A stretch of 38,881 nt of DNA. It comes from Methylococcaceae bacterium TMED69 (lineage in GTDB: Bacteria > Pseudomonadota > Gammaproteobacteria > Ga0077536). Each line of letters starts with the position of its first letter. Position 1 is the stretch's first letter. The stretch lies in the NCBI GenBank assembly GCA_002170535.1, contig NHDW01000003.1, positions 87,593-126,473 on the forward strand, written 5' to 3'. Shown piece by piece: positions 1 through 38,881 of the stretch. The notes under the pieces were generated by a model. That model worked only from the letters and a program-made list of their open reading frames with translations, was not told the origin of the DNA and searched no databases. The position numbers and the translations under genes were made by a program.

Positions 1-897
1 TATAAATATCAGAACATTTTCGATAACCTGATTCTAAGATCAGAAGACGTCCATCCCATTCAAAAGATTGAGTATTCGATAAGGAGTGCGCTTTCTTATT
101 TAAATTTAGCTTTTTATGACGAATCCACTGCGCCTTATCAAAATCTGCTTCGAGCAGATGAAACATTAGAAAATTTATTAGACCAAGAAGTAATTTCACT
201 ATGCCCCAAAATGGCGGCAGAAGCTCTATGGCTAAGATCGGCTATCAGTTTTGCAATCGAACAGCATTTTTTGTTTTGGAAAGGAGAACCTATTTTTGGG
301 ATTGTGGAAGAAAAAATATACACAGATAGGCGAACAGACCCAATAGAGAGACTATCAAGAAAAAATTCAATTCTTAACTTTAGATTAAAGGGAGAAGGGT
401 ACCTTGAAGAAGCGATCGATATATTAAAAAAAGAAGACGTTGATAATTTGCTTAAAATTGCACTGAGAATAAAAGGAGATTGGCATCTACTACATGGAAA
501 TAATCGGAAATTCGCAGACTATACTACTCAAATTAATAGAATGAGTTCCGATCAATCACAAAATTTATATAAATTCAGTTATTTTGAACTATTAAATCAC
601 TTTAAATCCAAATCCATAAACTTTCATACAAAGTGCAGAATATCTATTCAAAGGAATGGAAAAGTAAAATCATCTAGAGCAATAGAAAGCACGGACAAAA
701 GTAAAAAAATTGACAGGCTTGTTTGTCGTAAACTTAAATCAGTCGTGTTCAGACCTGATGCTTATGCCAGTAAATTAACAAACCTTATAGTAGGTTTTGA
801 TAAAGAGAAGGATAAAAATAATTTTGATCGGCCTTTTTTTACATGGGGAATAATTAAATCAGAGCAGAATATTCATCCAATATGGGCAGGACGTTAG
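1..897 (+). CDS. Partial hypothetical protein (5' end outside window)
   Basis: The reading frame is open from the first base to a TAG at 895-897, giving 298 residues. The true start lies upstream, so the first in-window ATG (211) is probably internal. I do not recognise the family with confidence. The N-terminal two thirds are helical and charged, like a degenerate TPR-type repeat protein. The C-terminal part (about residues 205-250) has a beta-strand, 'NGKV', then 'VVFRPD' pattern that loosely recalls the C-terminal domain of TonB-like proteins. There are no transmembrane segments in the visible part. Its last 44 bases overlap the 3' end of the convergent oxidoreductase gene. Confidence 0.6.
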   Translation, partial: YKYQNIFDNLILRSEDVHPIQKIEYSIRSALSYLNLAFYDESTAPYQNLLRADETLENLLDQEVISLCPKMAAEALWLRSAISFAIEQHFLFWKGEPIFGIVEEKIYTDRRTDPIERLSRKNSILNFRLKGEGYLEEAIDILKKEDVDNLLKIALRIKGDWHLLHGNNRKFADYTTQINRMSSDQSQNLYKFSYFELLNHFKSKSINFHTKCRISIQRNGKVKSSRAIESTDKSKKIDRLVCRKLKSVVFRPDAYASKLTNLIVGFDKEKDKNNFDRPFFTWGIIKSEQNIHPIWAGR

Positions 898-1699
898 TTT
901 CACTCTCAGCAGGCAGAGGTAAAATAATCCTAGTTAGACCATGCTCTGATAGTTCCCCAATTTTCTCTTTTTTAATCGGGGTAACGCAAAACATACTTGT
1001 TTCAAAATTACTTAAGTCTCTACCAATTTCATGAGCGGCATCTTGAATCAAGCGAAGCCCTTTCTTTATATCCCCATAGCGACCTAATGGCATCCATCCA
1101 TCACAAAACTCAGCGATATGTCGAGCTGTTTTCTTGCCAACCGCTCCTCCCAATATAATCGGGGGATGAGGTTTTTGAACCGGCTTCGGCCAAGCCCAGC
1201 TCCTCTCTAATTGATGTATATTTCCACTAAATTCTGCTTCTTCTTTTACCCACAACTCTTTCATTAATAATATTTTTTCTCTAAGAATATCCCTTCTCTC
1301 ATTATATTTGATACCGTGATTTCTCATTTCTTCAACGCACCAGCCATAGCCTACTCCAAAAAGAAGACGACCATTAGAAATATAATCTAGACTTGCCACT
1401 TCTTTCGCAAGCCAAATAGGATCTCTCTGCGCGACAAGAGTAATACCAGTTCCAATTTTTAGTTTTGTAGTGGAAGCGGCTACCGCAGCAAGCGCTACAA
1501 ATTGATCAATTGTTCGCCAGTACATTTCCGGAAGAGGGGGTAATGAAGGATCACCACCCCAGGGCGTCTCTCTGCTAGTTGGTATGTGGCTATGTTCTGG
1601 GAACCATAATGACTCAAACCCCCTGTTCTCTGCTTCTTTCGCCAAATCAATCGGCGAGATTGCTTTATCAGTCGGAAAAATATTAAGTCCTATTTTCAT
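854..1699 (-). CDS. LLM-class (luciferase-like) flavin/F420-dependent oxidoreductase
   Basis: A 281-residue bacterial luciferase-like TIM-barrel oxidoreductase. The start MKIGLNIFPT at 1699 is preferred because it begins at the first barrel strand and has an AAGGAA ribosome site about 11 bases upstream. A longer frame to 1855 would run through the upstream MaoC gene. Family hallmarks are the early ESLWFPEHSH segment, the KIGTGI strand and the GRLLFGVGYGW loop. The layout resembles the F420-type TIGR03619 group, but the cofactor (FMN or F420) cannot be settled from sequence. It lies 16 bases after the MaoC gene and is probably co-transcribed with it. The substrate is unknown. The 3' end overlaps the preceding plus-strand gene by 44 bases. 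Confidence 0.85.
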   Translation of the reverse strand: MKIGLNIFPTDKAISPIDLAKEAENRGFESLWFPEHSHIPTSRETPWGGDPSLPPLPEMYWRTIDQFVALAAVAASTTKLKIGTGITLVAQRDPIWLAKEVASLDYISNGRLLFGVGYGWCVEEMRNHGIKYNERRDILREKILLMKELWVKEEAEFSGNIHQLERSWAWPKPVQKPHPPIILGGAVGKKTARHIAEFCDGWMPLGRYGDIKKGLRLIQDAAHEIGRDLSNFETSMFCVTPIKKEKIGELSEHGLTRIILPLPAESETNVLPILDEYSALI

Positions 1700-1715
1700 T
1701 TTGTACGTTGTTCCT

Positions 1716-2180
1716 TTAATTATTTTGAGCTTCCCACCATTTTCGATATAAATCGTCAGGCAATAACACTCTTGATTTTGCACCACTGACTTGAAAACCG
1801 GTCGTATCTTCAATAGTAATTTTGAATTCAGCCATATCAACTTTTTTCCTAACAAGCTCTAATTTGACTAGAAGCTCGTCTCCCGGACAGACTGGCCGTT
1901 TAACTCGTTCCGGCTCAAATGTTAGACCTAAACTACCATCACCTGGGAAGTGACTTCCAAAAATACCTGCTATAGCTATTTGGAGTAATGCGCCGGGAAC
2001 TACTATATCTTTAATATTTGGGAATCGCAGTCTCGCAGCTTCAATATCGTGATGAATAGCATTAAAATCCTTAGCTAAATTACAATAATCAACCACATCT
2101 TGGTGGGTGAACGATATTTTTCTTTCCAGAACGTCCCCGACTTTTATCATCGACGATGTAAGACAATTAGTAGATTTCAT
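1716..2180 (-). CDS. MaoC-family hot-dog hydratase/dehydratase
   Basis: A 154-residue single hot-dog domain of the MaoC/(R)-specific enoyl-CoA hydratase family. The catalytic D-x-N-x-x-H motif is visible as DFNAIH (D38, N40, H43), followed by the conserved VVPGALLQIAI helix with its PG turn. Members hydrate trans-2-enoyl-CoA thioesters or dehydrate 3-hydroxyacyl-CoA. Another possible start is Met11 (2150); neither has a good ribosome site. It is the first gene of a pair with the LLM oxidoreductase and is divergent from the Baeyer-Villiger monooxygenase. This context suggests peripheral acyl-CoA or ketone catabolism, but no pathway is proven. Confidence 0.88.
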   Translation of the reverse strand: MKSTNCLTSSMIKVGDVLERKISFTHQDVVDYCNLAKDFNAIHHDIEAARLRFPNIKDIVVPGALLQIAIAGIFGSHFPGDGSLGLTFEPERVKRPVCPGDELLVKLELVRKKVDMAEFKITIEDTTGFQVSGAKSRVLLPDDLYRKWWEAQNN

Positions 2181-2237
2181 GTTCTAATCACTCAAAACTC
2201 TATTTTAACCCATAAAAGCTATTTTATCTTCTCTTTG

Positions 2238-2268
2238 TTGACAGAAAACAATCAAACACAAATTAAAA
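2238..2268 (+). promoter_or_regulatory. Candidate promoter for the BVMO gene
   Basis: A perfect -35 hexamer TTGACA lies at 2238-2243 in the divergent intergenic region. The best -10 (TTAAAA-like, 2263-2268) is weak and gives a 19-base spacer. If used, it would give a leader of about 120 bases before the start at 2395. The -35 is clear; the pairing with the -10 is inferred. Confidence 0.3.
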
Positions 2269-2394
2269 ATTAACACGTCCCAGAATGCGTAGATACGACT
2301 CAAATATTTAAGTCTTCTACTAGCGATAAACATATTTATCCTTTATATTTAAATAAAAATTATTAATTAATTGCCTTAAGAGGAGTGGGTATTA

Positions 2395-4011
2395 ATGAAA
2401 ATGAAGGGAGAAAAAGTTCATAAATATGATGCTATAGTTATTGGGACAGGAGTAGCAGGCCTATACCAACTGCATTTGTTACGCAAACTAGGATTGTCAG
2501 TGAAAGCTTTTGAAAAAGGCACCGACGTTGGAGGCACTTGGTACTGGAATAGATACCCAGGATGCAGGTTCGACTCGGAAAGCTATACGTACCAGTACTC
2601 ATTTTCTGATGAGCTACTAGAGGATTGGAATTGGTCAGAACATTTCGCACCTCAACCAGAAACATTGAAATACATGCAACATGTGGCGGATAGATTTGAT
2701 TTAAGAGCGCATATTGAGTTTAGCACTGCTATAACATCAGCTAAATACCAAGCAGCCGAAAATAAATGGGAAGTACAAACCGACAAACAGACAACCTACT
2801 CATGCCAATTTTTAATAACAGCGTTAGGTATTTTGTCGGAACCTTACATACCAAATATCGCTGGCATTGATAACTTCAAAGGAAGAGCGTGGCACACATC
2901 AAATTGGCCAAAAGAAAAGGTTAAAACAACAGGTAAAAAAATAGGGGTAATTGGAACAGGCGCAACGGGTGTCCAGCTAATAACTGAGTTGGCAAAAGAT
3001 GTGGAAGAACTTTATGTATTTCAACTAAAGCCTGAATACTGTATCCCATTACATAACGACAAAATCGACGAAACGACCCAGAAGGAAATCAAAAAAAATC
3101 AGGATAAAATATTCGAACAATGTAATAATTCTTACGGCTCATTTCTCCATGACTTTAAATACGATAAATCAGCGCTTGAAGTTTCAAAGGAAGAAAGAAA
3201 CGCTTTTTATGAAAAATTATGGAATGAGAGAGGCTTCGCTTTATGGCTTGGAAACTATAGTGATCTGCTAACTGACGAGGATGCAAATCATACGATATCC
3301 GAGTTCGTGAGAGACAAAATTCGAAGCCAAGTAGATGACCCAGTAATCGCAGAGAAATTGTGTCCTAAAGATCATGGTTTTGGGACTAGAAGAGTTCCCT
3401 GTGAAAGTGGGTACTATAAAGCATATAATCAACCTAATGTTCACTTAATTGATATAAGTGAAACACCAATTGATTGCATTAACGAATTGGGAATTAAGAC
3501 GACTGCTGAGCAATATGATCTCGATATTATTGTATTTGCAACAGGATTTGACGGAGTGACTGGAGCCTACAATAAAGTAAACATTGTGGGAGAAGATGGT
3601 ACAAATCTTAGCGATGAGTGGAAGGAAGGGCCAGAAACCTATCTTGGCATGCAGACGCCTGGTTTTCCTAACTTATTTACAGTGTGTGGTCCTCACAATG
3701 GGAGCACATTTTGTAATATCCCTAGATGCCTTGAGCAAAATGTAGAATGGATTTCTGACTGTTTGAGCTACATTAATAACAACGGTTTTTCAAAAATTGA
3801 AGCAGAACTAGACGCCGCTAAAGAATGGACAGACTACGCTTATGAAGTTGCTGCACCGTCATTATTTGCTAAAACCGCCTCTTGGTTTAGTGGAGCTAAT
3901 ATTCCAGGGAAAAAACGCACATTTCTTTCCTGGGCGGGAGGAAGTCCTAAATACAGAGAAAAATGTAATGATGTGGCATCTACTGGTTATAAAGGGTTCA
4001 AGCTTACCTGA
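2395..4011 (+). CDS. Flavin-dependent Baeyer-Villiger monooxygenase (type I)
   Basis: A 538-residue FAD/NADPH monooxygenase, the usual length for cyclohexanone/phenylacetone monooxygenase relatives. The FAD Rossmann motif GTGVAG is at residues 17-22. The BVMO fingerprint FxGxxxHxxxWP is complete at 161-172 (FKGRAWHTSNWP). The NADPH motif GTGATG is at 187-192, and an ATGFD motif lies in the C-terminal half. NRYPGCRFDSES (52-63) is typical of the group. These enzymes insert oxygen next to a carbonyl, giving esters or lactones. The start is supported by AGGAG 10 bases upstream; a second ATG follows two codons later. It is divergent from the MaoC/LLM pair and stands alone on its strand. The substrate is unknown. 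Confidence 0.93.
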   Translation: MKMKGEKVHKYDAIVIGTGVAGLYQLHLLRKLGLSVKAFEKGTDVGGTWYWNRYPGCRFDSESYTYQYSFSDELLEDWNWSEHFAPQPETLKYMQHVADRFDLRAHIEFSTAITSAKYQAAENKWEVQTDKQTTYSCQFLITALGILSEPYIPNIAGIDNFKGRAWHTSNWPKEKVKTTGKKIGVIGTGATGVQLITELAKDVEELYVFQLKPEYCIPLHNDKIDETTQKEIKKNQDKIFEQCNNSYGSFLHDFKYDKSALEVSKEERNAFYEKLWNERGFALWLGNYSDLLTDEDANHTISEFVRDKIRSQVDDPVIAEKLCPKDHGFGTRRVPCESGYYKAYNQPNVHLIDISETPIDCINELGIKTTAEQYDLDIIVFATGFDGVTGAYNKVNIVGEDGTNLSDEWKEGPETYLGMQTPGFPNLFTVCGPHNGSTFCNIPRCLEQNVEWISDCLSYINNNGFSKIEAELDAAKEWTDYAYEVAAPSLFAKTASWFSGANIPGKKRTFLSWAGGSPKYREKCNDVASTGYKGFKLT

Positions 4012-4037
4012 GAAATTTTTTGACTAAGATATCAAAT

Positions 4038-4214
4038 TTATTTGTTTTTATTTTTGACCGACTTCTCATAATTATCAGATAGACGCTTTAACTCATAACT
4101 AATGTTCCGCTGGTTTTTGGTTTCAGATTGTAATCCGTAAGGGTTTGGTTTTTTGAGAACCGAACAGGCATTTAGAGAAAAAATAAATAAAGTTAGGTAA
4201 AAATACATTTTCAT
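4038..4214 (-). CDS. Small putative lipoprotein, 58 aa
   Basis: A 58-residue frame runs from ATG at 4214 to TAA at 4038-4040. The N-terminus MKMYFYLTLFIFSLNAC is a short positive segment, a hydrophobic stretch and a lipobox-like LNAC, so Cys17 would be lipidated after signal peptidase II cleavage. The mature part is hydrophilic and lysine/asparagine rich. No family is recognised. It starts only 24 bases from the divergent GlcG gene, so the two would share a very tight control region, and I see no strong ribosome site. The lipobox and the fill of an otherwise empty gap are the main support. Confidence 0.5.
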   Translation of the reverse strand: MKMYFYLTLFIFSLNACSVLKKPNPYGLQSETKNQRNISYELKRLSDNYEKSVKNKNK

Positions 4215-4238
4215 TTATCAATTATAGAGAGTACAGTT

Positions 4239-4721
4239 ATGAAAAGATATTCCATATTACTATTCATTCTTTTTAGTTGCCTATCAACAGAATTGAGCTC
4301 TAAAGAAAACTCAATTTTGAGTCTTGAAGTAGCTAAAAAAATGGCTGAGATATGCGAAGAACTAGCAATAGAAAGTAAATGGAGACCAATCGTAATCGCA
4401 ATTTATGATTCTGGAGGCAATCTGAAATTACTTCACCGACAAGACGGTTCTTTTTTGATGAGCTTGCAAATTGCAAAACTTAAAGCCAAAAGCTCCGCTG
4501 GTTTACCAATGACTACACGACAAATTGGAGATCTAGCTTATAAAAATAAGGACCGTGGTCATGGCATTGAACATGTTCCTGGAGTAGTTACATTCCCGGG
4601 TGGAGTACCAATAATAATAAAATCAGGTGCTCACTTAGGAGGTATCGGGGTTAGCGGTGCTACAGCTGACCAAGATGAAGAATGTGCTAAATTAGCTCTG
4701 TCGCAAACGATAGGAAATTAA
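4239..4721 (+). CDS. Secreted GlcG/HbpS-family (heme-binding-like) protein
   Basis: A 160-residue protein with an N-terminal signal peptide (about residues 1-21, hydrophobic core ILLFILFSCL) and one GlcG/HbpS (DUF336) domain. Family signatures are IAIYDSGGNLKLLHRQDG, the later KAKSSAG segment, FPGGVPI and the C-terminal GGIGVSGATADQDEE. HbpS homologues bind heme or act as extracellular redox/iron sensors, and GlcG lies in glycolate loci. No glycolate oxidase genes are nearby, so the role is open. The predicted export fits an envelope function. It is convergent with the DUF1330 gene, with only 13 bases between them. Confidence 0.88.
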   Translation: MKRYSILLFILFSCLSTELSSKENSILSLEVAKKMAEICEELAIESKWRPIVIAIYDSGGNLKLLHRQDGSFLMSLQIAKLKAKSSAGLPMTTRQIGDLAYKNKDRGHGIEHVPGVVTFPGGVPIIIKSGAHLGGIGVSGATADQDEECAKLALSQTIGN

Positions 4722-4734
4722 AAATATTTATTTA

Positions 4735-5028
4735 CTAACTATCAAACCCGTCTAGTAACAGAAATTGAGCTGTGGCAGCCTCCTGTCTAATCTCTTTGGC
4801 GGCCGTATATTCTTCTGAATCATAAAACGCTCTCGCTGCATCTTTATCCTCAAAACGGAGCACAACCCATCGTTCTCCTTTAGTTTTCCCTTCAAGCGCC
4901 TCAACGGGCCCTCCTCTCACTACAAATTCACCTTTATATTTTTTAATAATTCCAGGTGTCAACGCAGTGTAATCCGCGTAACGAGTAGGATTATCAATTA
5001 AAACATTTGCGATAATATAAGCAGCCAT
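4735..5028 (-). CDS. DUF1330 family protein
   Basis: A 97-residue single-domain protein of the DUF1330 ferredoxin-like (dimeric alpha-beta barrel) family. Visible hallmarks are AAYIIANVLIDNPTRYADY at the N-terminus, VVRGGPVEALEG in the middle and RWVVLRFEDKDAARAFYDSEEY at the end. Family function is not established. It has a strong GGAGG ribosome site about nine bases before the ATG. It is last in a minus-strand run with formate-tetrahydrofolate ligase, 15 bases downstream of that gene, so co-transcription is likely. Confidence 0.9.
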   Translation of the reverse strand: MAAYIIANVLIDNPTRYADYTALTPGIIKKYKGEFVVRGGPVEALEGKTKGERWVVLRFEDKDAARAFYDSEEYTAAKEIRQEAATAQFLLLDGFDS

Positions 5029-5043
5029 AAAAAAATACCTCCG

Positions 5044-6720
5044 TTAAAATAATCCAGTTATATTACCATCTGAGTCCACGCCAATTAATTCGGCTGACGG
5101 TTTTTTAGGCAACCCAGGCATGGTCATTATATTTCCAGTCAATACAACGATGAATCCAGCGCCCGCGGAAACCCTGACTTCTTTTATATCGACGTAATGT
5201 CCGTTTGGTGCTCCTCTCAAAAGAGGATCTGTTGAGAATGACATCTGTGTTTTGGCAATGCATACAGGATAAGAAGGATAGCTTTTGGACAGTTCTTTAA
5301 TCTGTTCTCTGATTTTTTTGTCCGCTGTGATACCAGCAGCTCCGTAAATTTTTTGCGCAATAGCTTCGATCTTTTCCCATAATGTAATTTCGTCTGGGTA
5401 AACATATTTATGGCCACTTGACTCGCTATCCTCGGTAGCTGCAACTACCATATTAGCTAACTCTTCGGTTCCCGCACCTCCATTAGCCCAATGAGTCGCG
5501 AGGGTAACTGGGCCACCTAAAGATTCAACTTTTGACTTAATCAATTCAATCTCAGCATCGCTATCACTTGAAAATTGGTTTATGGCAACTATACATTTTA
5601 ATCCGTAATTATCGACTATGTTTCTCCAATGTCTCTCAAGATTTGGAAAACCTTTCTCTAATGCCTTTAGATTTTCCTCGTTGAATTCTGACTGGTTGAC
5701 TCCGCCATGAAACTTGAGGGCTCTTATTGTCGCCACTAATACCGCTGCCTTTGGTCGTAATCCGGCCATTCTACATTTAATATCAATGAATTTCTCTGCG
5801 CCTAAATCAGCTCCAAATCCAGCTTCGGTAATAACGTAATCTCCTAACTTGAGAGCAGTCATTGTCGCACTAACTGAATTACAACCATGGGCAATATTAG
5901 CGAAAGGGCCTCCATGTACAAGTGCAGGGTTGTTCTCGAGGGTTTGAACCAAATTAGGTTGAAACGCGTCTTTGAGCAAGGCGGTCATAGCTCCGTCTGC
6001 ATTTAGATCTCTTGCAAAAACTGGCTTTTGATTCGATCTGGAATAACCAACTATCATATTACCAAGGCGTTGCTTCAAATCCTCTAAACTAGAAGCTAAA
6101 CAGAAAATAGCCATAACTTCAGACGCAACAGTTATATCAAAACCATCCTGCCGGACATAACCGTTCGCTTTCCCCCCCATACCACATGTAATTTGCCTCA
6201 GGGCTCTGTCGTTCATATCCAATACTCTCTTATGAACCAATGTCCTAGCGTCAAGGTCTAATTCATTACCATGGTGTATATGATTATCCAACATCGCTGA
6301 CAGTAAATTATGCGCCGACGTAATCGCGTGAAAATCACCGGTAAAATGTAGGTTTATATCTTCCATCGGAACAACCTGCGCATAACCTCCTCCAGCGGCA
6401 CCACCTTTAATTCCAAAGCATGGTCCTAGTGAAGGTTCTCTTAAACATATTATCGCTTTTTTGCCGATCCTATTGAGACCATCTCCCAGCCCGACAGTTG
6501 TTGTTGTCTTTCCTTCCCCTGCTGGAGTTGGAGATATTGCAGTAACTAAAATCAATTTACCATTCTTCTTATTTTTCAATTTATTCCCAATACTGGGAGA
6601 GAGTTTGGCTTTATATTTTCCGAATGTATACAAATCATCTATAGACAAACCTAACCGCTTTGTTGCAATTTCGGATATTAATAACTTATTCGATTTTCTT
6701 GCAATATCTATATCAGACAT
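5044..6720 (-). CDS. fhs: Formate--tetrahydrofolate ligase
   Basis: A 558-residue formyltetrahydrofolate synthetase that makes 10-formyl-THF from formate, THF and ATP. The start [10 protein letters not shown] at 6720 is chosen over an ATG eight codons upstream. It has a GGGGGAG ribosome site directly before it, and both the N-terminal sequence and the length then match the family. The P-loop [15 protein letters not shown] lies near residues 64-78. The ending [12 protein letters not shown] shows a complete C-terminus. Many gammaproteobacteria lack fhs and rely on FolD/PurU, so its presence is informative. It sits between an amidohydrolase and DUF1330 on the same strand, which suggests formate capture during degradation of an unknown compound. 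Confidence 0.97.
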
Positions 6721-6763
6721 TTCTCCCCCTTTTTTTAATTTCAAAAACGCAAATAACCAAAGA

Positions 6764-8455
6764 TTATTTTTTTCTCAAAAGCTTGCCAGGATATTCATTA
6801 ATTTCTTTATCATCCTTTATAGTCATTTGACCATTAATAAAGATGTATTTGTACCCAGAAGCCCTCTGTACTCTTCTCCACTCGCCACCAGGTAAATCAA
6901 ATTCAATCTCTGGTGGAAGGACTTTTAAATTTTCATAGTCATAAACAATAACATCTGCCGGTGCTCCCAATTTAATCACACCCCTTTCTGGACATCCCGC
7001 TAACTGAGCGGGAAGACAAGATAATCGCCAATGAACTTCTTCCAGGCTTATCATTTGATGTTCTTTAACAATTTTATTAATTGTCTCAGTTGGATATCCC
7101 CCTGCCGTAAGAAATTTAGTATGCGCACCACCATCTGATACTCCGAACAAAACATAAGGATCATCAACGATTTCCTTTAAATATTCGATTTTACAATTCG
7201 GTGGCATTGAGAAAAATTCGGTCTCCAAATCTTCAGAGACTGCGATATCTAACATTGCATCAACTAAATGCTTTCCAGTTTTTTCCGCAATAAGACCAAT
7301 AGTGTGATCTTTCCATTGTAAGTTTTCTTCTTTTTTAGGGTCAGTCAATACGATATTTTCAAAAGGACCCGTAACAAATCCTGGCACTTGATCTCTAAGT
7401 GATTGACGCCGATTCATATCGCCCAGTTTTACTAAACGTTCTTGCTTAGTTCCTACAGTGGCTTCTCTCCAGGCTGCACACTCATCGAACAAATTCCAAT
7501 CTGCCAAGGTAAAGGCATATCCAGCATCAGTTGTTAGACCTTGACCATACACCCTGATTCCACGCTTTCTACAGCTGTCAAGCCAAGCCAGCGTTCTTCT
7601 ATGAATATGAGGCTTAGTGTCAGTTGCTTGCACTACATTAAAGATCACCGGTCGACCACTCACTAACGCTAGTTCCTCCATGTGTCGTTGATCAGCAACA
7701 GGATCACCAGTGATTATAGTAGTTTGTATGTGCCCAGCATTTCTTTTGCCCAAAATTTTTGCAAATTCTAAAGCTGTCTCATTATGCATAATATCAGTAG
7801 GCATGGCAGTGCCGTCAAAATCTAGTTGCGTGCCACCAGGACCAGAAGGTGGTAATCGTTGGGCGGACCACCCACATGCCCCTGCATCTAGAGACTCCTC
7901 TAGTAATCGACACATCTCGCTGTGTTCTAATGATGATGGTTTTTTTCCACTTTTAGCGCCTTCATACCCCATTACAGATATCATAAGTGGACTTAGTGGA
8001 ACATAAGGGACTATATTCATTGCTTTTTTGGTTCTTTCAACGCTATCTAGATATTCAGGAAAAGATTCCCAATCCCATGGCATTCCCTGTTGCATAGAAA
8101 CCAAAGGAATAGCTTCCACCCGTGTCATGCTCAGCATGGCTCTTTCCCTGGATTCCGGGGCTACTGGCGCGAAGCCAAAACCGCAATTTCCGATAACAAC
8201 AGTAGTAATACCATGCCACGAAGAAATAGAACAATACGGGTCCCAAAACAATTGGGCATCATAATGAGTATGAAGATCTATGAAACCTGGTGCGACCACT
8301 AGACCTTCAGCATCAATGGTGCTTTTTGCATTTGCTCCTGATAAACGTCCGATTTCAGTAATTATTCCATCCTTCATACCGACGTCCCCTTTGAAACGAG
8401 GACCACCACTACCGTCTAAGACCATGCCGTTTTGAATGACTGTATCAAACCTCAC
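6764..8455 (-). CDS. N-acyl-D-amino-acid deacylase-family amidohydrolase
   Basis: A 563-residue metal-dependent amidohydrolase of the D-aminoacylase group. The metal-binding HxH is visible as DLHTHYDAQ (H62, H64) and the family cysteine as [10 protein letters not shown] (C91). SDGGAHT near the C-terminal third supplies the late aspartate/histidine segment. The start is GTG at 8453-8455 with GGAGG 11 bases upstream. The first residues [14 protein letters not shown] form the usual small beta-sandwich strand. These enzymes remove acyl or formyl groups from D-amino acids or related amides; the exact substrate cannot be inferred. It lies 30 bases after the CoA-transferase gene and 43 bases before fhs. 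Confidence 0.88.
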
Positions 8456-8485
8456 CTAACAAAGTACCTCCGAATTTAATTGTTC

Positions 8486-9649
8486 CTACTTACCGAAAAC
8501 ACCCGACTCCTTCATCGCCAACACATCTTTTTCCCGATAACCCAATGATTTCAGAATCTCTGAATTATGCTCTCCTTTTTCCGGAAATGAAAAAACTAAT
8601 TTTCCAGGTTCGTTCTTAAATTTGATGGGAATTCCTAAATGCTCCCATCCACGATTATCTTCAACAATCATCTCTCTATGGCGGATTTGCTCATCGTCTG
8701 CAGCCTCGCGCAATGTCTTGACGGGAGCAAAGGCAGTGTCAATTTTTTTTAGTCGCCTAATCCAATACTCTTGATTTTCAGATAAAAAAGTCTCTTCAAG
8801 AAAAGACTTGACAGGTTGTTGGCTTGGCCCAGGCGGCGGTTTACAGTGTGGCAAAAGATCCAATCTTCCAAATTCCTTGAGTAAAGATTCCGCAAAATGT
8901 AATTCTGAGCCTCCTAAAACAATATGCCGATCATCTTTTGTTTTATAAATTTTATAAAATGCGTAACCACCTAACGCGCGCTCTGAGGTGGGGTCGGGCT
9001 CTTTTTTATCTGCAAAAACAGTGCCCATATTATTGACCGTTGACGCAAATATACTATCTGCCATCGCAACATCTATATAATCACCTTGTTTAGTTGCCTC
9101 CCTCCTATAAAGGGCCATCAGTATTCCACTGAAACTCATCATTGATGAAAGCATATCTGCAGCTGCAATCCCTGGTATGGCTGGATTGCCATCTGGACCA
9201 AGAGTAATACTCAAAGCACCTGCTATAGCCTCAGTAGCCAGATCATGTGCCGGCCTAGTGAGGTAAGGTCCCGACTGACCCCACGCTGACATAGAGCAAT
9301 ACACAATACCAGGATTAATTTTGGACAAGTCTTCGTAAGAAACGCCCAGCCTTTTTGCCACACCCGGCCTGAAAGCCTCAACAAAAACATCGACTTCTTT
9401 AACTAACCGTCCAATTACTTCTTGACCCTTATCGGTCTTTAAGTTTAATTGGATGCTTTTTTTATTTCGGTGGGTATTAGCAAAATAGACTGAGGTCCCA
9501 TTCCTCGTTTCCCCGATGTCCCTATTTGGCTCACCCGCGAGCGGTTCGAGCTTAATCACTTCCGCTCCATGATCAGCCATCATCTGTGTCGCAAATGGCC
9601 CAGGCAAAAATAAAGATAAATCTAATACCTTCAAACCCGCTAATTTCAT
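8486..9649 (-). CDS. CaiB/BaiF-family (family III) CoA-transferase
   Basis: A 387-residue family III CoA-transferase of normal length. The catalytic aspartate is D165 in IAAADMLSSM. The N-terminal KVLDLSLFLPGPFATQMMADHGAEVIK and the EAFRPGV segment (91-97) are typical. Relatives move CoA between carboxylic acids (formyl-CoA:oxalate, carnitine, succinyl-CoA donors). The substrate is unknown here. It is the first gene of a minus-strand run with the amidohydrolase, fhs and DUF1330. Upstream lies the divergent metY leader. No strong ribosome site is visible before the ATG. Confidence 0.92.
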   Translation of the reverse strand: MKLAGLKVLDLSLFLPGPFATQMMADHGAEVIKLEPLAGEPNRDIGETRNGTSVYFANTHRNKKSIQLNLKTDKGQEVIGRLVKEVDVFVEAFRPGVAKRLGVSYEDLSKINPGIVYCSMSAWGQSGPYLTRPAHDLATEAIAGALSITLGPDGNPAIPGIAAADMLSSMMSFSGILMALYRREATKQGDYIDVAMADSIFASTVNNMGTVFADKKEPDPTSERALGGYAFYKIYKTKDDRHIVLGGSELHFAESLLKEFGRLDLLPHCKPPPGPSQQPVKSFLEETFLSENQEYWIRRLKKIDTAFAPVKTLREAADDEQIRHREMIVEDNRGWEHLGIPIKFKNEPGKLVFSFPEKGEHNSEILKSLGYREKDVLAMKESGVFGK

Positions 9650-9695
9650 ATCACTACTTTAAGTCATTTTAAATTAAACACAATATTAACATACC

Positions 9696-9723
9696 TTGAC
9701 TTTTACGTAACATATATTAAGAT
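9696..9723 (+). promoter_or_regulatory. Sigma70-type promoter for metY
   Basis: TTGACT at 9696-9701 and TAAGAT at 9718-9723 are separated by 16 bases. The predicted transcription start, about base 9730, falls at the 5' strand of the SAM-II aptamer, as expected for an mRNA that begins with the riboswitch. The -10 matches consensus in only four positions. Confidence 0.5.
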
Positions 9724-9727
9724 AACA

Positions 9728-9780
9728 CTAGCGCTGATTTGAGACAGATTGCAGGCGCTATATAAGTCTAGCTAAAGCGT
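9728..9780 (+). ncRNA. SAM-II (SAM_alpha) riboswitch aptamer
   Basis: The leader carries the conserved SAM-II blocks in order: CGCTGATTT (9732-9740), TTGCAGGCGC (9749-9758), ATAA (9762-9765) and AGCTAAAG (9770-9777 region). Stem P1 is a perfect 6-bp helix, TAGCGC (9729-9734) with GCGCTA (9755-9760). A pseudoknot strand AGAC (9742-9745) complements GTCT (9766-9769), as the SAM-II fold requires. SAM-II RNAs bind S-adenosylmethionine and repress methionine genes, mainly in alphaproteobacteria and marine bacteria. The downstream gene is an O-acetylhomoserine sulfhydrylase, the expected target class. Confidence 0.9.
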
Positions 9781-9793
9781 TTCTACTAGCTTT

Positions 9794-9840
9794 TCCTGCA
9801 ATCTTTTCTAGAGCCAACTTTAGGACTTAATGGAACAGGA
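9794..9840 (+). promoter_or_regulatory. Predicted expression platform and ribosome site of metY
   Basis: CCTGCAATCT (9795-9804) is perfectly complementary over 10 bases to AGATTGCAGG (9746-9755) inside the aptamer. Its 5' part TCCTG (9794-9798) also complements the ribosome site CAGGA (9836-9840), which lies eight bases before the ATG. The two pairings exclude each other. The complementarity is seen directly; the switching mechanism is inferred. Confidence 0.5.
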
Positions 9841-9848
9841 TTATATAA

Positions 9849-11132
9849 ATGACACATAAAATAGAAACACTAGCCCTACACGCTGGATTTAGATCAGATG
9901 ATAGGACAAACGCCGTGGCGGTACCAATTTATCAAACAACCAGCTACGAGTTCAATAGCACCAAACACGCGGAAAATCTTTTCCAATTATCAGAACTGGG
10001 TAACATTTATACAAGAATAATGAACCCAACCAACGATATTCTCGAAAAGCGAGTCGCGGCAATCGACAATGGAATCGCTGCACTAGCAGTAGCATCAGGA
10101 CAGGCTGCAAGTTTATATTCAATTCAAAATATTTGTGTTGCAGGCGACAATTTTGTTTGTTCGAAACATTTATACGGGGGCACATGGAATCTCTTTAAAA
10201 ACACACTTAAAGACATGGGTATCGAAGCCAGATTTGTAAACCCTTCTGACCCGAACAATTTTAGAGAAGCGACAGATGAAAAAACCCGAGCATATTATGC
10301 CGAAACACTCCCAAACCCAAGCTTCGAGGTGTTTCCAATTGGCGAGGTGGCAGAAATAGGAAGAGAACTCGGTATTCCACTGATAGTAGATAATACCGCT
10401 GCACCCATCCTGTGCCGCCCATTTGAACATGGCGCAGCTATTACAATTTATTCTGCAACAAAATTCATAGGTGGACATGGAACCACAATAGGGGGCCTAT
10501 TAGTGGATGGCGGAAATTTTGATTGGGAGTCACATAGCGATCGATTTCCGAAACTAAATAAACCAGACCCAAATTATCATGGCGTTGTATGGACAGAAGC
10601 CGCCAAACCCCTAGGACCAATTGCTTATCTCCTCAAAGCCAGAGTAACATTATTGAGAGATTCAGGAGCAGCTATGTCGCCATTTAATGCATTCCAGTTC
10701 ATCCAGGGTCTAGAGACTCTACCTTTGAGAATGGAAAGACACTGTCAGAATGCGATGGCTGCGGCAAATTTCCTTTCAAAGCATCCTAAAGTCAGCAGAG
10801 TTATTCACCCCAGCGTCCAAAGAGGAAAAGCGAAAACCAATGCCGATAAATACTTAAGAAATGGTTATGGAAGTTTAATGGGAATCGAAATAGAAGGCGG
10901 CAAAAAGTCGGGGCATAGATTCATTGATAGTTTGAAACTGTTTTATCACGTTGCAAATATCGGTGATGCTAGAAGCCTTGCGATTCATCCAGCAACCACA
11001 ACACATAGTCAACTTGATGAGCACGAACTTATGGCAGCCGGTGTTACGCCTGGTTACGTGCGCCTATCAATTGGGATAGAAAACATAGATGATATCATTT
11101 CAGATTTAGAACAAGCACTAGCTAAGGTTTAG
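9849..11132 (+). CDS. metY: O-acetylhomoserine aminocarboxypropyltransferase (sulfhydrylase)
   Basis: A 427-residue PLP enzyme of the Cys/Met metabolism family, the length typical of O-acetylhomoserine sulfhydrylase rather than shorter cystathionine enzymes. The PLP-binding lysine is K205 in YSATKFIGGHG. The N-terminus with ETLALHAGF, then PIYQTTSY, and the substrate loop YTRIMNPTND are characteristic. It condenses O-acetylhomoserine with sulfide to form homocysteine, the direct route to methionine. The upstream SAM-II riboswitch and an AGGA site eight bases before the ATG support both function and start. The last four bases overlap the 3' end of the convergent ytoQ-like gene. A closely related O-succinylhomoserine specificity cannot be excluded. 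Confidence 0.93.
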   Translation: MTHKIETLALHAGFRSDDRTNAVAVPIYQTTSYEFNSTKHAENLFQLSELGNIYTRIMNPTNDILEKRVAAIDNGIAALAVASGQAASLYSIQNICVAGDNFVCSKHLYGGTWNLFKNTLKDMGIEARFVNPSDPNNFREATDEKTRAYYAETLPNPSFEVFPIGEVAEIGRELGIPLIVDNTAAPILCRPFEHGAAITIYSATKFIGGHGTTIGGLLVDGGNFDWESHSDRFPKLNKPDPNYHGVVWTEAAKPLGPIAYLLKARVTLLRDSGAAMSPFNAFQFIQGLETLPLRMERHCQNAMAAANFLSKHPKVSRVIHPSVQRGKAKTNADKYLRNGYGSLMGIEIEGGKKSGHRFIDSLKLFYHVANIGDARSLAIHPATTTHSQLDEHELMAAGVTPGYVRLSIGIENIDDIISDLEQALAKV

Positions 11133-11581
11133 ATTGCTTTTTCATCTTTAGTGACGAATGCAATTAAATTTATAACTTGATCCTCATTTTCTGCCCATGC
11201 CATGGCAGAGCCATCAACCTCTTTAAGAGGATGAATAAGATCCGGGGAGTGAAGCGTGATATATGGTTTACTATGCGCTGCACATAGCCCTGCCTCAAAT
11301 GCTGCATTCCATTGTTTGTATTTATCGCCAAACTTAATCACCGCTAAATCACAACTTAGTATGTTATTTTTTATTCTTATAGAATTCACTTTGGCACTCT
11401 GATTGTCTCTCCAAAAATTGCTCGAAGCTTCCGCGAGAAAATCGCCCGCTGCATCACTTTGTTCATGATTGAGTTCCGGAGTAAGAAAAGAAACCGGAAG
11501 CTTTTCGTTTTTTGATTTTTGTATAATCTCGTCGCGCCACGCTGTGTGAATTTCTCCTGATAAATATATTTTCCAAATCAT
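11129..11581 (-). CDS. YtoQ-family protein
   Basis: A 150-residue cytosolic protein matching the YtoQ family: the N-terminal IYLSGEIHTAWRDEI, a central FWRDNQSAKVN, then LAVIKFGDKYKQWNAAFEAG and a GKP-like segment (SKPYITLHSP). The layout resembles the nucleoside 2-deoxyribosyltransferase-like fold, but no activity is established for the family. A good AGGAG site lies five bases before the ATG. It is last in the minus-strand run DUF2256, photolyase, DUF3429, YtoQ. Its linkage to DNA photorepair genes is the only functional hint. Confidence 0.88.
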   Translation of the reverse strand: MIWKIYLSGEIHTAWRDEIIQKSKNEKLPVSFLTPELNHEQSDAAGDFLAEASSNFWRDNQSAKVNSIRIKNNILSCDLAVIKFGDKYKQWNAAFEAGLCAAHSKPYITLHSPDLIHPLKEVDGSAMAWAENEDQVINLIAFVTKDEKAI

Positions 11582-11596
11582 CTCAGCTCCTGCTTT

Positions 11597-12019
11597 TCAG
11601 TTGAAAATCAAATTAAAGACCAAACACAACACTACAATCAGAGTTATTATACTACGATATTTAAAATAACCACCTAAAACTATATTAGATTTATTGAGAA
11701 TAAAGTCAACTAAAAGAAGCAACAAGAAAATGACTGAGAAAAATAACTCATAATTTTCTGAATATAGAAATGCTATCCAAAGAACGAGTGTACAAATGTT
11801 ACTCGTAACGAGCAGATTAATAGGCGAGCTTTTTGCTAAATATATACCCCAATGAGAGCCACAAACAAATGACCCTATTGCAAGAGAATAAGACTTCAAT
11901 GCAACCCCAGGTTTGAAATAGCTATACTCAACATTATAAGACGCCATTGCAGTTAACAGTATAAATGGGGCTGCCCCTGCACAAATTAATAAAGCTGCCA
12001 TTCTTGAACTATTAATCAA
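11597..12019 (-). CDS. DUF3429-type integral membrane protein
   Basis: A 140-residue hydrophobic protein with about four to five predicted transmembrane helices. The first helix carries CAGAAPFILL and is followed by YSLAIGSFVCGSHWGIYLA, the F-x-G-x-H-W-G signature of the DUF3429 family. The reading frame opens with TTG at 12019. An ATG six codons in (12001) is an alternative, but it would remove the short polar N-terminus including Arg6. It sits 18 bases after the photolyase gene. Family function is unknown; relatives often occur beside photolyase genes. Confidence 0.8.
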   Translation of the reverse strand: MINSSRMAALLICAGAAPFILLTAMASYNVEYSYFKPGVALKSYSLAIGSFVCGSHWGIYLAKSSPINLLVTSNICTLVLWIAFLYSENYELFFSVIFLLLLLVDFILNKSNIVLGGYFKYRSIITLIVVLCLVFNLIFN

Positions 12020-12037
12020 CTTTATAGACCAAACATA

Positions 12038-13462
12038 TTATTTTATCATCTGGTACGCAGATAGTGCTTCGTTTCGAGTAGCAGACAGGTCAACTATTCG
12101 CCCGGGGTAGTTAACTCCAATTTCTACACCAGCTTCCTTTAAAATAGTAATGGGAGCTTCCCAGGGACAATGAATATATTTGATTGGGAGCTTCGCCAGT
12201 TCTGGTACAAATGTTTTAATGTATGCACCTTTCGGATCGAACTTTTTAGACTGTAAAATTGGATTAAAAATTCTGAAGAAAGGGGCAGCATCTGCACCAC
12301 ACCCCGCAACCCATTGCCACCCAGCTGAATTATTTGCTAGATCAGCGTCAAACAAACAATTCCAAAACCAAGATTGACCTAGTCTCCAATCAAGAAGAAG
12401 ATTCTTAACTAGAAAAGAACCTGTAATCATTCTGAGTCGGTTATGCATATAACCGGTTTGCCACAACTGTCTCATTCCAGCATCTACAATAGGGTAGCCT
12501 GTTGAACCGACCTGCCAATTTCTTAGCATAGCATGATTCCGGTTCCATGGAAAATTATCGAACTTTTTTTGCAGATTATTTTCTGGCATGTCAGGGTTAA
12601 AAAATAAAAGATTATAAGAAAATTCTCGCCATCCTAACTCTGTAAGAAAAGTGCTATGGTCCATACTCTTGCAGTCGATATCTGAATTTCTTATTGCATG
12701 CCAAATCCTATTCACAGATATCTCTCCAAAATGCAAATGAGGTGATAATCTCGAGACATTTTGTAATGATGGACAGTTTCTTCCTTCCTGATAACCCTCG
12801 ATTCCTTGTTTAAGAAAACTTTCAAATTTGATTATTGCTCCCTGTTCACCGGGTTCCCATAGATTGGTAAATTTTTTGTGCCATTTTTCTATTTTAAAAA
12901 AATTAGTTAGTTCTCCTGCTGAATTCGGTTTCTTACACAACAAGTATTCAGGTGGTGGTCCTGAAGGCAACTCCGGCTGTGTTGCATTTTCTAAACATCC
13001 TTTTTTGAAAAAAGGCGTAAATACTTTATATGGAGTTCCATCTTTTTTCTGTACTTTTTGAGGCTCGAACAACAAGGTACCGTTAAAACTTTTCACAATC
13101 ATTTTCTCTAAGAGAAGCTGCTTTTTTATAACTATATCTCTTGATATCTGCCATGGCTCATAACAACGATTCCAAAAAATTGCCTCGCAGTTTTCTGTTA
13201 CCCGAACCAGCTGCCTAAGGACCTCCAAAGGATCTCCGCTTTTTAAGTTTAAATTTCCAGACAAACTAGAATTTAATGAGGTGAGACTTTTGGAGAGCCA
13301 CCATTTTGCCGCATCGCCTATCATCCATTTTTGGTCACTTTTTGTATCAAAGATAAACAATGGATAGATGCGATAATTGCTGTCAGCCGCGTATTTGAAA
13401 GCTGGATTATCATGCAACCTTAAATCACGTCTAAACCAAACTATTGCAGTTTTACTGTTCAT
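12038..13462 (-). CDS. phrB: Deoxyribodipyrimidine photolyase (class I CPD type)
   Basis: A 474-residue FAD photolyase, close to the 472 residues of the E. coli enzyme. The N-terminal alpha/beta domain begins with IVWFRRDLRLHDNP. The FAD domain carries SRLSPHLHFGEIS, GYPIVDAGMRQL, and NNSAGWQW followed by FRIFNP. The asparagine and tryptophans next to the flavin are therefore intact, and light-driven repair of cyclobutane dimers is expected. The start ATG at 13462 gives the canonical N-terminus. It is second in a four-gene run (DUF2256, phrB, DUF3429, YtoQ) with intergenic gaps of 15-18 bases around it. Confidence 0.95.
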   Translation of the reverse strand: MNSKTAIVWFRRDLRLHDNPAFKYAADSNYRIYPLFIFDTKSDQKWMIGDAAKWWLSKSLTSLNSSLSGNLNLKSGDPLEVLRQLVRVTENCEAIFWNRCYEPWQISRDIVIKKQLLLEKMIVKSFNGTLLFEPQKVQKKDGTPYKVFTPFFKKGCLENATQPELPSGPPPEYLLCKKPNSAGELTNFFKIEKWHKKFTNLWEPGEQGAIIKFESFLKQGIEGYQEGRNCPSLQNVSRLSPHLHFGEISVNRIWHAIRNSDIDCKSMDHSTFLTELGWREFSYNLLFFNPDMPENNLQKKFDNFPWNRNHAMLRNWQVGSTGYPIVDAGMRQLWQTGYMHNRLRMITGSFLVKNLLLDWRLGQSWFWNCLFDADLANNSAGWQWVAGCGADAAPFFRIFNPILQSKKFDPKGAYIKTFVPELAKLPIKYIHCPWEAPITILKEAGVEIGVNYPGRIVDLSATRNEALSAYQMIK

Positions 13463-13477
13463 AATTTCCTTAATCTA

Positions 13478-13624
13478 CTAAATATATGAATTTTTTCGCG
13501 TAGTCCTTCGACATCTCTCTGAACAATATTTAACCTGGTCCCATACTTTTTTCCATTTTTTTCGCCACACAAAATCTCTTTTACAAACAGGACAATTTTT
13601 ACTTGGCAAGAACTCTTTTTTCAT
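13478..13624 (-). CDS. DUF2256 small zinc-ribbon-like protein
   Basis: A 48-residue frame between ATG 13624 and TAG 13478-13480. It contains the DUF2256 pattern: CPVC (C11, C14), FVWRKKW, then [14 protein letters not shown] with C34 and C38. The four cysteines probably bind one zinc ion. DUF2256 proteins are very short and commonly encoded next to photolyase/cryptochrome genes, as here, 15 bases upstream of the photolyase start. Function is unknown. No clear ribosome site is visible, but the sequence match leaves little doubt that it is real. Confidence 0.9.
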
Positions 13625-13934
13625 TTCAATTGCATTATTACGTTATATTTACCTATTAATGATAATAAATACGATTATAAACCCGACTTAATCCAATAAA
13701 AATAGAAATTAAGCCATAATTTTTAGTTTATATATACAACTGGGTTTTAACGCTACTCTTTTATTTACAAGCAGTTATAATCAAAAATATATAGTCTTCA
13801 AATATTGATTGTTAACTGAGGTATAATTAGGTTTCAAATGTTAAATTTAATTTTTATTATTGCAAAAAATTAAAAAATTAAACTCAAAGCTAAACTTATC
13901 CTACTTTGCACTTTTTCAATAGGTTATTAATAAA
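13625..13934. promoter_or_regulatory. Divergent intergenic region of the photolyase island
   Basis: This 310-base, very AT-rich gap separates the DUF2256/phrB run from the divergent FeS-BCP-type gene. I find no gene in it. It has a consensus -10 in each direction: TATAAT at 13822-13827 on the plus strand, after AACTGAGG, and TATAAT read on the minus strand at 13674-13679. Neither has a convincing -35 at the right distance, so light- or stress-responsive activators or another sigma factor are possible. That is inference only. Confidence 0.4.
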
Positions 13935-15434
13935 GTGAATAAAAATTTATTTGTTATTTTAGGCAATCAGTTGTTTAGGCCTAAGTTACTGAAGCAACTA
14001 AAGTGCAGCCACATCTTTCTCGCGGAGGACTATCAACTCTGCACTTATCAAAAACATCATAAATTGAAATTATATTTGTATTTGTGCGCCATGCGAGAAT
14101 ATCGAGATGAGCTAAAAGACTCTGGATTAACTGTTTCTTACTTTAAATTAGAGGATCGAAAAAGCAATCAAAGCTACGTTGATTTACTTTGTCAATTCAT
14201 GTCCCGCCACAAATATGAAAAGGCGCATTTATTTGAAATTGAAAACAAGTTTTTTGAAAAAACTATTATAAAGACCGCGCGGGAAAATGATCTGGATCTG
14301 ATTTTTCATCAATCGCCTATGTTTATGTTTTCTCGTAGAGAATTTAAGTCTTTATATTCAGACAAAAATAATTTTAGACTTTCAAATTTTTACAAACATG
14401 TTAGAAAAAAATTTCAAATTCTAGTCGATGATAAAAATGAGCCTATTGGAGGCAAGTGGTCCTTTGATGAAGAAAATAGAAAAAAGATACCAAATCATAT
14501 AGTTGTACCCCAACTAAGGAAAGAAAAGAGATCAACGCATCACCAAGACATCATTGAACTGATAGAAAAAAATTTTGCAAGTCACAATGGTAGTTTGGAC
14601 AACATTTGGTTTCCGGTAAGACGGAAAGACGCCGAAAAGCAACTTAAGTTATTCCTTAAGGAAAGATTAGCGCAATTTGGAATGTACGAAGATGCGATGA
14701 GAGCAGACGAAAATTTTTTATATCATAGTTGTCTGAGCCCTTTACTAAACATCGGACTCATTACCCCTAATGAAATTGTTAATTCTGCTAACAAAGTATT
14801 CGGTGAAGGGCTTGCCCCAATCAATTCTATTGAGGGTTTTATTCGCCAAATAATCGGCTGGCGTGAATTTATTAGAGGAATCTATCAATTAAAAGGAAAT
14901 CAACAAAAGCAAAGTAATTTTTGGGGCCATAAGCGTACTTTGAAACAATCTTGGTACGAGGGAACAACCGGTATAACACCCCTAGACGATAATATTAAGA
15001 TAACCATAAGGGATGGATATAATCATCACATTCCGAGATTGATGGTGATAAGTAATCTAATGACTTTATGTCAAATTAATCCTCAAAATATTTTTGCTTG
15101 GTTTATGGAAATGTATATTGATTCATCGGATTGGGTAATGGTGCCAAATGTGTTTGGTATGGCCACATATTCGGACGGCGGGTTAATGTCGACAAAACCT
15201 TATACATGTTCTTCGAATTATATCCTAAAAATGAGTAATTATAAAAGAGGAGATTGGTGTGATATTGTCGATGGTTTGTACTGGCGATTCATAGAAAATC
15301 ACAAAGATTTCTACAGCTCAAACCCCCGCTTATCATTTCAATTAAGACTACTTGACAAAATGGCCACCGAAAGAAAAGAAAGAATATATAATCTCGCTGA
15401 TAATTTTTTAAAAAATCATACGATCGAAAATTAA
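13935..15434 (+). CDS. FeS-BCP/PhrB-type cryptochrome-photolyase homologue lacking most Fe-S cysteines
   Basis: A 499-residue member of the deoxyribodipyrimidine photolyase-related group ((6-4) photolyases and CryB-like proteins). It has the N-terminal VILGNQL strand, GFIRQIIGWREFIRG (301-315), GYNHHIPRLMV (361-371), SDWVMVPNVFGMATYSDGG (398-416) and TKPYTCSSNYI (420-430). From memory, A. tumefaciens PhrB binds a 4Fe-4S cluster through four cysteines. Here the first position is N353 in LDDNI and the second is K437 in MSNYK. The third is lost in a deletion of roughly 11 residues; only C442 may remain. It should bind FAD but probably not the cluster. The start is GTG; no better start is seen. 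It is convergent with the third photolyase-like gene. Confidence 0.87.
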   Translation: MNKNLFVILGNQLFRPKLLKQLKCSHIFLAEDYQLCTYQKHHKLKLYLYLCAMREYRDELKDSGLTVSYFKLEDRKSNQSYVDLLCQFMSRHKYEKAHLFEIENKFFEKTIIKTARENDLDLIFHQSPMFMFSRREFKSLYSDKNNFRLSNFYKHVRKKFQILVDDKNEPIGGKWSFDEENRKKIPNHIVVPQLRKEKRSTHHQDIIELIEKNFASHNGSLDNIWFPVRRKDAEKQLKLFLKERLAQFGMYEDAMRADENFLYHSCLSPLLNIGLITPNEIVNSANKVFGEGLAPINSIEGFIRQIIGWREFIRGIYQLKGNQQKQSNFWGHKRTLKQSWYEGTTGITPLDDNIKITIRDGYNHHIPRLMVISNLMTLCQINPQNIFAWFMEMYIDSSDWVMVPNVFGMATYSDGGLMSTKPYTCSSNYILKMSNYKRGDWCDIVDGLYWRFIENHKDFYSSNPRLSFQLRLLDKMATERKERIYNLADNFLKNHTIEN

Positions 15435-15458
15435 TGTACTCAGAAATTTATGAGAACA

Positions 15459-16955
15459 TCAAAAATCAAAGGATTGTTGAATCTCAACCAATTTTGAAGT
15501 TTTTTTATTTTTAAAATTTTTTTTACGACTACCGTGTTTTAAGAAAATTTTTTTTGATTCTTTTTGAAATGTCGAAACTTTTTTAAGTGAATGTATTTTT
15601 TCAGCTGCTTTGAGTCTAGATTCTTTTTCTTCTACTATTAATGATGGATAACCTGTCTTCTTCAGTATTGGTGCTGGTTTAAACAGATTTTCTGGTTCGA
15701 CTTCTTTTAATTCAGGAACCCATCTCTTAATAAAAATAGCGTCAGGATCATGGTCAATTGATTGTTTAAAGGGGTTATATATTCTTATCGTGTTAATTCC
15801 GGTTGTTCCAGATTGCATTTGGCACTGTGGGTAATGAATGCCAGGCTCAAAGTCAACAAATAAACTTGCAAGGTAAGATGCAGATTGTTGCCAAGGCAAC
15901 CAGAGATGATAACTTGAAAAACTCATCAACATCGCCCTCATTCTAAAATTAATCCATCCAGTACTTATCAAACACCTCATGCATGCATCTAAGAAAGGAT
16001 AGCCTGTCATCCCGTTTTGCCATGCTACAAACTTCCTCTCACAAAATTCCCTATCTAACACATTCGTCAAAGAATGAAGATTATTAAACTCGATGGTTGG
16101 TTGGTCTTCTAGTTTTTGAATAAAATGACAGTGCCATTTCAATCTACTCATAAACGATCTTATTGATGCTCTTCTTTTTTTTAAAAGTGCAAGATCAGAG
16201 GTATCCATAACATTATTCAACGCCTTCACAGCATGTACAATTTCTTTTATAGAAAATATTCCAAAAGCAAGATACGGTGATAACCGAGAGGAGCTCACAA
16301 AAGCTTTATTTGGGGGCGAAATTCCACCTTTATAATTTGTATGTCTTGATGTAATAAAACTGTTCAGGACGCTTTCACCAGCTCTTCGTCCGCCTGGCAA
16401 TTTTCTAAACAAATCAATTGGATCAACTCGCCAGGTCGATTTAGAACCTGGAATGCGATCAGATCTAATTTCTACTCCATCCAACTTAACGGGTTCTTTC
16501 TCAGGCGGACGATCCATCCTTTCTTTCCATTTTTTAGACCAATCGTTGCGGTCTTTTAAACCTCTGACAACACCATTACGTGGCAATTCGCGCCAGTAGA
16601 TATTTTCAGATCTAAACCAATTTCTTAATGCGACATCTCGTTCGAAGGTCGCATAGCTCCAAGTTTCCTCGTAAGAAAACACTGTTTTTATATTAAACAT
16701 TTTAGCAATTGAGCTAAATACCTCTATGCAATCCCCTTTTCTGAATACAAGAGGTTGTCCTAATTTTGACAAATCGGCGTTCAGATCCTGCAGGGATTCA
16801 AAAAGAAACTTACGGTGCACGTTGCCCAGATTTGAATTAACCCAGATTGTCGGCTCGTAAATATATAGAGGAATAAATGGACCTTCTCGTCCAGCCTCCG
16901 TGAGCGCCAAATTATCGCAAATTCGCAAATCTCTTTTGAACCAAACTATATTCAT
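15459..16955 (-). CDS. Photolyase/cryptochrome-family protein, non-canonical clade
   Basis: A 498-residue flavoprotein with the photolyase N-terminal domain (IVWFKRDLRICDN, residues 3-15) and the FAD domain (SRLSPYLAFGIFS 223-235, WQNGMTGYPFLDACMR 312-327). In place of the CPD photolyase N-N-G-G-W-Q-W stretch it reads HYPQCQM (374-380), so the flavin-facing asparagine and the proximal tryptophan are changed. SGTTGINTIRIYNP (382-395) and DHDPDAIF follow. A lysine-rich tail of about 50 residues could bind nucleic acid. It may belong to the group sometimes called photolyase-like or NewPHL. Repair or light sensing are both possible. It starts 79 bases downstream of the tRNA-Ser 3' end. Confidence 0.85.
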   Translation of the reverse strand: MNIVWFKRDLRICDNLALTEAGREGPFIPLYIYEPTIWVNSNLGNVHRKFLFESLQDLNADLSKLGQPLVFRKGDCIEVFSSIAKMFNIKTVFSYEETWSYATFERDVALRNWFRSENIYWRELPRNGVVRGLKDRNDWSKKWKERMDRPPEKEPVKLDGVEIRSDRIPGSKSTWRVDPIDLFRKLPGGRRAGESVLNSFITSRHTNYKGGISPPNKAFVSSSRLSPYLAFGIFSIKEIVHAVKALNNVMDTSDLALLKKRRASIRSFMSRLKWHCHFIQKLEDQPTIEFNNLHSLTNVLDREFCERKFVAWQNGMTGYPFLDACMRCLISTGWINFRMRAMLMSFSSYHLWLPWQQSASYLASLFVDFEPGIHYPQCQMQSGTTGINTIRIYNPFKQSIDHDPDAIFIKRWVPELKEVEPENLFKPAPILKKTGYPSLIVEEKESRLKAAEKIHSLKKVSTFQKESKKIFLKHGSRKKNFKNKKTSKLVEIQQSFDF

Positions 16956-17034
16956 GTAAATCTAATGCAAGTCGTTGTTAGTTAAATACGCTGCTTTTGC
17001 TGTAAATGGCTAAGTAACAAAAAGAAATTTAATT

Positions 17035-17122
17035 CGGAGAGAGAGGGATTCGAACCCTCGATACGATATTATCGCATACACACTTTCCAGGCGTGCGCCT
17101 TAAACCACTCGGCCATCTCTCC
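17035..17122 (-). tRNA. tRNA-Ser(GGA)
   Basis: An 88-base tRNA on the minus strand. The acceptor helix is GGAGAGA (5', ending at 17122) with TCTCTCC (3'), discriminator G at 17035. The anticodon loop gives GGA, reading UCC serine codons. The long variable arm typical of tRNA-Ser forms a stem (TGCGATA...TATCGTA region), and the T-arm contains GGTTCGAATCC. CCA is not encoded. It lies 19 bases after the arsenosugar glycosyltransferase gene and may be co-transcribed or have its own promoter. Confidence 0.97.
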
Positions 17123-17141
17123 TGATTTTTTGATTTCTATT

Positions 17142-17762
17142 TTACGATAATAAAGTAGTCATTCCTATGTCGTAGCACGTGTCTATATCGCGCCGCATCG
17201 TTATTGTTTTACAGTTTAAATTTAATCTTTCAATATTTCTTCTTAAACCCGAAAAAACGTTGCTTGTCGACCATTCCAATCCATTAAACAAATCAATATT
17301 TGAGTTGAACAAACCTAAACACCAGAAACCTCCATCGGCACTCGGGCCAACAACTATATCTTCCTGACTTTCTAACCTATTTATAGCCGATATTAAATCA
17401 TTACTCGTAGAATCAGCTATATCACTACCGACTAACAAAATGCGGTCGTATAACGATGACAAACGGACAATCGTATTATGCATACGTTCACCGAGGCAAA
17501 AACCATTTTGTTCGAAAATCACCCATCCATTCGCTAGCCCTCTTTCACTAAACCATTTCACATCCTGAACGCTCATGGTATCCAGAGATAAGCATTTATC
17601 TACATCCGGTATTTTTTGAACATCTCCGAGAATTTTATCTACCAATATTTGATATACCTTTTTAGCGTCGTTTTCCCCTAACTCTTTTGCTAATCTTGTT
17701 TTTATTTGCGGAGAGTATGGGCTCCTTAAAAAAACAACTATTACGTCATCCTGCTTAATCAT
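17142..17762 (-). CDS. Arsenosugar-type glycosyltransferase, DUF2064/TIGR04282 family
   Basis: A 206-residue nucleotidyltransferase-like glycosyltransferase A-fold protein. The nucleotide-binding N-terminus is VFLRSPYSPQIKTRLA (10-25), followed by GER (91-93), the metal-binding GSD (112-114) and GPSADGGFWCLGL (139-151). TIGR04282 proteins are encoded with ArsS and TIGR04283 in arsenosugar loci and are thought to help attach or modify the sugar part. Its start overlaps the end of the GT2 gene by eight bases, showing tight co-translation. It is last in the purK-purE-arsS run. Confidence 0.88.
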   Translation of the reverse strand: MIKQDDVIVVFLRSPYSPQIKTRLAKELGENDAKKVYQILVDKILGDVQKIPDVDKCLSLDTMSVQDVKWFSERGLANGWVIFEQNGFCLGERMHNTIVRLSSLYDRILLVGSDIADSTSNDLISAINRLESQEDIVVGPSADGGFWCLGLFNSNIDLFNGLEWSTSNVFSGLRRNIERLNLNCKTITMRRDIDTCYDIGMTTLLS

Positions 17763-18435
17763 GTTTCGTATAGATTCTCTCTAACGAAGACGCCGAAACT
17801 TTAAAAAACCAAGCCAACCGTAAAAACCACATTAAAAGAACTGTGCGCAAAATACCATTCTTTTTCCAGCGTCTACTAGAAACCTGTAACCTATGCGAAG
17901 AAATATAAGGGGGGTACAGCTTTAATTTTTTTGAAATAGCGATATCCTCCATAATCTCTATTTCAGGAAAGCCACCAATTTCCTCAAATACTTGGCGAGA
18001 TAAAAAAATTCCTTTATCGCCGGTAGCTATTTTCGTTAATCTAGAGCGGAAATTCATACAAGATTCAATAATCCTAAAGATCCAATAGCTGTCTTTTAGA
18101 TCAATATCAAAAAAGCCCCAAAATTTTTCACTACCTTCAGATAACAATTCACTACGTGAGATATTTGATATTCCTACATCGGCATGGAGAAACCATAAAA
18201 CGTCACCTTTGGCACATTTTGCTGCCTCATTCATCTGAATCGCCCGTCCCTTTTTAGTTCTCACCAAACGCACACGATCGCAGAGGTTCACGGTTCCATC
18301 AGAGCTACCCCCATCTGAAACAATAATTTCATCCTCAGACTCACACCAAGACAATAGTTGGTTTATTACCTCAGGTAGAAAGTTCTCCTCATTGAAAACG
18401 GGGACTATAACGGAAATAATCTTATTTTTATCCAT
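17755..18435 (-). CDS. Arsenosugar-type family 2 glycosyltransferase, TIGR04283
   Basis: A 226-residue GT2 enzyme: ISVIVPVFNEENFLPE at the N-terminus, SDGGSSDGT (40-48) for nucleotide-sugar binding, FLHADVG (82-88) as the DxD-like element, and GDKGIFLS with GGFPEIEIMED in the acceptor region. This short form, linked to ArsS and a DUF2064 protein, is the TIGR04283 type of arsenosugar loci. A hydrophobic segment near the C-terminus (about 200-215) may attach it to the membrane. It begins five bases after arsS ends and overlaps the next gene by eight bases. Confidence 0.88.
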   Translation of the reverse strand: MDKNKIISVIVPVFNEENFLPEVINQLLSWCESEDEIIVSDGGSSDGTVNLCDRVRLVRTKKGRAIQMNEAAKCAKGDVLWFLHADVGISNISRSELLSEGSEKFWGFFDIDLKDSYWIFRIIESCMNFRSRLTKIATGDKGIFLSRQVFEEIGGFPEIEIMEDIAISKKLKLYPPYISSHRLQVSSRRWKKNGILRTVLLMWFLRLAWFFKVSASSLERIYTKHD

Positions 18436-18440
18436 CTATT

Positions 18441-19358
18441 TCAGTTTTGAAGAGCACCGCCGCAACTACTTCCTTTGCCAGCTAAACATCCAAAACAATG
18501 CTCGTCAACATTAATCTGACTATTTTCTAAACTTGAGGAGCTGACTTCTGAAATATGAATTTTTTTCCGTCCAAACGCAGGGAGATCTAGCATTTGATTA
18601 AAATCACAGTCGTAAACGAATCCTTGCCAATCAATACTTATCATTTTTTTACACATTACTTTTGATAAATTAGATTTGTTAAAATTTCTTCGCAACAAGG
18701 AAATATAGTTATCAAGTTCGCCCGTTCGGATAAGGTAGTCTTTAAACCTCTTAATAGGCATATTCGTTAGAGTCAACAACTCATTAAACTGTACTCCATA
18801 CTCAGATAAAGCGCTTCTGTATTCATCTACCAAATCATCCGAATCGGGCGGCAGAAATGCTCCATTAGGATTGTAAACTAAGTCAAGAATCAATTGTTTT
18901 TTTAAACCATAACCAGCTTTATTTAATTCTTGCAAACCAAAAATACTTTTTGAGAATACTCCTTTACCTCTTTGAGAATCTACATTTTTTTCGCTAAAAC
19001 AAGGTAAAGATGCGATTATTTTAATCTGATTTTCTGCAAAAAATCGCGGTAAATTTTTATCTTTTAGTTCATAAAGGATTGTTAAATTACAGCGGTTGGA
19101 GATCGATAATCCTCTATCTGTTAATTGCCTGATAAGAAATATAAAATGCGGATTTAATTCAGGCGCCCCTCCAGTGATATCAACGTTTTTACTGCTCGTC
19201 AAGTCAATAAAATTGAGAACGGAAATCATTGTTTCTCTAGTCATTATTTCAGTTCTGGATGGTCCTGCTTCGACGTGACAATGGGAGCAGGCTTGATTAC
19301 ATTTATAACCTAGATTTAATTGGATGGTATCCAGGCCTTTTCTTTCTAGTGTAAACAT
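18441..19358 (-). CDS. arsS: Radical SAM arsenosugar biosynthesis enzyme ArsS
   Basis: A 305-residue radical SAM protein. The cluster motif CxxxCxxC is C20, C24, C27 in YKCNQACSHCHVEAGP. The DITGGAPELNPHF segment follows, and a C-terminal cysteine cluster (C288, C291, C299) could hold a second Fe-S centre. ArsS transfers a 5'-deoxyadenosyl group from SAM to dimethylarsenite, the committed step to arsenosugars. The full length and the two neighbouring glycosyltransferases support the call. The methyltransferase arsM, which supplies the substrate, is not in the window. It lies 13 bases downstream of purE. Confidence 0.92.
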   Translation of the reverse strand: MFTLERKGLDTIQLNLGYKCNQACSHCHVEAGPSRTEIMTRETMISVLNFIDLTSSKNVDITGGAPELNPHFIFLIRQLTDRGLSISNRCNLTILYELKDKNLPRFFAENQIKIIASLPCFSEKNVDSQRGKGVFSKSIFGLQELNKAGYGLKKQLILDLVYNPNGAFLPPDSDDLVDEYRSALSEYGVQFNELLTLTNMPIKRFKDYLIRTGELDNYISLLRRNFNKSNLSKVMCKKMISIDWQGFVYDCDFNQMLDLPAFGRKKIHISEVSSSSLENSQINVDEHCFGCLAGKGSSCGGALQN

Positions 19359-19371
19359 TTTTCAAATATTA

Positions 19372-19875
19372 TCAGGGCGAAAATATAAATTTTCTTTTCT
19401 TGGAAGAATTGAGTACCTTATTTTTTCTATCTAAACGAAAACGTTCTAAATTATCAACAAATTGCGGATGAGCTCTTAACAAAATTTGAACAGCTAAAAT
19501 AGCGGCGTTTTCAGCATTATCTATCGCCACTGTGGCCACAGGAATGCCAGCAGGCATCTGAACGATCGAATATAGAGAATCTAATCCATCCATTTTCGTC
19601 GAAGAAATTGGCACACCAATTACCGGTAAAATAGTAAGAGAAGCAACCATGCCAGGCAAGTGAGCAGCTCCACCGGCGCCTGCAATGACGGCCGCAAAAT
19701 TTCTAGTAAAGAGACTGCCTGCGTACTCGAACATTTTTTCTGGAGTCCTATGTGCCGATACTATATCTACTTCAATAGGAACCTTCAGTTGCTTTAGGCA
19801 TTCTATTGCTTTGTTCATCACTTCAAAATCTGATTCGCTTCCCATTATCACTGCAATTAATGGTTCATCCGACAT
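19372..19875 (-). CDS. purE: N5-carboxyaminoimidazole ribonucleotide mutase
   Basis: A 167-residue class I PurE, which converts N5-CAIR to CAIR in purine synthesis. Hallmarks are IAVIMGSESDFEVM, the catalytic SAHRTPEKM with its histidine, AGAGGAAHLPGMVA and PVIGVPISSTKMDGLDSLYSIVQMP. A short lysine-rich tail follows the normal C-terminus. It lies 11 bases downstream of purK, the usual purine partner, and 13 bases upstream of arsS. Confidence 0.97.
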   Translation of the reverse strand: MSDEPLIAVIMGSESDFEVMNKAIECLKQLKVPIEVDIVSAHRTPEKMFEYAGSLFTRNFAAVIAGAGGAAHLPGMVASLTILPVIGVPISSTKMDGLDSLYSIVQMPAGIPVATVAIDNAENAAILAVQILLRAHPQFVDNLERFRLDRKNKVLNSSKKRKFIFSP

Positions 19876-19886
19876 CTATATCTCCC

Positions 19887-21002
19887 TTAAATAAACTGGT
19901 CCAAGACTCGGTTAGCGATTGCTTCTGCACCTCCAACGGTTTTATCTAGAACAGTCACATGACCAATCTTTCGGCCTGGCCTGTTAGTTTTTTTTAAATA
20001 GTTGTGCATAAAGACTTGGTTATCGTTTTTTTTGTTCAGCATTTCTATTATTTTTTCAGTCCTACTTTCAGAGTCCGATGCGAAAACGTTAAATGAAACA
20101 GAGCTAAATATCAACTTGCTGGGAAGCACTGAAAGTCCACTTACAGCTCTAATATGCTGTTCAAACTGAGAAACAGAACAAGCTTCAATGGAAAAATGTC
20201 CGCTGTTATGCGGACGAGGGGACAATTCATTAATTAGAATTTCCCCCTCTTTTGATTGAAAAAATTCTATCCCTAAAATACCAATATAATTTAATTTTTC
20301 AACCAAACCTTTTGCAAGCTGTTGGATAAGAGTTTCAGTCTCTAATTTTATATCCGCTGGAGCTCTACATAACTTTAGAACGTTAGTCTCTTCATCCATT
20401 ACAATCTCGACTATCGGCAAAAATTCAACTTGTCCAAACATATCTCGAGCAACCATTATTGCAAGTTCTTTATCGATTTGTACTGTTTCTTCAATGTATC
20501 CCAGGGTAGTAATAGACATCAACTGTTCTTTATTTAATATCTTAACAACTCCCTTTCCATCATACCCTCCTAAACGAGCCTTCCAAACCAATGGAAAAAT
20601 AAGCTCATCGTTATGGTCATTATTAATTTCGGAGAAATTTCCGACCGGAAACCCTAATTCAAGTAACGATCTCTTCTGCAAAAGCTTATCCTGAATCATT
20701 CCCATAACAGAGGCTCGGGGTCTAATTACATGCTTTTGTTTTTCTAAAGATTTAAGAGATTCATAATCAACTTTCTCTATATCAAATGTTAGGACGTCAA
20801 CCATTTTAGAAAACTCTATTAAATCTTGAGAATTATTAAAATCACCATTTATTAGTTTGTCACAGGATGAGGAAGCTGAACAATTTTTATCGGGATCTAA
20901 GATGTAAATTCTTTTCCCAAGCCTTTTTGCTGGCTCAACCATCATCTGCGCAAGCTGGCCTCCTCCAGCAATCCCGATTATATTTAATTCTTTCTTTTTC
21001 AT
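19887..21002 (-). CDS. purK: 5-(carboxyamino)imidazole ribonucleotide synthase
   Basis: A 371-residue ATP-grasp enzyme that makes N5-CAIR from AIR, bicarbonate and ATP. It opens with IIGIAGGGQLAQMM, the first nucleotide fold. The central ATP-grasp has WKARLGGYDGKGVV, and the catalytic end has INELSPRPHNSGHFSIEACSVSQFEQHIRAVSGL. The length is normal. It is the first gene of the five-gene minus-strand run purK, purE, arsS and two glycosyltransferases, and is divergent from folE across 190 bases. Confidence 0.97.
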   Translation of the reverse strand: MKKKELNIIGIAGGGQLAQMMVEPAKRLGKRIYILDPDKNCSASSSCDKLINGDFNNSQDLIEFSKMVDVLTFDIEKVDYESLKSLEKQKHVIRPRASVMGMIQDKLLQKRSLLELGFPVGNFSEINNDHNDELIFPLVWKARLGGYDGKGVVKILNKEQLMSITTLGYIEETVQIDKELAIMVARDMFGQVEFLPIVEIVMDEETNVLKLCRAPADIKLETETLIQQLAKGLVEKLNYIGILGIEFFQSKEGEILINELSPRPHNSGHFSIEACSVSQFEQHIRAVSGLSVLPSKLIFSSVSFNVFASDSESRTEKIIEMLNKKNDNQVFMHNYLKKTNRPGRKIGHVTVLDKTVGGAEAIANRVLDQFI

Positions 21003-21192
21003 AGAATCACTTCATTCCATCGGTCTATGTCAATGAAAACCCGACTCCCCTTAGATATTTTTGATAATGGTTATATCTTATAAATAACATTTTTGATAGT
21101 ATTATATTTAGAAAATTTTCAGCCTGCTGTAAAGTTTGCAAACAAATCTATAAAAAGCAACCATCCATCATCTACTAGGATTATATTACGAA

Positions 21193-21810
21193 ATGCGAAA
21201 GGATAAAAAAAACAATTCGGATAAACCATCAAGGGAAGAAGCGATTGAGGCCGTTCGTACATTAATACGCTGGGCTGGAGATGATCCCATGAGAGAAGGT
21301 CTAATTGATACCCCAAAGAGAGTAGTAAAATCCTATAGCGAATTTTTTTGTGGTTATGATCAAGACCCAGAAGCAGTCCTTTCAGCGACATTCTCCGAAA
21401 CGCAAAACTATGATGAGATGGTTATTCTTAAAAATATGCGACTAGAAACACATTGCGAACACCACATGGTACCAATAATAGGAAAAGCCCATGTAGGTTA
21501 CCTACCATCAGGAAAAGTGGTGGGGTTAAGTAAGATTGCCAGACTAGTCGACGTCTATTCCAAGCGTTTACAGATACAAGAGAAGTTAACATCACAAATC
21601 GCAGATACTCTAGAGGAAATTCTTAAACCTAAAGGTGTTGCTGTGGTGATTGAAGCACAACATCAGTGTATGACAACCAGGGGTGTTCATAAACCTGGTA
21701 CAAGCGCGATTACAAGTCGAATGCTAGGTTCATTTCGGACAGACTCAAATACTCGACGAGAATTTCTCAGTATTATTCAGCGAACAGATTCAGATGGGCT
21801 TATGGTATAA
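21193..21810 (+). CDS. folE: GTP cyclohydrolase I
   Basis: A 205-residue type I GTP cyclohydrolase, which makes 7,8-dihydroneopterin triphosphate for folate. The zinc ligands are C88, H91 and C159 (HCEHHM and QCMTTRG). [29 protein letters not shown] and the closing [10 protein letters not shown] are characteristic. It is a single plus-strand gene that ends 20 bases before the convergent yidD stop. Folate supply links it functionally to fhs elsewhere in the window, but not by operon. Confidence 0.97.
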
Positions 21811-21830
21811 AAAATCTATTATTTTAGTTT

Positions 21831-22052
21831 CTAGGGAACAGGATCATGGCCCTTTCCTCCAAGCGGATTACATCTGATAACTCTCGTCACTGATAACCAA
21901 AGACCTTTTCTAATTCCATGCCTAGATACAGCTTCCTGAGCATAAGATGAACAGGAGGGAGTAAAGCGACATGATGGAGCCAAGAAAGGTGATATGTATT
22001 TGATGTAAATACCGATAAACCGAACAATCAAGAAACGAGCTGGATATTTCAT
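21831..22052 (-). CDS. yidD: Membrane protein insertion efficiency factor YidD
   Basis: A 73-residue YidD protein with the full signature: a hydrophobic N-terminal helix with [23 protein letters not shown], then [34 protein letters not shown]. It lies at the inner membrane near YidC. Its ATG overlaps the cysS stop by four bases, so the two are translationally coupled. In most bacteria yidD sits between rnpA and yidC; here neither is present. The gene is complete. Confidence 0.95.
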
Positions 22053-23434
22053 TTTTCAATAAGCTCCCAGTCAGTTCCCTGTGCGCCATCCTTAAGCAGA
22101 ATATTTTTTTGAACCAATTGGTTTCTTATCTTATCAGCTGTCTTAAAATCTTTATTTTTTCTCGCTTCATTTCTTCTTTCTATAAATTTATTAATTTCAT
22201 TTTCATCTAACCGAGACGAGACAGAGGATTTAAACCAAGCACTCGGATCTTCTTTTAGTAAACCCAATAGATCAGCCCCATCTCTAAGTTCTTGTAAAAG
22301 TTCTAATCGTACTTCTAATTTTTTTGTACTCTTAATTTCTTTAGATATTTTAAACATTGCAGAAAGAGCTTCAGGTGTGTTTAGGTCAGAAGATAAAGCA
22401 TCTTTTATCCTATTACGATTTGGCTTAGTCAGGCTCATTGCTCCATCAGCTATTAATTCCATCAAAATGCGATAAATTTTGTCAAGACTTTGTCTTGCCC
22501 TCGAGGGACTTTCAGAAGTCCAATCGAGGGGTTGTCGATAATGCGTACTTATAAGCGCAAATCGAACCACCTCACCAGGTTCCTTTTGCAGTAAATCCTT
22601 AACTCTAATAATATTGCCCAAGGATTTCGACATCTTTTGGCCATCTATTGTCACGTGCCCGTTGTGAACCCAATACTTTGCATACTTCTCGTTATGAAAT
22701 GCGCATTCACTCTGCGCGATTTCGTTTTCATGATGAGGAAAAATTAAGTCCATTCCACCACCATGAATATCAATAGTTGATGCAAATATCTTCCTCGACA
22801 TGGCTGAACATTCAATATGCCAGCCGGGTCGACCGTAACCCCATTCACTGTCCCACCCAGGGATTCCATTTTTTGATGGCTTCCACAACACAAAGTCGGC
22901 TGGATTCCTTTTATACGGGGCCACTTCAACGCGTGCCCCAGCCAACATTTCGTCTTGATTTCGTTTTGATAGCTTGCCATAATCCTTAAATTTTTTAACT
23001 TCAAACAAGACATGCCCGTCGGCAACATAAGCAAAATTTTTTTCAACCAAATCACTTATCATTTTAATAATCTCATTAATATTTTCCGTAACCCGAGGTT
23101 CGTTCGAGGGCTCCAAAACACCTAGCCTTCTCATATCTTCTTTATAAGCTGCGATGAACTTTTTAGTAATCTCTTGATAAGAAACCCCTGTGTCCGATGC
23201 TGCTGCAAATATTTTGTCATCTATATCAGTGAAATTACGAGCATACACGACGTTCGGATAAGCAGATTTGAGAAGGCGAAACAGAATATCAAATACAATA
23301 GCAGGTCGAGCATTACCTACGTGAGGAAAATCATAGACCGTTGGCCCGCAAACATACATTGTCGCTGTATTTTCCGTTTGGGGCTGGAAAGTTTTGATAG
23401 ATTTAGAAAGAGTGTCATATAAGGAGATAATCAT
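22049..23434 (-). CDS. cysS: Cysteinyl-tRNA synthetase
   Basis: A 461-residue class I synthetase matching the E. coli length. The zinc ligands are all present at near-identical positions: C29, C209, H234 and E238. The HIGH-type motif is HVGN (38-41) and the KMSKS motif is at 267-271. It charges tRNA-Cys. The gene is first in a pair with yidD and is divergent from hisI, with 106 bases between starts. Confidence 0.98.
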
Positions 23435-23540
23435 CGCTCGAACTGTAGGTCTTTTAAGTGGTTAAAGAATTATTAATTTTTTTATTGAACAATAAATATC
23501 AATAGTCATACAATATACTAAATCAGCTAGGTAAGCCATA

Positions 23541-24023
23541 ATGGGTAGTGATAACAAATCAATTTTTTTTGAGCCACGAACATCAGTCGAACAAATAGAA
23601 GAAGGGACATCTCTGGCGCCAAAATTCAATAATGATGGCCTCATTCCTGTTACTACAAGCGAATGGGGAAGCGGGATAGTCTTAATGATGGGCTTTATGA
23701 ATAATGACGCTCTAATTCTCACCATAGAATCCGGATTTGCCCATTATTGGAGCAGAAGCAGGAAAAAAATATGGAAAAAAGGCGAAACTAGCGGAATGTA
23801 CCAAACTGTGAAAGACCTCAGAATTGATGACGATCAAGATGCAGTTTGGATGCAAGTGGAGCTAGCTGGGGACCAAGCAAGTTGCCATGTTGGCTATAAA
23901 TCTTGTTTCTACCGAGCCATTCCAATTGGCAAGGGTCCCGTCAAATTAGAATTCAAAGAAACCGAAAAAGTCTTCGACCCTGAAGCGACGTATGGAGATT
24001 TACCCAATCCAACGAAACTGTAG
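23541..24023 (+). CDS. hisI: Phosphoribosyl-AMP cyclohydrolase, zinc ligand altered
   Basis: A 160-residue stand-alone HisI. It has the alphaproteobacteria-like N-terminal extension (EEGTSLAPKFNNDGLIP), then MGFMNNDAL, HYWSRSRKKIWKKGETSG (68-85) and ASCHVGYKSCFYRA (113-126). It catalyses the third step of histidine synthesis. The usual D-C-D-Q-D metal motif reads DDDQD (96-100), so the zinc-ligand cysteine is D97, encoded by GAC, which is two base changes from a Cys codon. C115 and C122 remain. The change could weaken activity or mark a variant subgroup. It ends 11 bases before the convergent gloB stop. Confidence 0.88.
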   Translation: MGSDNKSIFFEPRTSVEQIEEGTSLAPKFNNDGLIPVTTSEWGSGIVLMMGFMNNDALILTIESGFAHYWSRSRKKIWKKGETSGMYQTVKDLRIDDDQDAVWMQVELAGDQASCHVGYKSCFYRAIPIGKGPVKLEFKETEKVFDPEATYGDLPNPTKL

Positions 24024-24034
24024 TCTCGCTTTTT

Positions 24035-24811
24035 TTAAAAAGAGTCTTTTCTTTTTCGAACTTCAGTGAATACTTCGATGTTGCTACTATCATTCATCCC
24101 AATCGTGTCTCTTATTAATTTACTGTGCGATCGTAAAAACGGATTCGTTTTTTTCTCCTCAGCTATAGTAGTGGGAACCGTAGGCAAGCCTTTTTCTCTC
24201 TTTGCCAGCACATGTGCTCGGCGACACGCTAAGTCTTCATTACCTGGTTCTATTTCTAAAGCAAATTCAAGGTTCGATTTAGTATATTCATGTGCACAAT
24301 AAATTAAAGTCTCATCAGGTAGCCGTTTTATTTTATCTAAGCTTTGACACATTATGGCAGGAGTGCCCTCAAATAATCTTCCACACCCAAGAGCAAACAG
24401 AGTATCGCCGACAAAAATTCTATTTTGATCAGGAAAATAATAAGCTACATGCCCAAGGGTATGTCCAGGCACATCGAGTACTTTTATTCTAAAGTCACCC
24501 AGCTGAATATTATCTCCATCTTTAACAGCTTCGTCAGCTCCTGGTATACGTTTGTTTTCAAAGTCATAGGTTGAGCAAAAAATGTAGCAACCCCATTTTC
24601 GTTTTAATGCAATATTTCCTCCGACATGATCGTGGTGATGATGGGTATTCAAAATATAAGAGAGGCCCCATCCTTTTTTTTCTAAAAAATCCATAATCAC
24701 ATTTTCATCAGGCGTATCAATTGAAATCACCGTTCGTCCGTCTGCATCAGAAAGGATGAATCCGTAATTATCACTTAAACATGGAACCATATGTATTTGA
24801 AAATTGTCCAT
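24035..24811 (-). CDS. gloB: Hydroxyacylglutathione hydrolase (glyoxalase II)
   Basis: A 258-residue metallo-beta-lactamase-fold thiolesterase that hydrolyses S-lactoylglutathione in methylglyoxal detoxification. The binuclear metal motif is THHHHDH (56-62), followed by VPGHTLGH, FVGDTLFALGCGRLFEG and CAHEYT. The C-terminal HxGH-type domain ends with FLRS, as in GloB. The ATG at 24811 is preferred over a GTG six codons upstream (24829), since MDNFQIHMVP matches the usual N-terminus. It is divergent from the dihydroorotase gene, with 83 bases between. Confidence 0.95.
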   Translation of the reverse strand: MDNFQIHMVPCLSDNYGFILSDADGRTVISIDTPDENVIMDFLEKKGWGLSYILNTHHHHDHVGGNIALKRKWGCYIFCSTYDFENKRIPGADEAVKDGDNIQLGDFRIKVLDVPGHTLGHVAYYFPDQNRIFVGDTLFALGCGRLFEGTPAIMCQSLDKIKRLPDETLIYCAHEYTKSNLEFALEIEPGNEDLACRRAHVLAKREKGLPTVPTTIAEEKKTNPFLRSHSKLIRDTIGMNDSSNIEVFTEVRKRKDSF

Positions 24812-24894
24812 TAAAATCTTATCTTGCACTAATCTTTAAACTTACCTAAGGTATCATGATATAAAATGAAAATGAATACTTAGAGACCAATACG

Positions 24895-26235
24895 ATGAAA
24901 ACCCTGATCACCAATGCAAAAGTTGTTAATGAAAGAGATATAAAAGAACTCGATCTTTTAGTAGAGGATGGCCTCATTGCTAAAATCGAAAAAGATCTTC
25001 AACACAAAGAAGTGGATGAAGTTATTGACGCCGAAAATTTGTATTTATTTCCGGGCGTTATTGATGACCAGGTTCATTTTCGAGAACCAGGATTAACTCA
25101 AAAAGCAACAATTGCAAGTGAATCACAGGCCGCAGTGGCAGGCGGTATAACCAGCTTTATGGAAATGCCGAATGTAGTGCCACCTACTACAAACATGGAA
25201 GCAATCAAACAAAAAATTTCAATCGCAGAAGCCACTTCATTTGCAAACTATTCATTTTACATTGGCGCTACCAATAACAACATAAATGATTTATTGGTAT
25301 TAGATAATGACCTAGTATGTGGTGTAAAAGTTTTTATGGGAGCATCAACAGGATCTCTTCTAGTCGACGATATGGATGCGCTTCATAGTATTTTTTCTTC
25401 TGTAGAAATTCCCATTGTTACTCACTGTGAAGATAATGAAATGATTTTAAAAAATTATCACAAAGCAAAAGCTAAATACGGAGAAAAGATCCCTGTCTCA
25501 ATGCACCCTTCAATTAGAAGTGCAGATGCATGCGAAAAGTCGACACGGCTCGCGATATCTTTGGCCGAAGAGTATAATAGCAACCTACATGTACTGCACA
25601 TCTCAACCGCCCAAGAACTAGAACTTTTCTCAAACAAGCCAATCGAGGAAAAAAATATAACAGCTGAGGTATGTGTACATCATTTATGGTTCAATGATAA
25701 TGATTATTCCAAACTTGGGAATCTAATTAAATGTAATCCTGCGATAAAAACTAAATCCGACCAGGAAGCTTTAATTAAAGCAGTAAATTCTAATAAGCTT
25801 GATATTATAGCAACCGACCATGCTCCCCATACTTTTGAAGAAAAAATGGGTGATTATTCAAGTGCGCCAGCTGGGATCCCGCTAGTTCAACATTCATTAC
25901 TAAGCTTGATTGACCACTTTAAAAAAGGCCAACTCAAATTGGAAACTATAGTAGAAAAAGCCTGTCATAATCCAGCCAAAAGATTTGCAGTTAAAGATCG
26001 AGGTTTTATTCGAGAAGGCTATCATGCTGACCTTGTTCTTATTAATTTGAATAAATCTACAATCGTTAGTGAAGAAAATATCTTATATAAATGCGGTTGG
26101 TCGCCATATTTAAACCACATATTTCAGTCAAAGATTGAGAAAACAATCATTAACGGGCGAGTAATTTATGATGGTAAAAATGTTATTCCATCAAATCGTC
26201 GAGTATTTCCCCTCAGGTTTGACCGCAACTTATGA
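24895..26235 (+). CDS. pyrC: Dihydroorotase, Bacteroidota-type class I
   Basis: A 446-residue amidohydrolase that closes carbamoyl-aspartate to dihydroorotate in pyrimidine synthesis. Hallmarks are PGVIDDQVHFREPGLT (53-68), the lysine carboxylated to bridge the metals (K145 in GVKVFMGAS), IRSADACEKS, IKCNPAIKT, ATDHAPHTFEEK and CGWSP near the end. The usual H-x-H is Q59-x-H61. This Q and much of the wording match dihydroorotases of Bacteroidota. That suggests a distinct subfamily or transfer rather than a broken site. It ends one base before the convergent unknown gene. Confidence 0.92.
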   Translation: MKTLITNAKVVNERDIKELDLLVEDGLIAKIEKDLQHKEVDEVIDAENLYLFPGVIDDQVHFREPGLTQKATIASESQAAVAGGITSFMEMPNVVPPTTNMEAIKQKISIAEATSFANYSFYIGATNNNINDLLVLDNDLVCGVKVFMGASTGSLLVDDMDALHSIFSSVEIPIVTHCEDNEMILKNYHKAKAKYGEKIPVSMHPSIRSADACEKSTRLAISLAEEYNSNLHVLHISTAQELELFSNKPIEEKNITAEVCVHHLWFNDNDYSKLGNLIKCNPAIKTKSDQEALIKAVNSNKLDIIATDHAPHTFEEKMGDYSSAPAGIPLVQHSLLSLIDHFKKGQLKLETIVEKACHNPAKRFAVKDRGFIREGYHADLVLINLNKSTIVSEENILYKCGWSPYLNHIFQSKIEKTIINGRVIYDGKNVIPSNRRVFPLRFDRNL

Positions 26236-26236
26236 A

Positions 26237-26842
26237 TTATAAACGCCTATCAATTCGATTCTTTACTAAATCCGTCCTCGCGTCAATCCTCTGAATATCA
26301 GAAACTTGGGTGCTCCTCTTAGGCGAGACTTGTATTGCATCAGCCATTAATTTTTTTTGATGAAAAGATACAAACGATAAATAATTTTTAACGGAAGGGA
26401 TATTAGAAGTAGAATTAAAAGTTGTATTTGCCCTAAAATCGGTTGAAGGCAGTCTTCTCTGCGCGACCAAATCATCAATAGAAATTGTCTTGACATTGGG
26501 ATTATTACGGTTCGAAAAATAAGACTTATTGTCTATGTTTATGGATTTAGGGTCCTTATTTTTATTAACGGCCAAGCCGATTGCAGCAAGGCCTGCCCCA
26601 GCTGCACCGCCAAAAAGTGCACCTCCCGCTAGTTTTATAGCCGGGGCAATTTTGTCATTAGTTATCGACCTGTAAACAGCTCCTACTATAGGAATATGGT
26701 GAAGAGGGTTTATCAAATCCAATACATCTTTAAAATTAAAGCCGTCACTGCCAAAAATTTTATTAACAAAACTTTGTTTGGACGATGCGTTAGAGCTAAT
26801 GTTCGTGTGCTCTGTATTACGGAGTAATTTTAGTTCTGACAT
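26237..26842 (-). CDS. Conserved hypothetical protein with an NPLxHIP motif
   Basis: A 201-residue protein of unknown function. A conserved block FKDVLDLINPLHHIPIVGAV (residues 37-56), then YRSITNDKIAP and a glycine/alanine-rich hydrophobic stretch (72-93, GGALFGGAAGAG). The pattern resembles uncharacterised alphaproteobacterial proteins I have seen, with a D-NPLQHIP-YR-T-D core. The hydrophobic stretch could enter a membrane or form a small coil. The C-terminal half is polar and low in complexity, with many Asn, Ser and Arg. It is a single gene, convergent with the dihydroorotase and divergent from the small secreted protein. Confidence 0.75.
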   Translation of the reverse strand: MSELKLLRNTEHTNISSNASSKQSFVNKIFGSDGFNFKDVLDLINPLHHIPIVGAVYRSITNDKIAPAIKLAGGALFGGAAGAGLAAIGLAVNKNKDPKSINIDNKSYFSNRNNPNVKTISIDDLVAQRRLPSTDFRANTTFNSTSNIPSVKNYLSFVSFHQKKLMADAIQVSPKRSTQVSDIQRIDARTDLVKNRIDRRL

Positions 26843-26996
26843 AATTAAAAGAATTTTTTAACATTTAATTAAACTAGCAAATCATGTGCCAAAATTATCT
26901 CTAGATTTTACCTAATAATTAATTTTATATGGGCATAGTTTTGCCGATAGAGGAATAATTGTGTATCTTAGAAGTCATCTAAATACCAATATAAAC

Positions 26997-27010
26997 AGGA
27001 GCTAAAAATT
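26997..27010 (+). promoter_or_regulatory. Ribosome site that places an ATT start
   Basis: AGGAG at 26997-27001 is followed after six bases by ATT at 27008-27010. This is ideal Shine-Dalgarno spacing. No ATG, GTG or TTG lies in frame near it. The next in-frame ATG (27056) is 54 bases from the site and inside the predicted signal peptide. Confidence 0.5.
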
Positions 27011-27283
27011 AGGTTCAAACTACACCTTATAATACTGGCAAGTATCCTTAATCCAATGATGGGGACCGTTTCGGCTAATACTATCGAATCAAAGGGCAGG
27101 ATTAACTGGGAAAGACTCGATATTGAAGAAAAAAAAATTAACCTTGAAAATAGACGTCTTCAATTCGAAGTAATTAAATTACAGATGGAAGCTTGTAAAG
27201 AGATTTATGGTTCGGATACACAAGCAAGAACTTCATGCGCAAAAAAGTATATGCTTCAACTATCTGATATATTTGAAAAATAG
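27008..27283 (+). CDS. Small secreted protein, probable ATT start
   Basis: From ATT at 27008 the frame gives 91 residues. They open with a classic signal peptide: RFK, a hydrophobic core LHLIILASIL, and a cleavage site VSA before NTIES. The mature part of about 68 residues is a charged, probably coiled-coil helix (LDIEEKKINLENRRLQFEV) with two cysteines (in EACKEIYG and TSCAKKY) that may form a disulfide in the periplasm. Starting at the ATG at 27056 would remove most of the signal peptide. No family is recognised. It lies alone between the NPLxHIP protein and the esterase. Confidence 0.6.
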   Translation: MRFKLHLIILASILNPMMGTVSANTIESKGRINWERLDIEEKKINLENRRLQFEVIKLQMEACKEIYGSDTQARTSCAKKYMLQLSDIFEK

Positions 27284-27512
27284 GTGATTCTATTAGCTCT
27301 GTGTTTTTCGAAATAGAGACAAATACTTAAAAAATATCGTTCAAAAAGCCCGTTTTCAGCAAAAATTACAAAAAAATCTCAAAAAGTAGGCTATTGGAGG
27401 CAAAATTTTAAAATCAAAAAAAACCAAGGAAATGCCGTTTGTAAACAGCTATACTTAGACAAAGAAAATACGAGACAACAAGAATCAATATTCAGATAAT
27501 GAGGACACGCTA

Positions 27513-28439
27513 ATGGCAATGGATGCGAGCACTGAACTTTTTGTAAAAAATTTGGCTGAAAATAATGGCCCAGCCTTTCACGAATTACCAGTAGACAAAT
27601 GCCGTGAGGTGTACAAAGAGCTTGTAAGCCAATTATCCGGTGAATTAGCAGATATTGGCGAAATAAAGGAGTTATCCGTACCTGCAGGAAATAGTCAAAT
27701 CACGATTAGAGTATACTCTCCCAAGAAAACCGAAGAAAACATGCCAGCAGTTGCATATTTCCATGGAGGCGGTTGGGTAATAGGTGACCTGGATACCCAT
27801 GATCCTGTTTGTAGGCGACTATGCGCGAAGTCAGATTGTATATTCTTTTCGGTCGAGTACCGACTTGCACCTGAAAATAAATATCCATCCGGAATAGACG
27901 ACTGTATCACGGCAACTCAATGGATATATGATAATGCTAATAAGCTAGGAGTTGACTCGAAAAGAATTGGAGTTGCAGGCGATAGCGCAGGCGGGAATAT
28001 GGCGGCTGTAGTGGCCCAGGAACTAAAAAATATCGTTTCTTATCAGCTTTTAATGTGCCCCGCGGTCGACCTATCGGATAAAAGCTATCCTTCCAGAGAA
28101 GAATATGGACAAGGGGAATATTTACTGTCCATGAAAGATATGCTCTGGTTTGGAGGGCATCTCTCTAATGATCTAGAGCAACTGCTAGAGCCAAAGGCAT
28201 CACCTATCTCAAATAATAATCTATCTGGGCTTCCGCCTGCCTTAACCGTGACTGCTGGCTGTGACCCTCTTTGTGATGAAGGAAAAGCTTATGCAGACAA
28301 GCTATCCGAAGCAGGGATTGACTCAGAATATAAATGTTACGAAGGTACTATTCATAATTTCTATCAATTTCCGCTTGCTCTAGAGACAGCCCTAGAGGGC
28401 TTGGATTTTATGGCGGCGCGACTTAAAGAGCGCCTTTAA
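27513..28439 (+). CDS. Alpha/beta hydrolase, hormone-sensitive-lipase-type esterase
   Basis: A 308-residue family IV carboxylesterase. The oxyanion motif HGGG is in AYFHGGGWVIGD. The nucleophile serine is in GDSAGGN. The acid is likely the Asp in GCDPLCDEG and the base the His in TIHNFYQF. No signal peptide is seen, so it is probably cytosolic and acts on short-chain acyl esters. A GAGG ribosome site lies about eight bases before ATG 27513; a second ATG follows two codons later. It is a single gene, convergent with the PD-(D/E)XK gene. Confidence 0.93.
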   Translation: MAMDASTELFVKNLAENNGPAFHELPVDKCREVYKELVSQLSGELADIGEIKELSVPAGNSQITIRVYSPKKTEENMPAVAYFHGGGWVIGDLDTHDPVCRRLCAKSDCIFFSVEYRLAPENKYPSGIDDCITATQWIYDNANKLGVDSKRIGVAGDSAGGNMAAVVAQELKNIVSYQLLMCPAVDLSDKSYPSREEYGQGEYLLSMKDMLWFGGHLSNDLEQLLEPKASPISNNNLSGLPPALTVTAGCDPLCDEGKAYADKLSEAGIDSEYKCYEGTIHNFYQFPLALETALEGLDFMAARLKERL

Positions 28440-28450
28440 AGAAAAAAATA

Positions 28451-29248
28451 TCAGTTGCTTAGATTGTTAATACTTTCAAGTAATTGACCGTATTCGCACC
28501 TTTTGCTATGGACAGGTTGAACCTGACTATCGAGAAGCTTTCTGATATCAAGTAGAACAGGTTCTACCCATGATGTATCCACATTATATTCAATTAACGA
28601 TACCTCAAAACTCATCATAGCATTTTCTTTTTGTAGAAAATCAGAACCCGAAAAACGGTCAGCGTTACAGTATAAAAAGTAGCCAATGTCATCAACTATA
28701 AATTTCTTTCGACGAAGAGTCCAAACATATAAATCCATTTGTCGTTTATATGCCATTTTCCACGGTTCTACTAAAGATAACTTTTTATCTGGACTCTTTA
28801 AGGATGTACTTTTGTAATCTACGATATGTAGCTTGTTTGTTTTCAAATTTAGCCATACATCATCTAGGCCGCCGCCAATTTTTAGATTTGAAGGTTCATG
28901 TACAGTATTTAATCTTCCATTAGCTCCAAAATGGAGACTCTGGGTCCATAATTCAAAGTCTTCATGTTTAAATGGAACCAAATATTCTAAACCCATCTCT
29001 ATCAGAAAAGGATGGGGTTGCTGAATCTCTCGAAACTTTGCAAAATCTTTTTTTAAAAGTACATCTGTAGCTTCATTTATATTAAAACCGGGCATTGATG
29101 GGAACTTTATTCCTTTTACCTGCTCAAGAAAGAAGCAGGCGGGGCATTTAATAAAGTTTTCAATCCTTGTCCTGCTTAATTCATAAGGCGAATCGTGTTC
29201 AGGCTTATAAATCCCTCTGTGACGCTTTTTCGCGATAGCTTTAACCAT
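28451..29248 (-). CDS. PD-(D/E)XK nuclease-superfamily protein
   Basis: A 265-residue stand-alone nuclease-like domain. The core motifs are GGGLDDVW (125-132, with D129/D130), HIVDYKST (141-148, with D144-x-K146) and the motif IV QxxxY (Q170, Y174) in YKRQMDLYVW. The N-terminus has LSRTRIENFIKCPACFFLEQ, as in RecB/Cas4-like nucleases, where a cysteine cluster often joins N- and C-terminal ends. Here the C-terminus has only one matching cysteine (KRCEYG), so a full Fe-S cluster is doubtful. No cas genes or helicases are nearby. It follows the DMT transporter by ten bases, and its role is unknown. Confidence 0.8.
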   Translation of the reverse strand: MVKAIAKKRHRGIYKPEHDSPYELSRTRIENFIKCPACFFLEQVKGIKFPSMPGFNINEATDVLLKKDFAKFREIQQPHPFLIEMGLEYLVPFKHEDFELWTQSLHFGANGRLNTVHEPSNLKIGGGLDDVWLNLKTNKLHIVDYKSTSLKSPDKKLSLVEPWKMAYKRQMDLYVWTLRRKKFIVDDIGYFLYCNADRFSGSDFLQKENAMMSFEVSLIEYNVDTSWVEPVLLDIRKLLDSQVQPVHSKRCEYGQLLESINNLSN

Positions 29249-29258
29249 AAAAAATTAC

Positions 29259-30167
29259 TCAAGATGCAATCATAAATATTATCCCAACCACAATTAAGGT
29301 CATACCAAAAACTTCAAATACAGAGGATTTCTCCTTAAAAATTAAAACTGAAGCCAAAAAAGTAAACACTAGCTCTATCTGACCTACAGCTCTTACTTGA
29401 GCCACACTGTGCATTGTAAAAGCAGTAAACCAAGCTATCGAAGCAATTATTCCTGCAATACCGACCGCGAGAGACTCCTTCCAATGAAAAAACATTTGTG
29501 GAATTGTTTTTCTCTCGCGAAAATGAATAACTAAACCCAAACAAGTAGACTGAACCAATAAAGCTACAACGAGTGTGAAAGCAGCGCGCATTACAAAACT
29601 ACCATCGTATTCCAAAGATAGTGCAGCAGCTCTATAAAGAACTACAGAAAGACCAAGCGCGGCTCCTGACCCTAAACCCCAGATAGTTGAGCTATTAAAA
29701 AATTGCTTTAAAACTCCATCAAACGAGTTCCCTGTATCTTTAACAGCCAACATGACAACTCCAAAAGTTGTAACCAACAAAGCAAAAAGCTCATTTATTG
29801 TAAGAGGTTCCCCAAGAATCAAATAACCCAAAATAGCTACTTGAATTAGCTCTGTTTTTGAGAAAACAGTACCAACTGCAAAATTTCTTCGCCCAAATAA
29901 TGATATTAATAAAATTGTAAAAACTATCTGTGCCATGCCGCCAGTGACACAATAAAAAAAAAATCCTATCGATGGAGTGGGAATTAAATATCCCAAATAT
30001 TTATTAAGAAAAATTAAATAAATAATCGCAAAAGGTAAGGCAAATAAAAATCTCGTGTAGGACGCTCCCAGAGTGGTTAGATTAGATGCAGCTTTTTTTT
30101 GAAGAGCAGACCTAAGATTCTGAAAAAAAGCACCAAAGACGGTTATCGATATCCATGGTTCAATCAT
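29259..30167 (-). CDS. DMT/EamA-family transporter
   Basis: A 302-residue membrane protein with about ten predicted helices, in two EamA repeats. The second half has a conserved ASIAWFTAFTMHSVAQVRAVGQIELVF region and ends with the FEVFGMTLIVVGIIFMIAS helix, both typical. EamA proteins export or import small metabolites such as amino acids. The substrate is unknown. It lies between ispH and the PD-(D/E)XK gene on the same strand, with 113 bases to ispH. Confidence 0.9.
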   Translation of the reverse strand: MIEPWISITVFGAFFQNLRSALQKKAASNLTTLGASYTRFLFALPFAIIYLIFLNKYLGYLIPTPSIGFFFYCVTGGMAQIVFTILLISLFGRRNFAVGTVFSKTELIQVAILGYLILGEPLTINELFALLVTTFGVVMLAVKDTGNSFDGVLKQFFNSSTIWGLGSGAALGLSVVLYRAAALSLEYDGSFVMRAAFTLVVALLVQSTCLGLVIHFRERKTIPQMFFHWKESLAVGIAGIIASIAWFTAFTMHSVAQVRAVGQIELVFTFLASVLIFKEKSSVFEVFGMTLIVVGIIFMIAS

Positions 30168-30280
30168 AAGTTACCCAAATATTTAAATTTCTCTCAGACG
30201 CTAGCTCAATATTTATAAGCGAATTTTGATCTGCTAAACGAACTAATTATAAGAATTACCAATTTCCGCTAATCTTTTAT

Positions 30281-31228
30281 TTAACTTTGCATGACCAGTT
30301 CTTTAGGAAGACTAAACACAACCTCTTCTTTTATTCCCGGTACTTCTGTTACCTCTAAACCACCCCTATCCCTTAATTTTTTAACTACTTGCTCAACCAG
30401 AATCTCTGGGGCTGATGCTCCAGCGGTAACGCCGACACTATTTTTTTTAACAAGCCAAGAATCTTTTATCTCATTCGCGTTGTCGATTAGAAAAGCAGAA
30501 ATGCCCTGTTTTTCCGCAATTTCCTTAAGTCTATTTGAATTAGAGCTGGTTTGTGACCCTACAACCAAAATGAGATCACATTTTCCAAGCATATCTTTAA
30601 CAGCATCTTGGCGATTTTGTGTAGCATAACAAATATCCTTTTTTTTAGGGCCAACGATTGCCGGAAAATTTTCTCTTAAAGCATCAATCACTTCAGAAGT
30701 ATCATCCATGGAAAGAGTTGTCTGAGTAACAAACGCTAAAAATGATCGGTTTTTAACTTTGAGATTATTAACATCGTCAACTGATTCTACCAGATAGATG
30801 CCGCCTTGATTGTTAGGTTTTGTTCGATATTGACCAAGTGTGCCCTCAACTTCTGGGTGTCCTGCGTGTCCGATTAATATGCACTCTCTTCCCTCATCTT
30901 GATATCGGTTTACTTCCATATGAACTTTTGTTACTAAAGGGCAGATCGCGTCAAAAACTCTTAATTGTCTTCTGTCAGCCTCTTCTTTAACTGCTTTAGC
31001 CACGCCATGAGCACTAAATATTACCGTAGAGTCGTCAGGAACTTCATCTAACTCATCGACAAAAACTGCACCTTTATCTCGGAGACCATCAACGACATAT
31101 TTATTGTGAACAACTTCATGTCTCACGTAAACAGGAGCACCAAATAGTTCCAATGCCCGTTCGACTATTCCTATTGCTCTATCGACTCCGGCGCAGAACC
31201 CCCGAGGATTTGCTAATTGAATTTTCAT
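30281..31228 (-). CDS. ispH: 4-hydroxy-3-methylbut-2-enyl diphosphate reductase
   Basis: A 315-residue IspH, the last enzyme of the MEP isoprenoid pathway. The three cluster cysteines are C12 (GFCAGVD), C96 (DAICPLVTK) and C200 ([11 protein letters not shown]). HEVVHN and the TAGASAPE segment are also present. The product feeds IspB later in the window. It lies 68 bases downstream of lspA. The fkpB-type gene that usually sits between them in gammaproteobacteria is absent. Confidence 0.98.
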
Positions 31229-31296
31229 GTTCAGTCCTAAAAATTTTGATTATTTATTATATGGTTTAAAATTAGATGCTTCCACTATATCTTTAA

Positions 31297-31779
31297 CTAT
31301 TTTGGAACCGGTTTATTGGGAAAAAATTGTGAATATATTAAGAGAGCCGCTCCTAAGGTAATCGATGAGTCTGCTATATTGAAATTTGGCCAAAAATATT
31401 CCCCATAGAATAAAGAAATAAAATCAATCACATGCCCGTAAACCAATCTATCTAATAAGTTACCTATGGCGCCAGCTAAGATAAAGGTTATCGAGAAACA
31501 TTCCAACCTTGATGAATTCACAGTTTTTCCAATCCAAAAGATTAGCACCAAAGAAATGCAGGTTGAAACGAGGACTAGAAACCACCTCTGCCATCCCGAT
31601 TGATCACTAAGTATCCCAAAAGCAGCACCCGGATTATAAACTAGTTGGAAACTGATGCCAGGAAAGATATTGCGAGGTTCACCATAAACCAAAAAATTAT
31701 CTAAAAATATTTTTGAGGCCTGATCTGTTAGGAGAATCAATATAAACACAACACCAATCGGAAAAAATTTTCTTAACAT
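31297..31779 (-). CDS. lspA: Lipoprotein signal peptidase II
   Basis: A 160-residue, four-helix inner-membrane aspartyl protease that cleaves prolipoproteins. The catalytic aspartates are D119 in GNLLDRLVYGHVIDF and D137 in PNFNIADSSI. NPGAAFG lies in the first periplasmic loop. Its ATG overlaps the ribF end by seven bases. The usual intervening ileS is not present. It would process the small lipoprotein predicted at 4038-4214. Confidence 0.97.
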   Translation of the reverse strand: MLRKFFPIGVVFILILLTDQASKIFLDNFLVYGEPRNIFPGISFQLVYNPGAAFGILSDQSGWQRWFLVLVSTCISLVLIFWIGKTVNSSRLECFSITFILAGAIGNLLDRLVYGHVIDFISLFYGEYFWPNFNIADSSITLGAALLIYSQFFPNKPVPK

Positions 31780-32711
31780 TTTTCATCTACGGCTAAAATT
31801 GACATTGCATTTTTGCAATCTAAATTTACCTGCTTCGTCATTTCATCAAAAGAGTCAAATTTCATATCACCTCTTATAAACTTAACAAATTCAACTCTTA
31901 CTCTTTTCCCATAACAAATTTCAGAAAAACCAAACAGATGTACCTCAAGCACAAACCTGGGATCACTTATAATTGGTCTAGATCCTACATAACCTACTCC
32001 ATTCAATTTCTCAGAGCTTAAGCCTTCCACCTTTACGGCAAAAATTCCGGAAAGAGGAGTCTTGAATTTATTAAGATTCAAGTTAATAGTAGGGAACCCC
32101 CATTCTTTACCCCGTTTGTGTCCGTGGCAAACTCTTCCGCTGATAAAGTAGCGATAACCAAGAGCGCGCTCAGCAAATTTAAGATCTCCATTTTTTAGGG
32201 AGTGACGAATCAAAGTGCTTGAAATTCTAGTATTATCTAATTTGAAAGGCGGCACGATTTCTAGATCAAAGTCAAACTCACCACGTTTACTTCGCAGAAA
32301 ATTTTGATCACCTTCACGACCTTTTCCAAATTTAAAATCGTGCCCAACAATAAGATGTTTAATAGCCAGTTTCTTCATTAGGATTCTGCGGAAAAAATCT
32401 TCAGCAGTACATTTAGCCAAAGATTGATCGAATTTAAGTACTAATAATCTATTAATGTTTTTTGATTTAATTATTTCAATTTTTTCACGTAATCGCATTA
32501 ATCTATCATTGGGGCTAGAAGCACCAAAATATTCAGAGGGCTGCGGCTCAAAAAGGATCACAAGTGTAGGCATGTGAAGTGTCTCGCCGGCTTTAATGAG
32601 ACGCTTAATTAAATCACCATGACCAAGATGTATTCCATCAAAATTGCCAATAGTTGCGACGTTACCGCTATGGGCAACTCGTAAATTAATAATCCCTCGT
32701 ATCAATTCCAT
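31773..32711 (-). CDS. ribF: Bifunctional riboflavin kinase/FAD synthetase
   Basis: A 312-residue RibF that makes FMN and FAD from riboflavin. The N-terminal adenylyltransferase has TIGNFDGIHLGHGDLIKRL, and VGHDFKFGKGREGD follows. The C-terminal flavokinase has GHKRGKEWGFPTINL. The ATG at 32711 (MELIRGIINL) is chosen over an upstream TTG (32720). The AGGAAG site at 32722-32727 would be only one base from the TTG, and the E. coli protein begins the same way. It supplies FAD for the flavoproteins here. It lies 42 bases after murJ. Confidence 0.97.
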   Translation of the reverse strand: MELIRGIINLRVAHSGNVATIGNFDGIHLGHGDLIKRLIKAGETLHMPTLVILFEPQPSEYFGASSPNDRLMRLREKIEIIKSKNINRLLVLKFDQSLAKCTAEDFFRRILMKKLAIKHLIVGHDFKFGKGREGDQNFLRSKRGEFDFDLEIVPPFKLDNTRISSTLIRHSLKNGDLKFAERALGYRYFISGRVCHGHKRGKEWGFPTINLNLNKFKTPLSGIFAVKVEGLSSEKLNGVGYVGSRPIISDPRFVLEVHLFGFSEICYGKRVRVEFVKFIRGDMKFDSFDEMTKQVNLDCKNAMSILAVDEKC

Positions 32712-32753
32712 TTGTTTCAATCTTCCTAAACAGTGATAAAAAGAAATTGTATT

Positions 32754-34295
32754 TTAAATACCATATAAGCGATTAATTTTGCTTTTGTTCATTCCCAGTA
32801 CGAAAGATACGACTAAATAAGTCAAACATCCAATAACTATCAAACAGAAAAGATATAAGAAACGAAGCCAAAAAGCGACTTCCAGATTAAAAGTCGTTTT
32901 GGGTATACACCAAACTAAAATAAATAACATGATAACCGAGGCAATTAATATTCTCAAACAATTAAAAATCCCCTCCCTACTAAACTTTTCCTCTGAAATC
33001 TTGAGGCAAATAAAGAGCATAGATACATTAAACCAGGCTGCGATGGAAGTTGCCAACGCCAATCCTGTGTGGCCAAAATATTGCATTAGCAATACGTTCA
33101 AAATTGTATTGATAATGAGCGCACATACCGCAATCTTGACAGGGGTGACCATATCTTTTTTTGCAAAATAAGCTGTTACTAAAACCTTAATTAGTATGTA
33201 AGCTGGTAGGCCCAAGGCATACCCACGTAAACTCTTTGTACACTGTTGAACATCGTAGGCAGTCATCTCACCGTAATGAAACAACGATATAATTATTGGC
33301 TCAGCCAAAAGAATAATACCACTCGCCGAAGGGATGCCCAAAAATAGCGCCCAATTGATTGAATGCCTAATAGCATTATTAAATTTTTTAAATTCAGATT
33401 TAATAGCAAATTTGGATAAACTTGGTAATATGGCTGTCGCTAGAGCTATTCCGAAAACACCAAGTGGTAACTCAATTATTCGATCAGAGTAATAAAGCCA
33501 GCTTATGCTACCGGCTACCAAAAAAGACGCAATGATTGAATCTATTAAAATATTCAATTGTGCAACTGAACCTCCTATAATTCCTGGTACCATTAATTTA
33601 AAGACTTTTTTTACACCCTCGTGTTTAAATCCAAGATTAAGATTAAAACGAAAACCTAGTTTTCGTACGCTTAAATACTGTAACGTAAGTTGTAATCCGC
33701 CTCCTATGAAAACTCCAATCGCCAAACTATATATGGGCACCGAAATAAGTGGGCTTAAAAAAATTGCTGCCGCGATTATTGATAAATTTAATAAAGCAGG
33801 TGTGAAAGCAGCAACAGCAAATTTACCGAAAACATTAAGAACACTTGCCAAAAGTGCTGTCAGGGAAATAAAAATAAGATATGGAAAAGTAATTTTTAAT
33901 AATTCAACCGACAAAAAATATCTGTCGGAGTCACGCTCAAAACCAGGAGCAAAAATCATTATGACGAAAGGAGAAATTAGTATTCCTATAGTTACTACCA
34001 CACCTAAAACAGTGGCCAAAGCCCCCAATTGTGCGTTAAGGAACTTGCTCAAACTTTTTCGGTCATGTTTTTCTTTATACTCGGTTAAAACCGGTACAAA
34101 TGCGTTTGAAAATGCGCCCTCTGCAAAAAACCTACGGAATAAGTTTGGTATTTTGAACGAAATGAAAAAAGCATCAGTAGAAATGCTAGCTCCGAATAGA
34201 CGAGCAATCAACATATCCCTGATATATCCCAGTAATCGAGAAAGAAGGGTCATTTTCCCGATTATCGTTGTTGATCGTAATATTTGTTTAAACAC
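32754..34295 (-). CDS. murJ: Lipid II flippase MurJ
   Basis: A 513-residue MOP-superfamily membrane protein with about 14 helices. The N-terminus has MTLLSRLLGYIRDMLIARLFGAS and RRFFAEGAFSNAFVPVLTEY, both diagnostic for MurJ (MviN). It flips lipid II for peptidoglycan synthesis. The start is GTG at 34293-34295 with an AAGG site upstream. It is divergent from rpsT and leads the run murJ, ribF, lspA, ispH. Confidence 0.97.
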   Translation of the reverse strand: MFKQILRSTTIIGKMTLLSRLLGYIRDMLIARLFGASISTDAFFISFKIPNLFRRFFAEGAFSNAFVPVLTEYKEKHDRKSLSKFLNAQLGALATVLGVVVTIGILISPFVIMIFAPGFERDSDRYFLSVELLKITFPYLIFISLTALLASVLNVFGKFAVAAFTPALLNLSIIAAAIFLSPLISVPIYSLAIGVFIGGGLQLTLQYLSVRKLGFRFNLNLGFKHEGVKKVFKLMVPGIIGGSVAQLNILIDSIIASFLVAGSISWLYYSDRIIELPLGVFGIALATAILPSLSKFAIKSEFKKFNNAIRHSINWALFLGIPSASGIILLAEPIIISLFHYGEMTAYDVQQCTKSLRGYALGLPAYILIKVLVTAYFAKKDMVTPVKIAVCALIINTILNVLLMQYFGHTGLALATSIAAWFNVSMLFICLKISEEKFSREGIFNCLRILIASVIMLFILVWCIPKTTFNLEVAFWLRFLYLFCLIVIGCLTYLVVSFVLGMNKSKINRLYGI

Positions 34296-34394
34296 AATTT
34301 CGAAGCCTTAAACATTTAAAATTCCCTCGTATTAAAGTAAACTAAAGAACTTTTATTAACAACTCAATCAACTAAGACAGTTAATATAATTTTT

Positions 34395-34400
34395 AAGGAG
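34395..34400 (+). promoter_or_regulatory. Ribosome site of rpsT, deciding a TTG start
   Basis: AAGGAG is placed six bases before TTG 34407-34409. It fixes the rare start codon, since the next codons ANSNQSRKRARQAE already match the S20 N-terminus. E. coli rpsT also starts with UUG, which is part of its autogenous control. Confidence 0.8.
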
Positions 34401-34406
34401 TAATAA

Positions 34407-34673
34407 TTGGCCAATTCAAACCAATCAAGAAAACGAGCTAGACAAGCCGAAAGTCGCAGAAAACATAATGCAGGTAGAAGGTCTCTACTTCGAACCAGTA
34501 TAAAGAACGTTTTAAAAGCTATCTCCTCTGGAGAAAAGGAAGACGCAACCTCAGCATTACAAACGGCGATGCCAATAGTAGATAAGATGGCTGGAAAGAA
34601 AATTATTCATAAGAATAAAGCAGCACGGATAAAAAGTAGGCTTGTTAGAAAAATAAAACTTATTTCTGCTTAA
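34407..34673 (+). CDS. rpsT: Small ribosomal subunit protein bS20
   Basis: An 88-residue S20 of normal size, with a basic N-terminus (ANSNQSRKRARQAESRRKHN) and the long helical C-terminal half ending in KNKAARIKSRLVRKIK. It binds 16S rRNA early in 30S assembly. The start codon is TTG, as in E. coli, where it allows feedback control. It stands alone, divergent from murJ and convergent with proB, with six bases between. Confidence 0.98.
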   Translation: MANSNQSRKRARQAESRRKHNAGRRSLLRTSIKNVLKAISSGEKEDATSALQTAMPIVDKMAGKKIIHKNKAARIKSRLVRKIKLISA

Positions 34674-34679
34674 TTAAAG

Positions 34680-35816
34680 TTAAGTAAGCACGAGGTTATC
34701 CCTGTGTATAACCTCCGGTTCTCTTGAAAATCCTAATATATCTTCTATTTCTGAAGAGGAATTCCCAATTATTTGTTCGCATTCCTCGCTAGAGTAGTTG
34801 GAAAAACCAGTCGCAATTTTCGCTAGATTTTTATTTAATACTTCGATTAGGTCGCCTCTCTCAAAATTACCACGGATATTTCTAATTCCAACCGGTAAGA
34901 TACTTCCTCCTCTGTTAAGCAAAGCGACACAAGCTCCATCATCTAAAACTATTGACCCCTTTATACTCGATAGACCGCCTAACCATTGTTTTCTTGCTGT
35001 TATCTTTTCTGAATCTGAGAATAATAAAGTACCGACATTACAACCCACAGAGAGGTCCAACAAAATATCATTTTTAAGGCCAGATGTAATAATAGTAGAT
35101 GTGGCAGACCTAGATGCTAGCCTTGCAGCTTCAATCTTCGTTATCATTCCACCTCTACCCCAACTACCTCCCCCTCCCGCAAAACTATCCAACTGACACG
35201 AGTCAACTTCAGATTCTTGGACTAATCTTGCTTTAGAATCTTTCCTGGGATCTTCAGTCATCAAGCCATCCTGATCAGTCAAAACCACTAGTAAATCAGC
35301 TTCAATTAGATTGCAAACTAGCGCTGCCAATTTATCATTGTCACCTAGGGTTAATTCAGATGTAGCCACCGTATCATTTTCATTAATTATTGGAGTGACG
35401 GGAAAGTCTAAAAGAGTCATTAAAGTACTCTTCGCATTTAAATAACGAGCCCTATCTGCAAAATCATCATGGGTTAATAGCAACTGCGCAGCCTTAACCC
35501 CATATCTTAGAAAGGATTGAAACCAAGCTTGGGATAACCCGATTTGACCAACGGCAGCTGCGGCCTGAAGCATATTTAATTCTACCGGCCTACCTTTCCA
35601 ACCTAAATTTGAAGCTCCTTCGGCAACAGAGCCAGAAGAAACGACAACTATCTGCTGCTTACGTGAGACTAACTGAGAAATTTGACTAGCCCAGTCACGA
35701 ATGAGTTTATTATTTAGACCTAAACCATTTTTAGTAACCAAAGAACTTCCTATCTTAACCACCCATCGCTTAGAACAACCTAGCTCCTTTCTTAATTGCG
35801 AAATATTATGATTCAT
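34680..35816 (-). CDS. proB: Glutamate 5-kinase
   Basis: A 378-residue two-domain enzyme for the first step of proline synthesis. The amino acid kinase domain has WVVKIGSSLVTKNG, VVSSGSVAEGASNLGW, LLTHDDFADRARYLNAK, PIINENDTVA and LTDQDGLMTEDPR. The C-terminal PUA domain includes ALLNRGGSILPVGI. GRGGMITKIEAARLA closes the active site. It overlaps the obgE end by 11 bases. proA is not in the window. Confidence 0.97.
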   Translation of the reverse strand: MNHNISQLRKELGCSKRWVVKIGSSLVTKNGLGLNNKLIRDWASQISQLVSRKQQIVVVSSGSVAEGASNLGWKGRPVELNMLQAAAAVGQIGLSQAWFQSFLRYGVKAAQLLLTHDDFADRARYLNAKSTLMTLLDFPVTPIINENDTVATSELTLGDNDKLAALVCNLIEADLLVVLTDQDGLMTEDPRKDSKARLVQESEVDSCQLDSFAGGGGSWGRGGMITKIEAARLASRSATSTIITSGLKNDILLDLSVGCNVGTLLFSDSEKITARKQWLGGLSSIKGSIVLDDGACVALLNRGGSILPVGIRNIRGNFERGDLIEVLNKNLAKIATGFSNYSSEECEQIIGNSSSEIEDILGFSREPEVIHRDNLVLT

Positions 35817-36840
35817 GAGCCTCTCGATGTTGTCTATATTCCATCAACCACTCCCAAACCTGATATTTTAATTCTCGAAGGCCAGATTTATTCACACTAC
35901 TTACCACGAAAATAGGCATATTTAATCCAATATTTTTAAAGTGCTTTTTTGCGTTTTCAACATGTTGATCGCTGACTAAGTCTTTTTTATTTAAAACAAT
36001 CCATCTCGGCTTTTTTTCTAACTCGTTTGAAAAATTTGATAGTTCTTGGTTGACTTTAAAATATTGTAAACTTAAATCTTCTGCATTTTGGTCAGCAGCT
36101 AAGTCGATTAAATGAAGCAATAAAGACGTTCGTTCGAGATGCTTTAAAAACTGAGTACCTAGACCAATCCCTTTTGACGCTCCTTCAATTAGACCTGGTA
36201 TATCAGCGACTACGAAACTTGCATCTACATCAATTTTAACAACTCCTAAGCTTGGATAAAGAGTCGTGAAAGGATAATCAGCAATTTTGGGCGTTGCGTC
36301 GGATATCACAGAGATGAGCGAGGATTTGCCAACATTAGGAAGACCTAGCAAACCCACATCAGCTAATAATTTTAATTCAAGCCGCAGCTCTCGACTATCT
36401 CCGGCAGTGCCTTTAGTAAATTTTCTTGGTGCACGATTTGTGCTGGATTTAAACTTTGTATTGCCTAGACCCCTCCGACCGCCCTGCGCAACTAATAGTC
36501 TTTGACCATCGATCATCAGTTCACCAATGAGTTCATCTGTCAAATTATCAAAGGCAAGGGTACCGCATGGAACTACGATATTAAGCGATGAAGCCGAAGC
36601 TCCTGTTCGGTTGTAGCCTGAGCCAGGCGACCCATTTTTTGCCTTGAAACCCCGTTTATGTCGGAAGTCTATCAATGTGTTAACGCGATAATCGGCTACT
36701 AAATACACGTTTCCACCATTGCCGCCATCACCGCCGTTTGGACCACCGAAGGCAATGTACTTTTCTCGCCTGAAACTTAGACAACCGTCTCCTCCTTTTC
36801 CACCCTCCACAAATATTGACGCCTCATCTACGAACTTCAT
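35806..36840 (-). CDS. obgE: GTPase ObgE/CgtA
   Basis: A 344-residue Obg GTPase with the glycine-rich OBG fold (FVDEASIFVEGGKGGDGCLSF, GGPNGGDGGNGG) and a G domain. The P-loop is GLPNVGKSSLI and DIPGLIEGAS gives the DxxG motif. NKKD supplies the base-specificity motif. It acts in 50S assembly and stress control. The order rplU, rpmA, obgE, proB is conserved. It overlaps proB by 11 bases. Confidence 0.98.
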   Translation of the reverse strand: MKFVDEASIFVEGGKGGDGCLSFRREKYIAFGGPNGGDGGNGGNVYLVADYRVNTLIDFRHKRGFKAKNGSPGSGYNRTGASASSLNIVVPCGTLAFDNLTDELIGELMIDGQRLLVAQGGRRGLGNTKFKSSTNRAPRKFTKGTAGDSRELRLELKLLADVGLLGLPNVGKSSLISVISDATPKIADYPFTTLYPSLGVVKIDVDASFVVADIPGLIEGASKGIGLGTQFLKHLERTSLLLHLIDLAADQNAEDLSLQYFKVNQELSNFSNELEKKPRWIVLNKKDLVSDQHVENAKKHFKNIGLNMPIFVVSSVNKSGLRELKYQVWEWLMEYRQHREAHES

Positions 36841-36905
36841 GCTGGCACCTTTTAATTAGTCGAAGATAATTATAAGCGCTTTCGTAAAACCTATATTGAA
36901 GGAAT

Positions 36906-37166
36906 CTAAGACGCCAGTTCGACACTAATTATTTTTTTTCTTTGAGAACCTTTAAACGAAAATGAAACCGTGCCATCTACCAAAGCAAATAATGTATGGT
37001 CTCTACCACAACCTACATTATCACCAGGGTGAAAATGTGTTCCTCTCTGTCTTACCAATATATTGCCCGCTTTTACTTTCTGACTACCGAACCTTTTGAC
37101 ACCCAGCCTCTTAGACTCGGAATCTCTGCCATTTCTGGTGCTTCCTCCAGCTTTCTTGTGTGCCAT
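36906..37166 (-). CDS. rpmA: Large ribosomal subunit protein bL27
   Basis: An 86-residue L27 of normal length, starting [21 protein letters not shown], with [19 protein letters not shown] in the core. It reaches the peptidyl transferase centre with its N-terminus. No cleavable N-terminal extension of the Firmicutes type is present. It begins only one base after rplU ends, so they are co-translated. Confidence 0.99.
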
Positions 37167-37167
37167 A

Positions 37168-37482
37168 TTATTTATCCTTTATTTTTAAGATCTCAACTCT
37201 AGTATAGTTTTGACGATGCCCTTGCTTTTTTTTGTAGTGCTTTCGTCTTTTAAATTTAATTATAGTAACTTTTTCGCCCCTATATTGTTCTATTATTTTA
37301 CCGTCTACACTTGCACCCTCTATATGGGGTTTCCCGATCACATTGCTATTTTCCGCAATTATGGCTAATACCTTGTCGAAAATAATTTTGTCTCCGACAT
37401 TTAAATTAAGCTTTTCTACGTTTATTTTCGATCCCTTCCCGACCTTAAATTGCTTGCCACCAGAAGATATTATCGCTTGCAT
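37168..37482 (-). CDS. rplU: Large ribosomal subunit protein bL21
   Basis: A 104-residue L21: [18 protein letters not shown] at the N-terminus, and [21 protein letters not shown] near the C-terminus, the rRNA-binding signature. It is the first gene of the rplU-rpmA-obgE-proB run. An AAGGAAG site lies just before the ATG. It is divergent from ispB across 219 very AT-rich bases. Confidence 0.99.
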
Positions 37483-37600
37483 AAGGACTTCCTTTTAATA
37501 AAAATCAAAAATAAAATTAGTTGAACATTAATCATCACTTATAACGTACAATAATATATTATCATATTAATATTGATGAATTAAGACACCAGATTTTACA

Positions 37601-37606
37601 TATAAT
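37601..37606 (+). promoter_or_regulatory. Candidate -10 element upstream of ispB
   Basis: A consensus TATAAT lies about 95 bases before the ispB start in the divergent rplU/ispB gap. No good -35 is found at 16-18 bases. The rest of the gap is AT-rich with imperfect TTTAATTA-type repeats and holds no gene. Confidence 0.3.
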
Positions 37607-37701
37607 CACTTAACTACACAATAATTTAGTTATTTAATTAAACCAATTTAATTATTTATTTAACCAAATAAACCATTAAAATTAAAAGGAAGTACACAGA
37701 A

Positions 37702-38694
37702 GTGATGCGAGCTGAGCAAAAAAAAGCTTTCGCACCAGAATTTGAGAGTGATGTGCTCAATGAAATGTCCTTGGTTGATGAAATCATCACCGAGAATATC
37801 GATGACAAAATTCCTTTGGTGATGGACTTATCGAGATATATTTTAGAGGGTGGAAGGAAGCGAATTAGGCCTCTTTTGGTACTCCTTACGGCTAGAGCTA
37901 TGGGTTACTCAGGCCAAATTCATCAAAAACTTGCTGCTGTTTTAGAAATGATACATACTGCTACGCTTTTGCACGATGACGTAGTTGATAATTCAAAGAT
38001 GCGTCGCGGCAAGGCTTCAGCAAATATAGTTTGGGGAAACGAAGCCAGTGTCCTTGTAGGCGATTACTTATATTCCAGAGCTTTTCAATTAATGGTCGAT
38101 ATTAGAAATCATCGAATCCTCGAAATAATGGCTGACACTACAAATACCCTTGCTGTAGGGGAAGTTATGCAACTAGTTAACAAAAACAACTGTTCGGTAA
38201 CCGAAGAATTATATTTTCGAACGATTGATAATAAAACTGGTAAGTTATTTGAGACCGCTGCGGCCCTAGGCGGTGTTTCAGCAGATTGCACGCTAATACA
38301 GGAAAAAATCTTGAAAAAATTTGGTCGGCACCTTGGACTATGCTTCCAATTAGTTGATGACGCACTAGATTATTCATCCTCCCAAAATCAACTTGGAAAA
38401 AACATAGGCGATGACCTTACAGAAGGAAAACCAACCCTCCCTCTAATGTATGCAATGTGGAATGGTAAAGAAAATGAGCGATTCTTGATAAAAAATGCAA
38501 TAGAAGAAGGAAAAGCCAAATACTTTGATGAAATAATCCAGGCGGTAAAAACTTCAGGAGGAATCCAATACACCCTTAAACAAGCGAAGAAACAGATGCT
38601 TGAAGCTCAAAAGTGTCTAAATGAACTTCCTGAGAGCATTTACCGAAACGATCTAGAGTTCTTGCTCAAATTTGCATTATCGAGAAAGCATTAA
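37702..38694 (+). CDS. ispB: Octaprenyl/polyprenyl diphosphate synthase
   Basis: A 330-residue trans-polyprenyl diphosphate synthase making the ubiquinone side chain. The first aspartate-rich motif is DDVVD (92-96), preceded by GGRKRIRPLL (50-59), and the second is DDALD (219-223). The start is GTG at 37702 or ATG at 37705. AAGGA (37686-37690) is slightly far from both and fits GTG better. It stands next to tRNA-Pro, nine bases downstream, as in Pseudomonas, and is divergent from rplU. Confidence 0.96.
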   Translation: MMRAEQKKAFAPEFESDVLNEMSLVDEIITENIDDKIPLVMDLSRYILEGGRKRIRPLLVLLTARAMGYSGQIHQKLAAVLEMIHTATLLHDDVVDNSKMRRGKASANIVWGNEASVLVGDYLYSRAFQLMVDIRNHRILEIMADTTNTLAVGEVMQLVNKNNCSVTEELYFRTIDNKTGKLFETAAALGGVSADCTLIQEKILKKFGRHLGLCFQLVDDALDYSSSQNQLGKNIGDDLTEGKPTLPLMYAMWNGKENERFLIKNAIEEGKAKYFDEIIQAVKTSGGIQYTLKQAKKQMLEAQKCLNELPESIYRNDLEFLLKFALSRKH

Positions 38695-38703
38695 GTTAAA
38701 TAT

Positions 38704-38780
38704 CGGGGTGTAGCTCAGCTTGGTAGAGCACTGTCTTCGGGAGGCAGGGGTCGTAGGTTCAAATCCTGTCACCCCGACCA
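38704..38780 (+). tRNA. tRNA-Pro(CGG)
   Basis: A 77-base tRNA. The acceptor helix is CGGGGTG (38704-38710) with CACCCCG (38770-38776), discriminator A, and CCA encoded at 38778-38780. The D-arm has GCTCAG and the T-arm GGTTCAAATCC. The anticodon stem CTGTC/GGCAG region encloses a TTCGGGA loop, giving anticodon CGG for CCG proline codons. It probably shares a transcript with ispB. Confidence 0.97.
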
Positions 38781-38848
38781 TAGTCCATTAATTGAAAACC
38801 TATAAATGTAATAGAAAAGAGGATAGTTAGGGTATGAAAGCAATTGTT

Positions 38849-38878
38849 TTGGAAACAAACCATGATTGCTAGTATACT
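38849..38878 (+). promoter_or_regulatory. Candidate sigma70 promoter at the window end
   Basis: TTGGAA at 38849-38854 and TATACT at 38873-38878 are spaced 18 bases apart, just before the window stops. A gene starting beyond base 38881 may use it. No gene is seen between the tRNA and this point. Confidence 0.4.
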
Positions 38879-38881
38879 TTA

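Follow-up and report, generated by a model that had tools for sequence, protein, structure and literature searches.

The leader of metY (9728-9848) in the window, by which we mean the whole stretch of 38,881 nucleotides from Methylococcaceae bacterium TMED69 that was analysed, raises the question whether a SAM-II riboswitch controls this gene and how its signal could reach the ribosome site. An initial annotation had proposed an aptamer with the conserved SAM-II blocks, a 6-bp P1 and a pseudoknot, followed by a strand that could pair either with the aptamer or with the Shine-Dalgarno (SD) site. All the features it named are present in the sequence exactly where it had placed them (Table 1).

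Table 1. Elements of the metY leader and its surroundings, in window coordinates
Feature	Position	Strand	Basis or remark
Possible sigma-70-type promoter TTGACT-16-TAAGAT	9696-9723	+	consensus scan, 9/12 matches
SAM-II aptamer	9729-9783	+	upstream of metY
SAM-II aptamer core, model match	9729-9780	+	R2 62.4 bits, E 1.2e-14; SAM_alpha 24.5 bits
P1 5' strand AGCGCU	9730-9735	+	partner 9754-9759; P1 97% paired in 25 relatives
P2 pseudoknot 5' strand GAGACAGAUU	9741-9750	+	sequence; inner column pairs 80-84% paired in relatives
Aptamer segment AGAUUGCAGG, target of the anti-aptamer strand	9746-9755	+	10 Watson-Crick pairs with 9795-9804
P1 3' strand GGCGCU	9754-9759	+	pairs with 9730-9735
GCUAAA of the SAM pocket strand	9771-9776	+	invariant in 25/25 aligned aptamers
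P2 pseudoknot 3' strand AAGCGUUUC	9775-9783	+	sequence; column pairs in relatives
Putative anti-SD strand UCCUG	9794-9798	+	5 bp with 9836-9840; overlaps the anti-aptamer strand
Likely anti-aptamer strand CCUGCAAUCU	9795-9804	+	P 0.009 for run length, 0.002 for energy
Hairpin of 8 bp, G-U pairs included, separating the anti-SD from the SD	9806-9825	+	predicted in free and aptamer-folded states
SD site CAGGA	9836-9840	+	sequence; 8 nt before ATG
metY, O-acetylhomoserine sulfhydrylase	9849-11132	+	TIGR01326, 606 bits (cut-off 495)

The aptamer part of the proposal is borne out. P1 consists of 6 bp, one of them U-G, and could be extended by U9729-A9760. P2 pairs G9741-C9745 with G9779-C9783, G9747 with C9778, and U9749-U9750 with A9775-A9776, giving eight standard pairs, a bulged A9746, and one A-G mismatch (A9748/G9777) in a column that is unpaired in 11 of the 25 relatives too. 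The nucleotides conserved in SAM-II (GAUUU, UUGC, GCGC, UAnAA, and GCUAAA) are all kept, as are all 25 columns that are invariant in an alignment of 25 aptamers. Pair counting over these aptamers, with the frequencies listed for P1 and P2 in Table 1, finds 16 cells changed on both sides as compared with 5.2 in shuffles. Two P1 pairs carry such changes, and in P2 they occur only in the two outer pairs.

How clearly the class is recognised depends on the covariance model. Scoring with Rfam SAM_alpha (RF00521) had been suggested as a check; it gives a match of 24.5 bits over 9721-9796 (E 0.001, 251 bases searched), which falls short of the gathering score (36 bits). A whole-window Rfam scan at the curated cut-off lists two tRNAs only and not SAM-II, a search of the whole source genome with RF00521 yielded nothing at E 0.001, and with the SAM-II long loop model (RF01726) the match reaches 16.4 of the 44 bits that its gathering score requires. 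The held-out model R2, for which 23 relatives were used and both the window and its congener G001 were excluded, recognises the window with the score given in Table 1 and the congener with 55.6 bits. Model R1 had taken in the window, and its 64.8 bits for this locus are not independent. Relatives were collected by DNA similarity in genomes of the same class and from alphaproteobacterial and SAR86 loci fetched by MetY. Because the Rfam gathering score is likewise missed by the congener and by most related loci, the low value reflects a limit of that model and not a structural failure. The empty genome search has the same cause, since our own model finds the element in the very genome in which RF00521 gave nothing. 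By sequence comparison, a SAM-II riboswitch upstream of metY is nearly certain; the element is an ordinary member of a known riboswitch class, and its aptamer presumably binds SAM, with the discrimination against SAH that marks the class.

The ATG of metY lies 65 nt after the end of P2, which places the aptamer before a methionine gene. The possible promoter ends seven bases before P1, and a transcript from it would start a few nucleotides before P1; SAM-II elements usually have a promoter-like site immediately ahead of P1. The consensus scan found two such sites where 1.1 are expected by chance, so the site is weak evidence by itself. With SAM-II as first described (metA, SAM_alpha; RF00521, Corbino et al. 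2005, PMC1273637) the window thus shares P1 and the P2 pseudoknot, the GAUUU/UUGC/GCUAAA blocks, the downstream met gene and the promoter-like site, whereas it differs in its score below the gathering threshold and in having no terminator. A nine-codon open reading frame (MEQDYINDT, 9830-9859), with AGGA four nucleotides before its ATG, overlaps the start of metY and probably arose by chance.

The metZ and metA SAM-II riboswitches of Sinorhizobium meliloti (PMC9373788) exert OFF control by platform rearrangement, metA by SD sequestration, and the window may share this OFF logic. In S. meliloti metA the SD lies within P2 and is occluded directly, whereas the window SD stands 52 nt beyond the end of P2, outside its 3' strand, and would need a separate masking strand. 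The Sargasso Sea metagenome metX riboswitch (PDB 2QWY, PMC10907184) has the same aptamer fold as the window, but its SD is embedded in P2 and it has no separate anti-SD strand. SAM-V and the tandem SAM-II/SAM-V elements of marine Alphaproteobacteria (PMC2704228, PMC9481103) have a related pocket sequence; the window carries a single SAM-II with a full P2 and lacks SAM-V. Tandem arrangements of SAM-II followed by a SAM-V-like aptamer, known from the literature, were seen before metY at the alphaproteobacterial loci L003, L008, L016, L032, L052, L055, L057, L065, and L076. The mechanism class considered for the window, translational attenuation in the absence of a terminator, has already been described for riboswitches (PMC2258182).

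Because the leader has no terminator, the best reading is translational OFF control of metY by a toggling strand; we hold it with moderate confidence, and an OFF switch acting on translation of whatever design is probable. Without SAM, 9795-9804 would pair with 9746-9755, undoing P2 and the SAM pocket and keeping UCCUG off the ribosome site. With SAM, P1 and P2 would close over the ligand and release UCCUG, which could then pair with the SD around the hairpin 9806-9825 and hide it. Plentiful SAM would in this way lower metY expression.

The first step of this scheme depends on the perfect complementarity, over 10 Watson-Crick pairs, of AGATTGCAGG (9746-9755) to CCTGCAATCT (9795-9804), which had been noted initially and is exact. 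When the leader part downstream of the aptamer was permuted, 0.9% of the shuffled leaders had a Watson-Crick run of at least 10, and 0.2% matched or surpassed the helix energy of the window. The aptamer segment shares bases with P2 and UUGC and includes the first two of the P1 3' strand; its pairing with 9795-9804 and the formation of P2 and the UUGC core exclude each other. In folding calculations, whose energies leave out the P2 pseudoknot and SAM, the helix has a predicted probability of 0.33-0.85 in the free state, depending on leader length; free folding of the leader shows no unusual stability (z -0.57).

Comparable strands recur in other leaders. The comparison covered 133 gammaproteobacterial leaders, four of which are SAR86 or same-class loci retrieved through their MetY. 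Of the 133, 3 have a run of 10 or more against the segment around UUGC (0.07 expected), 6 have one of 9 or more (0.45 expected), and ten have one of 8 or more (2.4 expected). The three longest belong to the window, to L231 before a metF-like gene (AGCUUGCGGG/CCCGCAAGCU), and to L287 before metZ (CAGCUUGCGGG/CCCGCAAGCUG), and all three leaders are terminator-less. Compared with AGAUUGCAGG and CCUGCAAUCU in the window, the pairing AGCUUGCGGG with CCCGCAAGCU of L231 and L287 is changed on both sides at two positions, in one register. Because the three leaders are not close relatives, their sequences speak for the recurrence of a design and not for covariation of one helix. Strand 9795-9804 likely serves as an anti-aptamer strand. 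The impression that SAM-II platforms are rarely this explicit did not hold, as the leaders of several relatives show equally clear switches.

The second step, the presumed masking of the SD, is the weakest. The complementarity of TCCTG (9794-9798) to CAGGA (9836-9840) is exact over 5 bp, as had been reported, and it is near chance: any such mask occurs in 15% of shuffled leaders (P 0.15), and the anti-aptamer strand of the window would find a partner in 12% of random sites that contain AGGA. If the aptamer is constrained to its folded state, the minimum-energy structure predicted for the remaining sequence places the SD helix atop a second hairpin, and the predicted probability of UCCUG:CAGGA is 0.74-0.90 for leaders ending at 9850-9900, falling to 0.0 once the leader is extended to 9950. 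The predicted cost of opening the SD differs between the free and the aptamer-folded state by only 0.9-1.6 kcal/mol for leaders up to 9900, a difference that vanishes with 100 nt of coding sequence (9724-9950). Folding with the aptamer constrained favours the proposed mask in leaders up to 9900, and in those only. That 9794-9798 acts as an SD mask is about an even call.

For the 33 terminator-less leaders, a joint score was calculated from the best anti-aptamer helix and an anti-SD helix overlapping it or within 6 nt. The score reached p <=0.05 in 10 of them, with a Fisher p of about 1e-6 to 1e-5 that has to be read with several of the leaders coming from one family and not being fully independent; the window alone gave P 0.0007. 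Controls gave Fisher p values of 0.5 for other aptamer segments, 0.005 for reversed targets, and 0.0006 for reversed SD. Since the signal with the SD reversed still amounts to 6e-4, most of what is seen across the class comes from the anti-aptamer helix; this part is firm, and the SD part adds only modestly to it. In L158, before metK, CGCCUGCAAG also carries CCUG for its SD CAGG, and in L231 the anti-aptamer strand is immediately followed by UUCCCG, the partner of CGGGAG; other clear examples are L175, L082, and the second aptamer of L087. In L256 and L273, CGCUUUAGC runs into CCCCC against GGGGG, with own p values of 0.13 and 0.16.

These results bear on an alternative in which control is translational and OFF, the SD being hidden or freed by other structure or by general folding while UCCUG:CAGGA is incidental. 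The near-chance frequency of the 5-bp complement (P 0.12-0.15) is in its favour, and so are the free ensemble, in which the SD is predicted to pair partly with P1 5' bases, and the leaders L175, L231, and L087, in which the anti-SD lies beside and not inside the anti-aptamer strand. However, UCCUG is the dominant predicted partner of the SD in leaders up to 9900 when the aptamer is folded, and L158 shares the overlap of anti-aptamer and anti-SD strands, though with only 4 bp to the SD. We consider this alternative unlikely, if the most serious competitor of the toggling strand.

A transcriptional platform is the commoner one in the class. By our own hairpin and U-tract rule, on which these counts depend, an intrinsic terminator soon follows the aptamer in 98 of the 133 leaders and is absent from 35. 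In the terminator leaders a downstream GCUUUAGC pairs with the aptamer's GCUAAAGC (mean z -2.25 versus shuffles), and the controls with the P1 5' strand and the GAUUU loop gave nothing above shuffles. The congener G001 (locus L111), the only one found with a homologous leader and the nearest relative found, encodes a MetY 73% identical to that of the window and has kept the aptamer. In its leader (L111:1290-1400) the platform is a CCUGUU...GAGCAGG hairpin with a U tract behind it, its start codon stands 150 nt after the aptamer, and its longest aptamer-to-leader run is only 6. Both complementarities of the window, which close relatives had been expected to preserve, are absent there, and conservation cannot be claimed; platform turnover between relatives, here within one genus, is a plausible explanation. 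In either congener UCCUG follows the aptamer at a short distance, with the terminator arm as its partner in L111 and the SD in the window; that the two are homologous is a guess.

It could accordingly be asked whether a weak or Rho-dependent terminator in the leader or early metY controls transcription in the window as well. The prevalence of intrinsic terminators in the class, the U-tract terminator of L111, and the shared position of UCCUG would agree with this, but no terminator-like site was found in 9640-9900, nor any by a hairpin and U-tract scan of the leader, and a terminator made of the 10-bp helix and the UUUUCU behind it would act in the absence of SAM, which is the wrong logic for a biosynthetic gene. 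Transcriptional control therefore seems improbable, and translational OFF control by the toggling strand remains the preferred reading.

In a tree, MetY of the window stands apart from that of its classmates, inside the alphaproteobacterial part, together with sequences of SAR86, SAR116, and Myxococcota and some from Alphaproteobacteria. Gene and switch may have travelled together. Among plasmid records only metY stretches of 63-68% identity were found, with no matching leader. The assembly contains no 16S sequence by which the host could be placed. The window has ispB, rplU, rpmA, and obgE in the order known from E. coli, where one further gene is inserted. Its ObgE shares 54-59% identity with classmates, 52.5% with E. 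coli, and 46-49% with Alphaproteobacteria. From this gene order and the ObgE identities, the host most likely belongs to the Gammaproteobacteria; CysS, with 50-54% identity to Alphaproteobacteria versus 43-45% to classmates, was left out of the placement for that reason. The alphaproteobacterial affinity of CysS (22049-23434) and MetY (9849-11132), as against ObgE, suggests that both are acquired genes. Elsewhere in the window, three photolyase- or cryptochrome-like proteins, recognised by reading the sequence, are clustered in 12038-16955 (12038-13462 on the minus, 13935-15434 on the plus, and 15459-16955 on the minus strand).

That the aptamer was kept while its platform was lost on gene transfer or genome shrinkage, the complementarities being leftover or chance, would suit the A-G mismatch 9748/9777, the sub-threshold Rfam score, and a MetY of horizontally shared type, but it is very improbable given that all 25 invariant positions are intact, that the same P2 column is unpaired in 11 of 25 relatives, and that the 10-bp run is significant.

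The gammaproteobacterial host, initially taken as unusual, is not: of 369 genomes sampled from the whole class, 184 have SAM-II by model R1, and at a laxer threshold so do 19 of 36 genomes of the host family. The downstream genes, judged by eye from the starts of their reading frames and not by family search, are mostly of the metZ type, as seen at loci L144-L185 and L223-L302; others are metK, metF, metN, metE-like, BHMT, and metY. In the literature SAM-II is described as sporadic in Gammaproteobacteria (PMC2258182) or mentioned for them in passing (PMC2704228), and a survey with Rfam models reported SAM_alpha in Rhizobiales and Rhodobacterales only (PMC4239095). The Rfam gathering score is passed by 5 of the 20 top-scoring class loci and by 2 of 20 further loci, mostly of the host family. 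Since most of the loci tested fall below it, the SAM_alpha model under-reports SAM-II in this class.

Several loci stand out by their own arrangement. At L158, L171, L242, L248, L259, L264, L276, and L278, the aptamer lies directly before a metK-like (SAM synthetase) gene, as read from the start of the reading frame. One 5.1 Mb genome (G280) has ten SAM-II matches, which is unusually many. Tandem SAM-II aptamers precede an AAA-type ATPase gene at L168:1387-1553 (minus strand) and a gene for an unknown protein at L173:1501-1666, neither of which looks like a methionine gene.

The single switch of the window is ordinary, and its usefulness lies in the class-wide context. We tentatively suggest that Gammaproteobacteria hold a large, mostly unannotated SAM-II population whose platforms repeatedly switch between a terminator type (GCUUUAGC against GCUAAAGC) and a translational toggle, with an anti-aptamer strand against UUGCRGG and an adjacent or overlapping anti-SD. 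In the window, what was once a terminator arm UCCUG...CAGG would now serve as an SD mask. With anti-aptamer strands recurring in this way, compensatory mutation can directly test how SAM-II leaders without terminators switch between two states, and an improved SAM_alpha model would close gaps in our picture of methionine regulation for many lineages represented by MAGs only.
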